Shown here piece by piece: positions 1 to 64,000 of a stretch of 64,000 nt of DNA (within the stretch, counting starts at the first letter, position 1; each line of letters starts with the position of its first letter). The notes beneath the pieces were generated by a model, which was not told where the DNA came from, made no database searches, and saw only the letters and a program-made list of their open reading frames with translations. Origin of the DNA: Salipaludibacillus sp. LMS25 (GTDB taxonomy: Bacteria > Bacillota > Bacilli > Bacillales > Salisediminibacteriaceae); the NCBI RefSeq assembly GCF_024362805.1, contig NZ_CP093299.1:2512001-2576000 (forward strand), in the 5' to 3' direction. A program made the translations under genes and the position numbers.

Positions 1-116
1 CTTAAGATCGAACAAGTTTAGGTGGGGGGATAAACTGCCCCTAAAGGTCCGATAAGTTAAACTAACAATCAGTGGGGGATGAAGGAAAACTCCCACTGAT
101 TGAAGCTTAGCTTTAT
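1..116 (+). repeat. Family A repeat, copy 1 (5' end cut by window)
   Basis: Right-hand three quarters of the family A element: the loop, the AGGTGGGGG and ACTGCCCC arms, the AATCAGTGGG/CCCACTGATT hairpin and the terminal GCTTTAT are all present. The left arms lie outside the window. See the copy at 39499 for the full structure. Confidence 0.9.
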
Positions 117-438
117 GGGCACCCCTAGTAGTTCATCTGTGTTTCTTAAATTGTATCAAACGTCTCTTAAAAGTCAATAATGAGTGAGAATTGAACCCAA
201 TGGAATCATCGTAAACGCTAGTGTTATATGGTAAATAACGAGATAGATAGACATATGATAATTCTCATATTTTTAATTAATGCGTGTGTTACGAGAAAAA
301 ACAAGATAGAATACGAAGTGTAGGAAAGTGATGAAGAGGGAAAAAGAATAGGATAACTAGCGCTATATAAAAGAAGTCACAATAACGGATAGGGCATTAG
401 GATAAACGGTTATAATCAATTGATAGGAGGGATTGAGA
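117..438. other. Intergenic, mostly featureless
   Basis: AT-rich spacer between repeat copy 1 and the first gene. A TATAAT at 411-416 lies just before the ribosome site but has no convincing -35 at the right distance. Nothing else recognised. Confidence 0.4.
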
Positions 439-918
439 ATGAAAATAAGAGGCATGCGTGAAAGAATGATTATCGGTTTGGAATGGTCAGGGACTTTTGA
501 GGAAGCGGCTGAAGGAAAGATCCATGCAGTCATCGATGAAGTGAAACAACGAATGGAAGAGATTAACGGAAAAGTGAACCCTCATGAATTTATCGGAGTG
601 TCTACCCATGACAGGCGAGATGGCTTTACGTACATCGGTGGCTGGGAAGTAGATAACGGAACGGATATTCCCCATGGTATGACGTACCGTATTGTCCCAG
701 AAGGTGATTATCTCATCTATAAACACCGAAAAGATAAAAAAATAAGTGAGACGTATAAAGAAATCAAAGAAGAGTTACAACAAAGAGGTTTAACGCCGTT
801 AAAGCCTGAAGACATAGATGCCTTTGATGATATTCCACTGAAGATTGAACTTCATAATGCTGAAAAAATATTAGTGGACGAGCCAGTATTTGAAATTCAT
901 ATTCCGGTTGCTAGATAA
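439..918 (+). CDS. GyrI-like/AraC effector-binding domain protein
   Basis: A stand-alone protein of about 159 residues matching the GyrI-like small-molecule-binding fold (SRPBCC-like, the sensor half of BmrR/Rob-type regulators), without a DNA-binding domain. Typical features are an early aromatic ligand-pocket region, the central GGWEV segment and the C-terminal IHIPV strand. ATG 439 is chosen over the upstream TTG at 433 because the AGGAGG at 425-430 sits 8 bases before the ATG but only 2 before the TTG. It stands alone, flanked by two repeat copies and followed by its own terminator. Such proteins often bind cationic drugs or dyes. The ligand here cannot be told from sequence. Confidence 0.75.
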   Translation: MKIRGMRERMIIGLEWSGTFEEAAEGKIHAVIDEVKQRMEEINGKVNPHEFIGVSTHDRRDGFTYIGGWEVDNGTDIPHGMTYRIVPEGDYLIYKHRKDKKISETYKEIKEELQQRGLTPLKPEDIDAFDDIPLKIELHNAEKILVDEPVFEIHIPVAR

Positions 919-931
919 GGCGATCAGTCAT

Positions 932-976
932 AAGACTAGGAAATTTATTAGATGTGCATAACCTAGTCTTATTTTT
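932..976 (+). terminator. Rho-independent terminator
   Basis: AAGACTAGG at 932-940 pairs perfectly with CCTAGTCTT at 962-970, followed by ATTTTT, 14 bases after the effector-binding gene stops. Confidence 0.8.
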
Positions 977-1103
977 GACGATTTTTTACCGTCAACTGAG
1001 ACCTACTTGGCATCCTTACTTCTTTTGCCTACTCTATTGAGCTCTTTTTAGTTATGACGAACGACTGTCATAATGGATTTTCAACACGAGCAACCGAACA
1101 ATG

Positions 1104-1260
1104 ATAAAGCTAAGCTTCAATCAGTGGGCGTTTTCCTTCATCCCCACTGATTGTTCGTTTAACTTATGGGACCTTTAGGGGTAGTTTATCCCCACCTAAA
1201 CTGTTCGATCTTCTTAAGTTTTGAGGTGAGGGTTTTACTGCCCCTTAAGAGTGGGATAAA
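1104..1260 (-). repeat. Family A repeat, copy 2 (the only inverted copy)
   Basis: Complete element reading on the minus strand, from ATAAAGC at 1104 to GGGATAAA at 1260. It carries all four arms of the long hairpin, though one outer-arm base differs (ACTACCCC for ACTGCCCC), plus the second hairpin. It is the only one of 14 family A copies in this orientation. Confidence 0.95.
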
Positions 1261-1565
1261 TAGCCTCTATGCAATTAGTCGCTTTTTAAAAGGCTGAGTG
1301 AAAGACGGTGACTCCCAGAGGATCAACGACGTCTGAAAGTGCAATGATAAGCTGAAGGCGAGCCCTCGGAAAAACATCTGTCTTTAGCAAGGTCAATGTA
1401 TTCGTCGTTTTTACAGGTTTGTTTTGTATGATGACATTGGATCATGATGTAAGAGTATGTGAAAAAAAGTATCTTCGTGCTTCAACGGGTCATAATCGGC
1501 AAAGAGGGTGGACAAGTCGTCCATTCCTTCTGGTAATTAGTTATGAATTATTTTGAAAAAAAGAG

Positions 1566-1594
1566 TTGCATATTTTCTGAAATTTCGATACAAT
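1566..1594 (+). promoter_or_regulatory. Candidate sigma-A promoter of the met operon
   Basis: TTGCAT at 1566-1571 and TACAAT at 1589-1594 are separated by 17 bases, upstream of the S-box leader. A second possible -10, TATAAT at 1631-1636, lies closer to the riboswitch but has only a weak TTTAGA-like -35. Confidence 0.55.
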
Positions 1595-1642
1595 TGGGAA
1601 CAATTAGATTTAGATTGGGAAATAAATGAATATAATAGAACG

Positions 1643-1752
1643 TTCTTATCACGAGAGGTGGAGGGAAAGGCCCTAAGAAACCTCAGCAACCAGCCGGCTT
1701 TATGCGGTCAGGTGCTAATTCCTGCAAGAAGACAACTTGCAAAGATAAGGAG
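1643..1752 (+). ncRNA. SAM-I (S-box) riboswitch
   Basis: Contains the conserved S-box core. TTCTTATC (1643-1650) pairs with GATAAGGA to form P1, and inside lie CGAGAGGTGGAGGGA, GGCCC, AAACCTCAGCAACC and the GGTGCTAATTCC segment. S-adenosylmethionine binding normally stabilises P1 and lets the downstream terminator form, turning methionine genes off. It precedes metI-metC-yitJ-metH, the expected targets. Confidence 0.97.
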
Positions 1753-1777
1753 AGGACTAAAGTGCATGGTATTAAGC

Positions 1778-1810
1778 AACCTTCTTCTTATTTTTGAAGA
1801 AGGTTTTTTT
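1778..1810 (+). terminator. S-box-controlled terminator
   Basis: AACCTTCTTC pairs with GAAGAAGGTT around a short loop and is followed by a T run, 25 bases beyond the S-box core. This is the expression platform of the SAM riboswitch. Confidence 0.93.
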
Positions 1811-1908
1811 GTCGTCGTGAGGTCTTCTCTAAACGTTCACACATGTGGAGAGGAACGAAGGTATGCCATAAGTTGGATCGCATGCTACTAAGGAGGGGTT
1901 GACGTTAA

Positions 1909-3042
1909 ATGAGTAAGTACACGAGTGAGTTAGAAACAAAAATTGTTCAAATTGGAAACCGTACTGAGTCAGCGACTGGAACGGTTAGTGTTCCCATCTA
2001 TTGTTCTACTGCTTACAGGCATGAAGGGATTGGACTGTCGACTGGTTATGATTATTCGAGATCAGGAAATCCGACGAGGGAAGTGCTGGAAGAGGCTATC
2101 GCGTCATTGGAAGGTGGTGATCGGGGGTTTGCCTGTTCTTCAGGAATGGCTGCTATTCAAGTCGTACTATCACTCTTTAATAGTGGTGATGATATCTTAG
2201 CAACGAGTGATTTATATGGCGGGACCTATCGTCTATTTGAAGCCTGTTGGCGGCGTTGGGGAATAACGTTTCAATATGGTGATGTGACGGATAGTGATTT
2301 TTTTAAACAACATATTAAGCCCACAACAAAGGCGCTATTTATTGAAACACCGACAAATCCATTAATGTACGAAGCAGATTTGGCTGCTTTCAGTCAATTA
2401 GCGAAAGAACACGATTTATTATTAATTGTAGATAATACGTTCTATACGCCGCTTTTGCAGAAGCCCCTATTAGAAGGGGCAGATATTGTTATTCATAGTG
2501 CCTCTAAGTATTTGTCAGGACATAATGATGTTATCGCAGGCCTTATTGTTTCTAAAGGGGAGGCCCTTTCAGAACAGTTATATTACATTTTTAACAGTAT
2601 GGGCCCTATCCTATCACCGCTTGATTCTTGGCTTGTTATGAGGGGGATGAAAACCCTCGCCTTACGTATGGAAAAACATGAAGCGAATGGGAAGCAACTA
2701 GCTGATTTTTTACAGTCTCACCCTGCCGTGCTTAATGTGAATTATCCGGGAAGAGGGGGAATGCTTTCTTTTCGAGTGAAAAATGAAAAGTGGGTTAATC
2801 CTTTTCTACAGAATTTAAAACTGGTAACGTTTGCGGAAAGTCTTGGAGGAGTGGAAAGCTTAATGACCTATCCAGCGACGCAAACCCATGCGGATGTCCC
2901 AGAGGAAGTGAGAAATGAGTTAGGCGTATGTAACAGACTGTTACGTTTTTCCGTTGGCATTGAGTCTGCAGATGATTTACGTCAAGATATTGATCAAGCG
3001 CTTGCTGCGGCGATAAAGAAGGAGGAGGAAAGACATGCCTGA
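1909..3042 (+). CDS. metI: Cystathionine gamma-synthase / O-acetylhomoserine thiolyase MetI
   Basis: PLP-dependent enzyme of the Cys/Met metabolism family, 377 residues. It joins an activated homoserine ester with cysteine, or with sulfide, on the way to methionine. PLP lysine is K200 in the SASKYLSGHNDV segment. Cofactor and substrate motifs include YSRSGNPTR near 49-57, SSGMAA near 77-82 and ETPTNP near 146-151. The short YPGRGGMLSF stretch is, from memory, typical of Bacillus MetI. AGGAGG at 1891-1896 supports ATG 1909. It is the first gene after the S-box leader and overlaps metC by 8 bases, so translation is probably coupled. Confidence 0.93.
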   Translation: MSKYTSELETKIVQIGNRTESATGTVSVPIYCSTAYRHEGIGLSTGYDYSRSGNPTREVLEEAIASLEGGDRGFACSSGMAAIQVVLSLFNSGDDILATSDLYGGTYRLFEACWRRWGITFQYGDVTDSDFFKQHIKPTTKALFIETPTNPLMYEADLAAFSQLAKEHDLLLIVDNTFYTPLLQKPLLEGADIVIHSASKYLSGHNDVIAGLIVSKGEALSEQLYYIFNSMGPILSPLDSWLVMRGMKTLALRMEKHEANGKQLADFLQSHPAVLNVNYPGRGGMLSFRVKNEKWVNPFLQNLKLVTFAESLGGVESLMTYPATQTHADVPEEVRNELGVCNRLLRFSVGIESADDLRQDIDQALAAAIKKEEERHA

Positions 3043-4231
3043 AGCACGACAACCATTGAGTATTCAAACACGTCTTTTGCATCATTCTCATAAAACGGAT
3101 GCCTCAACTGGGGCCGTGAGTATACCGATACAGCCAGCATCAACCTTTCATCAGAAAAGTGTGGATCACTTCGGAACGTTTGATTACGCACGATCAGGAA
3201 ACCCCACAAGGCAAGCATTGGAAGAAACTTTTGCAGAGCTTGAAAATGGGACGCGAGCATTTGCATTTGCTTCAGGGATGGCAGCGATTTCGTCCACTTT
3301 TATGATGCTCTCTGCTGGTGACCATCTTGTTATTACGGAAGATGTCTATGGAGGGACATATCGGTTCACAACAGAAATACTCCCACGCCACGGTATTGAG
3401 TATACGTTTGTGGATATGACCAATGTTGATGAAGTCCAAAAAGCACTACGTCCAAACACGGCCATGATTTATATGGAAACACCCTCTAATCCCACGATGA
3501 AGATCACGCCAATTCGAGAGATTGTCACGTTGGCTAAAAATCACGATTGTCTCACTGTGCTAGACAATACGTTTATGACGCCTGTATTACAGCGCCCACT
3601 AGATTTAGGTGTGGATGTGGTCGTCCACAGCGCCACGAAGTTTATCGGTGGCCATAGTGATGTGGTGGCGGGGCTAGCGGTTGTGAAAGATCGTGATTTA
3701 GCCACTCAGCTAAAATTTTTACAAAACAGCTTTGGGGCCATTCTCGGACCGAATGATTGCTGGCTCATTATGAGAGGTCTAAAAACAATGCACGCCCGTA
3801 TGACGTTATCATCTTCTACTGCACATGACATAGCTGTTTGGTTAAACGAGCATCCGATTGTTAAACACGTCTATTATCCAGGGCTTGAGAACCACCCTGG
3901 TTATGAGTTAAACAACTCTCAAGCAGAAGGGGCAGGGGCAGTGCTCTCATTTGAGCTGTCTGACCGGGCAGCTGTCAAGGCTGTAGTTGAAGCTATGACG
4001 ATACCCGTTTTTGCCGTTAGCCTTGGGGCTGTAGAGTCTATCTTATCCTATCCAGCTAAAATGTCGCACGAAGCCATGCCTCACCACGAACGAGAGAAAC
4101 GGGGAATTACAGATGGCTTGCTCCGTTTATCTGTAGGACTAGAAAATAAAGATGACCTAATAGCGGATTTTGAGCAGGCATTTCATAAGCTTTCGATAAA
4201 GGGAAAACAAGTACCATCGTTAAAAAAGTAG
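3035..4231 (+). CDS. metC: Cystathionine beta-lyase MetC
   Basis: PLP enzyme of the same family as its upstream neighbour, 398 residues. It cleaves cystathionine to homocysteine, pyruvate and ammonia. The PLP lysine is K202 in HSATKFIGGHSDV. YARSGNPTR (51-59), ASGMAA (79-84) and METPSNP (147-153) match the fold. The start lies inside the metI end, with GGAGGAGG just before it. Sequence alone separates lyase from synthase only weakly. The assignment rests on gene order (metI then metC behind an S-box) and on the fuller C-terminal domain. Confidence 0.92.
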   Translation: MPEARQPLSIQTRLLHHSHKTDASTGAVSIPIQPASTFHQKSVDHFGTFDYARSGNPTRQALEETFAELENGTRAFAFASGMAAISSTFMMLSAGDHLVITEDVYGGTYRFTTEILPRHGIEYTFVDMTNVDEVQKALRPNTAMIYMETPSNPTMKITPIREIVTLAKNHDCLTVLDNTFMTPVLQRPLDLGVDVVVHSATKFIGGHSDVVAGLAVVKDRDLATQLKFLQNSFGAILGPNDCWLIMRGLKTMHARMTLSSSTAHDIAVWLNEHPIVKHVYYPGLENHPGYELNNSQAEGAGAVLSFELSDRAAVKAVVEAMTIPVFAVSLGAVESILSYPAKMSHEAMPHHEREKRGITDGLLRLSVGLENKDDLIADFEQAFHKLSIKGKQVPSLKK

Positions 4232-4266
4232 GCTGAGAATCTGTCATAGATGGGAGAGGATTCAAA

Positions 4267-6138
4267 ATGGCATTATTAGATGATTTACAGCAGAAAATTT
4301 TGGTCGGTGACGGCGCGATGGGTACGTTTCTTTATCAAGAAGGTATTCATGGCTGCTTCGAACTATTAAATTATGATCGTCCAGAAAAAGTGTTAAAGGT
4401 CCATCAGCAATATATTGAAGCTGGAGCGGACATTATTCAAACAAACACGTATGCGGCTAACCGTTTGAAATTAAGACGTTATCAGCTGGAACACTTAACA
4501 GAAGAAATAAATTATAATGCAGTTGCTATCGCCAAAGAGGCAGCTAGTGATCACACGTACGTGTTAGGTACGATCGGCGGTATTAGTAATGTCCACTTGA
4601 ATGAATTTGAAACGGAAGAAATTCAAGCGAGCTTTAAAGAACAAGCCGATGTACTGCTTACGGCTGGTGTAGATGGCATATTACTAGAAACATTTTATAG
4701 TATTGATGAATTAAGTCTTATCCTTCGTTATTTACGTCAACAGACAAAGGTGCCAATTATAGCACAAGTGACACTTGGAGATATTGGCGTTCTACAAGGA
4801 GGAGTATCATTAAAAGCTGCCCTCAATAGGCTTGAAGAAGAGGGTGCTGATGTAGTGGGCTTAAACTGCCGGATGGGTCCCCATCACATGGTGCGCTCGT
4901 TGGAAGAGCTGCCTTTACCGCTAAAAACGTATTTATCTGTTTACCCGAATGCTAGTTTACCAAATGTACGGGACGGTCGTTTTTTCTATCAATCTAATCC
5001 TCATTATTTTGGGAAGATGACGGAAGAGTTGGTAGGGGAGGGAGCAAGGCTTATTGGCGGGTGTTGTGGTACGACGCCTGATCATGTGAGGGCAATAAAG
5101 ACCACGATTGTGAGCAAAGGCTTAATACCGATCACTCGTAAATCGATTAAGGAAAAAAGAACGAACACCGTTAGTGTCACATCACCGAATGTAACTGAGT
5201 CTCTTTCTGACGTCTCGCCTAAAAGCCAATCAGTTATTGTAGAACTAGATCCTCCCAAATCTCTGGCGCGGACAGATGAATTTTTGAAAGGAACGAAAGC
5301 CTTAAAAGAGGCTGGTGCTGACGCCGTAACTCTCGCTGATAATTCTTTAGCTTCTGCTAGAATAGATAATTTATCATTAGGTGTATTAATGAAGCAACAA
5401 ACAAAGGCGAGGCCACTCTTACATTTAGCATGCCGTGACCGCAATCTTATTGGGCTACAATCACATCTACTTGGTTTGCATACATTAGGGATTCATGATG
5501 TTTTAGCGATCACAGGCGATCCTGCTAAAGTAGGTGATTTTCCAGGGGCATCGTCTGTTTACGACATGGCATCACTAGACTTAATCAAATTCATTAAACA
5601 ATTAAATGAAGGTATTTCTTTTTCAGGGAAAGACCTCGGTGAAAAAACAGTGTTTACGGTAGCAGGGGCATTTAACGCGAATGCCCGTTATATTGACAAA
5701 GAAGTAAAGCGGCTAGAAAGAAAGATTAAAGCTGGCGCTGACTACTTTATGAGTCAACCGGTCTATAGCATCAAGCAGTTTGAGACTGTATATAAAGCGA
5801 CGAAGCATTTACCTGTTCCAATTTATATTGGCATCATGCCCCTTGTGAGTAGCCGGAACGCTGAATTCTTGCATAATGAGGTGCCTGGCATTACCTTATC
5901 TGATGATGTGAGAAAACGTATGGCTGCTTGCGGTAAAAGTAAAGCGGATGGGGAAAAAGAAGGCTTACTTTTAGCAAAAGAACTCATTGATGAAGCGAAA
6001 ACGTATTTTAACCATATCTATTTAATCACGCCTTTTTTACGCTATCAGATGACAGTAGAATTAACACGTTACATTCAAAGCATGAGTGAAAGGTCATTAG
6101 TTCAGGGTCAAAATAAAACGCAACAGGTAAAGAGGTGA
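4267..6138 (+). CDS. yitJ: Bifunctional homocysteine S-methyltransferase / methylenetetrahydrofolate reductase (YitJ type)
   Basis: Fusion of 623 residues. Residues 1 to about 290 form a homocysteine S-methyltransferase TIM barrel with the zinc ligands: Cys in GLNCRMG near 201 and CC in GGCCGT near 266-267. A variable linker follows to about 320. From VIVELDPPKS near 323 onward it is a MetF-like methylenetetrahydrofolate reductase barrel with the FAD-binding region ITGDPAK near 417 and SQPVYS near 497. The enzyme could thus make 5-methyl-THF and also methylate homocysteine. It lies 35 bases after metC and 4 before metH, so the reductase feeds the MetH reaction next door. Confidence 0.92.
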   Translation: MALLDDLQQKILVGDGAMGTFLYQEGIHGCFELLNYDRPEKVLKVHQQYIEAGADIIQTNTYAANRLKLRRYQLEHLTEEINYNAVAIAKEAASDHTYVLGTIGGISNVHLNEFETEEIQASFKEQADVLLTAGVDGILLETFYSIDELSLILRYLRQQTKVPIIAQVTLGDIGVLQGGVSLKAALNRLEEEGADVVGLNCRMGPHHMVRSLEELPLPLKTYLSVYPNASLPNVRDGRFFYQSNPHYFGKMTEELVGEGARLIGGCCGTTPDHVRAIKTTIVSKGLIPITRKSIKEKRTNTVSVTSPNVTESLSDVSPKSQSVIVELDPPKSLARTDEFLKGTKALKEAGADAVTLADNSLASARIDNLSLGVLMKQQTKARPLLHLACRDRNLIGLQSHLLGLHTLGIHDVLAITGDPAKVGDFPGASSVYDMASLDLIKFIKQLNEGISFSGKDLGEKTVFTVAGAFNANARYIDKEVKRLERKIKAGADYFMSQPVYSIKQFETVYKATKHLPVPIYIGIMPLVSSRNAEFLHNEVPGITLSDDVRKRMAACGKSKADGEKEGLLLAKELIDEAKTYFNHIYLITPFLRYQMTVELTRYIQSMSERSLVQGQNKTQQVKR

Positions 6139-6142
6139 ACAG

Positions 6143-9100
6143 ATGACAAAATCTGTTTTTGAGCAAGCTTTAAAGCAACGAATCTTAGTGTTAGATGGGG
6201 CGATGGGAACGATGCTTCAAGATGCGGATTTAACGGCAGAGGACTTCGGTGGGGAAGAATATGAAGGCTGTAATGAGTATTTAAACATCACCGCCCCTCA
6301 TGTGATTAGTCATATTTATCGATCTTATCTAGAAGCAGGTGCTGATATTATTGAAACGAATACATTTGGCGCCACCAGTCTTGTATTGGCAGATTATGAC
6401 CTACAGGCGTTAGCCTACGAATTGAATAGAAAAGCAGCCGAATTAGCTGTAAAGGAAGCACGTCAGTTTTCGACAGACGATAAGCCACGCTTTGTCGCTG
6501 GCGCCATGGGCCCTACGACAAAATCTCTCTCCGTCACAGGCGGAACGAGCTTTGCTGAGTTGACGAGTACTTATCGTGAACAAGTTGAAGGTTTGTTAGA
6601 TGGTGGCGTTGACATCTTACTGTTAGAGACCAGTCAAGATATGCGTAATGTGAAGGCGGCCTATGTGGCGATTGAACAAGCATTTGAGAAGCGTCATGAT
6701 CAAATTCCCTTAATGTTTTCTGGGACAATTGAGCCTATGGGGACGACATTAGCAGGTCAAACGATCGATGCATTTTATATTTCATTGGTGCATATGAAGC
6801 CGACTGTCGTGGGACTTAACTGTGCCACAGGACCAGAATTTATGCAAGATCATCTCAGGACGTTATCTGAAATAGCCCCTTCGTACGTTCATTGTTATCC
6901 GAACGCAGGATTGCCTGATGAAGAAGGTCATTACCATGAATCACCAAAATCATTAACAAAAAAGTTGATAGATTTTGCGGAAAAGGGCTGGTTAAATATC
7001 GTGGGAGGTTGTTGTGGGACAACACCTGATCATATTCGTGAAATGGCTGAAGCGGTAAAAGGATGTGAACCGAGACGCCTTCCGGATAATACCCGACATA
7101 GCGTGTCAGGCATTGAACCACTCATATATGATACTGATATGCGCCCTTTACTCGTTGGAGAAAGGACGAATGTCATTGGCTCTAGAAAATTCAAACGGCT
7201 GATTGCGGAAGAAAAGTATGAAGAAGCGTCTGAAATAGCCAGGGCACAAGTGAAGCGTGGGGCACACGTGATTGATATTTGTTTGGCTGACCCTGATCGT
7301 CATGAACTGGCAGATATGGAGAACTTCCTACATCATGTGATTAATAAAGTAAAAGTCCCTCTCATGTTAGATTCAACGGATACGTTGGTTATTGAGAAGG
7401 CACTCACCTATTCACAAGGGAAGGCCATTATTAATTCTATTAACTTAGAAGACGGTGAAGAAGAATTTAAAAAAGTAGCAGAGCTTATTCACCGATTTGG
7501 CGCAGCGGTCGTTGTCGGGACGATAGATGAAGAAGGAATGGGTGTGAGTGTGGAGCGGAAAGTAGCGATTGCAGAGCGGTCGTTCGATTTATTGGTCAAA
7601 GGTTACGGGGTATCCCCGCAAGACATTATTTTTGATCCTCTTGTCTTTCCTGTTGGGACAGGCGATGAACAGTACATTGGTTCAGCTGAGGCCACTGTTG
7701 AAGGCATAAGAAAAATTAAGGAGCTATTTCCACAATGTCTAACAATACTAGGCGTAAGCAATGTGTCATTCGGCTTGCCGCCTCTAGGCCGTGAAGTGTT
7801 AAATGCGGCATTTATGTATCATTGTACGAGAGCTGGATTAGACTATGCCATCGTCAATACGGAAAAATTAGAGAGGTACGGTTCCATTTCAGAAGAAGAA
7901 CGTCAGTTAGCTGATGACTTGTTATTCCGTACAAATGGCGACACATTAGCAGCCTTTACCGATTTTTATCGGAAGAAAAAACCGCGAAAGGCAACTGCTG
8001 TGAAAAAGCTTCCGCTGAAAGAACGGCTGGCTGACTATATTATTGAAGGGTCAAAAGATGGCTTGAATGATGATTTAGCAGAGGCGCTTAAAACGTATCG
8101 TGACCCGCTTGCGATAATTAACGGCCCATTAATGGATGGGATGGATGAAGTAGGGAAACTGTTTAACAATAACGAATTAATCGTGGCCGAGGTGCTTCAA
8201 AGTGCTGAAGCGATGAAAGCGGCTGTGGCATATCTCGAACCGTACATGGAAAAGAAGGCCGATGATCGTGGGAAAGGGAAAATTCTACTTGCGACGGTTA
8301 AAGGAGATGTACACGATATAGGGAAAAACTTAGTGGAAATCATTTTGCAAAATAATGGCTTCAGCATTGTTAATCTCGGTATTAAAGTTCCGCCGAATGA
8401 CATTATCGCCGCAGTAGAGCGGGAGAAACCTGATGCTATCGGCTTATCAGGACTATTAGTAAAATCAACACAACAGATGGTGTTAACTGCTAATGACTTA
8501 CGAGAGAGGGGCATCTCCATTCCTATTTTAGTAGGGGGTGCAGCTCTTACAAGGCGGTTTACGGAAAATAAAATTTCTAAGCAATATGAAGGGCTTGTCC
8601 TCTATGCAAAAGACGCCATGACAGGGTTGGAATTAGCGAACAAACTAGCGCGGCCTAAGGACAAGCAGGAGTTAATTACAATCCACAAAAATAGACAGCA
8701 AGAAATTAAAGAACAAGACTTGCTTGGTGATGTAGCCAAAAAACAAAGCGTTACTTCAGGGACTACAGTACTTACGAGACGAAGTGAGACAGAAAATAGT
8801 CCGATATTTATACCAGAAGATCTTTCTTTGCATGTCCTGCGGAATTTTCGCTTATCACATTTGTTACCTTATATAAATATGCAGACCCTACTGGGACAAC
8901 ACCTAGGTATCCAAGGGAATATTGCCCGCAATTGTGAGCGGGGAGATAAGAAAACACTTGAATTAAAAGAAAAGGTCATGGCATTTCTACACAAAGCAGA
9001 AAAGGAAAGGCTACTGCAAGCGAATGGTATGTATCGTTTTTACCCTGCACAGGCGGACGGAGACAGTGTCTTGATCTTTGATCGCGACGATCATACGCGC

Positions 9101-9598
9101 GTGTTGGAACGCTTTGATTTTCCAAGACAGTCGAAACCACCTTATCTATGTTTAGCAGATTTCCTGAGGGATAAAGCAGATGGGGAAATGGATTATGTCG
9201 GTTTTTTAACAGTAACGGCAGGAAGTGGTGTGAGAGAGATAGCCGAAAAAGCGAAACATGAAGGCAATTATCTGTACAGCCACCTCGTTCAAGCAGTGGC
9301 ATTAGAAGTGGCAGAAGCTTTTGCTGAGCGAATTCATCAGCTCATGCGTGATAAGTGGGGCTTCCCTGATTCAGCCGATTTTACGATGAAGGAAAGGTTC
9401 TCCGCCCGTTACCAAGGAGTTCGTGTCTCCTTTGGGTATCCAGCTTGTCCGAACTTAGAGGACCAAGCTAAACTCTTCAACCTTTTAGAGCCGTCCAAAA
9501 TCGGTATACAGCTCACAGACGAGTATATGATGGAGCCAGAAGCCAGTGTATCTGCCATGGTATTTGCCCATCCTAAAGGGAGATATTTTAGCGTTTAA
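6143..9598 (+). CDS. metH: Cobalamin-dependent methionine synthase MetH
   Basis: Full-length modular enzyme of 1151 residues. In order: homocysteine-binding barrel with zinc motif GGCCGTTPDH (near 292), pterin-binding barrel starting at LLVGERTNVIG (near 334), four-helix cap (about 635-720), B12 domain with DVHDIGKN (D722, cobalt ligand H724) and VGGAALT (near 800), and C-terminal reactivation domain with SFGYPACPNLEDQ (near 1100) that binds SAM during reductive reactivation. It transfers a methyl group from 5-methyl-THF through cobalamin to homocysteine. It is the last gene of the S-box operon. The intact B12 and activation modules imply cobalamin supply in this organism. Confidence 0.97.
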   Translation: MTKSVFEQALKQRILVLDGAMGTMLQDADLTAEDFGGEEYEGCNEYLNITAPHVISHIYRSYLEAGADIIETNTFGATSLVLADYDLQALAYELNRKAAELAVKEARQFSTDDKPRFVAGAMGPTTKSLSVTGGTSFAELTSTYREQVEGLLDGGVDILLLETSQDMRNVKAAYVAIEQAFEKRHDQIPLMFSGTIEPMGTTLAGQTIDAFYISLVHMKPTVVGLNCATGPEFMQDHLRTLSEIAPSYVHCYPNAGLPDEEGHYHESPKSLTKKLIDFAEKGWLNIVGGCCGTTPDHIREMAEAVKGCEPRRLPDNTRHSVSGIEPLIYDTDMRPLLVGERTNVIGSRKFKRLIAEEKYEEASEIARAQVKRGAHVIDICLADPDRHELADMENFLHHVINKVKVPLMLDSTDTLVIEKALTYSQGKAIINSINLEDGEEEFKKVAELIHRFGAAVVVGTIDEEGMGVSVERKVAIAERSFDLLVKGYGVSPQDIIFDPLVFPVGTGDEQYIGSAEATVEGIRKIKELFPQCLTILGVSNVSFGLPPLGREVLNAAFMYHCTRAGLDYAIVNTEKLERYGSISEEERQLADDLLFRTNGDTLAAFTDFYRKKKPRKATAVKKLPLKERLADYIIEGSKDGLNDDLAEALKTYRDPLAIINGPLMDGMDEVGKLFNNNELIVAEVLQSAEAMKAAVAYLEPYMEKKADDRGKGKILLATVKGDVHDIGKNLVEIILQNNGFSIVNLGIKVPPNDIIAAVEREKPDAIGLSGLLVKSTQQMVLTANDLRERGISIPILVGGAALTRRFTENKISKQYEGLVLYAKDAMTGLELANKLARPKDKQELITIHKNRQQEIKEQDLLGDVAKKQSVTSGTTVLTRRSETENSPIFIPEDLSLHVLRNFRLSHLLPYINMQTLLGQHLGIQGNIARNCERGDKKTLELKEKVMAFLHKAEKERLLQANGMYRFYPAQADGDSVLIFDRDDHTRVLERFDFPRQSKPPYLCLADFLRDKADGEMDYVGFLTVTAGSGVREIAEKAKHEGNYLYSHLVQAVALEVAEAFAERIHQLMRDKWGFPDSADFTMKERFSARYQGVRVSFGYPACPNLEDQAKLFNLLEPSKIGIQLTDEYMMEPEASVSAMVFAHPKGRYFSV

Positions 9599-9865
9599 AT
9601 AGTGAGAGACGAGACGTTGTTTTCATGATATTTTAAAGAACAATAAGTGCGATAAACACGTGATTTTGAATCGCCAATAAGTAAGCAAAAAACCTTACAA
9701 ATTAGCCGTTATTTAAAGACTTCTTTGTGGAAACTAGCGTATGGTAGCTTGAAGAGAAAGCTGATCCCTATTTCGTATCAGTGAAAACAAATAAAAAGAG
9801 AGACACCTTTAATTGATACTAACTTAAACAACAAGAAGAGCATTTAACTGAATTATGACATAGTT
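9599..9865. other. Intergenic after metH, nothing recognised
   Basis: No gene-like frame, no strong terminator hairpin directly behind metH, and no repeat copy up to about 9866. Confidence 0.4.
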
Positions 9866-9971
9866 TGTCTCAGATAACCGCCCGTAAAACTCCCGGTTTA
9901 AAATAGAGGAGAGCTAACGGACGCTCATGTCCTGATTCACTCAACTCCCACTGATTGAAGCTTAGCTTTAT
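9866..9971 (+). repeat. Family B/A hybrid repeat remnant
   Basis: Starts like family B (AGATAACCG, then AAAACTCCCGG and AAAATAGAG) and has lost the inner right arm. It continues with ACGGACGCT and GTCCTGATTCACTCA of family B, then ends with the family A right end CCCACTGATTGAAGCTTAGCTTTAT split across 9949-9971. The mixed composition shows that left and right halves of the two families can be exchanged. Confidence 0.75.
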
Positions 9972-10136
9972 ATGGGGAATAAACGCTACAAAAAATACAG
10001 TGAATGCTCACTTTCACTATTTCCCTAGTGAAAAAGAGCTTCGTTTAATGAGATAAGGAAAAGTAAGGACTCAGAAGTGAAGGAAAAACAATGGTCATTT
10101 CTATATGGCGTTAATTCTACCGAAAAAATGTCGAGA

Positions 10137-10164
10137 CTAGCATTGTTATGTGCTAGTTTTTTTT
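10137..10164 (+). terminator. Orphan terminator-like hairpin
   Basis: CTAGCA (10137-10142) and TGCTAG (10151-10156) flank an 8-base loop, followed by eight T residues. No convincing gene precedes it; the 68-codon frame around it lacks a ribosome site. It may be left from a lost gene. Confidence 0.5.
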
Positions 10165-10423
10165 CTTATAATACGGTGGCTAATCAAGTTTTTTACATGT
10201 CACTTCAAATTAGAACGTCATTATTTCCTAATTTAACCTTGAATATTTTCCATTGTTATGTAGGGGAGGTGCATCTAAATTAATAGAAAGGGAGAACCTC
10301 ATAGGTACTAATTCCTTTATGAATTTTCATCCACTGTATCCGCAGTAACTTCATGGTTGAATATAAAATTCCTCCAAGTAAAATTTGGAATAATAATGTA
10401 GCTTTTAATTAATAGTCATTAGT

Positions 10424-10581
10424 TTATCCCACTCTTAAGGGTCAGTAAAACCCCCACCTCAAAACTTAAGAAGGTCGAAACGTTTAGGTGGGGGATAAAC
10501 TGCCCCTAAAGGTCCCATAAGTTAAACGAACAATCAGTGGGGGATGACGGAAAACTCCCACTGATTGAAGCTTAGCTTTAT
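10424..10581 (+). repeat. Family A repeat, copy 3
   Basis: Complete element, TTATCCC to GCTTTAT. One outer-arm mismatch (GGGTCAGT against ACTGCCCC). It lies 8 bases beyond the stop codon of the minus-strand metallophosphoesterase. Confidence 0.95.
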
Positions 10582-10588
10582 TTCCTCA

Positions 10589-11446
10589 TTATTTTTTATA
10601 TTTTAGCTCCGCGACTAAAAGTTCAGGATTGTTATTCATTCTAATTGGTATAATACTGTTCCCGAGACCTCTGCTAACCAACATATTAGTATTATTTTCC
10701 TCATATTTGCCTGATGTGTACTTAGGGAAAAAGCCTTGGTCTGGCGCAACAAGGCCACCTATAAATGGTAATCGTCCCTGTCCACCATGTGCATGTCCAG
10801 AAAAGACTAAGTTGATATTTTCTCTTACATACGCATCAAAAAACTCAGGTCTATGAGAAAGTAAAATCTTATACCCATTATAGTTCTTGGTTAATTGTTC
10901 AATTTTGGACTCTACTATACCTTCATTTTCATTAAGTAAATTACTTTCTTTACTGAAAGAAGGATCTTGTATACCAAAAAGCAAAATTTCGTCTTCGTTA
11001 ACCTTAATGATTTGTTTATCGTCGTCAAGTATATTCACACCTTGATCTAACAAACTAGCTGCAAGCTCATCGTAATACTCATTTCTTGCTTCGTGATTTC
11101 CTGTCACGAAATAAATAGGAGCCATTTTTTCAATATCAGAAATAAATTCATGAACTGAATATAGATCAGTAGTCTTAGAATCTATTAAATCACCAGTTAT
11201 GACGATAATGTCAGGATTTTCCCCAATAATTTGGTTTACTAGCTTGTTACCCCAGTCTTTTCCATGAAGATCAGATATTTGTGCTATTTTGAAACCATCG
11301 AATTCCTCAGGTATATTTTTATCTTCTACTATAATGTTGGTTACTTGGATATGTAAGTTCCCCCAAATTAACCAAACTGAAAGGGCTAATAGAGATACAA
11401 TAAAAAGAGAAGATTTGCGTCTGAATAGTTTCAGATATTTTTTCAT
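10589..11446 (-). CDS. Membrane-anchored metallophosphoesterase (YkuE/YaeI-like)
   Basis: Protein of about 285 residues with one N-terminal membrane segment (about 13-29) and then a calcineurin-like phosphoesterase domain facing outward. The metal-binding motifs appear in order: D59-x-H61 (SDLHG), GD at 85-86, GNHE (117-118), the LSH histidine, and GHAHGG near 225. Family members act on phospholipids, UDP-diacylglucosamine or cell-wall precursors; the substrate cannot be told here. ATG 11446 is preferred over a TTG nine bases upstream because AAAGGA sits about 10 bases before it. Single gene, with AT-rich codon use. Confidence 0.85.
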   Translation of the reverse strand: MKKYLKLFRRKSSLFIVSLLALSVWLIWGNLHIQVTNIIVEDKNIPEEFDGFKIAQISDLHGKDWGNKLVNQIIGENPDIIVITGDLIDSKTTDLYSVHEFISDIEKMAPIYFVTGNHEARNEYYDELAASLLDQGVNILDDDKQIIKVNEDEILLFGIQDPSFSKESNLLNENEGIVESKIEQLTKNYNGYKILLSHRPEFFDAYVRENINLVFSGHAHGGQGRLPFIGGLVAPDQGFFPKYTSGKYEENNTNMLVSRGLGNSIIPIRMNNNPELLVAELKYKK

Positions 11447-11860
11447 AACAATCAATCCTTTTCTATAGGCATGTATGCTCTCAAGATCAATAGCAAGAAT
11501 AATAAGAAATTTGTTTTTACACCAGCCATCACAATTGCCTCAGTAAAAGCTAAAGCTACTTCACACATTTTGAATAAAATAAGTTTCTTCAACGAGATCA
11601 ACTTCAGCAGCAGGCATCGGTGTTATTGGAGATGAATCATCTTGTGCAGGTAATTGGATAATTTCTAAATTTTCTAAACAGAAATATTCATTCTTTATCA
11701 TTATATCTTTTTCTGTTAATAAGTTAATCTATTTCTATTACTTGGCGCTTTAAATGTAAAAACTATTATCTCATGCCGATGCTTGAGAGATAAGTGTTCA
11801 TTCACTAGGGCATAATAGCTGATTACAATAAAGTAGAAATTATTATCCTTTTTTTGTTTT
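11447..11860. other. Intergenic, nothing firmly recognised
   Basis: AT-rich spacer upstream of the metallophosphoesterase. Short minus-strand frames look like gene debris, but none can be assigned. Confidence 0.3.
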
Positions 11861-12017
11861 TACCCCACTCTTAAGGGTCAGTAAAACCCCCATCTCAAAA
11901 CTTAAGAAGATCGACAAGTGTAGGTGGGGGATAAACTGCCCCTAAAGGTCCCATAAGTTAAACGAACAATCAGTGGGGGATGAAGGAAAATTCCCACTGA
12001 TTGAAGCTTAGCTTTAT
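11861..12017 (+). repeat. Family A repeat, copy 4
   Basis: Complete element, with TACCCCACT in place of the usual TTTATCCCACT at the left end and GCTTTAT at the right. The outer arm has the same GGGTCAGT variant as copy 3. Confidence 0.93.
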
Positions 12018-12196
12018 GTTCACTTAAAACTCCCCTCCTAAAATGAACGTCTATATCTTAGCTTAAAATGAAATGAAAGATAAGAACTCTTTAGCTTACA
12101 TGCTACAAATCATTGAAACAAAAAGCTAATGGAAATGATGTAACCTAAATAGAGCGAAATGTAATGAACTGAAAGACGGAGCCATCCTACAAAAAA

Positions 12197-12715
<519 letters not shown>

Positions 12716-12720
12716 TGATA

Positions 12721-12752
12721 CAAAGCCTCGGGAAAGCATTTCCGAGGCTTTG
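12721..12752 (+). terminator. Terminator hairpin of the GH1 remnant
   Basis: CAAAGCCTCGG and CCGAGGCTTTG form an 11-bp perfect stem around a 10-base loop, 5 bases after the GH1 stop. The T tract is short. Confidence 0.65.
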
Positions 12753-12823
12753 TCGACTGACTAAGGCGTTAGGTGATAGATCTAACAAGGCGTAAAAGGG
12801 CAAGGGATCGATCATCAACTAGA

Positions 12824-13153
12824 TTATGAGCCAGAGGATGCTTTCTCTTTTACAGCTTTCACTTCATACGTTTGATGAGAAGAACTAATAATATGTTCAG
12901 GTTTCGGCTTACCGCGGCTTTGACGATGCATATTTAAATGTGGCTCACTTTTTTCCCACTGTTTCCATGTTTCTTCAGACTCCCAACGAATGACGATAAC
13001 AACGTCATCGGGACCTTTACGTGTTTCATTGACTAACACACTTAAATCCACAAAGCCTTCAGCTTCTTCAATCACTCCCGGACTTGCGAATTGATCGACT
13101 ACTTTTGGGGCAGAACCTTGTGTCACACTGATGGTTTTCATCTCAATAAACAT
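12824..13153 (-). CDS. ABM-domain protein, haem-degrading monooxygenase-like (HmoA type)
   Basis: About 109 residues with an antibiotic-biosynthesis-monooxygenase (ferredoxin-like) fold as in IsdG/HmoA. It opens with FIEMKTISV, carries the EGFVDLSVLV strand, the VVIVIRWESEETWKQWE segment and the PHLNMHR helix, whose His is the usual haem ligand position. The Asn found in IsdG near residue 7 is not evident, as in some HmoA-like members, so haem breakdown is likely but not shown. ATG 13153 fits a GGAG 8 bases upstream better than the GTG at 13162. Single gene. Confidence 0.7.
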   Translation of the reverse strand: MFIEMKTISVTQGSAPKVVDQFASPGVIEEAEGFVDLSVLVNETRKGPDDVVIVIRWESEETWKQWEKSEPHLNMHRQSRGKPKPEHIISSSHQTYEVKAVKEKASSGS

Positions 13154-13249
13154 ATGTATCACTCCATAAAAAGGATTTACTTTATATTTTAGTTGAGAAA
13201 GATAATCATTGTCAATTAAAATCTCTTGTAAAGTGACAATCTTAGGTGA

Positions 13250-13291
13250 AAGCTAACGGGCGCTAAAGTCCTGATTGAAGGTTCGTTTTAT
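13250..13291 (+). repeat. Family B repeat remnant (right end)
   Basis: Only the B right end remains: AGCTAACGGGCGCTAAAGTCC, then TGATTGAAGGTTCGTTTTAT. It lies about 70 bases before ppaC. Confidence 0.7.
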
Positions 13292-13370
13292 GTGAGCGGT
13301 GACAGGTGCCCTCTATCGTGATAAAATAAACCGTATTGATGAACTGATAGAGTAAAAGGAGTGGCATGGT

Positions 13371-14303
13371 ATGAGCACAGATAAAATACTAATTTTCGGA
13401 CATCAAAATCCTGATACGGATACGATTTGTTCAGCGTTAGTTTACGCAGACTTGAAAAAGCAGCTAGGAATGAATGTTGAGGCTGTAAGACTTGGAGAAG
13501 TTGGTGCTGAGACACAATATGCGCTTGATAAATTTGGCGTAGACGCACCGCGCTATGTTGAAGAAGTGGCCAATGAAGTAGATAAAGTTATCCTCGTAGA
13601 TCATAATGAACGGCAACAAAGTGTTCAGGACTTGAACAAAGTGCAGGTAGCGGAAGTGATTGATCATCACCGCATCGCTAATTTTGAGACAGAAGCCCCT
13701 CTTTATTACCGAGCAGAGCCTGTAGGATGTACAGCAACGATTCTTCATAAACTCTATAAAGAGCATGGCGTTTCTGTCAAAAAAGAAATGGCTGGTTTAA
13801 TGATATCGGCGATTATTTCAGATTCTCTGTTATTTAAATCGCCCACATGTACGAAGGAAGATAGAGATGCTGCTAATGAATTGGCTAAAATAGCTGATGT
13901 AGATTTAGAGGCTTATGGCTTAGAAATGCTAAAAGCAGGGGCGGACATGAGCGATAAGTCAGTTGATCAACTACTAAATATGGATGCTAAAGAGTTTACA
14001 ATGGGACGTCACAACGTGCAGATCGCCCAAGTCAATGTAGTGGATACGAACGATGTCCTCCACCGTCTTAATGATGTAAAAGCAGAGATGGAGGCAGTTC
14101 TTACTAAAAAAGGCCTAAGCCTATTTTTACTGGCTGTCACAGATATTTTAACGAATGACTCTGTCGCTGTAGCGGTTGGAGAACAAACGAAAGCAGTCGA
14201 AACCGCATTCGACGTGGCGTTCGAAGATGGACGAGCAACACTAAAGGGTGTAGTATCTCGTAAAAAACAGATCGTGCCGCCATTAACAAACGCCCTTTCC
14301 TAA
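13371..14303 (+). CDS. ppaC: Manganese-dependent inorganic pyrophosphatase PpaC
   Basis: Family II pyrophosphatase, 310 residues, cytoplasmic. It hydrolyses PPi to two phosphates. The DHH-family metal ligands are all visible: H11 with D15 and D17 in [10 protein letters not shown]77-H78 in LVDHNE, and D98-H99-H100 in VIDHHR. The C-terminal DHHA2 domain contains the RKKQIVPPL substrate-binding segment at the end. AAAGGAG precedes ATG 13371. It is a single gene with a family B remnant upstream. Confidence 0.96.
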
Positions 14304-14355
14304 TCATACCGAACGGCTTGGAGAACTTTTCCTCTAAGCTGTTTTTTAACATACG

Positions 14356-14508
14356 TTTATCACAGCTAATCGTAACAGCCGTCTCAAAATAGAGAGCAGA
14401 GCTAAATCTATATAGGCGGGAGCTAACGGAGGCTAATGTCCTGGTTCACTCACCTACCAATCAGTGGGAGATGAAGGGAAACTCCCACTGATTGAAGCTT
14501 AGCTTTAT
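14356..14508 (+). repeat. Family B/A hybrid repeat
   Basis: Left part is a worn family B (TTTATCACAGCTAAT, CTCAAAATAGAGAG, TAGGCGGGAG, GGCTAATGTCC and TTCACTCACCTACC). The right end is family A (AATCAGTGGG, CCCACTGATT, GAAGCTTAGCTTTAT). It begins about 50 bases after ppaC and ends 31 bases before the EamA gene. Confidence 0.85.
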
Positions 14509-14539
14509 CAAACATTGAGCATGTAAGGCGTGGTATGCA

Positions 14540-15418
14540 ATGAATAAATTCTCTTTTTTACTCGTACTAATCGGGGCGATTCTTTGGGGCACCACAGGAA
14601 CAGCGCAACATTTTGCTCCTGATGGGGCCCACCCTGTGGCGGTAGGAACGATGCGGTTAGCAGTGGGAGGCACTGTTTTGTTTGTGATCGGTCTCATGAC
14701 CCAAAAAATTGCCTCAATTGAATGGCCTGTAAAAGCTATTTTGCTTGCTGCATGCGCTATGGCCGCCTATCAGCCGTTATTTTTTTCTGCGGTGGCAACC
14801 ACTGGCGTCGCCATCGGTACCGTCGTTGCCATTGGAAGTGCCCCCCTACTGACTGGCCTCATCGAATGGGTTGTTTATCAAAGGCGACCGGTAAGGCAGT
14901 GGTGGATTGCCACTTGTCTATCTATTCTTGGTTGTGTATTACTATTTGCTACCCAAGGTAATATCGAGCTAGATCCAATGGGATTTACTTTAGCATTAGG
15001 AGCTGGACTTGCTTTCTCTACGTACACACTTGTGAATAAACATATTGTCAAAAAACTAGCGCCTGAGATGGCGGTGGCAGTCGTATTTACCCTAGCAGCG
15101 GTGATCCTTTCTCCTCTACTATTCGTGTTTGATGTAAGTTGGGTGACGGAGCTAAACGGCTTACTTGTTGTCCTCCAACTAGGCATAGTGGCCACAGCTA
15201 TCGCGTACCTTTTATTTGTGAGAGGGCTGATGGGCATCCCTGCATCCACCGCTGTTACGCTATCGCTGGCAGAACCATTAACAGCCGCCCTGCTTGGTGT
15301 CGTTATCGTGGGAGAAGTCTTAACAGTGTGGGCTTCAGTAGGGATATTTCTTATTTTTGCCGGACTAGCAGCATTAATTTATACACCTAAAAAAGCTGTC
15401 CTAACGCGTAACGCTTAG
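14540..15418 (+). CDS. EamA/DMT-family membrane exporter
   Basis: Integral membrane protein of 292 residues with about ten hydrophobic segments arranged as two EamA repeats, the drug/metabolite transporter architecture. The N-terminal GAILWGTTGTAQ and second-repeat GAGLAFSTYTLVNK segments are typical. Members export amino acids or other small metabolites; the substrate is unknown. The ribosome site before ATG 14540 is weak (GGCGTGG). The gene sits between a family B/A hybrid upstream and a 21-bp-period array downstream. Confidence 0.85.
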   Translation: MNKFSFLLVLIGAILWGTTGTAQHFAPDGAHPVAVGTMRLAVGGTVLFVIGLMTQKIASIEWPVKAILLAACAMAAYQPLFFSAVATTGVAIGTVVAIGSAPLLTGLIEWVVYQRRPVRQWWIATCLSILGCVLLFATQGNIELDPMGFTLALGAGLAFSTYTLVNKHIVKKLAPEMAVAVVFTLAAVILSPLLFVFDVSWVTELNGLLVVLQLGIVATAIAYLLFVRGLMGIPASTAVTLSLAEPLTAALLGVVIVGEVLTVWASVGIFLIFAGLAALIYTPKKAVLTRNA

Positions 15419-15440
15419 GGCAGCCGTAAAGAGGTGGAGG

Positions 15441-15555
15441 TGCTGAAAAAAATGGGTTTAGTGTTGAAAAATAATGAGTTGGTGCTGAAAAAAAACGAGG
15501 CTACTGCTGAAAAATGGTGAGTTATTGCTGAAAAAATCGGTATGACTGCTGAAAC
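15441..15555 (+). repeat. 21-bp-period TGCTGAAA array, locus 1
   Basis: TGCTGAAA (once TGTTGAAA) recurs at 15441, 15462, 15483, 15505, 15526 and 15547: six units at 21-22 bp spacing with unlike spacers. It starts about 20 bases after the EamA stop and ends just before a family A copy. A second six-unit array lies at 37456-37566. Function unknown. Confidence 0.85.
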
Positions 15556-15560
15556 CACCA

Positions 15561-15719
15561 TTTATCCCACTCTTAAGGGGCAGTAAAACCCCCACCTCAA
15601 AACTTAAGAAGGTCGAAACGTTTAGGTGGGGGTTAAACTGCCCCTAAAGGTCTGATAAGTTAAACGAACAATCAGTGGGGGATGAAGGAAAACTCCCACT
15701 GATTGAAGCTTAGCTTTAT
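15561..15719 (+). repeat. Family A repeat, copy 5
   Basis: Complete element with intact GGGGCAGT/ACTGCCCC and CCCCCACCT/AGGTGGGGG arms. Its last bases (TTTAT) contain the complement of the TAA stop codon of the minus-strand permease gene, so element and gene abut with a shared codon. Confidence 0.96.
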
Positions 15720-16399
15720 ATTTCCCCATATTTTTTATAACGATTTTCCAAATAGTTTTGTAAAATGGTCATGACAGAGCAGATGCCCCAATAAATTAAT
15801 GCGACGAGAATATACATCGTCATGTAATCCATTTCCCTTCCGCCTACAATACGTGCTTGTTGAAAAATCTCTGGGACGGTAATCATTGCAGCTAATGATG
15901 ATGCTTTAATTAAATCAAGTAAGACATTCGTCAGCGGCGGAATGGCAATGCGCGTTGCTTGTGGTAATACGATTAATCGCAGCATGGGCCAAAATGAAAA
16001 GCCGAGGGATTTAGCTGATTCCCATTGACCTTTCGGAACAGCATCAATGGCAGAGCGGTTAATTTCAGCCATGTAAGCAGCACTGTTTAAGCTAAACCCA
16101 ATAATCGCCGCAGTAACAGCATTGAACTCAATTCCGATAAAGGGAAAGCCAAAATAAAGAATGAATAAAATAACAAGAATTGGCACTCCCCTCATAAATG
16201 AGATATATAAACGGGAGGGCCATTGTAGCCATACAAGAGAGGACATGCGCCCGAGCGCCAGGAACAGACTGATTACAATCCCGATCAGCATACTGCTTAA
16301 CGAAATAAGCATCGTATACCCGACACCTTCCATAATAAATAGAAAGCTATCAGCTGCCAGCTCGGCGTTAAAAATGTACTCCCATTGAATGTCACTCAT
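15716..16399 (-). CDS. Amino-acid ABC transporter permease (HisM/TcyB type)
   Basis: Membrane permease of 227 residues with about five hydrophobic segments and the polar-amino-acid ABC signature. The EAA loop appears as KSLGFSFWPMLRLIVLPQA with the following ATRIAIPPLTN. It would form the channel for the solute bound by the lipoprotein encoded 12 bases upstream. The expected ATPase gene is not downstream; instead a family A repeat begins within the stop codon. The protein looks nearly full length, so it may use an ATPase encoded elsewhere. Confidence 0.9.
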   Translation of the reverse strand: MSDIQWEYIFNAELAADSFLFIMEGVGYTMLISLSSMLIGIVISLFLALGRMSSLVWLQWPSRLYISFMRGVPILVILFILYFGFPFIGIEFNAVTAAIIGFSLNSAAYMAEINRSAIDAVPKGQWESAKSLGFSFWPMLRLIVLPQATRIAIPPLTNVLLDLIKASSLAAMITVPEIFQQARIVGGREMDYMTMYILVALIYWGICSVMTILQNYLENRYKKYGEI

Positions 16400-16411
16400 A
16401 GTCGTTCCCCT

Positions 16412-17284
16412 TTACTGTTCAACTTCAAAGTCAATATCTGGTTCTTGAGACACATCCTGTCCGCCGAAAAATTGCTCAGAAAGCTCGGTAATCGTGCCAT
16501 CTTCCATCATGTCGGCAAGGACGTTATTCATATTTTCTTGTAACTCTACGTTGTCTTTCTTCATAATCATTGCTTGATTATTCGGGTAGTAAAACAAATC
16601 TGGATGGATAACCACATCAATGTCAGGGAGCGCTTCAATAGCAAGCGACTGTAGATAGTAATCATTCATGACCACATCAAGACGTCCGTTTTCAATATCT
16701 CTTAAATACGTATCGTTTGTCACATTATCATACGTGACCCCTTCAGCTCCATACTCTTCAGCCAGTTGCATATAAATGGTCGTAGCGGCACCGCCGTGTC
16801 GCTTTCCTTCGAGATCTTCTAATGACTCAATACCAGAATAATCATCAGGGCGAACAATCATGGCCCCATATGAGAATTTATAAGGATCTGTAAACAAGAA
16901 GTCTTCTTCACGACGTTCATTAATATCAATATCATTTACGGCTAAATCTACTTGACCACTATTAATAGAAGTAAGCATACCATCAAAGCCCATTTCGGTA
17001 AATTCAACGTCTAAATCGAGCCGGTCGGCCGCCTCTTTCACAATTTCTACTTCAAAACCAGTTAAATCATTATCCTCATCAGAATGATATGAGGTAGGGT
17101 AGAGTGTACCAGACGTGGCAACTGTGATCACGCCACTTTCTTGAATCTCATCCCATGCTGTGGAGCCCTCTTCGTTTTGTTCATTATTGTTATCATCTCC
17201 ACCACCGCATGCGGAGAGAATAAGTGTCATGGACAAACTGCCTAGTAATACTGACTGTCTTTTATTTTTGAAAAAATGAATCAT
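16412..17284 (-). CDS. Amino-acid ABC transporter substrate-binding lipoprotein
   Basis: Lipoprotein of 290 residues: signal peptide with lipobox LILSACGG (Cys near 26), an acidic linker, then an SBP family 3 domain (GVITVATSGTLYP, TGFEVEIVKEAADRL, VDLAVNDIDI). It captures a polar amino acid outside the membrane for the permease next door. Start ATG 17284 has AAGGAGG upstream. The mature part is rich in Asp and Glu, fitting a salt- or alkali-adapted surface. Operon of two genes; no ATPase present. Confidence 0.92.
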   Translation of the reverse strand: MIHFFKNKRQSVLLGSLSMTLILSACGGGDDNNNEQNEEGSTAWDEIQESGVITVATSGTLYPTSYHSDEDNDLTGFEVEIVKEAADRLDLDVEFTEMGFDGMLTSINSGQVDLAVNDIDINERREEDFLFTDPYKFSYGAMIVRPDDYSGIESLEDLEGKRHGGAATTIYMQLAEEYGAEGVTYDNVTNDTYLRDIENGRLDVVMNDYYLQSLAIEALPDIDVVIHPDLFYYPNNQAMIMKKDNVELQENMNNVLADMMEDGTITELSEQFFGGQDVSQEPDIDFEVEQ

Positions 17285-17560
17285 GATGTCCTCCTTTAAA
17301 TAACTAAATCTTTAGTCCAGTAAAAACATAGCATGGAACTTGGGATTAAAGCAATTACATTGCTTATAATTTTGAAAGTTAAAAAATTCCTCGATAGTTT
17401 CGTCCAATAACTCGACGCCGACGTTCGCAGCGAAAATCCCGATCACGCCAAATAACTGAAAAACGTGATCGTCGTCCTTAAGTGCGATATCTCGTTTCAT
17501 TTAAAAAAAGACAGATTGCCATCTTGATAAGGGGTTTAAAGGAATAGCAGTTAAAAAGCT
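17285..17560. other. Intergenic upstream of the ABC pair
   Basis: Must hold the promoter of the minus-strand ABC operon, but no convincing -35/-10 pair was found. A 62-codon minus-strand frame here lacks a ribosome site and was not called. Confidence 0.3.
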
Positions 17561-17709
17561 TTTACCGTCCGTAAAACTCCCGGGTCAAAATAGAGAGGAG
17601 AGCTAAATCTATTTTGGCGGAAGATAACAAACGCTAAAGTCCTGATTGACTCACCTAACAATCAGTGGAAGAAGAACAAAAAACCTCTACTGAAGGGCGT
17701 GTTATTTTA
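17561..17709 (+). repeat. Family B repeat, degenerate copy
   Basis: Recognisable B order: CCGTCCG, AAAACTCCCGG, CAAAATAGAGAGGAG, TTTGGCGGAAGATAA, CGCTAAAGTCCTGATTGACTC, ACAATCAGTGG, then an altered right end reaching TTTTA at 17705-17709. Arms are worn by substitutions. Confidence 0.8.
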
Positions 17710-17926
17710 GACAGATCACAGATGTGATAGGACAAACTAAAAGCACAATGTGGACGTAAGAGCAGCAGGTTGATACATTTAGCTATTAAAATGAGGTTTA
17801 CGGTTGAAAGAAACTGGGTAAACAAACGGAGTATTATACAAAATAAAGGGGTGTCCCTCATAATGGATACTAGAACCTAGTCAACAAATTGGTGGATGTT
17901 AGGTTTGTGAAAAGGAGTTTAACAGG

Positions 17927-18484
17927 ATGAGCCGGCAAAAAACAATTGATCAAACACAATTATTTCATGAGACCGAACAATTAATCTTAAAAGCAGGCTA
18001 TACGGGCTTTCACTTTAAAGCTCTTGCAGAACGGCTTGGCGTGGCTAGGAGTACAATTTATAATTATTATTCACGAAAAGAAGAGCTCATTACAGCTTAT
18101 ATGCTTCATCTGATTGAAGAAGCGATAAAAAAAATGGATGACGCCATAAAATCGGAGGAACCACTTAAAGCACTCTTACGCATTTGGGTGAAGTATGCTA
18201 ATATGCATCAGATGTTGCAGATTATGCCGTATATTGATCAGAAAGCCACGTCAAAGGTTGAAGAGAATACACAAAAAATGTATGCGTTATTTAACGAAAT
18301 GAAAAGTAAAATTACGAATGTTTTATATAGAGGTCAGCAGGAGGGATTGGTTAGAACAGACATTCCCATGCCGACGCTTGTAGGCTTAATGATGGCAACG
18401 GTACAAATACCCGTGCATTATACTGAACTTGAAAATTGGGTGGATGACGTCCATGATCTTCTTCTAAACGGCTTTACTCGCTAA
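17927..18484 (+). CDS. TetR-family regulator of the adjacent RND pump
   Basis: TetR/AcrR-type repressor of 185 residues. The N-terminal helix-turn-helix (about 22-50) reads TGFHFKALAERLGVARST, followed by the YNYYSRKEELI helix. The C-terminal ligand domain is variable. The gene ends 72 bases before the RND pump, and a perfect 8+4+8 palindrome sits in that gap, making this regulator its probable binder. AAAGGAG precedes ATG 17927. Confidence 0.88.
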   Translation: MSRQKTIDQTQLFHETEQLILKAGYTGFHFKALAERLGVARSTIYNYYSRKEELITAYMLHLIEEAIKKMDDAIKSEEPLKALLRIWVKYANMHQMLQIMPYIDQKATSKVEENTQKMYALFNEMKSKITNVLYRGQQEGLVRTDIPMPTLVGLMMATVQIPVHYTELENWVDDVHDLLLNGFTR

Positions 18485-18502
18485 CTTCTTTTTTGTCCTT
18501 TT

Positions 18503-18522
18503 AAATGACACTACTGTCATTT
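18503..18522. promoter_or_regulatory. Candidate TetR operator before the RND pump
   Basis: AAATGACA (18503-18510), a 4-base spacer and TGTCATTT (18515-18522) form a perfect inverted repeat in the tetR-RND gap. Size and symmetry suit a TetR dimer. No copy was found upstream of tetR itself; the short ACTAG/CTAGT repeat at 17869-17881 is different. Confidence 0.6.
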
Positions 18523-18556
18523 ACTTTGCTTTTCAAAAAAAACTTGGAGGGTGCGA

Positions 18557-21500
18557 ATGTTTAATTCAATTATCAAACGTCCTAAAATAACGCTCATGTT
18601 TGTTTTTATATTAATTATCATCGGTTTATTAACCCTTTTTCAATTGCCACAACGGGAAATACCACATATTTCACTAAATATAGGCACGATTTCAACCGTT
18701 TACCCAGGAGGCACGCCTCAAGAGGTGGAACAACAAATCACGATTCCATTGGAAGAGGAAATCGAAGGAATAGAAGGGGTAAGTGACGTGTCTTCCGTCT
18801 CTACCTCGGGATTTTCTACGATTATTATAGAGGTAGAAGATGACGTTAATCAAAATGACGTGTTTAACGATGTTCAGCAAGCGATGCTTAGTGTAAGTGG
18901 TAGATTTCCAGACGAAGTGATGACACCTAAACTATCACAAGAAGCGACTCTAGGTGCATTATCAAGCTATCATATTTTTCATGACGACCGGGAGGCGCTT
19001 TATGACTTAAAAGAGATGCTTCATGAGTGGCAGCGAGAGGTTGAGGCAATGCCTGGGGTAGAACGTACGATAGTGAAAGGATTACCTGATCACTTTTTCA
19101 TGATAGATGTGAATAGCGAGTCGTTGGACGATTCAGGGCTTCAGCTACCTGCTGTCATCACAGCTTTAGAAGGTGAACTAACAACACAACCGCTCGGTGT
19201 CCAACGAAGAGACGATAAAAATGTTCAATTAGCTTTAGAACTCTTAGAAAATGAGACGGACTTAGGCAGTATATTCGTAGGAAATGACATGGAAGGAGAC
19301 CCTGTCTATATTGAAGATGTGGCTGAAGTAGGTCCCATGTATGATAATGTCAATGACTTAATCACGTTGCATGAAAACGAGCCAACGCTCTCTTTCACAA
19401 TAATTCCAGTAGAGGATGCCAGCGTTCCGCAGCTTCACAAGCAAGTGGATGAGCTGATGATACAATTAGCTGCAGAAGACTTGCCTGAGTCTAGTGACAT
19501 GGAGCTATTTTATACACAACAAACGATAGTAGATGACATTTTTGGTGACTTGGCCTTCTCCTTTTTATTAGCCGCTTTGTCGGTTATTATTGTAACATTA
19601 CTTGGCTTAAATGCTGCCTCAGCTATTATTGTGGCGCTAGCCATCCCTGCATCTGTCTTTATCGGCTTAATTCCGCTACCATTTTTTAATGTAGATTTAA
19701 ATCAAATTTCAATTATTGGTCTAATTATTGCGTTGGGGATTTTAGTTGATGATGCCATCGTTGTGGGAGATAATATCCGCTATCATTATCGAAAAGGTTT
19801 AGGGCCCATTGATGGTGCTTTGAAAGGAAGCAAGGAAGTAAGAACGTCCATCATGACATCGACTTTGACGATCGTTGTCACATTTTTTCCACTCGTCTTT
19901 ATTTCAGGAAGCAATGGCGATTTTATTAGAGCACTTCCTACCGTTTTAATTATGACGATCTTAGCTTCCACAGTAGTGGCGTTAACGTTCGTCCCTATAT
20001 TTTTAATTTGGAGACAAAAAAAGCAGCGCCGTGTAAAGAAAAAAGGGCGGCACGCTCCTAGAGAGGGTTTATTCGGCAAACAGATTGACCGATTAGCAGA
20101 TTGGTATAGTGATACCATTTTACGAAAAGTTGTCCGACATCCTTGGAAAGTTGCTATCGTAGGATTCATTATAACGACAGGATTTTACGCTTTAATCCCT
20201 TTTATCCCTGTTGAATTTTTCCCATCAACGGATCGAGATGAAGTGACCATAGAAGTGCGGCTTCCAGCAGGCACGCCTATCGATGAAACGGAAGACCTGC
20301 TGCGTCAAATGAGAGATGTGATTGTAGCGAGTGATGAGCACATTTATGAAACGGCGATTTACGCTGGTGATGGGTTGCCACCGTTATTTGGAAGTGGCAT
20401 AGATAATAGTAATGAAGAAACGGGTCACTTGTTACTTAGAACGAACAGGGAGGAACAATCGGCTGAACAAACGATGACACGATGGACCGAAGAATTGCAA
20501 GAGAGATTCAGTGAAGCCGAGATTGAGCTGACGACGATTGAAGCAGGACCACCGGTAGGAGCCCCTATTGCTGTGAAGCTGCAAGGGCCTGATGTAGAAA
20601 CATTAATGAACATGAGTGAAGAATTACAAATGGAAATAGAGGCACTTCCTAATAGTGGAACCGTTCTGGATGATATGGGGCCAAAGCGTCCTACAGTCGT
20701 ATATTTACCAGTACGTGAGGAGCTCGAAGAAAATGGTTTGACCATGAGTGATATTAGCGAACAAATAGCACTTCGAACAGAAGGAGTTCCATTAATGACA
20801 TTTCGGACAGGAGAGGACGCCATAAGCATTTTCATGTCCGTTGACAGGGCAGATGATAACACTTTGCCGAACTTATCAGAAATTGACATACCTGTTCAGT
20901 CACAGGTGAATGACGCTCTTCCTGAAACAGTCACTTTGGATCGTTTAGTCAATTTAGCTGAAACTGAGGAAATCCCGCAAATTTTACGGGAAGAAGGACG
21001 CCGAACAGTCAATGTGAGAGTGTACCCAGCAGGGGGGAATGACGAGGGGCTTGAAGAGGCGATTGAAGCTATCGGAGCTGAGGTGGAAAGCCGAGCGGGA
21101 GCTGACTATTCAGTTGCTGTTGGTGGAGAAACAGAAGCAAGGACAGATTTCATTATTGAATTGTTTACGCTGTTTCTTGTCGTCTTGTTCCTCATTTATA
21201 TTATTATGGCCATTCAATTTTATTCACTGAGTATCCCATTATTAGTGATGAGCACGGTCTATATTGCTGGGGCTGGTGCCATGGCAGGATTGTTCTTAAC
21301 GCGAACGGGATTAGGCTTTATGGCATTAATGGGTATCGTCTCTTTAGCAGGAATTGTCGTAAGGAATTCAATTGTCCTTTTAGAATTTATTAAGCAACGG
21401 CGACAAGATGGTATGCCGACGGAAGAAGCCGTCGTTGAAGCTGGTCGCGTCCGCTTACGACCTATTTTACTCACAGCCTTCACCGCTATCGGAGCATTGA

Positions 21501-21643
21501 CCCCAGTAGCACTGAGCGGAGATGTGTTGTTTGGTCCACTGGCTATCTCGATTATTTCCGGTTTATTATTTTCTGCTTTAATAACGATAATCCTTGTACC
21601 AGCTATTTACACAGCATTTGCCACTAAATTTGGAAAAATATAA
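18557..21643 (+). CDS. RND-family efflux permease (AcrB/SwrC-like)
   Basis: Twelve-span RND pump of about 1028 residues with two large external loops. It has the N-terminal FNSIIKRPK cytoplasmic start, YPGGTPQEVEQQI in the porter domain, the proton-relay pair D398-D399 in GILVDDAIVV, and the repeat half with SLAGIVVRNSIVLL near 930. Proton-driven export of drugs, surfactants or lipids is the family role; Gram-positive relatives such as SwrC work without an outer-membrane partner. GGAGG at 18546-18550 places the start at ATG 18557 rather than GTG 18551. Likely controlled by the upstream TetR protein. Confidence 0.92.
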   Translation: MFNSIIKRPKITLMFVFILIIIGLLTLFQLPQREIPHISLNIGTISTVYPGGTPQEVEQQITIPLEEEIEGIEGVSDVSSVSTSGFSTIIIEVEDDVNQNDVFNDVQQAMLSVSGRFPDEVMTPKLSQEATLGALSSYHIFHDDREALYDLKEMLHEWQREVEAMPGVERTIVKGLPDHFFMIDVNSESLDDSGLQLPAVITALEGELTTQPLGVQRRDDKNVQLALELLENETDLGSIFVGNDMEGDPVYIEDVAEVGPMYDNVNDLITLHENEPTLSFTIIPVEDASVPQLHKQVDELMIQLAAEDLPESSDMELFYTQQTIVDDIFGDLAFSFLLAALSVIIVTLLGLNAASAIIVALAIPASVFIGLIPLPFFNVDLNQISIIGLIIALGILVDDAIVVGDNIRYHYRKGLGPIDGALKGSKEVRTSIMTSTLTIVVTFFPLVFISGSNGDFIRALPTVLIMTILASTVVALTFVPIFLIWRQKKQRRVKKKGRHAPREGLFGKQIDRLADWYSDTILRKVVRHPWKVAIVGFIITTGFYALIPFIPVEFFPSTDRDEVTIEVRLPAGTPIDETEDLLRQMRDVIVASDEHIYETAIYAGDGLPPLFGSGIDNSNEETGHLLLRTNREEQSAEQTMTRWTEELQERFSEAEIELTTIEAGPPVGAPIAVKLQGPDVETLMNMSEELQMEIEALPNSGTVLDDMGPKRPTVVYLPVREELEENGLTMSDISEQIALRTEGVPLMTFRTGEDAISIFMSVDRADDNTLPNLSEIDIPVQSQVNDALPETVTLDRLVNLAETEEIPQILREEGRRTVNVRVYPAGGNDEGLEEAIEAIGAEVESRAGADYSVAVGGETEARTDFIIELFTLFLVVLFLIYIIMAIQFYSLSIPLLVMSTVYIAGAGAMAGLFLTRTGLGFMALMGIVSLAGIVVRNSIVLLEFIKQRRQDGMPTEEAVVEAGRVRLRPILLTAFTAIGALTPVALSGDVLFGPLAISIISGLLFSALITIILVPAIYTAFATKFGKI

Positions 21644-21656
21644 TGAACAAGGGCAA

Positions 21657-21681
21657 GCTCTAACCGTTCAACGGTTAGAGC
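21657..21681. terminator. Hairpin after the RND gene
   Basis: GCTCTAACCGT and ACGGTTAGAGC form an 11-bp perfect stem with a 3-base loop, 14 bases beyond the stop. No T run follows, so it may be a terminator, or a transposon-end structure since an IS200 remnant begins right after it. Confidence 0.5.
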
Positions 21682-21905
21682 ATTATCCATGAAGCAAATG
21701 CTTGTGAGGATCAGATCAATATGTTATTAGTCAGTATTCCACCCAAGTTAAGTGTTTCTCAATTCATGGGTTCCTTAAAAGGAAAACGTAGTCTTATGAT
21801 ATTTGATCGACATGCCAATTTGAAATATCGATACGGGAACCGGAAGTTCTGGTGTCGGGGTTTCTATGTTGATACAGTGGGCAGAAATAAGAAACAAAGG
21901 TGGTG
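21682..21905 (+). pseudogene. IS200/IS605-type transposase (TnpA, Y1) remnant
   Basis: Translation from about 21688 gives HEANACEDQIN, MLLVSIPPKLSVSQFMG, then MIFDRHANLKYRYGN and FWCRGFYVDTVGRN, a close match to the C-terminal half of IS200-family TnpA from memory. The N-terminal half is missing, and the frame leaves the family after GRNKK. The HUH metal motif, normally H-I-H before the MLVSIPP strand, reads Q-I-N, so both catalytic histidines are lost. Inactive relic, but it shows that this transposase family has visited the region. Confidence 0.8.
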
Positions 21906-21910
21906 GAGAA

Positions 21911-22095
21911 ATGAAAGTTCAAAAAGTAGTTGTTGAGGAAAAAATCATATCCATTATACATACTACTAGACAAAAGTTTTGAAGTGGTAGAACCGGTTAA
22001 AAGATATATAAAGTACTTGGATAATACGGGGAAAGCGCCAAATACGATTAAAACAAATTGTTATCATCTCAGCTGTTTTATGAATTTATCCCGGC
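21911..22095 (+). pseudogene. Tyrosine-recombinase (Tn554 TnpA-like) N-terminal remnant
   Basis: An ATG at 21911 opens MKVQKVVVEEKIISI. After a one-base frameshift near 21977 the next frame reads EPVKRYIKYLDNTGKAPNT and then IKTNCYHL. This resembles the N-terminal arm-binding/SAM-like part of Tn554-type tyrosine recombinases. The frame then runs into a family A repeat at 22085, which interrupts it. The catalytic domain is absent. Confidence 0.6.
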
Positions 22096-22222
22096 AGTAA
22101 AACCCCCACCTGAAAACTTAAGGAGATCGAAAAGTTTAGGTGGGGGATAAACTGCCCCTAAAGGTCCCATAAGTTTCAGTGGGGATGAAGGAAAACTCCC
22201 ACTGATTGAAGCTTAGCTTTAT
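22085..22222 (+). repeat. Family A repeat, copy 6 (internally deleted)
   Basis: Both arm pairs are kept, but ACTCTTAAGG near the left end and TAAACGAACAA before the second hairpin are missing, giving 138 bp. It sits between two fragments of a Tn554-like element. Confidence 0.92.
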
Positions 22223-22349
22223 GAGCCAGAGAGGACTTGGATTAGAAGATTTGAAATTCGACGAGGAAGTATCAATAAAGACCTTAAAAAACCGTATAAA
22301 GGCACTAGAAGAAGAGAACAAACACTTAAAAGATCAAGTTCAAAAATGA
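22221..22349 (+). pseudogene. Tn554 TnpC-like coiled-coil remnant
   Basis: A 42-codon frame whose ATG is created by the last two bases of the family A repeat plus the next G. The product is a charged helix: GLGLEDLKFDEEVSIKTL, then NRIKALEEENKHLKDQVQK, with heptad spacing of I and L. It resembles the C-terminal coiled coil of Tn554-type TnpC/DUF6262 proteins. A second short copy of the same DNA occurs at 24227-24257. Probably debris; a small product is possible but no ribosome site is seen. Confidence 0.5.
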
Positions 22350-22464
22350 CATGGCAAGTTGTTTTAGCTTTTTCGGTTTCTTACTTTTAAATAGAAATTC
22401 ATGATTAGGTAACGTTTTTAGTATTATTTTAAATAAATTTAATTCTATATAGAGGTGGAATGAT

Positions 22465-23427
22465 ATGCCTAAAATTGACAATATGTTAGCGATTCTATGG
22501 ATGCTTCGTTCAGGTGAAAAAATTACTGCGAAACAAATTTCAGAAAAGTTAGAGATGAATATAAGGTCTGTGTATCGTTATATTGATACACTTTCAATAA
22601 GTGGTGTACCGATAATTTCAGACGCAGGACATAATGGTGGATATACTTTATTGAACAACTTTATTGAAGCCCCTCTTTTTTTTGATTTTGAGGAGAAAAC
22701 CTCGCTATTTCACGCTGCTATTTTTGCAGAAGAAGCTGGGTATTATGGAGGTGAAGCGCTAAATAGGGCTATTTCAAAGCTAAGAAAATATTCGAATCAA
22801 GAGCAGGAAACAAAGATAAATCAACATTTAACTAGTCTTGAAGTAATAAGTCGATTAAGTTCCCTTGCTATAGAACCATTTTTGAAGAAGTTGGAGCAGG
22901 CCGTAGCTGACGGATACTCTGTAAAAATTCTATACCATAAAAGTGGTGAAGGGCAATCAAAGTATAGATTGGTGGATCCGTACAGAATTATTTATTGGAA
23001 TAATAAGTGGTATGTGATAGGGTTTTGTCATCTTAGGAATGATATTCGTAGTTTCAGAGTAGATCGAATGGAAAGTCTAATGTTAACCGAAAATAAGTTT
23101 AACCGACCAGCAAATTTTTCAGCGCGTGACTTTTTTATGAAAAACCTTGTTCCAACTATAGAAGATAAGGAAGGGATTATTTCTTTGGTCATTAATGGAG
23201 AGAAAGGGGCATTGGGTGATATTTGCCAGCATTGGTTTTTAGGACATTATTTACAAGAGTGGACTTCTAATCAAGCAGTATTTCTCCTTGAGAAAGATAT
23301 GATACATACATATGTACCTTATTTACTTTTACCATACGGTAAATCTATTCGAGTTATTGAGCCAATCAGCCTTAAGAAAAGACTGATTGAAGTTTTGTCG
23401 GAATTAATAACATTTCATCAAATTTGA
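22465..23427 (+). CDS. WYL-domain transcriptional regulator (YafY/YobV type)
   Basis: Regulator of 320 residues: N-terminal DeoR-like winged helix (about 1-60; KITAKQISEKLEMNIRSVYRY), a linker helix region, the WYL ligand-sensing domain (about 145-220; KILYHKS, VDPYRIIYWNNKWYVIGFCH, FRVDRM) and a WCX C-terminal part. WYL regulators respond to small molecules or DNA ends. It is separated from the downstream DJ-1 gene only by a hairpin, so it probably controls that gene. More AT-rich than its neighbours; the pair lies between repeat and transposon remnants, suggesting transfer. Confidence 0.88.
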   Translation: MPKIDNMLAILWMLRSGEKITAKQISEKLEMNIRSVYRYIDTLSISGVPIISDAGHNGGYTLLNNFIEAPLFFDFEEKTSLFHAAIFAEEAGYYGGEALNRAISKLRKYSNQEQETKINQHLTSLEVISRLSSLAIEPFLKKLEQAVADGYSVKILYHKSGEGQSKYRLVDPYRIIYWNNKWYVIGFCHLRNDIRSFRVDRMESLMLTENKFNRPANFSARDFFMKNLVPTIEDKEGIISLVINGEKGALGDICQHWFLGHYLQEWTSNQAVFLLEKDMIHTYVPYLLLPYGKSIRVIEPISLKKRLIEVLSELITFHQI

Positions 23428-23429
23428 TA

Positions 23430-23458
23430 ACTTCCCTGACGCTAGGTGTCAGGGAAGT
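23430..23458 (+). terminator. Hairpin between WYL regulator and DJ-1 gene
   Basis: ACTTCCCTGAC (23430-23440) pairs with GTCAGGGAAGT (23448-23458). There is no long T run, so it may be a leaky terminator. Confidence 0.5.
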
Positions 23459-23502
23459 AATGTTATATTTGGCTATATTAAATGTGATTGGAGTGTTATT
23501 AG

Positions 23503-24135
23503 ATGCAAACAAAAAAAGTTTTTCTTTATGTATTTAATACAATGTCGGACTGGGAATATGGCTATTTAATTGCTGAACTAAACTCAGGAAGATATTTCAA
23601 AAAAGATTTAGCACCTTTAAAAGTAATTACAGTAGGAGCTAATAAAGAAATTATTACTACGATGGGAGGACTGAGCATAAAACCAGATATTTCCCTTGCT
23701 GAGTGTACTCTTGAGAGTACGGATCTTATAATTTTACCTGGAGGGAATACTTGGGGAGAAGATAGTCATCAACCTATTTTGAAAAAAATTGGCGTGGCTT
23801 TAAAGCTTGGCACTATTGTTGCTGCAATTTGTGGTGCAACTGAGGGACTAGCGAATGTTGGATATCTAGATTCTAGAAAGCATACAAGCAATGACTTAGA
23901 GTATATTAAAATGGTCTGTCCTAATTATAAAGGAGAAAAATTTTATGAAATGGAACCTGTAGTATCTGGCGAGAATTTGGTTACTGCATCAGGAGTAGCT
24001 CCTCTGGAATTTGCGATGGAAGTAATGAAAAAATTAGATGTATTTGCACCAGATACATTGCATTCATGGTATAAGCTAAATAAGACTCATAAACCTAAAT
24101 ACTTCTTCCAGTTAATGGATTCGATGAGTGGATAA
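23503..24135 (+). CDS. DJ-1/PfpI-family protein
   Basis: Glutamine-amidotransferase-like protein of 210 residues. The nucleophile elbow is AAICGATEGLANVG with Cys110; the family acid residue lies in the NSGR/DWEYG N-terminal region. The LIILPGGNTWGE strand-loop at 75-86 is also typical. Relatives include intracellular peptidases, deglycase-like enzymes and stress chaperones; the role here is open. It follows the WYL regulator and ends 45 bases before a strong terminator. Its ATG at 23503 follows GGAGTG. Confidence 0.85.
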   Translation: MQTKKVFLYVFNTMSDWEYGYLIAELNSGRYFKKDLAPLKVITVGANKEIITTMGGLSIKPDISLAECTLESTDLIILPGGNTWGEDSHQPILKKIGVALKLGTIVAAICGATEGLANVGYLDSRKHTSNDLEYIKMVCPNYKGEKFYEMEPVVSGENLVTASGVAPLEFAMEVMKKLDVFAPDTLHSWYKLNKTHKPKYFFQLMDSMSG

Positions 24136-24180
24136 GCTGAAAAAATCAACTTAGGAGTTTAATATTAGTTTAAATAATTA

Positions 24181-24214
24181 CCATGCTTTAGACGATGTCT
24201 AAGCATGGTTTTTG
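24181..24214 (+). terminator. Terminator of the WYL/DJ-1 pair
   Basis: CCATGCTTTAGAC pairs with GTCTAAGCATGG (one bulge) and is followed by TTTTTG. Confidence 0.85.
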
Positions 24215-24226
24215 TATATAACTTAA

Positions 24227-24257
24227 AATAAAGACCTTAATAAACAGTATAAATGCA
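24227..24257 (+). repeat. Second copy of the TnpC-like fragment
   Basis: AATAAAGACCTTAA followed by AAC and GTATAAA matches 22274-22304 at about 27 of 31 bases. Read in frame it gives IKTLINSINA beside IKTLKNRIKA of the first copy. The two copies bracket the WYL/DJ-1 pair. Confidence 0.55.
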
Positions 24258-24687
24258 ACTTGGACTTTCGTTCTTTATACCTGTTTTTCATAAAATAAGT
24301 AATTTAATTATGCCGACTTTGAAGACGTATAGTCAAAGTAAACAGGTTGCTGTCATAATATTTTTTCCACTTTACTAATGATATTATTTCACACCATCGA
24401 TGGAAGACATTCATGTTATAAAGAAATTAGATGAAGCTGGAAAGTTATTAAGGCATCAAGATACTTAATCATTTAGTAGTAAATAGTGATAACAGTTTTA
24501 CTAGCCTGAAAGAAAGAGGCTATCTTTAAAAGAAGAAGCGAATCCCTTTTTCTTCCATATTCATTTAAAGGAATTACTTTTTATTGGGAAAAGAAAGTAC
24601 TTATAGTTGAATCTTGTTAAAAAAGACGACAACTTTATGGAAAATAATAACCTCACTTTTAAGTATCCTTTATGTTAGTGGGGAAAT
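24258..24687. other. Gene-poor AT-rich stretch
   Basis: Contains only a 22-codon frame from ATG 24400 (MEDIHVIKKLDEAGK then LLRHQDT), which looks like the tail of a lost gene, and no other recognisable feature. Confidence 0.3.
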
Positions 24688-24876
24688 ATGTATTTATGTA
24701 TACTAAAAAAACGGCATGTTCTTTTTTATATATTAGGTGGGGGTGCAACTAACTTAGGAAATGTTATTACGGGATTGGTTTTTTTATTTCTAGCTTATGA
24801 TATGACAGAATTGGCCTTACATACGACGGGAATTGCAATATCGCAAGTTCTACCATATCTTTCATATATTAAGTAG
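24688..24876 (+). pseudogene. MFS transporter N-terminal fragment
   Basis: Sixty-two codons resembling the start of a macrolide-efflux-type MFS protein: the GGGATNLGNVITGLVFLFLA segment covers TM1 and ALHTTGIAISQVLPYLSYI starts TM2. The frame stops at 24874-24876 and the remaining ten or so helices are absent. Confidence 0.55.
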
Positions 24877-25084
24877 TAGTTCAGATTTGCAAAGAATTAA
24901 ACAAAAGGCACCAATACCAGAAAATTGTTTATATTATCAAGTTCAATTGGGCTTTGTTAAGGTAGGCACTCAATCTAGATGGTTAATCAATAAGGAGATT
25001 TCAGCTGGTGTTATAGAAACGATAAAAAAGAAAGAGCAAGTGCTTGTTATTGGCCAACTTGAACTTTGGAAAGGTCGGCTTTAA
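24877..25084 (+). pseudogene. Unidentified gene fragment after the MFS remnant
   Basis: A frame ending at 25082-25084 encodes a soluble-looking tail (IKQKAPIPENCLYYQVQLGF, then WLINKEISAGVIETIKKKE). It has no start codon or ribosome site of its own. Not recognised; probably the 3' end of a deleted gene. Confidence 0.35.
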
Positions 25085-25343
25085 AGAGATAAAAGAATTT
25101 AATATAAAATAAATGCCAATGTATTTAGCTAACATCCATCATTTTGGTGCAAATTGGTTCAAATAATGTCAATATAAAGCCTTTTTCATACATTTTTGTC
25201 CATATAACAATTCCTAAAACATTGATATAAATGGATTACTATGGAATCATTATACTTGACATTTATCTGGCTATTTCTCAAACGTTAAGAAGCCTTATAT
25301 ATCAAGGGCCCAGCCCTCTTTGCATTTAACAGGAGTGTCCAAG
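25085..25343. other. Spacer before the IS3 remnant
   Basis: AT-rich; may contain the worn left end of the IS3-family element, but no terminal inverted repeat could be matched. Confidence 0.3.
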
Positions 25344-25768
25344 ATGAGAAAATCATATGACAAAGTTTTAAAATTACAAGCTTTTCAGATGGTTAAGGAA
25401 GGCAAGCGAATAGCGGACGTGGCTCGTGAGCTGGATGTGGCAGAACAGACGCTGCCTAACTGGGGAAAGAAATACGATCAAAACAAAGCTTTTGTAGGTA
25501 GTGGGCATTTAAAGCCCTGAAGATAAGGCAGAGCGAGACGCTCAAAAGCGAATACATGACTTTAGAAGAGAAAAATGCCATCTTAAAAAAGGCTATTGGC
25601 CTCTTCGCAAAAGACCAGTAGTAATCTATCACGTTATTAAACAGCACCGTCACGACCACCGTGTAGCGAAGATGTGCCAAGTATTAGGTGTTTCCAAAAG
25701 TGGTACTACGCTTGATTGAACAGACCTAAAAGTGACCAAAGTAAACGCTGAGAAAAGTTAACAGCACG
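25344..25768 (+). pseudogene. IS3-family insertion sequence remnant (orfA and start of orfB)
   Basis: ATG 25344 opens an orfA helix-turn-helix protein (MRKSYDKVLKLQAFQMVKEG, then IADVARELDVAEQTLPNWGK). A frameshift near 25518 interrupts it; the next frame continues PEDKAERDAQKRIHDF, with another slip before AIGLFAKDQ. The start of orfB follows (VIYHVIKQHRHDHRVAKMCQ, VLGVSKSG). The DDE integrase core is missing, and a family B-derived palindrome begins at 25770 where the homology ends. Confidence 0.85.
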
Positions 25769-25769
25769 T

Positions 25770-25835
25770 ATAAAAACGAACCTTCAATCAATGGGAGAAG
25801 TACGGAAACTCCCACTGATTGAAGGTTCGCTGTAT
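25770..25835. repeat. Family B right ends joined head to head (66-bp palindrome)
   Basis: AACGAACCTTCAATCAATGGGAG on one side is the inverted counterpart, with few mismatches, of CTCCCACTGATTGAAGGTTCG on the other, around a short centre (AAGTACGGAAA). Each half is a family B right end. The whole could fold into one hairpin. It joins the IS3 remnant to the chemoreceptor promoter region. Confidence 0.75.
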
Positions 25836-25921
25836 ATAAAATCAATAAAATACCTATGTAAATGAATGGATAAGTGTCGATATAAAGTATATATTGTCGA
25901 ACTAAGGAGAGGTGCGTCGAA

Positions 25922-27931
25922 TTGAAAAAGTTGTCTTTAAGAGCGAAATTGTATATTTCTTTTGCGCTAGCACTTATATTTCCAAGTGTCATTATTGCAA
26001 TTAGCAGTTATTTCACAGCAGGAAGTGAGCTAGACACTCAAATGTCACAAGGGGCTTTACAAAATGTGAGTATGGCCGATCATCTTGTTACGAATCATAT
26101 TGAACCGATTGCAAATAATATGACGTATTTAGCTTCATCTATTGATGCAAGTTTGCTAGAAACAGATGGACAAGAAGAGTTGGGAGATTTAATAGAACAG
26201 TATTTTCTCACAACAGACGGCCTTGTTTCGTCATTTGTTGGTACAACAGACGGGGATATGATTCAGCGTCCAAAGATGGACTTAAGTGATGATTATGATC
26301 CGCGTGAAAGAGGTTGGTATATTGATGCTGATGCAGCACCAGGAGAGGTAATTATCTCAGAGCCTTATGAGGCCGCTTCTACAGGAGAATTAGTGGTGAC
26401 GATCTCAAAGCAATTGGATAATGGTGGTGGCGTCGTAGCGGCAAACCTTCAAATGGAAGAGTTAGCGGAACTGTTAGGGACGATCTCTATTGGTGAGCGA
26501 GGCTATGCCATGCTGTTAACCCCATCACAAGCAGTTGTTGTTCATCCGCATGTGGAAACAGGTGAGTTAGTAGAAGGAAATTGGGCGACAAATTTATTTG
26601 CCGATTCTTCAGGCACATACAACACGACTTTTAATAGTGAGGAACTTCGTATTTTTCACACAACGAATGACGTAACAGGGTGGAAATTAGCCGGTGCTAT
26701 GTCAGAAGAAGAATTAAAGGAAGCTAATTTTCCTATTGTTGTTATGACTATTATTGTCCTCGTGACCTCGATTATTATTTTCGGTTCTATCGTTTATTTA
26801 GTGATAAGAGGTATTATCCGGTCAATCCAATCGTTAATTGAAAGTGCTAATGTCATTAGTTCAGGGGATTTAAGAGAAGAAATCGCCGTAACATCTAACG
26901 ATGAAATTGGTCAATTAGGAGAAGCTTTTAAAAATATGCAGCAGTCTTTAGTTCATACATTGTCCTATATTAGTGATAAATCTTCTATGGTTGCTGCGTC
27001 ATCAGAAGAGCTACACGCGACCACAGATGAAAATAGTCGAGCAACTGAATCGATTGCTTCTTCTATTACAACTGTGTCAGAGTCCATTGATAATCAAGCA
27101 GAAAAAGTAAACATCAGCTTTCATAGTATTCATGACATTTCCGATAGTGTGAAAGACATTAATGATAAATCTGCTCAGTTGGATGAACAGACAGTGTCTG
27201 CCGACCAAGCGTTAGAGCGTGTGAATGAGACAGTTAAACAGTTAGAAGCTCAAATGCGCAAAATCGAATCTAACAACCAAGAACTATCGTCAAATATTCA
27301 AAGTGTTCATTCATCAACGAATGAAATTGACGAAATTATCCAAGTTATTACATCTATTTCTGAACAGACGAATTTATTGGCGCTTAATGCAGCGATTGAA
27401 GCAGCAAGAGCAGGAGAACACGGGAAAGGGTTTGCTGTCGTTGCTGACGAAGTACGTATTTTAGCAGAACAGACAAACGAATCCTCTGGTAAAGTAAGAG
27501 AAATGATTACGACGATTCAGCATAAAGCTGACTTATCGCTTAGTTCTATGAAAGAAGGAAGTACAGAGCTTACTCAAGGAATCGCCCGTTTCACAGAGAC
27601 AGAGGAACGAGTGGGAGAAGTGGATGCCTTCGTTAAACAAGTAACGGAGCAAGTGAAAGCCATTGCTAATATGACGACGAGTATCTCAGCTAAAATCGAA
27701 GGTGTTGTGACCGATATGCAACAAGTCGAAACGATGTCACAAGATACAAAGGCTGAAACAGAAAACGTGGCTGGCGCATCACAAGAGCAGCTTGCCTCAA
27801 TTGAGGAAATTTCAGCTGCAGCAGAATCTTTGGCTAAGGTGGCAGAAGAGTTACAGGAACATACGGTATCTTTCCAATTACCTGAAAAGGAAGAGTTGGA
27901 GACAAAAACAGAAAAAAGTGCTGAAGAATGA
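25922..27931 (+). CDS. Methyl-accepting chemotaxis protein (dCache sensor)
   Basis: Transmembrane chemoreceptor of 669 residues. TM1 is about 7-29, an extracellular dCache-type ligand domain runs to about 270 ([11 protein letters not shown] and the [16 protein letters not shown] segment), TM2 about 275-297, HAMP to about 350, then a long coiled-coil signalling domain with the tip [20 protein letters not shown] near 480-500. It senses an outside ligand and controls CheA. TTG 25922 is used as start, with AAGGAG upstream and no better ATG. The ligand domain is acid-rich. The extreme C-terminus carries no NWETF-type pentapeptide. Confidence 0.93.
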
Positions 27932-28046
27932 CTGTAAGTGTAACTATGGGAGCGTCATAAGTATTGCTTTTGAAACGTGAAAATAGCTTATTTGTTTCCT
28001 ATATATAGGAGTGAATAAACGGAATCATTCTACAAGTTAAAAAGGC

Positions 28047-28080
28047 GACCATCATCCCTTTCTGGAGATGATGGTCATTT
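28047..28080 (+). terminator. Terminator after the chemoreceptor gene
   Basis: GACCATCATC pairs with GATGATGGTC around a 10-base loop, then ATTT. It lies about 115 bases after the stop. Confidence 0.65.
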
Positions 28081-28172
28081 AGTATCGACTTAGCTAATCG
28101 GGATGAAGCCATTGGGCATTTAAAGTAGAAAAGGTGAAGAGAGCTCACTACAAATATATTAAGTGGCTCAAT

Positions 28173-28209
28173 ATTGGTATAGACAACTATAATTCTAACG
28201 TGCTATACT
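28173..28209 (+). promoter_or_regulatory. nagP promoter with NagR (YvoA)-like operator
   Basis: ATTGGTATAGACAACT (28173-28188) matches, from memory, the dre site bound by the GntR-type repressor NagR of Bacillus subtilis. It overlaps a -35-like TAGACA (28180-28185), which stands 18 bases from TATACT (28204-28209). Repressor binding would therefore block the promoter until GlcN6P/GlcNAc6P is present. Confidence 0.7.
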
Positions 28210-28250
28210 CAATGTGATTCATAGAGATTGAAGGGAGGAGAGGATTTAAA

Positions 28251-29711
28251 ATGATGAAATATGTACAAAATCTTGGGAAGTCGCTAATGCTACCTGTGGC
28301 AGTTCTGCCTGCAGCAGCCATATTAATGGGGATAGGTTACTGGATCGACCCTTATGGGTGGGGGGAAGGGAATCTTATTGCCGCCTTCTTAATTTCTGCC
28401 GGGAGCTCAATCATTCATTACATTCCATTATTATTTGCTGTCGGAATTGCGCTCGGGATGTCAAAGGGGAAAGATGGAGCAGCCGCATTAAGTGGGCTCG
28501 TGGCGTATCTTGTCATTACCAATGTTCTTTCAGCTGATAGTGTCGCTTTGTATCAAGGTGTTGACCCAGGAGAGGTAAATGCCGCTTTCGGAAATATTGA
28601 AAATGCCTTTGTGGGGATTATTTCAGGGATTATTGCCAGTGTCTTATATAACAAATTTAGTCATGTTAAATTGCCTGATGCGTTAGCCTTCTTTAGTGGA
28701 AAACGGCTTGTGCCAATTTTAAGTGCAGCAGTAATGGTAGCGGTATCATTAATTTTTATTATCGTATGGCCTGTCGTTTATTCCGGTCTTGTATCCTTTG
28801 CTACTAACATCAGCCACTTAGGTTCTGTTGGAGCAGGGTTATATGGTTTCTTTAACCGTTTATTAATTCCTACTGGTCTACATCACGCCTTAAATGCTGT
28901 CTTTTGGTTTGACGTGGCTGGGATTAATGATATTGGAAACTTTTGGTCTAGTGAAGGGGAGCTGGGTGTTACAGGCATGTATCAAGCGGGATTCTTTCCT
29001 ATTATGATGTTTGGTTTGCCAGCGGCAGCTCTTGCTATGTACCATACAGCGAAATCAGAGCAAAAGAAACAGGCAGCATCACTCTTAATGGCTGCGTCAG
29101 TAGCTGCCTTTTTTACCGGGGTGACAGAACCATTAGAGTTTTCATTCATGTTTTTAGCTCCTGTCCTCTACTTAGTGCATGCTATCTTAACAGGGTTATC
29201 TCTTGCCATTGCATCGATGTTTGGCTGGACAGCTGGGTTTGGCTTTAGTGCGGGCCTCGTAGATTTTACGTTAAGCTCCCGCTTGCCGTTAGCTAATCAG
29301 CCATACATGCTTATCGTTCAAGGGCTAGTATTTGCAGTTATCTATTATACGATTTTCCGATTACTGATTGTTAAATTTAATTTTAAAACACCGGGCAGGG
29401 AAGACCTTGACACATCAGGGGAAGAAGTGACCACGTCTGAAAAAACAGACAACAATTTAGCTACCATAGCAGAAAAAATTTACCTTGGTCTTGGAGGTTA
29501 CGACAATGTGACAGCCATTGATAACTGTGCAACGCGCTTACGTGTGGAAGTGCGCGATTCAGCAAAAATAAATGAGCAGAAAATTAAAGCATCAGGTGTT
29601 CCTGCCGTTAACGTTGTAGGTAAACATAGTGTGCAAGTGATTGTGGGTACACATGTTCAATTCGTAGCGGATGAAGTTAACAAACTCCATGAGGTAAACA
29701 TAACAAAATAG
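28251..29711 (+). CDS. nagP: N-acetylglucosamine-specific PTS EIICB component NagP
   Basis: Membrane phosphotransferase of 486 residues. The N-terminal EIIC domain (about 1-375) carries many membrane spans and the substrate-site stretch LIPTGLHHALNAVFWFDVAG with INDIGNFW, which is typical of GlcNAc rather than glucose carriers. A linker to about 400 is followed by EIIB with the phospho-cysteine C426 in IDNCATRLRVEV. There is no EIIA domain, so a separate or shared EIIA must phosphorylate it. It imports GlcNAc as GlcNAc-6-phosphate. The upstream NagR-like operator supports the substrate call. RBS GGGAGGAGAGG precedes ATG 28251. Confidence 0.9.
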   Translation: MMKYVQNLGKSLMLPVAVLPAAAILMGIGYWIDPYGWGEGNLIAAFLISAGSSIIHYIPLLFAVGIALGMSKGKDGAAALSGLVAYLVITNVLSADSVALYQGVDPGEVNAAFGNIENAFVGIISGIIASVLYNKFSHVKLPDALAFFSGKRLVPILSAAVMVAVSLIFIIVWPVVYSGLVSFATNISHLGSVGAGLYGFFNRLLIPTGLHHALNAVFWFDVAGINDIGNFWSSEGELGVTGMYQAGFFPIMMFGLPAAALAMYHTAKSEQKKQAASLLMAASVAAFFTGVTEPLEFSFMFLAPVLYLVHAILTGLSLAIASMFGWTAGFGFSAGLVDFTLSSRLPLANQPYMLIVQGLVFAVIYYTIFRLLIVKFNFKTPGREDLDTSGEEVTTSEKTDNNLATIAEKIYLGLGGYDNVTAIDNCATRLRVEVRDSAKINEQKIKASGVPAVNVVGKHSVQVIVGTHVQFVADEVNKLHEVNITK

Positions 29712-29742
29712 CCTACGTAAAATAGAAAGGGCTTTCCTATAA

Positions 29743-29970
29743 GTACTAGCGTTAGCTGTCCCGGATGTTCCTGATAAAGCTGGAGAATGGATAGACATTT
29801 TGCATTACAGAATTTTGAACCATGAACCTGTAAGGAGACTCTACGGGAGTGGTCTTTCTAAGCTAGATATTGAGCCAAAAGAAATAATAATGAGCATATT
29901 AAAAAGCATAAAAAAAGAAGAGCCAGCTACGTTTGGTGATCCTGTCGATGATGTTTTGAAGGGACTATAA
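29743..29970 (+). pseudogene. Unidentified 3' gene fragment
   Basis: An open frame without start codon, running from a stop at 29740 to TAA 29968-29970. It encodes a coherent protein tail (DKAGEWIDILHYRILNHEPV, then SKLDIEPKEIIMSILKSIKK and GDPVDDVLKGL). Composition is gene-like, but the family was not recognised. It is probably what remains of a deleted gene downstream of nagP. Confidence 0.4.
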
Positions 29971-30261
29971 CCACCTTAATAGACCTCAACCTTTTAAGGC
30001 AGTCTTTTTAACTCTCCACGAAAATGACTGTTTAGTAAGTTTCTTAGCTGTGTGAGATTCAAACAAGTTTTATGTAACGGACTTTCGAAAAAAGTCTTCC
30101 TTCAAGCGTGTAGCCCAACGGTAAGGGGGGATGTGGTGGGAATCGTTCAGCCATATCAACTAATAAGTACGACGTTGAATTGTGACGATTTGGCCTGACA
30201 CTTTAGTTCGTGCACTAGAGTTAGGATAGACATGTATATCAATATAAATCTGCCTGTATCA
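29971..30261. other. Intergenic, nothing recognised
   Basis: Spacer between the fragment above and the terminator of the siderophore operon. No gene-like frame or repeat copy. Confidence 0.35.
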
Positions 30262-30297
30262 CATGATAAAACACTCCGAGATCAGTCTCGGAGTGTT
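30262..30297 (-). terminator. Terminator of the siderophore uptake operon
   Basis: AACACTCCGAGA and TCTCGGAGTGTT form a 12-bp perfect stem with a 4-base loop; on the minus strand it is followed by a T-rich stretch. It lies 15 bases beyond the stop of the binding-protein gene. Confidence 0.88.
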
Positions 30298-30312
30298 AAT
30301 AACGTCTGCTCT

Positions 30313-31332
30313 TTATTGCATACCATCGAAAACTTCATTAGCCATGAGAGAGACTGAATTTAAACCGCCTCCAGCAATGTACCAAAGCTCTGGATCGAGA
30401 TAAATAATATTTCCTTCTTCATAAGCCGTTGTTTGTTGGATAAGGTCATTATCTAACGTATCTTCCGCAGTGTCTTCACCATCACCGGAAACAATCGCAC
30501 CTCTGTCAATGACAAACAAGTAGTCTGGATCAGTTTCTACAACGTATTCAAATGAAACGTTTTGACCGTGATTCGCATCTTCAATATTCTCGTCAGCTGG
30601 TGTTACACCAAATTCATCGTGAAGGACACCGAAGCGAGAACCAGGACCGTAAGCACTTAATGCCCCTTCATTTGTCATCACAATCAAGCCTGTTTCTTCA
30701 CTGCTGCTAGCAGCTTCATTTAGCTCTGCAATTTGCTCATCGATATTAGCAAGTTTTTCTTCAACTTCAGCTTCTTTACCGAAGATGTCACCTAGAAGAG
30801 TGGCATTTTCTTTGAATGAGTCAACATAGTTTTCTTGGTCAACACCAAGGTGAATCGTTGGCGCAATCTCGCTTAACTCATCGTAAGCTTCAGATGTACG
30901 TCCAGAAATAATAATTAAGTCTGGCTCAAGGCCATAAATGGTCTCAAAATCTGGCTCGAACAACGTACCGGCGTTTTCATACTCATCACCTTCATATTGA
31001 CTTAAAAAGCTAGGGACGTTTCCTTGCGGGATAGCAACGGGATTAACGCCAAGTTCATTCAATGTATCGAGTGTACCAAAGTCAAAGACGACAACATTTT
31101 CAGGATTAGTCGGAACAACTGTTTCACCTAATTCATGCTCCACAGTTATTTCAGCAGGCTGTTCAGCATCTTCTGCAACATCATTGTTTGCAACATTTTC
31201 CTCAGTATTTGTGTTTGCATTGTTATTAGCTTCATCATTGTTGCCTGTGGTGTTCTCATTATTTGCTCCGCAAGCAACCGTAAAAATAGATAGTGCCATT
31301 GTTAGTGATAAAAGTGATAATGATTTTTTCAT
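30313..31332 (-). CDS. yclQ: Siderophore ABC transporter binding lipoprotein (YclQ/FatB-like)
   Basis: Lipoprotein of about 339 residues: signal peptide, lipobox TVAC-G, an Asn/Glu-rich linker of about 45 residues, then a class III (helical-backbone) periplasmic-binding domain with FDFGTLDTLNELG and EPDLIIISGR. By family it binds a ferric catecholate such as petrobactin. ATG 31332 is favoured because AAAGGAG lies 12 bases upstream, whereas the more distant TTG at 31368 has no ribosome site. Last gene of a four-gene operon whose other members are two permeases and an ATPase. Confidence 0.9.
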   Translation of the reverse strand: MKKSLSLLSLTMALSIFTVACGANNENTTGNNDEANNNANTNTEENVANNDVAEDAEQPAEITVEHELGETVVPTNPENVVVFDFGTLDTLNELGVNPVAIPQGNVPSFLSQYEGDEYENAGTLFEPDFETIYGLEPDLIIISGRTSEAYDELSEIAPTIHLGVDQENYVDSFKENATLLGDIFGKEAEVEEKLANIDEQIAELNEAASSSEETGLIVMTNEGALSAYGPGSRFGVLHDEFGVTPADENIEDANHGQNVSFEYVVETDPDYLFVIDRGAIVSGDGEDTAEDTLDNDLIQQTTAYEEGNIIYLDPELWYIAGGGLNSVSLMANEVFDGMQ

Positions 31333-31349
31333 GTTATTAAAACACTCCT

Positions 31350-32108
31350 TTATGAGAAATAAACGCAAATTTGTTGGTTATTAATATCTTGAATTTGAAT
31401 ATCTAAGTCATAAATTTCTTTTAACGTACCGCTTTGGATGACGTCACATTTAGGGCCTTCTTTTACAATCTCGCCATCTTTAAGGGCTACGATGTAATCG
31501 GAATAGCAGGAAGCAAAGTTGATATCATGTATAACAAGCACAACCGTTTTTCCTAACTCATCTACCATTTTTCTAAGGACTTTCATAATTTGCACCGAAT
31601 GTTTCATGTCGAGATTATTCAAGGGCTCATCTAAAAGAACATATTCTGTGTCTTGAGCGACGACCATGGCAATATAAGCACGTTGGCGCTGTCCACCACT
31701 CAGCTGATCAAGGTACTTATCTTGCATATCCTCCAATTCAAGATAGCTAATGGCCTCGTCAACATAACGCCAGTCTTCATCAGTTAAGTTACCTTGAGAA
31801 TAAGGGAAACGACCAAAAGAGACTAAGTCTCTTACAGTCAAACGAATGTTAATATGATTCGTTTGCTTTAAGATCGAGATTTTTTTAGCTAATTCTCGAT
31901 CTTTTATACCGCTAATCTCTTCCCCTTCTATGCGCACTTCCCCTTCATCTTTAACAATCAGTCGGCTAATCATGGATAAGAGCGTACTTTTCCCGGCGCC
32001 ATTTGGCCCGATAAAAGTGGTGATCTTCCCTTTTTGAATGTTCACTGAAACGTCTTTAACTACCGGTTTATTACCGTACCTTTTAAATAATTTCAATGCC
32101 TCTACCAT
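31350..32108 (-). CDS. yclP: Siderophore ABC transporter ATP-binding protein (YclP-like)
   Basis: ATPase of 252 residues of the FecE/FepC type. Walker A GPNGAGKST near 34-42, ABC signature LSGGQRQRAYIA near 137-148, Walker B YVLLDEPLNNLD near 157, and H-loop VIHDINF near 192 are all intact. It powers the two permeases encoded upstream. It overlaps yclO by 7 bases and ends 17 bases before the binding-protein start. Confidence 0.94.
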   Translation of the reverse strand: MVEALKLFKRYGNKPVVKDVSVNIQKGKITTFIGPNGAGKSTLLSMISRLIVKDEGEVRIEGEEISGIKDRELAKKISILKQTNHINIRLTVRDLVSFGRFPYSQGNLTDEDWRYVDEAISYLELEDMQDKYLDQLSGGQRQRAYIAMVVAQDTEYVLLDEPLNNLDMKHSVQIMKVLRKMVDELGKTVVLVIHDINFASCYSDYIVALKDGEIVKEGPKCDVIQSGTLKEIYDLDIQIQDINNQQICVYFS

Positions 32109-33052
32109 GATTTTCTCTCCTTTAACAATAAGTATAGAAAATACACACCGCCGATAAAATTAATGATGACACTCAACGTTGTTTCAAATGTGAAAACCCT
32201 CTCGACAATCAGTTGACCTCCTACTAGTGCAATAATACTCACAAAAATACTAGCAGGGATGATTTGGCTATGTTTGTACGTTTTAAGAAACTCATAGGTC
32301 ACATTTGCTACGAGTAACCCGAGAAAGGTAATCGGCCCTACGAGTGCTGTAGAAATGGAAATGAGTATAGCTACGACGAAAAGCATCCGCTTGATGAGCT
32401 TGTTATATGGAATGCCAAGGTTAATAGAATGGTCTTTCCCTAACGAAATAACATCAAGAAATTTTGTGAAGCGCAGACAGTAAACACTAATGACGATAAA
32501 TGATACGACGGAAATAAGTAATAAATCAGTGTTAACATTGTTAAAGCTAGCAAACATCCGATTTTGCACCGACTGGAATTCGTTAGGATCTATCAATACT
32601 TGCATAAAGGTCGTCAAGCTTGAAAAAAAAGTACCGAGAATCAACCCCACGAGTAAAAGGAAATAAATATTGTTGCCTTCACCGCGAAACAGTAAGTGAT
32701 AGAAAACGAATGAGAATATAATCATTCCGCCTGCTGACAGGATAAAGTTGAGGTTCGCGTTAGTCATAGCGGCACTCATTGATCCGAATGTAAAGATAAC
32801 GAAGGTTTGAATAAGCATGTAGAGCGAATTCAGACCGATAATGCTTGGTGTCAAAATACGATTGTTAGTTATCGTCTGGAACACAACCGTAGCAAAGGCA
32901 ATAGAAGCTCCTGTTATGACGATAGCGAGTAGTATTTTCCCTCGTCTCGGTAGCACATATTCCCAGTGACCGCCTGAGTCATACACCATAAAGATGGCGG
33001 CTAGAATAACGGATATTACAATTAAAATAGTTATCTTTGCTTTATAGCCCAT
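32102..33052 (-). CDS. yclO: Siderophore ABC transporter permease (YclO-like)
   Basis: FecCD/BtuC-type permease, 316 residues, mostly hydrophobic with about nine spans. The conserved GPITFLGLLVANVTYEFL segment contacts the ATPase. It pairs with YclN to form the channel. Its start overlaps the end of yclN by 11 bases and its end overlaps yclP, indicating tight translational coupling. Confidence 0.92.
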   Translation of the reverse strand: MGYKAKITILIVISVILAAIFMVYDSGGHWEYVLPRRGKILLAIVITGASIAFATVVFQTITNNRILTPSIIGLNSLYMLIQTFVIFTFGSMSAAMTNANLNFILSAGGMIIFSFVFYHLLFRGEGNNIYFLLLVGLILGTFFSSLTTFMQVLIDPNEFQSVQNRMFASFNNVNTDLLLISVVSFIVISVYCLRFTKFLDVISLGKDHSINLGIPYNKLIKRMLFVVAILISISTALVGPITFLGLLVANVTYEFLKTYKHSQIIPASIFVSIIALVGGQLIVERVFTFETTLSVIINFIGGVYFLYLLLKERKSW

Positions 33053-33998
33053 ATTTTCTCCTCCTTAATAGCAAATAAAGGAAGAGACCACTACCGATAA
33101 CGCCAACTGTCAATCCAATCGGTATTTCATATGGATAAATGATAAGTCGGCCGAGAATATCACACATTAAAACAAATATAGCGCCTAAAACAGCTGTAAA
33201 GGGTAAATTTTTTCGGATGTTATCTCCTAGATAGATCGTGACAATGTTAGGAACTACAAGACCGAGAAATGGGATGGTGCCAACAGTTAAAACAATTGAT
33301 GATGTTATAACGGCTACGATAACGAGTCCAAGGTTCACCACTTGTTTGTAATTTAATCCTAAATTTTTAGAAAAATCTTCGCCCATTCCAGCTACAGTAA
33401 AGCGATTTGCATACAAATATGCCAGGAGGACCAAGGGAACTGTCATGTACAATGTTTCATAGTTTCCACGCATCGTAGTAGCAAAGTTTCCTTGCAGCCA
33501 GGCTGTCATATTCTGAATAAGATCATGTTTGTATGCAAAAAATGTCGTGATGGAGCCGATTATGTTTCCAAACATTAACCCGACGAGGGGAATAAAAATA
33601 GGGTCCTTAAACTTTACACGATTAAGAATATGCATAAATAGGAAGGTACCAGCAATAGCAAAAGCCATTGCAACAAGCATTCTTGTGAGCGGAGCTGCTG
33701 ATGAAAACAACATGATGGAGACAAGGATACCAAGGCGTGCTGAATCCATCGTTCCTGCTGTAGTCGGTGAAACAAATTTGTTTCGTGTGAGTTGCTGCAT
33801 TATCAGCCCTGCAATGCTCATTCCTACGCCTGCGATAAGTATACTAATTAGTCGGGGAACGCGACTCGTCCAGAAAATGTTAGACTGTTGATCAGACATA
33901 TTAAACAAATCTTGAGGAGAGAGTGATGTTGCCCCAATAAAAAGTGAAAAAAAAGATGCTATAGCAAGTAATACGATCATCATTATGAGCTTCTTCAT
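33042..33998 (-). CDS. yclN: Siderophore ABC transporter permease (YclN-like)
   Basis: Second FecCD-type permease, about 318 residues, first gene of the operon. Conserved segments include SRVPRLISILIAGVGMSIAG near the N-terminus and GTIPFLGLVVPNIV near residue 240. The ATG at 33998 follows GGAGG by 6 bases; an adjacent TTG at 34001 is less likely. A Fur box lies about 70 bases upstream, so the operon should be induced when iron is scarce. Confidence 0.92.
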   Translation of the reverse strand: MKKLIMMIVLLAIASFFSLFIGATSLSPQDLFNMSDQQSNIFWTSRVPRLISILIAGVGMSIAGLIMQQLTRNKFVSPTTAGTMDSARLGILVSIMLFSSAAPLTRMLVAMAFAIAGTFLFMHILNRVKFKDPIFIPLVGLMFGNIIGSITTFFAYKHDLIQNMTAWLQGNFATTMRGNYETLYMTVPLVLLAYLYANRFTVAGMGEDFSKNLGLNYKQVVNLGLVIVAVITSSIVLTVGTIPFLGLVVPNIVTIYLGDNIRKNLPFTAVLGAIFVLMCDILGRLIIYPYEIPIGLTVGVIGSGLFLYLLLRRRKYGL

Positions 33999-34066
33999 CA
34001 AAATCCTCCAACGCCATTACCTAAAAGATCTTTTAGCCCTCCCGTAACGTAATTAGAATAATTACA

Positions 34067-34087
34067 TGATAATGAGATTCATTATCA
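34067..34087. promoter_or_regulatory. Fur box
   Basis: TGATAATGAGATTCATTATCA is a near-perfect inverted repeat matching the 7-1-7 Fur consensus, upstream of yclNOPQ. It explains iron repression of the operon. Confidence 0.9.
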
Positions 34088-34187
34088 ATTGTGAGCTCAT
34101 GTTCCATTCTAACATGTTTATAAGTGATCGCAAGGATTTTTATTAAAAAAAGTTATGAAACTATAATAATTACAAAGTGTTTTCCTT

Positions 34188-34346
34188 TTTATCCCACTCT
34201 TAAGGGGCAGTAAAACCCCCACCTCAAAACTTAAGAAGAGCGACAAATTTAGGTGGGGGATAAACTGCCCCTAAAGGTCCCATAAGTTAAACGAACAATC
34301 AGTGGGGGATGAAGGAAAACGCCCACTAATTGAAGCTTAGCTTTAT
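34188..34346 (+). repeat. Family A repeat, copy 7
   Basis: Complete element with intact long-hairpin arms; the second hairpin has one change (CCCACTAATT). It lies about 100 bases upstream of the Fur box relative to the minus-strand operon. Confidence 0.95.
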
Positions 34347-34782
34347 CGTTCTCCACCTCACTCATCTCTGTTCTTAAGCACGTTCACAACGGTGGCCGTG
34401 TGTATGTCGGTTGAATATGTTTGCCTATATAATTTAAGAACGTGCCAACATCATATTGCCAGGACCCTTCTTTAATATGAGGTCTCGTTGTTAAATAAAC
34501 CCTCGTGCCTGATAGATACACAGGAATGATTCCTTGTTTTCTTTTACTGCTTTTTAATCATTGGGTCACCTAACTTATAAACAATGAGATTCATCCCCTA
34601 TAAAATCGTATAAAAAGATAACGGTTATTTACAAATTGAGGTATGCGTCTCCTTAACCAAGTGCTAGCTCTTTCTTGAATTTAGATCAACGAGGGGGATC
34701 TGCCACAGCCGTTTTTTACAACTAACAGTCTTTTTTAAAAAATGGTATGATGATGATTCATAGAATGATAAGGAGGATACAA
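34347..34782. other. Intergenic upstream of uppP
   Basis: No gene-like frame or clear regulatory site apart from the AAGGAGG ribosome site at the uppP start. Confidence 0.4.
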
Positions 34783-35592
34783 ATGACACTTAGTGATATT
34801 ATTCAATACATTATTCTGGGTATAATTCAGGGGGCCACAGAACCATTACCTGTGTCTTCAAGTGGCCATTTGCGTATTGTTTCATACTTTTTTGGTGTAG
34901 ATGTGCCTGATCTCCACCTTGAAGTGTTTTTAAATGGTGCGTCTCTCTTAGCTGTCTTTATTGTGTATAAAGCTGATTTATTAGTCATGGTGAGAGAAAC
35001 ACTTAATCATGTACGAAAGCCCACTGAAAAAACAGCAGCCTCTTTTAAGCTCTCAATGGTAATTATTGTAGGGACGATTCCGGCCGTGTTAGCAGGAGGG
35101 CTATTACGTGATTTCATCGGTGGGGAAATGACCCACATTCATTATGTGGCAATGGCTTTAATGATAACAGGAATAGCTTTATGGCTGATTCGTCACTTGA
35201 AAGGCTATAAAAAAGATGGTGATATTACATATACAGACGCCGTGATAGTAGGTATTGCACAAGCTTTTGCTCTCATGCCTGGTATTAGCAGATCTGGCGC
35301 TACGATTGTGGCTGCTCTCGCTAGAAAAATCGAAGCAGAAACAGCTTTAAAATTCTCTTTCTTTTTATCAATACCTGTTAGTATCGGTAGTCTTGTGCTG
35401 GAATCCCCGGTTATTGTGGAGAGAGTGTTATCAAATGATGTTCTTCTTCTCTATCTGATTGCGTTCCTCGTGTCATTAGTGGTTTCAATATTTGCGATTA
35501 AGCTGTTAATTAACGTGGTAACTCGAGGTAAGTTGCTTTACTTCGCGCTATATTGTTTTTCAGTCGCTATAATAGTTCTTGTATTCGCATAA
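34783..35592 (+). CDS. uppP: Undecaprenyl-diphosphatase UppP (BacA)
   Basis: Membrane phosphatase of 269 residues that recycles the cell-wall lipid carrier by removing a phosphate from undecaprenyl-PP outside the membrane; extra copies give bacitracin tolerance. The two BacA motifs are present: QGATEPLPVSSSGH near 13-26 and PGISRSGATI near 168-177. TEPLP replaces the commoner TEWLP. AAGGAGG places the start at ATG 34783, not at the upstream ATG 34747. Confidence 0.92.
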   Translation: MTLSDIIQYIILGIIQGATEPLPVSSSGHLRIVSYFFGVDVPDLHLEVFLNGASLLAVFIVYKADLLVMVRETLNHVRKPTEKTAASFKLSMVIIVGTIPAVLAGGLLRDFIGGEMTHIHYVAMALMITGIALWLIRHLKGYKKDGDITYTDAVIVGIAQAFALMPGISRSGATIVAALARKIEAETALKFSFFLSIPVSIGSLVLESPVIVERVLSNDVLLLYLIAFLVSLVVSIFAIKLLINVVTRGKLLYFALYCFSVAIIVLVFA

Positions 35593-35621
35593 GGGACACG
35601 AATTTTCTCAGACCAACCTGT

Positions 35622-35779
35622 TCATCCCACTCTTAAGGGGCAGTAAAACCCCCACCTCAAAACTTAAGAAGAGCGACAAGTTTAGGTGGGGGATAAACTA
35701 CCCCTAAAGGTCCCATAAGTTAAACGAACAATCAGTGGGGGATGAAGGAAAACGCCCACTGATTGAAGCTTAGCTTTAT
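35622..35779 (+). repeat. Family A repeat, copy 8
   Basis: Complete element starting TTCATCCCACT, 30 bases after uppP. The right outer arm reads ACTACCCC (one mismatch). Its right end directly touches a protein-like frame at 35780. Confidence 0.95.
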
Positions 35780-35941
35780 AAGTGTGATTGTGGAACAGGA
35801 GTTAGCTATAAAAAAGCGGCAATGACTCACAATGATAATCTGTCACTGGACAAAATGATGACTGTTTTTGGAATAAGAGAGCAGCAGGCGGGCCACTCTA
35901 ACAAGTATAAACTGAGTGGATTGTTGAGGTGGCAAGTGTGA
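35780..35941 (+). pseudogene. Orphan gene tail overlapping the spoVAF start
   Basis: The frame is open from the end of the repeat to TGA 35939-35941 and reads KCDCGTGVSYKKAMTHND, NLSLDKMMTVFGIREQQ, then SGLLRWQV. Its TGA overlaps the GTG start of the next gene (GTGA), an arrangement usual for translationally coupled genes. The 5' part appears to have been replaced by the repeat. Family not recognised. A shortened product from ATG 35823 is conceivable. Confidence 0.4.
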
Positions 35942-37395
35942 GCGAAGCGGAAGTGCCGGTATATAAGTCATTTGCAGATAATATTACTTTTTTAACAGAA
36001 CAACTGCGAGTGGAGAAGAACTTTGATATTATTCATCACGAACTTATTTATGGTGATCGAAAGTTCGGCTTATTCTTTGTAGATGCTTTTGCAAAAGATT
36101 TAACGATGGTTAACATTATGAGGGAGCTATCTTCAATTAAAGAAGAGGACTTAAGAAATAATCCTACTAAGTATTTAGTAGAGAGGGTTATTCCTCATAT
36201 AGAAGTGGAAACATCGAAAGATCTTGAAGATGTCATGACTCAAATTTTGTCGGGACAGGCTGCCCTTGTAGGAGAAGGGTTAGATGCTGTCATTTTACTG
36301 GACATTCGCGAGTATCCTGCCAGATCTCCAGAGGAACCTGATATTGAGCGTGTTGTAAGAGGCCCGCGTGATGGCTTCGTTGAAACGCTCGTTTTTAATA
36401 TTGGATTGTTGCGTCGTCGCTTGCGTGATCGGTCACTTATTATGGAGTATATGCAAATAGGGATCCGTTCCAAAACGGATATTACCCTTGCTTACCTTGA
36501 TAGTGTGGCAGATCCTGAACTTATGGAACGAGTGAGGAGTAAACTTGAAAACATTGAGATAGATGGCTTGCCGATGGCGGAGAAAACGGTGGAAGAATAT
36601 CTCTTTAAGAAAAGTTTACTTCCGTTTCCATTGGTGCGCTATACAGAGAGACCTGATAGTGCAGCGGCCCACGTATTAGAAGGACACATCCTTGTTTTTG
36701 TTGATGGCTCTCCAAGTGTTATGATTTGCCCCACTACATACTGGCATCATTTACAACATGCGGAGGAATACAGGCAAGAACCGCTTATCGGGGCTTTTCT
36801 TCGATGGATTCGTTTTATAGCTGTCTGGTCATCTATTTTTCTGCTCCCTCTTTGGTTTTTGTATGCTAGTGTTCCTGAAATTGTCCCAGACGCCATTCAT
36901 TATATAGGACCACAAGATACAGGAGAAGTCCCTTTAATCATTCAGCTCCTTCTTGCAGAGATTGGACTGGAAATTTTAAGAATGGCAGCCATTCATACTC
37001 CGAATGCCCTTGCAACGGCTTTAGGTCTTGTAGCAGCCATTCTCATTGGTGAAGTTGCGATCGAAGTTGGCTTGTTTATCCATGAAGTCATCCTCTACAT
37101 TGCCGTAGCAGCTTTATCGAGCTATGCGACTCCAAGCTATGAAATGAGCATTGCAAACAGAGTTATCAGGTTGCTGTTGCTCATTATCACGTCGCTATTC
37201 GGTTTGCTAGGTTTTGTTTTAGGCTGTGTTACCCTACTTATTGCCTTAGCCATGACAAAAACGTTAAACACACCTTATTTGTGGCCATTCATACCATTCA
37301 ATGGGAGAGCCTTCGTTGACGTCTTATTCCGCACCCCTATACCAACTAAAAACAGGCGCCCCTCCGTCCTCCACCCCCTCGATAAAACGAAATAA
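35938..37395 (+). CDS. spoVAF: Spore germination protein SpoVAF (GerA family)
   Basis: GerA-type A-subunit-like membrane protein of about 485 residues. The N-terminal cytoplasmic half (about 1-290) includes LPMAEKTVEEYLF and RPDSAAAHVLEGHILVFVDG; about five membrane spans follow, with RWIRF before the first. The length and these segments suit SpoVAF rather than classical GerAA. It would sit in the spore inner membrane and modulate germination or DPA release. GTG 35938 is chosen because GAGG lies 8 bases upstream. The rest of the spoVA cluster is not here. A terminator and the second 21-bp array follow. Confidence 0.75.
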   Translation: MSEAEVPVYKSFADNITFLTEQLRVEKNFDIIHHELIYGDRKFGLFFVDAFAKDLTMVNIMRELSSIKEEDLRNNPTKYLVERVIPHIEVETSKDLEDVMTQILSGQAALVGEGLDAVILLDIREYPARSPEEPDIERVVRGPRDGFVETLVFNIGLLRRRLRDRSLIMEYMQIGIRSKTDITLAYLDSVADPELMERVRSKLENIEIDGLPMAEKTVEEYLFKKSLLPFPLVRYTERPDSAAAHVLEGHILVFVDGSPSVMICPTTYWHHLQHAEEYRQEPLIGAFLRWIRFIAVWSSIFLLPLWFLYASVPEIVPDAIHYIGPQDTGEVPLIIQLLLAEIGLEILRMAAIHTPNALATALGLVAAILIGEVAIEVGLFIHEVILYIAVAALSSYATPSYEMSIANRVIRLLLLIITSLFGLLGFVLGCVTLLIALAMTKTLNTPYLWPFIPFNGRAFVDVLFRTPIPTKNRRPSVLHPLDKTK

Positions 37396-37409
37396 TGGTG
37401 AAAAAAGTA

Positions 37410-37437
37410 AGCCCCAAAGCTTAAAACTTTTGGGGCT
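37410..37437 (+). terminator. Terminator after spoVAF
   Basis: AGCCCCAAAAG-type stem: AGCCCCAAAG pairs with CTTTTGGGGCT around a short loop, 15 bases after the stop. Confidence 0.75.
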
Positions 37438-37455
37438 CTCATTAGGGGCGTGTGA

Positions 37456-37566
37456 TGCTGAAATCAGGGTATGATGCTGAAAATCCAGCGTGTGATGCTG
37501 AAAAATCAGAGTGTATTGCTGAAAATACAGAGTTCATTGCTGAAAACCCAAGTTGAACTGCTGAAA
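37456..37566 (+). repeat. 21-bp-period TGCTGAAA array, locus 2
   Basis: TGCTGAAA recurs at 37456, 37475, 37496, 37517, 37538 and 37559, six units at 19 then 21 bp spacing, with spacers of little mutual similarity. It lies between two convergent genes (spoVAF and mgtE), about 15 bases beyond the mgtE stop. Same motif and period as the array at 15441. Confidence 0.85.
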
Positions 37567-37580
37567 AATCCCACTAAAGT

Positions 37581-38942
37581 CTATAAATAAGCAATTAGGG
37601 AAGTGGCAATTGAAAAGTAAATGAGCAACCCGATAATATCGTTCACGGTCGTAATAAAAGGTCCTGAGGCAATCGCAGGATCAAGCTTCATCTTATTAAT
37701 CGCTAGTGGAACGAGTGTCCCAATAACAGTCGCGATACTAAGAGAGAGGAAAATAGAGACCCCAACAATAAAAGCGAGCCAAACGCTACCGTGTAAAAAT
37801 GGAATAATGATCATTAACGTGATAGCACACATTAAGCCAAGCATCAGTCCCGTGCTAAATTCCCTCATGACCATTTTACTGAGACTTTTCTTTTCAAGCT
37901 GTCCAAGAGCAAGCGACCGGACAGCGACAGCTAATGATTGGGTTCCGGTGTTACCGGCTGAGTCCATAATTAACGGTATAAACCCGGCAAGAAGAACGAC
38001 CGATTCAAGTGTTTCTTCAAATTGTCCTATAACTCCTGCTGTTATCATGCCAAAAAACATAAGCAGAATAATCCAAGGAGCCCGTTTTTTAGCTGCTGAG
38101 AATGCTGAAAGTGTTAAATCTGTTGCCCCTCTTGAAGCGGCAAATTCACCGAAGTCTTCAGTGGCTTCTTCCTCCATAACATCAAGGATGTCATCAACCG
38201 TAATAATACCAACGAGTTTATTCGCTTCCGTTGTGACAGGTACAGCAAGAAAATCATATTTTTTAAATAAGTTAGCAACGTTTTCTTGATCTTCACTTGT
38301 GGGAACGGACACGACGCGGGAGCTCATCACTGTTTTAACAAGGTTGTTAGGATCAGAGGTGATTAAATCACGTAGTGAGACAACACCCACAAGTTCAAAT
38401 TTTTCGTTAATAACGTACAAATAATAAATGGTCTCTGCATCTGGTCCCTCTTGGCGCAATAATTCAATGACTTCTTTTATAGTAGACGAGGCGCGTAAGC
38501 TAATGAATTCCTTTGTCATGATCGCACCGGCAGTCTCTTCTTCATAAGCGAGGAGCTCTTTAATATCTTGCGCATCTTTTTCCTCTAAGCCTTCGATAAT
38601 AGCTGAGGCTTTCGTTTCATGAATTTCACCGAGGAAATCAGCTACATTGTCGGCTGACATATGTGAGATCATCTCTTGTGCATATGTGTCATCTAATTCC
38701 TGTAAATATTTTTTTTGATCAGCTATTTGAAGCTCTTCAAAGATCTCCGCAAATTCTTCAGGCGATAAATACTCATATAATTTTCGACGTTGAGAGTGAG
38801 ACATTGTTAAATAGACATCCAATTGATCTTGTGGATGGAGTTCAAAGAAAAGTTGTCTAAACTGCTGAATATTTTCAGCGTTAATTGCTCTTAAAATGGA
38901 TTGTGCATAGTCGTGACGATTTTGTTTTGTTAATTTAACCAT
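37581..38942 (-). CDS. mgtE: Magnesium transporter MgtE
   Basis: Magnesium channel of 453 residues. Order of parts: N-terminal helical Mg-sensing domain (about 1-135), two CBS domains (about 136-260; FISLRASSTIKEVIELL and VVSVPTSEDQENVANLF), a linking helix, and five membrane spans with the GNTGTQSLAV pore signature. High internal Mg closes the channel through the first two domains. An M-box riboswitch upstream adds control at the RNA level. CCTCC on the + strand marks the AGGAGG ribosome site just before ATG 38942. Confidence 0.95.
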   Translation of the reverse strand: MVKLTKQNRHDYAQSILRAINAENIQQFRQLFFELHPQDQLDVYLTMSHSQRRKLYEYLSPEEFAEIFEELQIADQKKYLQELDDTYAQEMISHMSADNVADFLGEIHETKASAIIEGLEEKDAQDIKELLAYEEETAGAIMTKEFISLRASSTIKEVIELLRQEGPDAETIYYLYVINEKFELVGVVSLRDLITSDPNNLVKTVMSSRVVSVPTSEDQENVANLFKKYDFLAVPVTTEANKLVGIITVDDILDVMEEEATEDFGEFAASRGATDLTLSAFSAAKKRAPWIILLMFFGMITAGVIGQFEETLESVVLLAGFIPLIMDSAGNTGTQSLAVAVRSLALGQLEKKSLSKMVMREFSTGLMLGLMCAITLMIIIPFLHGSVWLAFIVGVSIFLSLSIATVIGTLVPLAINKMKLDPAIASGPFITTVNDIIGLLIYFSIATSLIAYL

Positions 38943-39151
38943 GACAAAAGCCTCCTTTAGACAGGGACGGCTATATCCTCACTAAGTGAGCGAGAAAAAC
39001 AGTCCCTTATTAGTAGTTTTACGCATATACAAAAATTTAAACTAGGTTTGGGAACGGGGTCCATGTTTTCCTCACTCCTTTCATAGTTACTTTCCTTTAA
39101 AACTCAGTCAGTTCACAGTCTATATAAGAAAAGCACTCATAATTTTGGCAT
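38943..39151. other. mgtE leader downstream of the M-box terminator
   Basis: Transcribed leader of mgtE on the minus strand. No gene-like frame; CGTCCCTG-type short inverted stretches only. Confidence 0.4.
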
Positions 39152-39181
39152 AAAAAAACACCGTTCACGAATGAAGGGTGT
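39152..39181 (-). terminator. M-box-controlled terminator
   Basis: On the minus strand ACACC-C-TTCA and TGAA-C-GGTGT form a stem capped by a TTCG tetraloop and followed by a T run. It is the off-switch hairpin of the magnesium riboswitch. Confidence 0.85.
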
Positions 39182-39222
39182 AGAATCTCATGTTAAATAA
39201 CCCATAATGAATTGCGTCATTA

Positions 39223-39380
39223 TGCCACCTCCATTCGTAGAGCTTTAGCACTGTATGGCATAGGGCGATGCCAGCTGCATTAAAAATCACCTTAAGTCGA
39301 TGATCTCTGTTGACCCATTGGCGTCTTTGGACATTTTTGGGCAGCAGCGTATCTCCATACAGGAGCCTCACCTAACGAGG
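39223..39380 (-). ncRNA. M-box (ykoK) magnesium riboswitch
   Basis: The minus strand carries the conserved M-box blocks: CTCGTTAGGTGAGGCTCC, GGAGATACGCTGCTGCCC, GTCCAAAGACGCCAATGGG, AGGTGATTTTTAATGC and the closing CTAAAGCTCTACG. High Mg stabilises the fold and lets the downstream terminator form. Its target is mgtE. Confidence 0.95.
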
Positions 39381-39400
39381 TTTCTTTAGTTGTCAGTGGA

Positions 39401-39430
39401 ATTATATATCCTACAAGCATGCTATGTCAA
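39401..39430 (-). promoter_or_regulatory. Sigma-A promoter of mgtE
   Basis: On the minus strand TTGACA (39430-39425) and TATAAT (39406-39401) are perfect consensus boxes 18 bases apart, about 20 bases ahead of the M-box. Confidence 0.88.
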
Positions 39431-39498
39431 TGCTGTTTTTAAAAATGTTTGCGTTAACTATTAGTGGGCAATTTTTTTAAAAGGTTAGCATACCTCTT

Positions 39499-39656
39499 TT
39501 TATCCCACTCTTAAGGGGCAGTAAAACCCCCACCTCAAAACTTAAGAAAGTCGAAACGTTTAGGTGGGGGATAAACTGCCCCTAAAGGTCCCATAAGTTA
39601 AACGAACAATCAGTGGGGATGAAGGAAAACGCCCACTGATTGAAGCATAGCTTTAT
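39499..39656 (+). repeat. Family A repeat, copy 9 (reference copy)
   Basis: Arms are easily seen. The outer stem is GGGGCAGT (39515-39522) with ACTGCCCC (39575-39582), and the inner stem is CCCCCACCT (39527-39535) with AGGTGGGGG (39562-39570). An AAAA/ATAA internal loop separates the two stems, and a 26-base apical loop caps the structure. The second hairpin is AATCAGTGGG (39608-39617) with CCCACTGATT (39632-39641). Ends are TTTAT and CTTTAT. It lies just upstream of the mgtE promoter. Confidence 0.97.
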
Positions 39657-39991
39657 GAAATATGCATGCATCTATCGAGCTCCCGCTTGAGCACTGTTGT
39701 GGAGTTGGAAGAGAGGCATTTCTATCTTCACCAACAAGGCTACAATCTCTTCCTCTTTTTTTCTACCCACTAACACTATACTCTAACTTTAAAATAAAAA
39801 GGATTAGACTAATAAAAAGCTCATATGATAAAAAAAAGACTTAGTCACGACATTTACATGTGGCAGTTTTACGCATTTTTCATTATACTTTATGGTTGAC
39901 GAGTTTTTTAACCTAACTGAAGTGCACGCTTCAAAAGACTGACCTCAGCTTATCAGGTCAATCTTACTATTTTAAAAAAAGAGGGAAAACA
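39657..39991. other. Intergenic upstream of murB
   Basis: AT-rich. Contains a small hairpin, TGACCT (39940-39945) with AGGTCA (39955-39960), just before the murB ribosome site; no clear promoter was identified. Confidence 0.35.
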
Positions 39992-40921
39992 ATGACTAAT
40001 ATGATGATATATAACGAATTAACAGCAATCTGTGGAGAAAATAATGTCTTTATAGATGAACCGATGTCCCACCATACATTAACAAAAATTGGAGGAAAAG
40101 CCGATGTATTTGTGACGCCACAAACGTATGAGCAAGTAGCTGACGTTGTCCGACTAAACGCCAACTATCATCTGCCATTTATGCTTCTAGGTAACGGTTC
40201 CAATATGATCGTGAAAGATGGTGGGGTACGTGGATTAGTGATGTATATGTCCCATTTATCAAGTGTGCGTGTCGAAGGGACTCAGTTGACTGCTCAAGGA
40301 GGGGCTGGGATTATCCATGCTGCACAAATAGCCCTTGAGCACAGTTTGACAGGACTTGAATTTGCTTGCGGTATTCCTGGATCTGTAGGCGGGGCAATGG
40401 TTATGAATGCAGGTGCCTATGGAGGAGAAGTGAAAGATGTGATTGACCACGTGAAGGCTGTCACGCCTACAGGTGACTTAGTCATACTTAACAAAGAGGA
40501 CTTAGCGTTGGACTATCGCACGAGTATCATAGGGAAAAAGCACTATATTGTATTGGAGGCGGTGTTTAAACTGGAGAAAGGGGACGCCGCTGAGATTAAA
40601 GAAAAAATGGCTGATCTTACTTATCGCAGAGAGTCAAAGCAACCATTGGAGTATCCGTCTGTAGGAAGTGTTTTTAAACGTCCGCCAGGTTATTTTGCGG
40701 GAAAGCTCATCCAAGATAGCGGATTACAAGGGAAAGGTGTTGGGGGAGCGGAAGTGTCCACTAAACATGCTGGTTTTATTGTAAATAAAAATAATGCAAC
40801 CGCAGCAGATTATATTGCGACAATTGACATGGTCCGTGAAACGGTTAAGCAAACATTTGGCGTAGAATTGGAATTGGAAGCGAAAATAGTTGGAGAGGAT
40901 CTAACGGAGACGGCTGACTAA
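39992..40921 (+). CDS. murB: UDP-N-acetylenolpyruvoylglucosamine reductase MurB
   Basis: FAD/NADPH-dependent reductase of 309 residues that makes UDP-N-acetylmuramate in peptidoglycan synthesis. FAD-binding stretches are LLGNGSNMIVKDGG near 67-80 and CGIPGSVGGAMVMNAGAYGG near 126-145. Active-site residues lie in YRRESKQPL and GSVFKRPPG (proton-donor Ser), with the terminal Glu in ELEAKIVG. It stands alone rather than in a division/cell-wall cluster, so a second murB elsewhere is possible. AGAGGG precedes ATG 39992. Confidence 0.94.
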   Translation: MTNMMIYNELTAICGENNVFIDEPMSHHTLTKIGGKADVFVTPQTYEQVADVVRLNANYHLPFMLLGNGSNMIVKDGGVRGLVMYMSHLSSVRVEGTQLTAQGGAGIIHAAQIALEHSLTGLEFACGIPGSVGGAMVMNAGAYGGEVKDVIDHVKAVTPTGDLVILNKEDLALDYRTSIIGKKHYIVLEAVFKLEKGDAAEIKEKMADLTYRRESKQPLEYPSVGSVFKRPPGYFAGKLIQDSGLQGKGVGGAEVSTKHAGFIVNKNNATAADYIATIDMVRETVKQTFGVELELEAKIVGEDLTETAD

Positions 40922-41050
40922 ACGACTAGATTTTCTGCTTAGTGTAAAAGGTTTCTACTGAAAGATGTGTGTTAATTTGCTTAGGACAAGCCTAGCTGAT
41001 AAACTCTTTATATAAGGAAGTAATTATATGATGGGAAGGCGGTGTCCACA

Positions 41051-41407
41051 ATGAACATGGTGAACTCACAATCACTCACTGACTACGCTCAGTTATTTAA
41101 GCTCATGAATGATGAAAATCGCTTGAAAATCCTTCTTTATTTAAATGAAAAAGAATTATGTGTTTGTAACATCATCGATTTGTTAGACATGAGCCAGCCG
41201 GCAGTAAGCCAGCATTTAAAACGCCTAAGGGACGCCTCTTTAATAAAAATGCGCAGCCACGGACAATGGAAATTTTACAGCTTAAATGAAGAGGGACCAC
41301 ATAGTGAATTTGTTAAAAAAATTCTTGCTGAACTCCCTTCTGCCCGTGAGGACGTGGAGGCTTTAAATTCGAATGGAAAGCTTGTCATTTGTACGACTGT
41401 AGACTAG
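41051..41407 (+). CDS. ArsR/SmtB-family metal-sensing repressor
   Basis: Winged-helix repressor of about 118 residues. The recognition region reads MSQPAVSQHLKRLRDASLI, and the sensor motif ELCVCN has Cys37 and Cys39 at the alpha-3 position where ArsR binds As(III)/Sb(III). A further Cys lies in the C-terminal VICTTVD. No ars efflux or reductase gene is adjacent, so the regulated gene is elsewhere or the protein acts only on itself. ATG 41051 follows GGCGG; the GTG at 41042 is less well placed. Confidence 0.85.
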   Translation: MNMVNSQSLTDYAQLFKLMNDENRLKILLYLNEKELCVCNIIDLLDMSQPAVSQHLKRLRDASLIKMRSHGQWKFYSLNEEGPHSEFVKKILAELPSAREDVEALNSNGKLVICTTVD

Positions 41408-41500
41408 ATAAATCTGTACCGATATAAAAGTCAGGTTGTAATATAGTGCGAAGAAAGTATTAATGTAAGATTAAAAAGTAAAGAACGAGGCGCTCCTAAA

Positions 41501-41548
41501 ACGGGACTGTTTAGTGATGGCATGTGTCACTAAGTAGTCCTGTTTTTT
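41501..41548 (+). terminator. Terminator after arsR-like gene
   Basis: ACGGGACT and TTTAGTGA pair with TCACTAA and AGTCCTGT in a two-part stem, followed by TTTTTT. Confidence 0.8.
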
Positions 41549-41601
41549 AATGCGTATTACGATATAATGCCCAATAGATCATCTGATGTTCTTCTTTTAC
41601 C

Positions 41602-41750
41602 TTTATCACAGATAACCGTCCGAAAGACTCCGGTCTGAAAAGAGGAGAGATAAAACAATAAAGGTGGGAGATAACGGACGTTCATGTCCTGATTCACTCA
41701 CCTACCAATCAGTGGGAGAAGAAACCCCCACTGATTGAAGGGGCGTTTTA
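41602..41750 (+). repeat. Family B repeat, long copy
   Basis: TTTATCACAGATAACCGTCCG at the left, an outer stem closing with CGGACG, inner arms partly worn (GACTCCGGTCT against AGGTGGGAG), then CACTCACCTACC, the second hairpin AATCAGTGGG/CCCACTGATT and the right end GGGGCGTTTTA. It shows that a full family B has the same two-hairpin plan as family A. Confidence 0.88.
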
Positions 41751-41971
41751 GCATATTAAATTTTGTTAACACGTTAATGGCGGCTTGATTATCATGACGA
41801 CACTGAAGTAGATGATGAAGAAAACAAATTTGTCATCAAGTTGGATACATAAAGAAGCAGACGTCGGCTCTACTAGGAGATGTAATGAATAATAGGCTTA
41901 GGTTAATACAGGTTTACTTAAAAAACTCGCCTTTCAGAAAAAGACGAGGACGATCAGTGGTGAGGAGCTTA
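41751..41971. other. Intergenic, nothing recognised
   Basis: Spacer downstream of the ferritin-like gene; no clear terminator or gene-like frame. Confidence 0.35.
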
Positions 41972-42403
41972 TTAGAGTCTCGGGTCGTCTAGCAACCGTT
42001 CCATTTCTTCTTTATGGACGGTTTCATCGGCAATAAAATCGTCTAACTTTACAACGAGTTCTGTTAAACCGAGGGCTTCGGCTTGTTCCTTCCGTTGTTC
42101 GTATCGATCAATCGTTTCTTTCTCAGCTTTGAGAGCTTCTTCTAGCATATCCTTCACATCGGTCAGCTGTTTTACGTTAGCTGGCGTCGTTGTAGGCTGT
42201 CCTCCCAACGTCTTAATTTTTTCAGAAAGGTAGAGGGCGTGTCCAGTTTCGTCTTTTACTTCCCCTTCAAAAAAAGGCTTTAAAACTTGGCGATAAAGAC
42301 CAGACACGACTGCGGCGTTGTAGGTGTACATAATGACAGCGGCATATTCATTAGCAAGGTCTTCGTTCAGTCCGGCAATGAGTTCTTTCATTTTTGCATC
42401 CAT
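41972..42403 (-). CDS. Ferritin-like (bacterioferritin-type) diiron protein
   Basis: Four-helix-bundle protein of 143 residues. Diiron ligands fit E19 (NEYAAVIMY), E52 and H55 (DETGHALYL), a Glu in the KAEKETIDRYEQ helix, and E/H in the IADETVHKEEME helix. The haem Met of true bacterioferritin is not evident. It may store iron or protect against peroxide, or scavenge oxygen; the exact role is not decided by sequence. Single gene, with a family B copy upstream. Confidence 0.8.
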   Translation of the reverse strand: MDAKMKELIAGLNEDLANEYAAVIMYTYNAAVVSGLYRQVLKPFFEGEVKDETGHALYLSEKIKTLGGQPTTTPANVKQLTDVKDMLEEALKAEKETIDRYEQRKEQAEALGLTELVVKLDDFIADETVHKEEMERLLDDPRL

Positions 42404-42478
42404 TCATCGTTCATCCTTTCATACTCTGATATTTTCGAGCTAGTACTTAATTTCCACAATAAGCAAAAAAATAAACCC

Positions 42479-42589
42479 TTTATCACAGATAACCGTCCGA
42501 AAAACTCCCGCCTCAAAATAGAGAGGGGGATAAATTTATTTAGGCGGGAGATAACGGATGCTAATGTCCTGATTGCAGGTTTGTTTTAT
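42479..42589 (+). repeat. Family B repeat, short reference copy
   Basis: TTTATCACAGATAA, outer CCGTCCG (42493-42499) with CGGATG (42555-42560), inner CTCCCGCCT (42505-42513) with AGGCGGGAG (42542-42550) as a perfect 9-bp stem, an AAAA/ATAA internal loop, then a short right end to TTTTAT. The second hairpin is deleted. The plan matches family A although the arms differ. Confidence 0.92.
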
Positions 42590-43009
42590 CGTATTATTCA
42601 AAGCGTTGTTACAATTAATGGAAGGGGATAAAGCACATTGACTGCCATATAAACCGGTTGAAAGTATGAAAACTGGAGACTTACCTTAAAGAGTGACTTA
42701 AGATAGGTGATCAAAGCTCTCGAACGCTTACATACACTCAGCAGACAGCATGTATTAATTGTCCCCTTACTGATGAACTACTGTGTCATAAGGTTTGTAA
42801 GTCAAAGATAGAGTTAGATATGTATCTTGACAGTGCGAAAGTGCTTGTATCGAAAGAACGCTTCAAGGCGCGAAGCTTAGTCAAGTCGTTGGCAGTTTAA
42901 TAGATCTCTTTCAATTAACTATCTGTGATTAATAACAACGACAGTGAAATTACTGCGTCTTCTTTAGGGGAGACAAACATAAAGTGTAACTAAAGGTGGT
43001 GGACAGCTT
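42590..43009. other. Intergenic with an unassigned Cys-rich frame
   Basis: A frame at 42697-42900 (+) encodes a Cys-rich tail (TACINCPLTDELLCHKVC, then LDMYLDSAKVLVSKERFKA) but has no good start or ribosome site. It could be a fragment of a zinc-binding or transposase protein. Not assigned. Confidence 0.3.
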
Positions 43010-43525
43010 GTGGCGATTTTATCCAGTGTATTTTTAGTTTTTTTCATTGCGCTAGATGGGTTTATATGGGGCTGGCTTATCGGTTATCGGCGCCATTACT
43101 TTCCACTTGCTCATTTTCTTCTTTTATCTATCGGCACAGGATTTGTCCTATGGATTTTTTATCACATTGGTCAAGCATTAGATGAGGTTATTCCCTTTTA
43201 TGTATTTAATAAAATATCTGGTGTGTTTCTTCTCATATTAAGTGTCTATCATTTAATTGACACAAAAGGGATTTTCAAAAAAGCAGTTGCTTTGAAGCTA
43301 TTTATAATCATTAATATTGATAATATCGGAATTGGTTTATTGGCAGGATTTGATGCGGCAGGGCGGTCTTTCCCGTTCGTTGCTGGAGGACTATTTGCGT
43401 TATTTTTTCTATTCGGTCTTTATGTGGCTTATAAAGCCGCCATGTACAAATTTCAGCAGTACGGGACACTTTTACCGTTTTGTATCCTGTTTAGTATGGG
43501 GTTTTTTAAATTGTTTTTTAGCTGA
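43010..43525 (+). CDS. MntP/YtaF-like membrane protein
   Basis: Hydrophobic protein of 171 residues with five or six predicted spans. It begins with FLVFFIALDGFIWGW and has a second similar acidic membrane motif INIDNIGIGL near 104, the twin Asp-containing helices expected in the MntP/YtaF (putative Mn efflux, LysE-like) group. Shorter than MntP (about 185-190), and the motifs are divergent, so the substrate is uncertain. GTG 43010 follows AAAGGTGG. Confidence 0.55.
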   Translation: MAILSSVFLVFFIALDGFIWGWLIGYRRHYFPLAHFLLLSIGTGFVLWIFYHIGQALDEVIPFYVFNKISGVFLLILSVYHLIDTKGIFKKAVALKLFIIINIDNIGIGLLAGFDAAGRSFPFVAGGLFALFFLFGLYVAYKAAMYKFQQYGTLLPFCILFSMGFFKLFFS

Positions 43526-43584
43526 AAGTGAGCAAGGGAGCCTGAAAAATAAAACAGTCAATAGTTTACGTAACATAAAGGCCC

Positions 43585-43617
43585 CTCCAGTGTTAGGCTA
43601 ATGCTTATCAACTGGAG
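43585..43617. terminator. Hairpin between convergent genes
   Basis: CTCCAGT (43585-43591) and ACTGGAG (43611-43617) form a 7-bp stem in the gap between the MntP-like gene and azoR. No clear T run. Confidence 0.35.
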
Positions 43618-43652
43618 AGACGACGTAATCCTATAAAGTTATACAAATGTAG

Positions 43653-44279
43653 TTAGAAACGCTTTGCTAGTTCTGCAGCTTTTTGAACGCCCTCTTCTAC
43701 AATGCTTTCTGCTTTATCAGGGAATTGATTATGTCCTTCAACAATCACAGTTTGGATATTAGAAACTCCCCAGAATTGAAGCATACCTGTAATATATTTA
43801 ACAGCCATTTCATTGGCAGCAGCAGGGCCTTCAGAATAAACGCCACCACGAGCGTTAAGTAAGGCAACTTTTTTGTCCGTTAGCAACCCAACAGGACCTT
43901 GCTCTGTGTATTTGAATGTTTTACCTGCTTGTGCCAAGTAGTCCATGTAAGTATGAAGCACAGCTGGAACAGTGAAGTTCCAAAGTGGAAAAGCGAATAC
44001 CACTTTATCAGCTTCAAGGAACTGATTTAAATAGCTTGTGACGAGGTCAGTAGCTTGTTTTTCAGCATCTGTTAATTCCATGCCTTGAGCTAGTTTAAAC
44101 ATACCATTGATTTTATCAGTATCATAATAGGGAAGATTTTCTTTGAATAAATCTAGTTCTGTTATAGTATCCCCTGGATGAGCTTGTTTATAGCTCTCTA
44201 CAAATGAGTTGTAAAGTTTAACACTGATTGCTTGATCAGCTGGTCGAGAGTTTGCTTTGATAAATAAAACGTTTGCCAT
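43653..44279 (-). CDS. azoR: FMN-dependent NADH-azoreductase AzoR
   Basis: Flavodoxin-like oxidoreductase of 208 residues. N-terminal FIKANSRPADQAIS is the FMN phosphate loop, FAFPLWNFTVPAVLH (about 95-109) binds the isoalloxazine ring, and LNARGGVYSEGP is the third FMN segment. It reduces quinones and azo compounds with NADH. Single gene, start ATG 44279 with GGAGG upstream on the minus strand. Confidence 0.92.
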   Translation of the reverse strand: MANVLFIKANSRPADQAISVKLYNSFVESYKQAHPGDTITELDLFKENLPYYDTDKINGMFKLAQGMELTDAEKQATDLVTSYLNQFLEADKVVFAFPLWNFTVPAVLHTYMDYLAQAGKTFKYTEQGPVGLLTDKKVALLNARGGVYSEGPAAANEMAVKYITGMLQFWGVSNIQTVIVEGHNQFPDKAESIVEEGVQKAAELAKRF

Positions 44280-44559
44280 ATTCGTTTCCTCCGTTTTTAA
44301 AAATTTAGATTATAAAGCAACCGATATGATAGGCACCAAATAGGGCTGGACATGAGAATCTGCCTATTACGGTGAAAATAAAAAAAATAGTTGCTTACAA
44401 AAAGAAAGTATACACAACTTCTTATTAATTGTCAAAACATATAATTAATAAATTTGTTCAGTCGTTATGACTGTATAAAAGATGATATGAAATTTTGAAT
44501 TCGCCATCATAGATTAGCTGCCGCATTAAGAAAATTAGCAGCTAAATGGCTAGAAAACA

Positions 44560-45027
44560 CTACACTAATAGCGCAGAAAAAATAACGGCTAATCCGATGA
44601 GAAAGAGAAGTCCTTCACTCCACGCACCTGTTTTGTAGATACCGATTTGCGAGCGTTTCCTGGAGAAAGGATATAACAGTGGAATGCCGCCAACAGAAAA
44701 AAAGTCAGCTGCAATATGTAAGATGGCCCCTGTGAACATTGCTTGCAAAAATAGATGAGGAAAATGAAAAAGGCCGGCCAAAAGCAGTAGTAAGATTAGA
44801 CCGGAGTGAGTGAGCCCGCGGTGCCCGAATAAACTATTTATCAAGGTAGAAACGACGGAGATTCGTCGGCCGAGCCATGAGCGGCTTTCATCGATATCAG
44901 GTAAAACGGACCCGATTACTAATCCAGATAATGCTATTGTAGAATCGAGAGGGATGGTGACTGGCAAAACGTCACCTAAGAGAATAATCGTTGATAATGA
45001 TGTGGTGATATGTGTATAGTATCTCAT
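44560..45027 (-). CDS. YdjM-type membrane-bound metal-dependent hydrolase
   Basis: Membrane protein of about 155 residues of the YdjM/DUF457 family. The metal-binding motifs are LPDIDESRSWLGR near 45-57 and FGHRGLTHS near 68-76, with a third His in the LHIAADFF span. Members are thought to be membrane hydrolases; one is linked to the SOS response in Escherichia coli. ATG 45027 follows AAAGGAG; the upstream in-frame codon at 45051 has no ribosome site. Confidence 0.8.
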   Translation of the reverse strand: MRYYTHITTSLSTIILLGDVLPVTIPLDSTIALSGLVIGSVLPDIDESRSWLGRRISVVSTLINSLFGHRGLTHSGLILLLLLAGLFHFPHLFLQAMFTGAILHIAADFFSVGGIPLLYPFSRKRSQIGIYKTGAWSEGLLFLIGLAVIFSALLV

Positions 45028-45201
45028 TTGTGTCTCCTTTAACAAAATCACTTCAAGATGTCCACATTATAGAGTACCAGCTCTGCAGCCATTGTCATAG
45101 TAAAAACTAATAGGAATATGGATGCCTAAAGGTTTTAGATAACGCGTGTCTGGTTATGTAATACGTAAGGTTTTTTACTTGACGTATTGGAGGAATGAAT
45201 C

Positions 45202-46608
45202 ATGGCACTCTCACCAGAAGTCGTGGGCTTTAGTTTTATCACCCTTGGAGTCTTGCTGCTTATAGGGAAATGGCTTAGAGTTTTTACACCAGTTTTCCAA
45301 ACATTTTTTATTCCGAGTTCAATGATTGCTGGACTACTTGGCTTACTGCTCGGCCCCGAAGTATTGGGCCTAACCGGTGTGCATCTTTTTAATAACGGAG
45401 GGATGTTTCCGGAATCTATGATAGAGGTATGGAGCACGTTACCGGGTTTACTTATTAATGTTATATTTGCTTCATTATTTTTAGGAATGACCCTTCCATC
45501 AGTGAAGAAAATGTGGAAAATTTCCGGTCCTCAAGTGACGTTTGCTCACGTCCTTTCATGGGGACAGTATGTGGTGGGAATCACCTTGGCATTAGTGCTT
45601 TTATCACCGTTGTTTGGCATGAATCCTGCGGCTGGAGCCCTACTTGAAATCAGTTTTGTAGGTGGGCATGGGACAGCAGCAGGCTTAGCTGGAACGTTTG
45701 AAAGTGTGGGGTTTGAAGAAGGGCGAGATCTAGCTGTAGGTTTGGCAACAATCGGGGTATTAAGCGGTGTATTTATTGGGATGATTCTTATTAACTGGGG
45801 AGCCCGGAATGGTAAAACAAAGGTTTTAAACAAGCCATCCGATATATCCCAGGAACGGAAACGGGGACTAATCACTAAAGAAAATCAAGAAGATGAACCA
45901 GCAGGGAGTAAAACGACCCACTCAGAATTTATTGAAACACTTACCGTTCATTTAGGCTATATTGGGGTGGCAATAGCTCTTGGATATGTAATGCTTGAAG
46001 GCCTTATTAGGGTAGAGGAAGCATTATGGATGGATGATATTGAGATAGTGACTCACCTCCCACTTTTTCCGTTAGCTATGATTGGGGCTGTCATCGTGCA
46101 GTTGTTTTTAGATAAATGTGTTTCCTATAATGTCGTAGATAGAGGTGTGATTAATCGCATCCAAGGGCTGGCACTTGATTTACTTATTGCCGCTGCTATT
46201 GCGACTCTCTCGTTAAGTGTCATCGGAGAATATATTTTCCCCTTTATACTAATGGCATTATTTGCCATTGGATGGAACTTATTTGCGTTTTTAGTCATTG
46301 CCCCGCGGGTTATGCCAGATTATTGGTTTGAACGGGCAATTGGTGACTTAGGGCAAGCAATGGGGATGTCTGCAGCTGGCCTGTTACTTATTAAATTAGC
46401 TGATCCTGATACGAAATCACCTGCAAAGGAAGGCTTTAGTTATAAACAGTTGCTTCTTGATATTTTTGTCGGAGGAGGGTTAGTCACAGCGGCATCTGTG
46501 CCACTTATTGTCGCAGTTGGGCCTATCCTAACTCTTATCGTTGCAACTATTATCATGACGGGGTGGTTAATACTAGGAGTGTTTTATTTCGGAAGGAAGC
46601 AAGCTTAA
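45202..46608 (+). CDS. gltS: Sodium/glutamate symporter (GltS family)
   Basis: ESS-family Na+/glutamate symporter of 468 residues with about twelve spans in two inverted halves. The first half has IPSSMIAGLLGLLLGPE and SFVGGHGTAAGLAGTFE; the second has QAMGMSAAGLLLIK. A charged central loop of about 45 residues (RKRGLITKENQEDEP) separates them. It imports glutamate using the sodium gradient, suiting a salt-rich or alkaline habitat. GGAGG precedes ATG 45202. Confidence 0.9.
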   Translation: MALSPEVVGFSFITLGVLLLIGKWLRVFTPVFQTFFIPSSMIAGLLGLLLGPEVLGLTGVHLFNNGGMFPESMIEVWSTLPGLLINVIFASLFLGMTLPSVKKMWKISGPQVTFAHVLSWGQYVVGITLALVLLSPLFGMNPAAGALLEISFVGGHGTAAGLAGTFESVGFEEGRDLAVGLATIGVLSGVFIGMILINWGARNGKTKVLNKPSDISQERKRGLITKENQEDEPAGSKTTHSEFIETLTVHLGYIGVAIALGYVMLEGLIRVEEALWMDDIEIVTHLPLFPLAMIGAVIVQLFLDKCVSYNVVDRGVINRIQGLALDLLIAAAIATLSLSVIGEYIFPFILMALFAIGWNLFAFLVIAPRVMPDYWFERAIGDLGQAMGMSAAGLLLIKLADPDTKSPAKEGFSYKQLLLDIFVGGGLVTAASVPLIVAVGPILTLIVATIIMTGWLILGVFYFGRKQA

Positions 46609-46805
46609 CACAGGACGATAAAAGGAGATAACGGAGGCGTGGAAATCAAGCTCAGTTACCCGAGCCATCCTTAATAAGAAACTCAGAGAGTGAAATCAAA
46701 ACCATCAGTTCGGGGTGAGTTACTTCTGTAATTTACAACTCTTGCCGGCCGCACATTCGGCGACGTGACAATTGTTGAGTCGAAATGCTATCACACTTCG
46801 GCTTC
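46609..46805. other. Intergenic after gltS
   Basis: GGAGATAACGGAGGCG at 46624-46639 resembles the inner right part of family B and may be a tiny remnant. Nothing else. Confidence 0.3.
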
Positions 46806-46962
46806 TTTATCCCACTCTTAAGGGGCAGTAAACCCCCTCTCAAAACTTAAGAAGATCGACAAGTTTAGGTGGGGGATAAACTGCCCCTAAAGGTCCCATA
46901 AGTTAAACGAACAATCAGTGGGGGATGAAGGGAAACGCCCACTGATTGAAGCTTAGCTTTAT
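46806..46962 (+). repeat. Family A repeat, copy 10
   Basis: Complete element, but the inner left arm is shortened (CCCCCTCT for CCCCCACCT), leaving a weaker inner stem. It shares this variant with copy 11, about 930 bp away, suggesting that the two are recent relatives. Confidence 0.95.
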
Positions 46963-47023
46963 AATTTTAGTCTGTTACCGTAAGAATTTAGATAAAAGAC
47001 TTTTCTTAAAAAAATCTTTTGAA

Positions 47024-47518
47024 CTAAAAATTAAATTTTTCGGTATATATTATTTTATCTTCATTATCTAAAAATGCTACTGTGTACTCATTATTAAAGA
47101 TTTCTTCTAACCAAAAAAATGATAGTGATTCATTACCTTCTAAATCAAATGAACTTATTAAGTCATTTTCGCCAGTATAAAGGTCTACTTTTTTCACATT
47201 AGATATTTTTTCTAAAGAATGCTTAATTCCTATATAATTCCCTTCTTTTCCTTTTAACGTGTTTATAGAGACATCGTCAATTTGCTTTTCGGATGTCAAA
47301 TTATTGCTATTATCAAATTCTATAATACCAAATTTTCTGTCTGCCGTTTCATAAAAAGCTAGTATCATACCTTCATTAGGTTGTGGGATCGTTTGCTGTA
47401 ATACATTTAAACCTTTAGATTCTTGATATACAGTAAACTCATCTATCAATTCATTATTGTTACACGCTGATAAACCTACTGAAAACAAAGCAATTAAACT
47501 AAGAAAAAATTTTTTCAT
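47024..47518 (-). CDS. Lipoprotein of unknown function
   Basis: Secreted lipoprotein of 164 residues. Signal peptide KKFFLSLIALFSVGLSAC with the lipid-modified Cys at 19, then a beta-rich domain with many Asp/Glu/Asn (KVDLYTGENDLISSFDLEGN). No family recognised. GGAGGG lies just upstream of ATG 47518. Strongly AT-rich compared with most neighbours, and flanked on both sides by family A copies 10 and 11, so it may sit on acquired DNA. Confidence 0.7.
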   Translation of the reverse strand: MKKFFLSLIALFSVGLSACNNNELIDEFTVYQESKGLNVLQQTIPQPNEGMILAFYETADRKFGIIEFDNSNNLTSEKQIDDVSINTLKGKEGNYIGIKHSLEKISNVKKVDLYTGENDLISSFDLEGNESLSFFWLEEIFNNEYTVAFLDNEDKIIYTEKFNF

Positions 47519-47759
47519 AATAATCCCTCCATTTTTAGTTTTATTGTCTTTAATACTAGTAATATTCTCATTGGTTTTGCTAAGATCAACAAGTGTAAAT
47601 AATACTGAAGATTATCAAGAAGCACTTGATCTAACAAAAGAGGGAGCATTTGAAACTCCTTTCATAATAACTGATAATTATGTAGATGAAAACGGTAATT
47701 TTGTAACTGAATATGAATATTTAGATGAAGTAATTTATCCCACTCTTAAGGGGCAGTAA
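47518..47759 (+). pseudogene. Membrane-protein gene truncated by a family A repeat
   Basis: A frame reading IIIPPFLVLLSLILVIFSLV (membrane segment), then TEDYQEALDLTKEGAFETPF and YVDENGNFVTEYEYLDEV looks like a real anchored extracellular protein. It runs straight into family A copy 11 at 47734 and stops inside it at 47757. Its own start overlaps the divergent lipoprotein gene and has no ribosome site. Both ends therefore appear disrupted. Function unknown. Confidence 0.5.
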
Positions 47760-47891
47760 ACCCCCCTCTCAAAACTTAAGAAGATCGACAAGTTTAGGTG
47801 GGGGCTAAACTGCCCCTAAAGGTCCCATAAGTTAAACGAACAATCAGTGGGGGATGAAGGAAAACGCCCACTGATTGAAGCTTAGCTTTAT
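47734..47891 (+). repeat. Family A repeat, copy 11
   Basis: Complete element with the same shortened inner left arm (CCCCCCTCT) as copy 10. The left TTTAT falls inside the frame of the truncated membrane-protein gene. Confidence 0.95.
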
Positions 47892-47952
47892 CCCTCTTCA
47901 TGAAACGGACGGGCGCTCCTCTAACAGCACAGTGATACAACAGAACTAAAGA

Positions 47953-47987
47953 ACCCCGTCTATTGTTACGGTTAACAATAGACGGGG
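47953..47987 (-). terminator. Terminator of the khtTU-like operon
   Basis: CCCCGTCTATTGTTA and TAACAATAGACGGGG form a 15-bp stem; read on the minus strand it is followed by TTCTTT. It lies 40 bases after the antiporter stop. Confidence 0.8.
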
Positions 47988-48027
47988 GAGTGACATGATG
48001 TTTCGGCCTGATTAATTGAGGACGTCT

Positions 48028-49191
48028 CTATATGGGAGCGCTTTGTTCTCGTAATTTTTTTCGTCCATATAGCTTACGAGATATCAGCGGGGCACATTGA
48101 AATAAAATGATACCGATAATAGCAGATGATAAAATGAAAACACTACTGAATGCTTTAATCGAACCAGCGGCAAGGGTAGCGATAATAATAGAAAACTCGC
48201 CTCTTTGTGTAAGTGAAAGTCCTGCTCTTAATGACACTCTCTTGGACAAGCCATACCATTGACCACCGACAAATCCAACGATGATTTTTGCAGCGATTGA
48301 CCAAACAGTAATAAGTAATAGTAAGCCAACCATCGGAATGCCTTCACTAAAGCTGATCGTCGTCCCGAAATATAAGAAGAAAAGCGGTAATAATAGATCT
48401 CTAAATTGAACAACAAGTTTTTCAAGTTCGTGGGTTCTACGGACTTCTGCTAACATAATACCAGCTAAAAAGGCGCCTAGCACTTCTGATAACTCAAGGT
48501 ATAAAGCTAATCCCCCATACGAAAGGGCGACTCCGATAACGAATAAAATAAAGACATCTGACGTCATATGGCGGTCGAAAAAAGGCCCTAGCTTGCTAAA
48601 CAGGAAGTAACCAAGTAACACAGCACCAGCAACTAGTAAAATTACTTTTAATACTAGAAGTGATAATGTGCCAGTTGTAATAGCTGTTCCTGCTGTGAGT
48701 CCAACGAGAACCGCTACTAGAATAGGTGCCACTAAGTCTTCAAAAATGAGAAGGCCGAGCATAAATTCTGACTCAGGGTTAGCCATACGTTTAGAGCTTT
48801 CCAGCATTTTCGCTGTAATAGAAGAGCTTGTGGCGTACGTAACGCCTCCAATGAGTAAAGAAGAGAGCACATCCACGCCCATTACAAGGCATATAGCGGT
48901 AGTAATACCGAAGCTTAGCACTACATCCAAAATGCCAGCACGCATGACTTTTTTAGCCACATTTAATAATTGTTTAATTGGAAATTCCATTCCAAGCATA
49001 AAGAAAAGTAAGACGATACCTATTTCTCCTGCAAAATGTAAACTGTGAGAGTCATATAAAAAATTACTAACAACAATCCCTAATAAAATATACACGATCA
49101 CATCGGGAATCTTCATTTTTGCTCCAAAAAAGCCTGTGAAAAATAAGAGGAGAAGAACAAGTCCAGCTCCAAATAATTCAGGAATAGTCAT
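48028..49191 (-). CDS. khtU: K+(Na+)/H+ antiporter, CPA2 family (KhtU-like)
   Basis: Cation/proton antiporter membrane subunit of 387 residues with about 12 spans. It contains GIVLLFFMLGMEFPIKQLL, the ion-site region LIFEDLVAPILVA, and AFLAGIMLAEVRRTHELE, all CPA2 hallmarks. In Bacillus subtilis the paired KhtT/KhtU exports K+ in exchange for protons at high pH or with c-di-AMP control; the pairing here, 5 bases apart, points to the same system. No fused TrkA-N domain. Confidence 0.85.
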   Translation of the reverse strand: MTIPELFGAGLVLLLLFFTGFFGAKMKIPDVIVYILLGIVVSNFLYDSHSLHFAGEIGIVLLFFMLGMEFPIKQLLNVAKKVMRAGILDVVLSFGITTAICLVMGVDVLSSLLIGGVTYATSSSITAKMLESSKRMANPESEFMLGLLIFEDLVAPILVAVLVGLTAGTAITTGTLSLLVLKVILLVAGAVLLGYFLFSKLGPFFDRHMTSDVFILFVIGVALSYGGLALYLELSEVLGAFLAGIMLAEVRRTHELEKLVVQFRDLLLPLFFLYFGTTISFSEGIPMVGLLLLITVWSIAAKIIVGFVGGQWYGLSKRVSLRAGLSLTQRGEFSIIIATLAAGSIKAFSSVFILSSAIIGIILFQCAPLISRKLYGRKKLREQSAPI

Positions 49192-49196
49192 AACTG

Positions 49197-49706
49197 TTAA
49201 ATATCCTCACTTTCACACAGGTCAATAAACTGTTCAACAGGGTCTCTTTTTCCTACAACCATAATGGTATGACCCTTTTGCATGAGCATATTATTAGGCG
49301 GGGCTACTTCAAACTCGTCATCTTGAAAAATACCGACGATGGAGACGCCACTGGGAAGCATGGATGTGAGGGTCTCATAGGATATCCCTACTAACGATGA
49401 TTTTTTACTTATTTCTAGCCATTCAACAATCACTTTTTTACGCAAAATTTGTAATCTTTCCAATTTTTCATTCATGATTGGATCCAGTGTAGCGCTTAAT
49501 AAGTGTGTGCCTAGATGTTGCGTTTCTTCAGAGGATAAATCAAAGGTAAAGACTGCTTCGTCATCATCGGCATCTTCAAAGAAATACAGTTCACGTTTTC
49601 CGCTATGGTGAATGACCATCCCCATCATTTGATTTTTTCCGTTAATAAACGTTAATTTTTTCCCTACTCCTGGTAGATTAACCATATTAAATTTCAACGT
49701 TATCAC
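49197..49706 (-). CDS. khtT: Antiporter regulatory subunit with RCK_C (TrkA-C) domain (KhtT-like)
   Basis: Cytoplasmic protein of 169 residues. The N-terminal half starts FNMVNLPGVGKKLTF, and the C-terminal RCK_C fold (about 85-165) includes SIVGIFQDDEFEVAPPNN and GHTIMVVGKRD. KhtT-type subunits gate the antiporter according to nucleotides or pH. It is translated just ahead of the membrane subunit. Confidence 0.85.
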   Translation of the reverse strand: MITLKFNMVNLPGVGKKLTFINGKNQMMGMVIHHSGKRELYFFEDADDDEAVFTFDLSSEETQHLGTHLLSATLDPIMNEKLERLQILRKKVIVEWLEISKKSSLVGISYETLTSMLPSGVSIVGIFQDDEFEVAPPNNMLMQKGHTIMVVGKRDPVEQFIDLCESEDI

Positions 49707-49804
49707 ACATCCTTCTAGTTAAGTAACATCAACTAGCCAACTTAAAAAATGTCAAAACAGTGATTTCATCGTCTATACTATTAAAGTAGCTACACGACAT
49801 TTTT

Positions 49805-49818
49805 TGACTGACTGGTCA
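49805..49818. promoter_or_regulatory. TetR-type operator candidate 1
   Basis: TGACTGACTGGTCA, imperfect palindrome of the TGAC-N6-GTCA type, in the gap between khtT (minus) and the tetR gene (plus). A related site lies exactly 100 bases to the right. Confidence 0.55.
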
Positions 49819-49870
49819 TGTTGAATAGTTTAGCCTAACATATTAGCTATATCAAGGAATAAGCACATCT

Positions 49871-49899
49871 TTGACGATCAAATTTAGTGGCGGTATACT
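49871..49899 (+). promoter_or_regulatory. Promoter of the TetR gene
   Basis: TTGACG (49871-49876) and TATACT (49894-49899) are 17 bases apart; the second operator candidate begins 6 bases downstream, where it could block transcription. Confidence 0.65.
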
Positions 49900-49904
49900 A
49901 ATAA

Positions 49905-49918
49905 TGACTAGTCGGTCA
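49905..49918. promoter_or_regulatory. TetR-type operator candidate 2
   Basis: TGACTAGTCGGTCA; its reverse complement differs from candidate 1 at two positions, giving a shared pattern TGACYGACTRGTCA. It lies over the likely transcription start of the TetR gene. Confidence 0.6.
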
Positions 49919-49955
49919 ATCTATGGGAGAACAAAGGTAGGAAAGGAAGGTTTCC

Positions 49956-50849
49956 GTGAATCAGCATAAAGAAGGGCGTATTAAGGAAGCGGGCATTAAA
50001 CTTTTTTCTGAGAAAGGTTTTGAGGCTACGTCTGTTCAAGATATTGCCAATGAATGTGGCATGTCAAAAGGGTCTTTTTATTCCTATTTTAAATCAAAAG
50101 ATGCTTTATTAGTGACGATATTAACGCATTATTATCGTATGATAGAAAAAAAAATTAAAAAAGTTGACCAGATGGGGTTACAGCCAAGAGAAGCATTTGT
50201 TATACAATTGACTCACTTTTATGAAGGGGTCTATGAACATAAAGAATTCATTATCACACATGCTTATGAACAAGTGCCACCGTTAAATGCCACTGTTAAA
50301 AGGATGATCTTACATATTCAAACTAAAAGAAGGGCGTTTTACCGTCGCAGTTTATATAGAATATTTGGTGAACAGGTAACACCCTATTTATGGGATTTAG
50401 CTATTATGTTAGAAGGTATATTACATGCATTCATCCGTATGTTCCTACAAGATGAAAAGGAGCTGCAAGTAGAAGAGCTAGTAAAATACGCTGTAAATCG
50501 CATCGATAGCATTGTAGAAGGTATGATTTACAATAACGAAGGGCCTATCCTGCAAGAAAGTGAAGTGATTCCTCCGACAAACATGTTTAACATGTCACTA
50601 GCCAGTGTTAGGAGCCGAGTCACTGATCTAATAACACTAATAAAGGATGAACTGCAGGAAAGCCCTCATATCGAAGAGTATCGCATGTCACTTGACGTGA
50701 TAGAAGAAGAGTTGGCTAGGGAATCGCCTCGACAGCCTGTTATTAAAGGCATGTTATCTAATCTGGACGATATTAAAGTCGTAGAGGTTTATATAGAAGA
50801 GCTTAAACGTTTACTACAGATAACAGTCCAAAAAACTTCCACTGATTGA
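49956..50849 (+). CDS. TetR/AcrR-family regulator
   Basis: Long TetR protein of 297 residues. The helix-turn-helix (about 25-48) reads TSVQDIANECGMSKGSFYSYF. The extended C-terminal region has amphipathic helices (VYIEELKRLL) beyond the normal 190-200 residues. GTG 49956 follows AAAGGAAGG. Two matching operators upstream suggest self-control, perhaps with khtTU. The last 13 codons (LLQITVQKTSTD and stop) lie inside a family B remnant that starts at about 50810, so the original C-terminus has been replaced. Confidence 0.85.
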   Translation: MNQHKEGRIKEAGIKLFSEKGFEATSVQDIANECGMSKGSFYSYFKSKDALLVTILTHYYRMIEKKIKKVDQMGLQPREAFVIQLTHFYEGVYEHKEFIITHAYEQVPPLNATVKRMILHIQTKRRAFYRRSLYRIFGEQVTPYLWDLAIMLEGILHAFIRMFLQDEKELQVEELVKYAVNRIDSIVEGMIYNNEGPILQESEVIPPTNMFNMSLASVRSRVTDLITLIKDELQESPHIEEYRMSLDVIEEELARESPRQPVIKGMLSNLDDIKVVEVYIEELKRLLQITVQKTSTD

Positions 50850-50861
50850 GGGGCGTTTTAT
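50810..50861 (+). repeat. Family B repeat remnant fused to family A
   Basis: Left end like family B (TTTACTACAGATAACAGTCC, AAAAAACT) joined by internal deletion to a right end (CCACTGATTGAGGGGCGTTTTAT). It supplies the end of the TetR reading frame and shares its terminal TTTAT with the following family A copy. Confidence 0.8.
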
Positions 50862-50965
50862 CCCACTCTTAAGAGGCAGTAAACCCCCACCTCAAAACTT
50901 AAGAAGGTCGAAAAGTTTAGGTGGGGGATGAAGGAAAACTCCCACTGATTGAAGCTTAGCTTTAT
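50857..50965 (+). repeat. Family A repeat, copy 12 (internally deleted)
   Basis: Inner arms CCCCCACCT/AGGTGGGGG and the right end are kept. About 50 bases carrying the right outer arm and the left half of the second hairpin are missing. It begins at the TTTAT that closes the family B remnant. Confidence 0.92.
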
Positions 50966-51220
50966 TATAAGCATATTAGACGTACTCAAAGGCCATGGTG
51001 ATAAAGGGCTCGTTTACCACCATGGCCACGTGCTCTATACATATAGCTCGTGGCTTCTAACAACTGTTTGCGTATTGTTTGCCTCAACAAACCCCCTTTT
51101 TCAACACCGAGCATAATTAAATCTACAAGGCTGAGTCCGAATGGTCGATCTTAATTGTATGAAACGTGTTGATTGGGAAAAAATTTATAAATATGTATTT
51201 CATCTTTTGATCATATTATA
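50966..51220. other. Intergenic upstream of gal operon
   Basis: CCATGGTG...CACCATGG around 50994-51027 is an inverted repeat (about 8 bp arms) that could end transcription after the TetR gene. Otherwise nothing recognised. Confidence 0.4.
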
Positions 51221-51257
51221 TATAATAGCACTATAAATAGTTAATTAAATAAATTAA
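51221..51257 (+). promoter_or_regulatory. gal promoter -10 region and possible ROK operator
   Basis: TATAAT at 51221-51226 is followed by an AT-rich inverted repeat, TTAATT (51241-51246), 5 bases, AATTAA (51252-51257), the type of site bound by ROK repressors. The -35 is weak. The operon encodes a ROK protein as its last gene. Confidence 0.45.
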
Positions 51258-51297
51258 TGAAGTAAAAATGGGAAAAATTAAACGAAGGAGTGGTTTG

Positions 51298-52473
51298 ATG
51301 TTGGAAGCATTAGTAAAAGGATTTCAGGAGACATTTAAGACAAAGGAGAAGCCGAGAGTTTTCTTTTCTCCAGGGCGGGTTAACTTAATTGGCGAACATA
51401 CAGATTACAATGGTGGTTATGTGTTTCCGTGTGCCTTAAGTGTTGGGAACTATGTGGCCATTCAACCTCGTACAGATCGAAAACTGCGTTTTTTTTCAGC
51501 TAACTTTGAAGAATTAGGTATAATTGACGGCGATTTAGATGCATTAGCGTTTCGTGAGGAGGATGACTGGGCGAATTATCCGAAGGGCGTCCTTACCGTG
51601 CTTGAGCAAGCAGGCTACAAAGGGGCGAAAGGATTTGACGCTTACTTTTACGGAAATATTCCCAATGGGGCAGGGCTCTCCTCATCCGCTTCAATTGAGT
51701 TAGCCATGGCGGTAGCATGGGATGCGCTAAATAACTTTGGAATCGATCGGATTGAAATGATAAGACTTTGTCAACGTGCTGAAAATGAGTACATTGGTGT
51801 TAATTGCGGCATTATGGATCAGTTTGCTATCGGTATGGGGAAAGAAGATCATGCTGTTTTACTCGATTGCAACACATTAGAATACAAGTATGCCCCTGTG
51901 AAGCTAGAAGGGTTTAAGCTCGTGATTGCAAACACGAATCAACGAAGAGGATTGGCAGACTCTAAATATAATGAACGACGTCAGGAATGCGAAAACGCTT
52001 TGGCAGATCTTCAACAAGTTGTTTCAATTAAAAATCTATGTGAACTGACTCCAGATCAATTTCATAAGCATCAGGCAGTCATAACAGATGGGACAGCGAA
52101 GAAGAGAGCGAAGCATGCCGTGGAAGAAAATGCCCGAACAATTGAAGCTCATAAAAAATTAAGTGAAGGTGATTTAGTGACATTTGGTGAGCTTATGAAC
52201 GCCTCTCATCGGTCACTTAAAAACGATTATGAAGTGACTGGCGAACATTTGGATGCGCTTGCAGAATCTGCATGGCAAGAAGAAAAGGTATTGGGCGCGC
52301 GAATGACGGGCGCAGGGTTTGGCGGATGTACTGTTAACCTTGTTAAAGAAGAGGGATTAGACGAGACACTTGAGCGCATTGCGAAAGCTTATAAAGAAAG
52401 AACAGGCACAGAGACGACCTTTTATGTGGCTGATATTGGTGGAGGGACCCAGGAGCTTACAACGACTAAATAA
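51298..52473 (+). CDS. galK: Galactokinase GalK
   Basis: GHMP-family kinase of about 391 residues; phosphorylates galactose at C1 with ATP. Motifs: GRVNLIGEHTDYNGG near 24-38 (sugar binding), PNGAGLSSSASIELA near 122-136 (ATP loop) and ARMTGAGFGGCTVNL near 340. AAGGAG places the start at ATG 51298, ten codons inside the longest open frame. First gene of galK-galE-galT-ROK. Confidence 0.95.
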   Translation: MLEALVKGFQETFKTKEKPRVFFSPGRVNLIGEHTDYNGGYVFPCALSVGNYVAIQPRTDRKLRFFSANFEELGIIDGDLDALAFREEDDWANYPKGVLTVLEQAGYKGAKGFDAYFYGNIPNGAGLSSSASIELAMAVAWDALNNFGIDRIEMIRLCQRAENEYIGVNCGIMDQFAIGMGKEDHAVLLDCNTLEYKYAPVKLEGFKLVIANTNQRRGLADSKYNERRQECENALADLQQVVSIKNLCELTPDQFHKHQAVITDGTAKKRAKHAVEENARTIEAHKKLSEGDLVTFGELMNASHRSLKNDYEVTGEHLDALAESAWQEEKVLGARMTGAGFGGCTVNLVKEEGLDETLERIAKAYKERTGTETTFYVADIGGGTQELTTTK

Positions 52474-52487
52474 GGAAGGTGATCCAT

Positions 52488-53477
52488 ATGACAGTATTAG
52501 TATGTGGTGGAGCAGGTTATATAGGGAGTCACGCAGTAGCAGAATTAATAGCGGCAGGTGAGGACGTTGTCGTCATTGATAATTTACAAACTGGTCATGC
52601 AGGAGCTGTGTTAAAAGAAGCTGTGTTTTATGAAGGTGATTTACGTGAGGAATCATTGCTAGATAAGGTTTTTAGCCAGCATAAGATAGAGTCTGTTCTC
52701 CATTTTGCCGCAGATTCACTCGTCGGGGTAAGTGTGGAAAAACCACTTGATTACTATGACAACAATGTTGGAGGAGCCTTGTGTTTAGTGAAAAAAATGC
52801 ATCAATACAATGTGAAACACATCGTCTTTTCTTCAACAGCAGCCACATATGGCGAAGCAGAAAATGTACCAATCAAAGAAGACGAACCAACAATACCGAC
52901 TAACCCATACGGTGAAACTAAGTTAGCCATAGAAAGAATGCTTGCGTGGTGTTCTGAAGCTTATGGTATGACCTATGTGACGCTTCGTTACTTTAATGTG
53001 GCAGGGGCTCATCCAGTACAAGATATTGGTGAGGATCATAGGCCAGAAACGCATCTTATTCCAATCGTTATGCAAGTGGCTCTTGGACAGCGTGACAAGA
53101 TAATGGTGTTCGGCGATGATTATCCTACAGAAGACGGCACATGTATTCGGGATTATATTCATGTCAAAGATTTAATTCAAGCCCATTTACTTGCCTTAAC
53201 CTATTTAAGAGACGGCGGTTCGTCTAATACGTTTAATCTTGGGAACGGTCAAGGTTTCAGTGTCAAAGAAGTGATCGATACGGTGGAAAAAGTGACAGGA
53301 CAAGACATTTCCCGGGAAATTGCTCCGAGAAGAAGTGGTGACCCAGCCGTTCTTGTGGCCTCTTCAGAAAAAGCACGCTCAATTCTCGGTTGGACACCAA
53401 AATATGCAGATTTAGAAACGATTATTGAAACAGCCTGGCAATGGCATCAACGCCACCCTGAAGGCTACGACTCTTAA
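52488..53477 (+). CDS. galE: UDP-glucose 4-epimerase GalE
   Basis: Short-chain dehydrogenase-type epimerase of about 329 residues interconverting UDP-galactose and UDP-glucose with bound NAD. Rossmann motif GGAGYIGS at 7-14, catalytic S-x-Y-x3-K region (SSTAATYGE, then NPYGETK). AAGGAAGG is 8 bases ahead of ATG 52488; the GTG at 52479 overlaps it. The gene starts 15 bases after galK. Confidence 0.95.
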   Translation: MTVLVCGGAGYIGSHAVAELIAAGEDVVVIDNLQTGHAGAVLKEAVFYEGDLREESLLDKVFSQHKIESVLHFAADSLVGVSVEKPLDYYDNNVGGALCLVKKMHQYNVKHIVFSSTAATYGEAENVPIKEDEPTIPTNPYGETKLAIERMLAWCSEAYGMTYVTLRYFNVAGAHPVQDIGEDHRPETHLIPIVMQVALGQRDKIMVFGDDYPTEDGTCIRDYIHVKDLIQAHLLALTYLRDGGSSNTFNLGNGQGFSVKEVIDTVEKVTGQDISREIAPRRSGDPAVLVASSEKARSILGWTPKYADLETIIETAWQWHQRHPEGYDS

Positions 53478-53494
53478 AATAGGAGGTTGACGAT

Positions 53495-55012
53495 ATGATT
53501 GATAAGCATTTAAACGAACTTATTCACTATGCCATGAAGAAAAAACTCATTGAAGCAGACGATGCTGTTTTTTGTAAAAATCAGCTGATGGCGCTACTTC
53601 ATTTAGCTGAATCCCGTGTGTCTCCCCTCGACCATGAAAGGGAAAATGTGAACCTTACGACTATTTTAGATGAGGTTTTAAATTGGGCAAAAGAAAATAA
53701 AAGGATAAAAAATAATACCGTGACAGAACGAGATCTCCTCGACACAAAGCTCATGGCTGTTTTTATGAAACGTCCCTCAGATGTGACGGCTGATTTTCAT
53801 GTTATAAAACGTGAAGAAAATGTGGAACAGGCAACGGCCTGGTTTTATAAATTTAATAAAGACGTCCATTATATAAGACGTGACCGAATTGAGAAAAATG
53901 TTAGCTGGCGAACGGAGACAGAGTACGGTAAGCTAGATATAACGATTAATCTCTCAAAACCGGAAAAAGACCCGAAGGAAATTGAAGCTGCTAAGCAAGC
54001 CGCAACGGCTGACTACCCTTCCTGCGTCTTATGTAAAGAAAACGTTGGGTATGAAGGGCGGTTAAACCACCCTGCTCGTCAAAATTTACGCACGATACCA
54101 GTTCAGTTACAGGGTGAAGAATGGCATCTTCAATTTTCTCCATATGTGTATTACCACGAGCATGCTATTGTTTTATCAGCGAAGCATGAACCGATGAAAA
54201 TAACGGACAAGACATTTTTTAGACTCCTGGATTTTGTAAAACAATTCCCCCACTATTTTATTGGCTCTAATGCAGATCTTCCTATAGTTGGCGGATCAAT
54301 TTTAAGCCATGATCATTATCAAGCGGGGAAGTACGAATTTCCAATGGCACAGGCTAAGGAAGAAGAATCAGAGAGGCTTCGTGACTTTGAAAATGTCACG
54401 ATAAGTAAGTTGAAATGGCCGATGTCGGTTCTAAGAGTAAGAGGGGCAAATCACGCAAAAGTGGCTGAAGCAAGTCATATGATTTTACAGAAGTGGTCCG
54501 TTTATAATGACGAAAGTGTGGACATTATTTCTGCTACTGGGGATACACCTCATCATACGATAACACCGATTGCACGTATGAGAGACGGGGAATTTGAAAT
54601 GGATCTAGTATTGAGAAATAACCGTACGTCTGCAGACCATCCTATGGGGATTTTCCATCCCCATGAACACGTTCATCACATTAAAAAAGAGAATATTGGG
54701 TTGATTGAAGTGATGGGACTAGCTGTTCTCCCTGGTAGGCTTAAAGCTGAACTAGAAGAACTTACAACCGCTCTTCTCACAGAGAATCCAGAAAAAGAAA
54801 TTGCTTCACGCGACACAATCGCAAAGCACATAGACTGGGCTCTTGATTTAAAACGACGTCATCCCAATATGAATCAAACAAACGCTCAGTTTATTTTACA
54901 GGAAGAGCTTGGAAAAGTTTTTGAAACGATTCTGACACATTCAGGGGTGTTCAAACGAGATGAAAAAGGTCAGGCTGCGTTCTTGACATTTATGCGAAGT
55001 CTCACGTCATAA
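53495..55012 (+). CDS. galT: Galactose-1-phosphate uridylyltransferase GalT (class II)
   Basis: Firmicute-type GalT, 505 residues, transferring UMP between UDP-glucose and galactose-1-phosphate. Signs of the class are VLCKENVGYEGRLNHPARQN near 180-199, SPYVYYHEHAIVLS and the GGSILSHDHYQAGKYEFPM histidine region near 267-285. It lacks the classic HPH motif of the other GalT class, as expected. Third gene of the operon, 17 bases after galE. Confidence 0.94.
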   Translation: MIDKHLNELIHYAMKKKLIEADDAVFCKNQLMALLHLAESRVSPLDHERENVNLTTILDEVLNWAKENKRIKNNTVTERDLLDTKLMAVFMKRPSDVTADFHVIKREENVEQATAWFYKFNKDVHYIRRDRIEKNVSWRTETEYGKLDITINLSKPEKDPKEIEAAKQAATADYPSCVLCKENVGYEGRLNHPARQNLRTIPVQLQGEEWHLQFSPYVYYHEHAIVLSAKHEPMKITDKTFFRLLDFVKQFPHYFIGSNADLPIVGGSILSHDHYQAGKYEFPMAQAKEEESERLRDFENVTISKLKWPMSVLRVRGANHAKVAEASHMILQKWSVYNDESVDIISATGDTPHHTITPIARMRDGEFEMDLVLRNNRTSADHPMGIFHPHEHVHHIKKENIGLIEVMGLAVLPGRLKAELEELTTALLTENPEKEIASRDTIAKHIDWALDLKRRHPNMNQTNAQFILQEELGKVFETILTHSGVFKRDEKGQAAFLTFMRSLTS

Positions 55013-55044
55013 CACGATAATGTGAGGGAAGAAAGAGGGATAGA

Positions 55045-56262
55045 ATGGCAGCACATTTAACAGGAAGCTTTCAATTGATGAAATCATTAAATCGCTCACT
55101 AATCTTAAATATTATTCGGACCAGTGGTGCCATTTCCCGTTCTGAAATTGCTAAGCAAACGGGATTGACTCCTCCCACAGTAACGAATATTGTCAATGAA
55201 CTTCTTGATGAAGAATTAGTATTAGAAAGTCGAGCAGGAACGTCAAACGGTGGGAGAAAGCCTATATTACTCACGATTAAGTCGGATAGTCGTTACATTA
55301 TAGGTGTTGATGTAGGCGTCAAAAAAGTGAGGTTGGCACTCACTAACCTTAATGCAAATGTGTTACAGCGTAAACTTCTGCCTATGCCACATACGCAGGT
55401 GTTAACAACAGAGCAGTTCCTAGACTTCTTACAACAGGCTATCGATACTTTCCTTACAGAAAATGTCACTCAAAAAAAGAAAATAATAGGGATAGGTGTG
55501 GCGATGCATGGCATTGTGGATCACGAACAAGGAATCGCCATTCATGCTCCTACACTGAAACTTGAGCGTGTTCCTGTCAAGCAGATGTTGGAACAAGCAT
55601 TTAATTTGCCAGTCAGGGTGGAAAATGATGCGAAAGCACTGGCTTTAGGCGAAAAGTGGTTTGGAGCAGGAAGAGACGTGGATCATTTTGTCTGCTTAAA
55701 TGTTGGGGAAGGCATTGGTGGAGGCATTATTTTAAATGATCACTTGTTCCACGGTAATAATAGTCTCGCTGGTGAAATTGGTCATACAAAGATCGATTTT
55801 AACGGCCCAACGTGTTCGTGTGGAAACAATGGGTGCTTCCAAACATTAGCTTCTGGCCAGGCAGTTAAAGAACGGGCTCACAATTATATTAAACAAGGAA
55901 AAAAGACGTCACTAGCAGAAGTTGATTTGAAAGACTTGGATGGCCAACTTATCTATAAATGTGCTGAAGAAGGCGATGAAATAGCTAAAAAAGTTTTGGA
56001 AGAAACAGGGGCGTATTTAGGGTTTGGATTACTCAATATTATTCATTTTCTTAATCCTAGTATGGTCATTATCGGCGGCGGTGTTTCGAAGTCTGGAAAA
56101 TGGATTCTAGAACCGGCTAAAGCTGTGATTCAATCCTATTCATTAAGTCGTGAAGCCGCTAGAACGACGATTGGTGTATCTGAGTTAGGTGACGAAGGTT
56201 CGCTAATCGGTGCTTGTACACTTGTATTATCTGAGCTCTTTTCTCATACTCATAGTAAATGA
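55045..56262 (+). CDS. ROK-family transcriptional repressor of the gal operon
   Basis: XylR/NagC-type protein of 405 residues. An N-terminal winged helix (about 15-75; ISRSEIAKQTGLTPPTVTNIV) precedes a ROK sugar-kinase-like domain with GVDVGVKKVRLALT near 88 and the zinc motif CSCGNNGCFQT near 256. Such repressors sense a sugar. Position 32 bases after galT suggests galactose or a galactoside as inducer and the gal promoter as target. Confidence 0.88.
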   Translation: MAAHLTGSFQLMKSLNRSLILNIIRTSGAISRSEIAKQTGLTPPTVTNIVNELLDEELVLESRAGTSNGGRKPILLTIKSDSRYIIGVDVGVKKVRLALTNLNANVLQRKLLPMPHTQVLTTEQFLDFLQQAIDTFLTENVTQKKKIIGIGVAMHGIVDHEQGIAIHAPTLKLERVPVKQMLEQAFNLPVRVENDAKALALGEKWFGAGRDVDHFVCLNVGEGIGGGIILNDHLFHGNNSLAGEIGHTKIDFNGPTCSCGNNGCFQTLASGQAVKERAHNYIKQGKKTSLAEVDLKDLDGQLIYKCAEEGDEIAKKVLEETGAYLGFGLLNIIHFLNPSMVIIGGGVSKSGKWILEPAKAVIQSYSLSREAARTTIGVSELGDEGSLIGACTLVLSELFSHTHSK

Positions 56263-56449
56263 TACGTGCTTTAAGGTAGGAATTACATGATAATGTCATA
56301 ACGAGAGGTAGGAAAAACATAGGAAACGACGAGAGAATCTCACAATCTTATAGGTGTAATGTTTCTGACCATGTTTCAAACGGCTTTTTCTGGTATGATA
56401 TAAGAAGATTAATTCCTTAAGTGAGAGTTTAATGAGGAGTGACCTTATC

Positions 56450-57214
56450 ATGCTTAACATACAGAACTTAAAAAACAAAATATTAGAAAAAACCCACTTA
56501 GTTTTCATTGTCACAGACCCAGATCAAGAAGATAATCCCATCATTTACGCCAATGAAGGTTTTGCGGCTTTAACTGGTTATTCTCAGGAAGAGGTCATCG
56601 GACAGAATTGTCGCTTACTACAAGGGAAAGATACCGACCCAGATACCATAGAGAAATTAAATAAAGCAATAAAAAACCGCCAGCCTATTTCTGTCCAAAT
56701 CTTAAATTACAAGAAGAGTGGAGAGGCTTTTTGGAACCTGCTCCATATCGACCCCATCTATTTAGAGGATGAGGATAAGTATTATTTTGTTGGGATTCAA
56801 AAAGACATTTCTGATGTGAAAGAAGCCGAACAACAGCTAGCGAAATATCATCGTGAAATTGAACTTCTCTCAGTACCGCTCGTACCAGTGAAAGCGGGAG
56901 TTTCTGTCTTACCATTAATCGGAGATATTGATGAACGTCGAGTAGAGACGATTGTCAATAATGTCTTAACTGAAATGGAAAAGGATGAGATTGAGACGCT
57001 TATTCTTGATTTTTCAGGGTTTACTAATATGGATGAGAGTGCGACGACTGGTATTTTCCAGCTCAATGATTTATTGAAGTTAAAAGGAATCCATTTAATA
57101 ATAACAGGGATTACGCCGAAAATTGCCATGCGAACAAATCGCTATAACATCGATTTATCTCGTTTCACGACATTCGGTTCAGTGAAACAAGCGGTTGAAG
57201 CTCTTGAAAATTAA
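56450..57214 (+). CDS. ytvA: Blue-light photoreceptor, LOV-STAS (YtvA-like)
   Basis: About 254 residues: an N-terminal LOV (PAS) domain with the flavin-adduct motif GQNCRLLQG and photoactive Cys54, then a linking helix near 120-140 and a C-terminal STAS domain (about 145-250). In Bacillus subtilis YtvA sits in the stressosome and raises sigma-B activity in blue light. Motif residues Asn, Arg and Gln next to the Cys are intact, so the photocycle should work. ATG 56450 follows GGAG; the ATG at 56432 lies before that ribosome site. Confidence 0.93.
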   Translation: MLNIQNLKNKILEKTHLVFIVTDPDQEDNPIIYANEGFAALTGYSQEEVIGQNCRLLQGKDTDPDTIEKLNKAIKNRQPISVQILNYKKSGEAFWNLLHIDPIYLEDEDKYYFVGIQKDISDVKEAEQQLAKYHREIELLSVPLVPVKAGVSVLPLIGDIDERRVETIVNNVLTEMEKDEIETLILDFSGFTNMDESATTGIFQLNDLLKLKGIHLIITGITPKIAMRTNRYNIDLSRFTTFGSVKQAVEALEN

Positions 57215-57218
57215 AAGT

Positions 57219-57248
57219 AAAAGCGTCCAGATTTCCGGGCGCTTTTTA
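57219..57248 (+). terminator. Terminator of ytvA
   Basis: AAAGCG-TCC and GGGCGCTTT form the stem (with one mismatch), followed by TTTT; it begins 5 bases after the stop. Confidence 0.8.
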
Positions 57249-57518
57249 CTATGACATCTTCCATTTAGATTACACAATCATTCAAAATGACATTTAACCG
57301 GTGGTAGTGGGATTTTTTTAAGTGTCAGGCTGTAACAGGGTAAAGAGTCCGAATAAAGTAGAGGCAATAAGTACTATGGGGCATAATGATTGCTTCTTTA
57401 TTAGAAATAATGTTTTTTATTTTAACATGAGAGAGAAGGGTTTCTAAAAGATTAAGTAGGATGCTTAATTTGGCTAATAAGGGACATATATAGATTGAGT
57501 AGGTAAAGCACAAATTGG
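57249..57518. other. Intergenic, nothing recognised
   Basis: AT-rich; a 62-codon minus-strand frame has no ribosome site and an unlikely composition. Confidence 0.35.
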
Positions 57519-57551
57519 AAAAAGCAGGAGTCCCTAAGGATCCTGCTTTTT
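57519..57551. terminator. Bidirectional terminator-like hairpin
   Basis: AAAAAGCAGGA and TCCTGCTTTTT form an 11-bp stem with A and T runs on either side, able to stop transcription in both directions. It could end a minus-strand transcript that begins near 57850. Confidence 0.7.
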
Positions 57552-57673
57552 GTATCGGTTTCAGAATAGTATTTATAAGGGTGTTCCTATGTTAGTTATC
57601 GTTATGATAAAATCTTTGATTAAATACACGCCGCGGTAAATTCCTGCAGCAGAAATCTTGTATTACTTAAATA

Positions 57674-57759
57674 ATGAAAGCCCTGCCTCTCTTTCATCCT
57701 TGCGGTTCCGTAACCGCGCCAGTGTAACTTATGGCGTTTCCACGTGTTCCCAGGATTCC
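57674..57759 (-). ncRNA. Candidate structured RNA, family unknown
   Basis: Three compact hairpins follow one another: ATGAAAG/CTTTCAT (57674-57697), GCGGTT/AACCGC with a 4-base loop (57702-57717), and CGCCA/TGGCG (57717-57736). The last two are enclosed by ATCCT (57696-57700) pairing with AGGAT (57752-57756), giving a junction. Upstream on the minus strand lies a TTGACT (57874-57869), and downstream the terminator at 57551-57519. No coding frame spans it. It does not match the riboswitch cores I know. Strand and function are inferences. Confidence 0.4.
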
Positions 57760-58113
57760 AGAATGTTAATAATAACCTAATGAATATAATCAGTCACTTA
57801 CTTAGTCGGTTCATCATAACGACGTACCTTCTTCAACCACTATCAACCTTATCATAATACTATAAAAAAGTCAATAAATTACCTTAATATATCTAAATTA
57901 TAATATTTCTGGAAAGTGGAATTGTTGTTTATTCCATATTTTTTACCTGACGAGTATGGAAGTAACGTCAATTTGTCAATCACACTAAACACGTGGTGAC
58001 GTTTATCCAAAACTCGTGATTGAACCTATATAACTTACCGTTTGTTTCAACATCTATTGGGTACACTATCTTTGGAACACGTGTGTCAGGGCATCATGTC
58101 TGTAAACAAACTA
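57760..58113. other. Intergenic between candidate RNA and dps
   Basis: AT-rich. Apart from the possible -35 (TTGACT, minus strand) for the structured RNA, nothing recognised. Confidence 0.3.
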
Positions 58114-58115
58114 AA

Positions 58116-58138
58116 CCGGCACCTGTATCAGATGCCGG
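58116..58138 (-). terminator. Terminator of dps
   Basis: CCGGCA and TGCCGG form the stem 16 bases after the dps stop; minus-strand reading continues into TTTAG. Confidence 0.65.
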
Positions 58139-58153
58139 AAAGATGATTATCAG

Positions 58154-58627
58154 TTAAACTGTAGTACGGCGTCTAGAGCTTTTTTTATTGCCTAGATAAG
58201 CGTTTAACATCCAAATATGTTGTTCGATTGAGGATTTAATGGCAATGAACATGTCTGCTGTCACATCATCTTTGTTATCTTCAGCCACGTCGATAAGCTG
58301 TGCGGATTCATCACTAATTGTTTCAAAATCTGTTACTAACGCTGCTACCATGTCAGCTGGTGTTTCATCACCAGTCGCTTCTTTAATAGAAGCTTCATTC
58401 AAATACTCTTTTAATGTGGCAATGGGACTGTCACCGATCGTTAAAATACGTTCTGCTATCTCATCAATATTTGTGGCAGCTTCGTTGTAAAATTCTTCAA
58501 ATTTCTCATGAAGAGTAAAAAAACTTGGGCCGGTAACATACCAGTGATAGTTGTGAAGCTTCGTGTTTAATACATTCCAATTTGCTAATTGATGATTCAT
58601 TTCCTGTGTTAAATTTTTGCTTGCCAT
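58154..58627 (-). CDS. dps: Dps-family iron-binding/DNA-protection protein
   Basis: Ferritin-like dodecamer subunit of 157 residues. Ferroxidase residues typical of Dps are seen as H28 in NYHWYVTG and H40 and E44 in FFTLHEKFEEFY. It oxidises iron with hydrogen peroxide and limits damage. Terminal SSRRRTTV is basic and may touch DNA. It is a single gene; no PerR or sigma-B site could be identified with confidence. Confidence 0.93.
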   Translation of the reverse strand: MASKNLTQEMNHQLANWNVLNTKLHNYHWYVTGPSFFTLHEKFEEFYNEAATNIDEIAERILTIGDSPIATLKEYLNEASIKEATGDETPADMVAALVTDFETISDESAQLIDVAEDNKDDVTADMFIAIKSSIEQHIWMLNAYLGNKKSSRRRTTV

Positions 58628-58950
58628 ATTCCATACACTCCTTTAATTATAGTCCACTTTATTATCTCTATTATATTTAATATTATATATCAAATTAAAA
58701 ATGAAATCAAATAATAATTATTATAAATAAGTTTTTTAAGTGAGGAAAAAAAGGATAAAACAGACTTATAAAATAAATAGCCTCTGTAAAAACGGCTAAT
58801 CCATTGATCTTCCGTTACAGATAAACGTTTTCCAAAGGGTTCGCCTCCAGATAAATGATGTGGTAAAACCTTTCCTATCATTGATAGTCGACGTGGCTGA
58901 ACCTTCAGGAGTCACTGTCTTTTTTTAAAATGGCCATGTGAAATAAACTA
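58628..58950. other. Intergenic upstream of dps
   Basis: Very AT-rich just before dps, where its promoter must lie; no box pair stands out. A 63-codon frame on the minus strand is not supported. Confidence 0.35.
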
Positions 58951-59109
58951 TTTATCCCACTCTTAAGGGTCAGTAAAACCCCCACCTCAAAACTTAAGAA
59001 GGTCGAAAAGTTTAGGTGGGAGATAGACTGCCCCTAAAGGCCCGATAAGTTAAACGAACAATCAGTGGGGGATGAAAGAAAACGCCCACTGATTGAAGCT
59101 TAGCTTTAT
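58951..59109 (+). repeat. Family A repeat, copy 13
   Basis: Complete element, with GGGTCAGT in the outer left arm and AGGTGGGAG in the inner right arm (one mismatch each). Confidence 0.95.
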
Positions 59110-59359
59110 CATTGTTTGTTAATATTGAAACGCAATAGTGGCCTTCAACGAAAGATCTATTCATTTTTTACCCTCTAGTGACAGAGATTAAACTTTGACA
59201 CTTGCAAGCATAGCCATCTTATTAAAGATAAAAGGTGATATTTGGGCGATTTCCTCTCTCAGTTAATCACCCCCTTTACTTCATTTAATGAAAACGGATT
59301 CTTATTAGTATCATTTAAAAAGAGTAAGATAGGACTACGTTAAAATGTGATGAAAGTTA
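59110..59359. other. Intergenic upstream of marR promoter
   Basis: No gene-like frame or repeat; nothing recognised. Confidence 0.35.
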
Positions 59360-59389
59360 TTGCATTTCTCTTTAACCATTTGATATAGT
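59360..59389 (+). promoter_or_regulatory. Promoter of the marR-MATE operon
   Basis: TTGCAT (59360-59365) and TATAGT (59384-59389) are 18 bases apart, about 30 bases before the MarR start. Confidence 0.6.
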
Positions 59390-59419
59390 GAGAGGGTCAA
59401 TTACTTAGGGGGCTAACTA

Positions 59420-59896
59420 ATGGATCAAAAGTTAGAAAATCTTGCGGGCTATCAGCTAAGTGTTGTCTCGCACTTTATTCATAATCAGCATAATCGATAC
59501 CTTGCGCACTATGGGGTTACAAGAGCTCAAGCGAAAGCTCTTTATTTATTAGCAAAGCACGGTGACTTAATCCAATCTGACTTGAAAAAACGTCTTTACA
59601 TTCAAGCATCAACAATGAATGGGATAGTAGAGTCATTGTTAAAGAACAGACTTATAAAAAAGTATGCTAGCGAAGCTGATCGACGGACTAAAGTCATTAG
59701 TCTGACAGATAAGGGGAAACAACTAGAGAAAGATTTGAAGAATGAGATTCAACGTGTTGAAACACAATTACTTGCAGGGTTTTCACAAGAAGAACAGAGT
59801 TTACTTATTAAATGGCTAAAATTAATGAGGGGAAATCTACAAGAGATGACAGACGATGTCTCACCACAAGTAGGCAAGAAAGAAGGGAACACATGA
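59420..59896 (+). CDS. MarR-family repressor
   Basis: Winged-helix repressor of 158 residues. The DNA-binding core reads LIQSDLKKRLYIQASTMNGI, then LLKNRLIKKYASEADRRTK, with the wing in RRTKVISLTDKGKQLE. MarR proteins release DNA on binding phenolics or drugs. Its stop overlaps the start of a MATE pump by 4 bases (ATGA), so the two are translated together and the pump is the likely target. AGGGGG precedes ATG 59420. Confidence 0.9.
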   Translation: MDQKLENLAGYQLSVVSHFIHNQHNRYLAHYGVTRAQAKALYLLAKHGDLIQSDLKKRLYIQASTMNGIVESLLKNRLIKKYASEADRRTKVISLTDKGKQLEKDLKNEIQRVETQLLAGFSQEEQSLLIKWLKLMRGNLQEMTDDVSPQVGKKEGNT

Positions 59897-61281
59897 AGCA
59901 ACGTGACCAAAGTCTACAACTCGGAACAGCCCCTATTCCTAAGCTGCTTAGAAAATTATCTATTCCTGCTATTATTGGCATGCTCGTTATGTCTATTTAT
60001 AATGTGGTTGATACGATCTTTATTTCCTATGCGGTAGGAATTGATGGGGTGGCAGCAGTCACAATTGCTTTTCCAATTATGCTAATCGTGATGGCCGTAG
60101 CTGCCGCGCTCGGTATTGGAGGGGCTTCTCTCATATCTCGAAGACTAGGAGAGCAACGAGAAGGAGAGGCAAATCGTGTGTTTAATACTGTCATATCATT
60201 AGTGATCATTGTTAGTATGGCTGGTGTTATAAGCGCATTTACTATATTGGATCCTGTTCTTCGTGTGTTTGGAGCTACACCAGAGCTTATGCAAAGCGCT
60301 CATGATTATATTTTTCCGATTATGTTAGGCACCGTTTTTTTCTCATTTGCCTTCGCTACAAATGCCATTATTCGTTCAGAAGGCAATTCGAGATTTGCCA
60401 TGATGACGATGGTCGTACCGGCTGTCCTTAATATTATTCTAGATCCGATTTTCATCATTTGGTTAGATATGGGGGTCCAAGGTGCTGCTATTGCAACCGT
60501 GTTGGCACAGGCGAGTATTTCATTGATTGTCTTATGGTACTTTTTTAGCGGTAAAAGCACGTTAAGGATCACGTTGAAAGAAATGCTACCTCGTTGGACG
60601 ATTGCGAAAGAAGTGATGGTTATTGGCATGCCAGCTTTTGTTCGTCAAGTGGCTGGTAGTGTGATGATGATAGCGATCAACGGTATGCTGATCCTTCACG
60701 GCGGTGAATTTTATGTCGGGGTTTTCGGAATAGTGCAGAGAGTCTCTATGTTTGCTCTTATGCCGATGATGGGGATACTTCAAGGAATGCAGCCTATTGT
60801 AGGGTATAATTTTGGTGCGAAACAATTAGATCGCATGCGTGAAACGATTTTAGTAGGGTTAAAAGTTGTGACTGTTTTTTCTATCGCTGTCTTTATTATC
60901 ATGATGGCTTTTCCAAATGTTTTGATGAGGATTTTTACTGCTGATTCTGCAGTTATTGAGGCAGGGGCAATGGGGATGCGTATTATATTTGCGTGTGCCT
61001 TCTTAATAGGGGCGCAAGTTGTAAGTGGCGGCTTATATCAGGCGTTAGGGAAAGCAAAACCTGCGCTTATATTGTCGATGGCCCGACAGATATTGTTCTT
61101 AGTTCCTCTCGTCTTAATCTTACCTCAGTTTTTTGGTGTGTGGGGTGTGTTTATTGCCTTTCCTTTAGCAGATATATTGGCATTTGCCCTTTCACTTTTC
61201 TTTATGTATAAAGATCGTAAGCTGTTTTTTACAGGAGAGCCAGAGACACTAGAATTTAAAAACCAGCCGGCGTCTTCCTGA
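59893..61281 (+). CDS. MATE-family multidrug efflux protein
   Basis: Cation-coupled exporter of about 462 residues with twelve spans in two halves. Typical segments are LSIPAIIGMLVMSIYNVVDT at the first span and GMLQGMQPIVGYNFGAK-like MGILQGMQPIVGYNFGAK at the start of span 8. It exports drugs or dyes using Na+ or H+. ATG 59893 is chosen over the longest frame because it follows GAAGGGA and forms the ATGA overlap with marR. Confidence 0.92.
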   Translation: MKQRDQSLQLGTAPIPKLLRKLSIPAIIGMLVMSIYNVVDTIFISYAVGIDGVAAVTIAFPIMLIVMAVAAALGIGGASLISRRLGEQREGEANRVFNTVISLVIIVSMAGVISAFTILDPVLRVFGATPELMQSAHDYIFPIMLGTVFFSFAFATNAIIRSEGNSRFAMMTMVVPAVLNIILDPIFIIWLDMGVQGAAIATVLAQASISLIVLWYFFSGKSTLRITLKEMLPRWTIAKEVMVIGMPAFVRQVAGSVMMIAINGMLILHGGEFYVGVFGIVQRVSMFALMPMMGILQGMQPIVGYNFGAKQLDRMRETILVGLKVVTVFSIAVFIIMMAFPNVLMRIFTADSAVIEAGAMGMRIIFACAFLIGAQVVSGGLYQALGKAKPALILSMARQILFLVPLVLILPQFFGVWGVFIAFPLADILAFALSLFFMYKDRKLFFTGEPETLEFKNQPASS

Positions 61282-61454
61282 GAAGACACAATTAACCATG
61301 TTGAAAACGTTGAAGGCTTTGTGCAGAGAATGATGCTAAATGAAAGTGTTTAATCATTTTTAATCTATTAGACTTTAATCTGATAGGTTTCCTAGTTAGT
61401 GATGCTTATAGCAGTTGATTAGAAGAATGCGTATTTTTAACAACATTGACATCT
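61282..61454. other. Short gap before the DinB-like gene
   Basis: No terminator with T run after the MATE gene and no clear promoter; AT-rich. Confidence 0.3.
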
Positions 61455-61976
61455 ATGAAAAGTGAGTTGGTTTTCGTGCAAAAGCATAAAAGGGAAATGG
61501 TCAATCATCAGTTAGATGCAATCAAATTTGTTAGTTCTCTACAAGCTTTAAGTAACGCCTTATGGCGACGAGAAATAAGTGAAGGTAAATGGACGGTCGC
61601 TGAAATCATTGGTCATTTTAAACCATGGGATGAGTTCGTGCTATACCAACGATTACCCTATATATTTTTAGAGAAAGATCTTCCAAGAGCACCGGATCCA
61701 CAGCTGACAAATGCTACAGCAGCTGCTATTAGCAGAAACGAGTCGCAGCAAGTAACAATTGATAAGTTTATTCTTAATAGAAAGGGGCTTTATAAAGTGG
61801 TTAAGGAAATACCTGAGAGTCAATTAGATGCTACCTTTTTATTAGGCGATAAATGTCTGTCATTGTATGATTATTTAAAAGGTTTAGCCGCCCATGATCG
61901 ACATCATTTTAATCAAATTAAAAGGCTTACTAGTGGCTCTGCCAGTGTAGGTGACCGTTTAAAGAGATTAAGCTAA
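61455..61976 (+). CDS. DinB/YfiT-like putative metal-dependent hydrolase
   Basis: Four-helix protein of about 173 residues of the DinB superfamily. The metal-binding histidines correspond to IIGHFKPWDEF near 51-61 and LAAHDRHHFNQIKR near 150-163. Members include thiol transferases and damage-inducible proteins; no specific role is visible. The start is uncertain: no good ribosome site precedes ATG 61455, and a GTG about ten codons later is an alternative. Confidence 0.78.
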   Translation: MKSELVFVQKHKREMVNHQLDAIKFVSSLQALSNALWRREISEGKWTVAEIIGHFKPWDEFVLYQRLPYIFLEKDLPRAPDPQLTNATAAAISRNESQQVTIDKFILNRKGLYKVVKEIPESQLDATFLLGDKCLSLYDYLKGLAAHDRHHFNQIKRLTSGSASVGDRLKRLS

Positions 61977-62463
61977 CAGGAACTATGCCATAATGGGAAA
62001 ATACAAGATGGGGAGTCCATGCACTCCCTGTCTCATTACATGTCATTTTAGTAAAAGAACATGCTGAAAAAATGCCATCCTAATATAATTGTAGTTATAA
62101 TATTTTCTGAACAATCCGAAAATTAAACTTAAGGCTTGCTGGTATGTAAATGTTAGCCGAAGATGAGCCATTAAGAAAGCGTCCGTCTGTAGTGGAGATC
62201 AACCCATTCTTATTTTGGTTTAAGGAATTGGATAAGTTAACTCATCTTTTGAAAGAAGTATTGATAGTGTCAAAATTACTTATGCATATAAGCAGATTAT
62301 TTTTAGGAATCGTTTAATAAATGCTCATTTTACTTTATCTTAATTGAACATACATTTGTTAACAAACGGTTGTGTAGTGACCATGTACTCTGTAATTTAA
62401 TCCATTGGCAATATCAAATCAACATCCCTAAAGCCAAAAATAAGGTGCTCTAACCATCCGCTG
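61977..62463. other. Intergenic, few features
   Basis: GGGAGT and ACTCCC (62011-62028) form a small hairpin after the DinB-like gene, and TTTGTTAACAAA at 62356-62367 is a perfect 12-bp palindrome of unknown meaning. No gene recognised. Confidence 0.4.
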
Positions 62464-62621
62464 TTTATCCCCCTTTTAAGGGGCAGTAAAACCCCCACCT
62501 CAAAACTTAAGAAGGTCGAAACGTTTAGGTGGGGGATAAACTGCCCCTAAAGGTCCCATAAGTTAAACGAACAATCAGTGGGGATGAAGGAAAACGCCCA
62601 CTGATTGAAGCTTAGCTTTAT
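62464..62621 (+). repeat. Family A repeat, copy 14
   Basis: Complete element with intact inner and outer arms. The left flank reads CCCCCTTTTAAGGGG, so the outer stem can be extended with CCCCTAAAGG. It lies between two convergent genes. Confidence 0.96.
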
Positions 62622-62728
62622 CGGTTTTATTTCTTTCTGGATGCTGTATTCCAACATCGATATAGTTACTGCTATTTCTCTTAATTGTATTCAATAAATA
62701 GCTGGCGATCTTTCACCCGTCATTAAAA

Positions 62729-62754
62729 CCCGGTCCAGACTACTCTGAACCGGG
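62729..62754 (-). terminator. Terminator of the sulP-usp operon
   Basis: CCCGGTCCAGA and TCTGAACCGGG form an 11-bp stem (one mismatch) with a 4-base loop; the minus-strand reading continues with TTTTAATG. It lies 20 bases beyond the UspA stop. Confidence 0.82.
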
Positions 62755-62774
62755 GATAGTGATGTTATATAGCG

Positions 62775-63200
62775 TTATTTGACCATCAGAACAGGTGCTT
62801 TAACGTGTTTAATTACTTTATGGCTGACACTGCCTAAAACCATTGTTTGTACGGTTCCAAGACCTCGGCTCCCAATAACTAACGTGTCATACTCGCCGTG
62901 GTTTGCATGCTCAATAATGGATTCGGCTACACCATTACGACCGTGTAATATCGTTGTTTTAGTGGCAATTTTGGCTTCTCTGATTTTGTCTTCAAATGGC
63001 TGAAGCATTTCCTGTCGTTTACGAGAAGCACTGTCTGAATCACCGTAGTGTAACACATCTGTCTTCGATTTACTGCCTGCTACAACGTAAAGAATCTCAA
63101 TTGATGCTTTTTCTTCTAATAAAGCGAGAGAAATGGCTTTATCCGCAGCCCGTATAGAGTGGGCAGAGCCATCAATTGCTAGTAATAAGTTCTTAAACAT
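62775..63200 (-). CDS. Universal stress protein, UspA family
   Basis: Small cytoplasmic protein of 141 residues. It begins NLLLAIDGSAHSIRAADKA, and near the end has the ATP-binding pattern G-2x-G-9x-G-S in IGSRGLGTVQTMVLGSVSHK. The gene starts 16 bases after the SulP transporter, so the two share a transcript; SulP-Usp pairs are common and the Usp may modulate the transporter. Confidence 0.9.
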   Translation of the reverse strand: MFKNLLLAIDGSAHSIRAADKAISLALLEEKASIEILYVVAGSKSKTDVLHYGDSDSASRKRQEMLQPFEDKIREAKIATKTTILHGRNGVAESIIEHANHGEYDTLVIGSRGLGTVQTMVLGSVSHKVIKHVKAPVLMVK

Positions 63201-63216
63201 CGTTTTCCTCCCAATT

Positions 63217-64000
63217 TTAATGCCCCGACGCTTTACTTAAGCCACCGATACGGTTGATTAAATCGTTACTTTCTTTGTTCATGCCTTTTAATTCTACCGC
63301 AATGTTTCGTTGCTCAAATTTGCTTTCAATTTTGTCGATGGCACCGACAGCAGAATCGTCCCATAAGTGAGCATTGGAAATATCAAGCACAACTTTATCT
63401 ACATTATCATTATAATCGATTTTTTCCAGAAAATCTGTCACAGAGGCAAAAAACAATTGACCGTGAATATGATACGTTCTAACGTTTTTCTCTGAATTCA
63501 AATACGTTTCCACACGAATTTTAGATACCTTCCATGCAAAGAAAAAGGCACTTAATACAACACCGGCTAGTACACCGATAGACAGGTCGTGTGTATAAAC
63601 GACCGTACTAACAGTGACGATCATGACCGCGGCATCTGTACGAGGGATCCTATGAATGTTTTTCAACGATGACCAGTCAAATGTCCCGATAGATACCATT
63701 ATCATGACACCAGCAAGGGCGGCCATCGGAATTTGTACCACAACACCGCCGAGTACGATGATAAGGAACATTAAGAACACACCAGCAATGAGGGATGATA
63801 ACCGTCCAGTTCCACCGGACTTAACGTTAATAACAGATTGTCCGATCATAGCACAACCTGCCATGCCACCAAAACACCCTGTAATGATATTGGCTATTCC
63901 TTGCCCACGGCTTTCCTTGTTTTTGTTACTTTCAGTATCTGTCATATCGTCAACAATGGAGGCTGTTAAGAGTGACTCTAGTAAGCCAACAATGGCTAAA
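63217..64000 (-). CDS. SulP-family anion transporter with STAS domain (partial, 5' end outside window)
   Basis: The frame is open from the window edge down to the stop at 63217, giving about 260 residues of the C-terminal part. It starts with AIVGLLESLLTASIVDDMT, then GQGIANIITGCFGGMAGCAM and later spans, with a STAS domain at the end (about the last 105 residues; VVLDISNAHLWDDSAVGAID). SulP proteins carry sulfate, bicarbonate or other anions; the STAS domain regulates them. An internal ATG at 63945 is not the real start because the coding pattern continues upstream. Confidence 0.9.
   Translation of the reverse strand, partial: LAIVGLLESLLTASIVDDMTDTESNKNKESRGQGIANIITGCFGGMAGCAMIGQSVINVKSGGTGRLSSLIAGVFLMFLIIVLGGVVVQIPMAALAGVMIMVSIGTFDWSSLKNIHRIPRTDAAVMIVTVSTVVYTHDLSIGVLAGVVLSAFFFAWKVSKIRVETYLNSEKNVRTYHIHGQLFFASVTDFLEKIDYNDNVDKVVLDISNAHLWDDSAVGAIDKIESKFEQRNIAVELKGMNKESNDLINRIGGLSKASGH

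Follow-up and report, generated by a model that had tools for sequence, protein, structure and literature searches.

The 64,000-nt window analysed here, taken from the genome of the halophilic Bacillus relative Salipaludibacillus sp. LMS25 (G000), carries short repeats in which one tiered hairpin is built from two different sets of arms, families A and B. These repeats raise the question of what the shared fold serves, whether an RNA that works at each site or the movement of the repeat itself, and what would carry out that movement.

Two families with one fold

Profile searches matched 17 A and 6 B copies in the window, and a right-end pattern matched 527 times in the whole genome while the reversed pattern, used as a control, matched 0 times, confirming that the repeats in both window and genome are not there by chance. 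The elements identified in the window are as follows, with coordinates counted from its first nucleotide.

39499..39656, plus strand: family A element (TTTAT...TTTAT), the copy named in the first-pass annotation; direct reading, RNA and DNA folds
39515..39582, plus strand: hairpin 1 of that copy, outer stem 39515-39522/39575-39582, inner stem 39527-39535/39562-39570, linkers AAAA/ATAA; reading and folds
39608..39641, plus strand: hairpin 2 (right end) of that copy, AATCAGTGGG/CCCACTGATT; reading and folds
41602..41751, plus strand: family B, long form; aligned site empty in G005 and G001, with one TTTAT; junction alignment
42479..42589, plus strand: family B, short form, without hairpin 2; reading and fold
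1104..1260, minus strand: family A, the sole full minus-strand copy in the window
4..116, plus strand: family A, 5' end outside the window
10423..10581, plus strand: family A
11858..12017, plus strand: family A, left pentamer TTTAC
15561..15719, plus strand: family A; site empty (one TTTAA) in G005 and G001; junction alignment
22085..22222, plus strand: family A, shortened
34187..34346, plus strand: family A; G001 has a B element at the aligned place
35621..35779, plus strand: family A, left pentamer TTCAT; G005 and G001 have B elements at the aligned place
46806..46962, plus strand: family A
47734..47891, plus strand: family A
50808..50965, plus strand: B remnant then short A copy, head-to-tail, one TTTAT in common
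58951..59109, plus strand: family A
62464..62621, plus strand: family A
9864..9971, plus strand: family B, internal deletion
13242..13291, plus strand: family B fragment
14356..14508, plus strand: family B, long form; absent from the aligned place in G005 and G001, with no clean single TTTAT there; junction alignment
17549..17695, plus strand: family B, ends degraded
25774..25835, plus strand: element right end
21685..21897, plus strand: IS200-type Y1 transposase gene fragment, with no demonstrated link to the A/B elements

In the A copy at 39499-39656, direct reading pairs outer arms GGGGCAGT (39515-39522) and ACTGCCCC (39575-39582) and inner arms CCCCCACCT (39527-39535) and AGGTGGGGG (39562-39570), followed by a second hairpin formed by AATCAGTGGG (39608-39617) and CCCACTGATT (39632-39641). 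The fold has a z of -7.0 as RNA and -7.2 as DNA, and its stability was matched by 0/200 shuffles in each case. The short B copy at 42479-42589 (DNA fold z = -3.7) has the same tiers with inner arms CTCCCGCCT and AGGCGGGAG and lacks hairpin 2, which the long B copy at 41602-41751 possesses along with imperfect inner arms (CTCCGGTCT/AGGTGGGAG) and the right pentamer TTTAG. The first-pass annotation had proposed that A and B keep one fold with different, compensating arms, and this is borne out by direct reading together with the covariation described below. The finer details that it gave are exact in some copies only. The B outer arms CCGTCCG/CGGACG have the exact CGGACG at 41602-41751 but read CCGTCCG/CGGATG (one G.T) at 42479-42589; the AAAA/ATAA linkers assigned to both families are found in the A copy at 39499-39656, but the left linker is AAAAA in the B copy at 42479-42589; and the loop running from CAAAA to TTTAGG is exact in some copies but ends in AAAGG at 41602-41751. 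A further proposal, that the AAAA/ATAA internal loop is a protein contact, is unsupported because this loop varies within the family: linkers elsewhere are AAGA/AATAA (L188), AAAA/TCA (L182:6348) and AGA/TCT (L182:6002), the last capable of pairing.

A and B are branches within a single family, whose members are non-coding and intergenic, measure mostly ~110-165 nt and have the general layout TTTAT, tiered hairpin 1, hairpin 2, CTTTAT. Nearly all sampled copies (203/208) do not lie mainly within an ORF, and no Rfam family matched above its gathering score over any element. A sample of 398 Bacilli genomes from 146 genera contained 47 carriers, in 28 of these genera.

Selection on the fold

Compensatory changes separate the branches, and the fold of tiered hairpins is kept. 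In an A1 alignment of 33 sequences, 10 of 21 pairs had changed on both sides (5.9 expected; 1/500 shuffles as high), as had 61 individual cells (25.1 expected; 0/500 shuffles as high). The first-pass annotation had named R-scape as a check, and a home-made, tree-based imitation of it detected the anticipated covariation. Applied with 60 simulated sets to a MAFFT alignment of 49 diverse copies (near-identical rows removed, then misaligned row L244 dropped from the remaining 50), it gave three column pairs at E<0.05, all within helices, with one null score (49.5) above that of the third significant pair (49.1). The 25 top-scoring pairs fell 11 on helix diagonals and 14 off them, and one of the 11, pair 7-93, is canonical in just 11/49 copies.

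Mutations private to single copies give a different picture. Among 103 A copies of this genome (77 near-full-length copies from the sample and 26 of the 30 best BLAST loci), private substitutions hit stems at roughly the expected rate (31/85; p=0.44), and 43 copies had none at all; because of how these copies were chosen, the test samples mostly young ones. Altered stem pairs comprised 83 broken cells, 53 in which a one-sided change preserved pairing, and 1 compensated, and variants common to at least 3 copies showed no stem avoidance (12/30 in stems; p=1.0). Thus, the earlier claim of selection on a folded RNA or single-stranded DNA holds for the paired changes between copies but does not extend to private mutations, which do not spare the stems. 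Selection looks to act on moving rather than on function at each site. The strong fold and its covariation would also fit a structured RNA maintained at each site for gene regulation, and bcr copies of all 18 kinds are described in PMC3446304 as transcribed at 84/165 and 62/155 loci in two B. cereus strains. Against such an RNA stand the private mutations, which strike stems freely, as well as the orientation of the copies and their absence from related genomes, taken up below; we consider this explanation highly improbable. More generally, an intergenic repeat may covary strongly without acting as an RNA at every site.

Orientation and the replication fork

Copies point with the replication fork in 179 of 208 sampled cases, compared to 631 of 868 ORFs (p=5e-6), with genes represented by ORFs of at least 90 aa and the terminus (4.25 Mb) taken from GC skew. 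Where both flanking ORFs run against the fork, 24 of 27 copies still point with it (p=5e-5 versus one half), and in each of the sister species G005 and G001, with the origin placed by synteny, 13 of 14 scored copies do so. Orientation therefore tracks the fork largely independently of flanking ORFs. In addition, 195 flank pairs viewed in the element's frame have no fixed arrangement (+,+ 85; -,- 40; -,+ 37; +,- 33). Both observations count against a regulatory RNA at each site. The fork-linked orientation suggests movement as single-stranded DNA, and we infer that this, rather than RNA, is the acting form. This orientation, which ORF direction does not explain, points to single-stranded DNA at the fork as the place to look for the mover.

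Mobility and target sites

Comparison with aligned genomes indicates that A and B copies are mobile. Two occupied sites (15561..15719 and 41602..41751) are cleanly empty in both sister species, which again speaks against an RNA maintained in place; these two sites in two genomes account for the 4 clean junction alignments out of 10. Elements insert between genes, next to a single TTTAT or TTTAA, and the five tandem pairs that were read have a single pentamer in common (TTTAT in 4, TTTAC in 1). Family A has been amplified recently in this genome.

The TTTAT pentamer is present at 98/107 left and 106/112 right ends of scored A copies and at 44/71 left and 41/64 right ends of scored B copies. One pentamer at the empty site and two at the filled site fit duplication and non-duplication models alike, and so this pattern agrees equally well with movement of a MITE by a DDE-type (double-strand) transposase, with duplication of a 5-bp TTTAT target. 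The identical deviating pentamers on both sides of 2 of 52 scored B pairs (TATAT, GTTAT) are likewise in favor of a duplication. In contrast, one side deviates in 10 of 101 A pairs, and in none is the same deviation found on both sides. The element termini (CCCACTC... and ...GCTTAGC) form no terminal inverted repeats, and a DDE mechanism predicts neither the fork-linked, ORF-independent orientation nor a fold that lies on one strand with constant polarity, making it quite unlikely.

Proposed mechanism and search for the mover

A and B are probably non-autonomous elements moved as folded single-stranded DNA by a trans-acting enzyme, in an IS200/IS605-like manner. The fold-bearing strand would be exposed in the lagging-strand template, where an enzyme supplied in trans would recognise the hairpins and cut behind the TTTAT on the left and behind the one that ends the element itself. 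The released single strand would then be joined to a different TTTAT that is single-stranded at a replication fork, and inserted copies would decay with no visible sign of selection for the fold. The likeliest candidate for this enzyme is a Y1 (HUH) transposase of the IS200/IS605 type. Guide-like bases may be present, as TTAAC lies ahead of stem 1 in 24/49 copies and ACTAAC[AC] ahead of hairpin 2 in 30/49, but these bases may themselves pair, and TTAAC and CTAAC overlap seemingly paired positions (10-90, 12-88). A guide in the ATAA linker, which complements TTTAT in A, was dropped as it is not retained in other branches.

Searches with Y1_Tnp (in G000, 14 relatives, 398 Bacilli genomes and 45 carriers), PF01385 (in G000) and PF07282 (in 54 carriers) found no partner for the family. 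At E<=1e-3, Y1_Tnp matched nothing in 12 of the 55 genomes that carry the family, which speaks against a Y1 mover; among these are G001 and G005, where a first look gave 227 and 292 candidates of A, respectively. At E<=1e-15, Y1 is only mildly commoner in carriers (29/47 versus 147/351 others; p=0.012, uncorrected for kinship). In G000, Y1 matched four IS200-type copies of 161 aa plus two fragments; PF01385 had no match in this genome, and PF07282 was present in 25 and absent from 29 of 54 carriers (G000 left out). No A or B element contains a Y1 transposase gene. The ends of 14 resident IS200/IS605 copies, in G000 (4), G199 (6), G197 (2) and G045 (2), differ from those of the family; the last three genomes are those for which ends were worked out among 20 further carrier Y1/TnpB loci, on which the family profile found nothing. 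On 121 other Y1/TnpB loci, the profile found only ordinary neighbouring copies (L031, L034, L035, L036, L324) and, at L348, one degraded copy adjoining a TnpB gene. Class-2 Y1 proteins (~190-270 aa) were dropped as the mover because their genes are in G002, G003, G004, G006 and G007, where A has no match, while none were seen in G000, G001 and G005.

The carriers lacking a Y1 match and the single site that tandem copies have in common would suit a tyrosine recombinase or other host enzyme acting on a folded single strand, as at integron attC sites, and PMC6542083 contains wording to that effect. Nothing in the partner searches, which covered Y1_Tnp, PF01385 and PF07282, ties a recombinase to the family, and we regard this explanation as rather unlikely. 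A broader proposal, which we put forward tentatively and hold to be less likely than not, is that these are Bacilli-wide minimal single-strand transposons of which bcr1 would be one branch, and that their mover is an unrecognised enzyme, other than an IS200/IS605-type Y1 transposase, that recognises the pair of tiered hairpins and cleaves behind TTTAT at either end.

Comparison with known systems

The non-autonomous, IS200/IS605-like transposition that we favor can be set beside several known systems. PMC6006769 describes IS200/IS605 elements as using the lagging-strand template and as carrying guide bases at the foot of their subterminal hairpins. Like IS608 and ISDra2, the A/B elements have a fork-linked orientation, subterminal hairpins and insertion beside a short fixed target. 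They differ in lacking an internal transposase gene, in having the same pentamer at both ends, and in having no cognate autonomous element among the loci examined, which represent some of the carriers. PATEs, according to PMC3119063, lack terminal inverted repeats, have palindromes near both ends and are too short to encode a transposase. All three traits are found in A/B elements, except that short B copies are without the right palindrome. PATE palindromes resemble IS605-type ends, whereas the resident IS200/IS605 ends examined differ from those of A/B, whose hairpin 1 is also tiered and long. REP/TnpA-REP systems similarly place many intergenic hairpins in a genome, but the A/B alignment has no GT[AG]G foot and the Y1 matches in G000 are of the IS200 type or fragments.

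The elements also resemble bcr1, which the 2004 bcr1 paper reportedly gives as ~155 bp long with TTTAT at each end. According to PMC6542083, PMC8725734 and PMC3446304, bcr1 is the most abundant BCR, short, intergenic, structured and mobile with a TTTAT motif, which PMC6542083 ties to BCR mobility; these papers call BCR repeats mobile and leave their mover unnamed. The A/B elements are also short, intergenic, structured, mobile and TTTAT-ended. The difference is that the literature gives bcr repeats as confined to the B. cereus group and the A/B family is spread over the sampled genera noted above; this confinement is a claim on range and not on kind. Compared by description rather than by alignment, the A/B family and bcr1 are likely homologous, and the Bacilli-wide range of the family offers many tractable hosts for its study.

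Architecture and covariation of the elements

The A and B elements, two branches of one intergenic repeat family, are spread across the whole window, with 17 matches to the A profile and 6 to the B profile; all full copies but one are on the plus strand. Three of them lie within positions 39499-42589.

Elements within 39499-42589 of the window
39499-39656, A element
41602-41751, B element
42479-42589, B element

In order, the elements carry TTTAT, a short leader rich in CCC, then hairpin 1, a spacer and hairpin 2, and lastly a tail resembling GAAGTTTCACTTTAT; hairpin 1 is composed of an outer stem, A-rich linkers, an inner stem and a variable loop. This order is kept in relatives from other genera, in which arms and loop differ; their outer-arm pairs include GGGGCAGT/ACTGCCCC, CGGGCAGT/ACTGCCCG, CGGGCTGT/ACAGCCCG, CAGGCTGT/ACAGCCTG, CGGACAGT/ACTGTCCG and CGTCCGT/ACGGACG. 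Four loci of one compared genome (L184, L185, L189 and L190 of G041) have ~50 nt extra between the hairpins, which by eye could itself form hairpins.

RNAalifold on 33 sequences gave 21 pairs, 10 of them changed on both sides; for the three inner-stem pairs, variation is confined to one side. Paired cells reach 93.7% in this structure; shuffles give 84.2% and slid versions 36-50%, and over the slid versions the structure is advantaged by having come from the same 33 sequences. Double-change cells number 61, compared with 25.1 in shuffles, and 0 of 500 shuffles were as high. The first-pass annotation had proposed that both families keep one fold with different arms, to be checked by covariation. 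Consistently, a home-made tree-aware null (49 sequences, 158 columns) yielded E<0.05 for 3 of 11,935 column pairs, the third scoring just under the highest null value. All three lie in helices, two in the outer stem (17-83, 21-79) and one in hairpin 2 (111-142), with canonical pairing in 48/49, 45/48 and 48/48 sequences, respectively. Among the 25 best-scoring column pairs, 11 fall on two diagonals, one for hairpin 1 (i+j=100) and one for hairpin 2 (i+j=252/253). The first includes a lower tier of hairpin 1, pairs 10-90 and 12-88; the second includes a lower tier of hairpin 2, pair 100-152, and in locus L258 this tier of hairpin 2 is a 10-bp helix, AAGTTCAACT/AGTTGAACTT.

The AAAA/ATAA linkers, put forward earlier as a protein contact, are frequent close to A and B without being universal: the B copy at 42479 has AAAAA, L188 has AAGA/AATAA, and L182:6002 has AGA/TCT, which could pair and would close the gap. 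Nothing in the evidence marks this loop out as a contact.

Copy number, target site and mobility

The source genome (G000) is a single contig of 4.53 Mb, of which the window covers 2512001-2576000. It falls in Salipaludibacillus or an adjacent genus: by murB protein, its closest named relatives are Salipaludibacillus, at 76-78%. A search of this genome for a 23-base right-end pattern, allowing at most 3 mismatches, gave 256 forward and 271 reverse matches; the same pattern read backwards gave 0 and 0. Profile search of 1.044 Mb, comprising the window and 49 stretches of 20 kb, found 122 copies or pieces of A and 86 of B. The A copies in this genome are young, with 1.05 private substitutions per copy and none in 43 of 103. 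A partial family member (L183) also occurs in a sequence entry labelled as an enterobacterial plasmid (CP079755.1, pNY3A, Klebsiella grimontii), an unexpected host, possibly through foreign DNA or an assembly mix.

TTTAT flanks A copies on the left in 98/107 cases and on the right in 106/112, and B copies in 44/71 and 41/64. A deviation on one side occurs in 10 of 101 A pairs, never the same on both sides, and 2 of 52 B pairs deviate alike on the two sides. As the target and the element end almost always share one sequence, these data do not discriminate between duplication of a 5-bp target and single-strand joining in which the donor pentamer is retained.

Comparison with two sister-species genomes (G005 and G001) reveals empty sites. 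At 15561 both read CATTTAAATCTCCCC, and the window reads CATTTAT, an element ending in TTTAT, then ATTTCCCC; at 41602 a single TTTTAT directly precedes CATA in both, and the window has TTTAT, the element, then CATA. The element at 14356 is also missing from both, with a junction lacking a clean TTTAT, and four other junction alignments are poor or contain a cut element. Five neighbouring element pairs overlap by 5 bases: four share TTTAT and one shares TTTAC. In L405 a third copy begins in the head-to-tail series. At two sites where the window has A, B elements are present instead: at 35621 in G005 and G001, and at 34187 in G001, reflecting either reuse of one TTTAT or replacement. Separately, 21-bp repeat arrays lie at 15446-15563 and 37461-37575, with TGCTGAAAA in most units; units like those of the former occur at that place in both sisters.

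Orientation follows the replication fork

In G000, dnaA lies at 1.89 Mb, and the sign of the GC skew switches in two intervals, 1.88-2.02 Mb and 4.20-4.30 Mb. Fork-directed elements number 179 of 208 (86%), compared with 631 of 868 ORFs (73%; p=5e-6). Even between two ORFs that both run against the fork, 24 of 27 elements are fork-directed (p=5e-5 versus one half). Both G005 and G001, with origins placed by mgtE synteny, have 13 of 14 scored copies fork-directed. Element orientation tracks replication, not transcription. The lagging-strand template is the strand running in the direction of the fork. IS200/IS605 elements are described, in the portion of PMC6006769 covered, as excising from and inserting into that template via single strands; for 22 IS605 copies in Halanaerobium, the part of PMC7290912 covered reports no such preference.

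Local function

Only 5 of 208 elements lie mostly within an ORF, and private substitutions in 103 A copies fall in stems in 31 of 85 cases (expected 41%, p=0.44). Their rate at G/C positions is 0.61 per site in stems and non-stems alike, and at A/T positions 0.50 in stems versus 0.73 outside. Neither ORF placement nor these substitutions give a sign of a local job. Since private substitutions do not spare stems, the fold appears to be maintained by copies that move, not by resident ones.

The window also contains an M-box magnesium riboswitch (39222-39386, minus strand, 143 bits) between the A element at 39499-39656 and a gene that we take to be mgtE-like (37581-38942, minus strand), a SAM riboswitch (1643-1751, plus strand) upstream of a series of genes, and a match to the BsrC sRNA (57661-57747, plus strand).

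Candidate movers and known systems

G000 carries four intact genes for IS200-type (Y1) transposases, which score equally, plus two gene fragments, of which one lies in the window:
21685-21897, Y1 gene fragment

TTTAT precedes three of the four IS200-type copies (L031-L034) and TTTTT one, so the resident element may share the target pentamer of A and B, not their ends: its hairpins and right ends are unlike theirs. IS605 copies of three other genomes (G199, G197 and G045) likewise differ in their ends. A Y1 match (E<=1e-3, counting fragments) is present in 43 of the 55 carriers tested and missing from 12, including G001 and G005. The alternatives are a mover that is gained and lost as its passengers persist, and an enzyme of a different kind.

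In the parts of the literature covered, we found no statement of a Bacilli-wide range or fork-linked orientation for bcr1-like repeats and no link between them and IS200/IS605; this is no proof of novelty, because the founding papers of 2004 and 2011 lie outside that coverage. The closest described system is bcr1, a mobile repeat of the B. cereus group, likened here by description. In Haloquadratum, the portion of PMC3119063 covered reports strain-specific insertions although all IS200-type genes of one strain are pseudogenes, so that the first alternative, a mover gained and lost beneath lasting passengers, may apply there.
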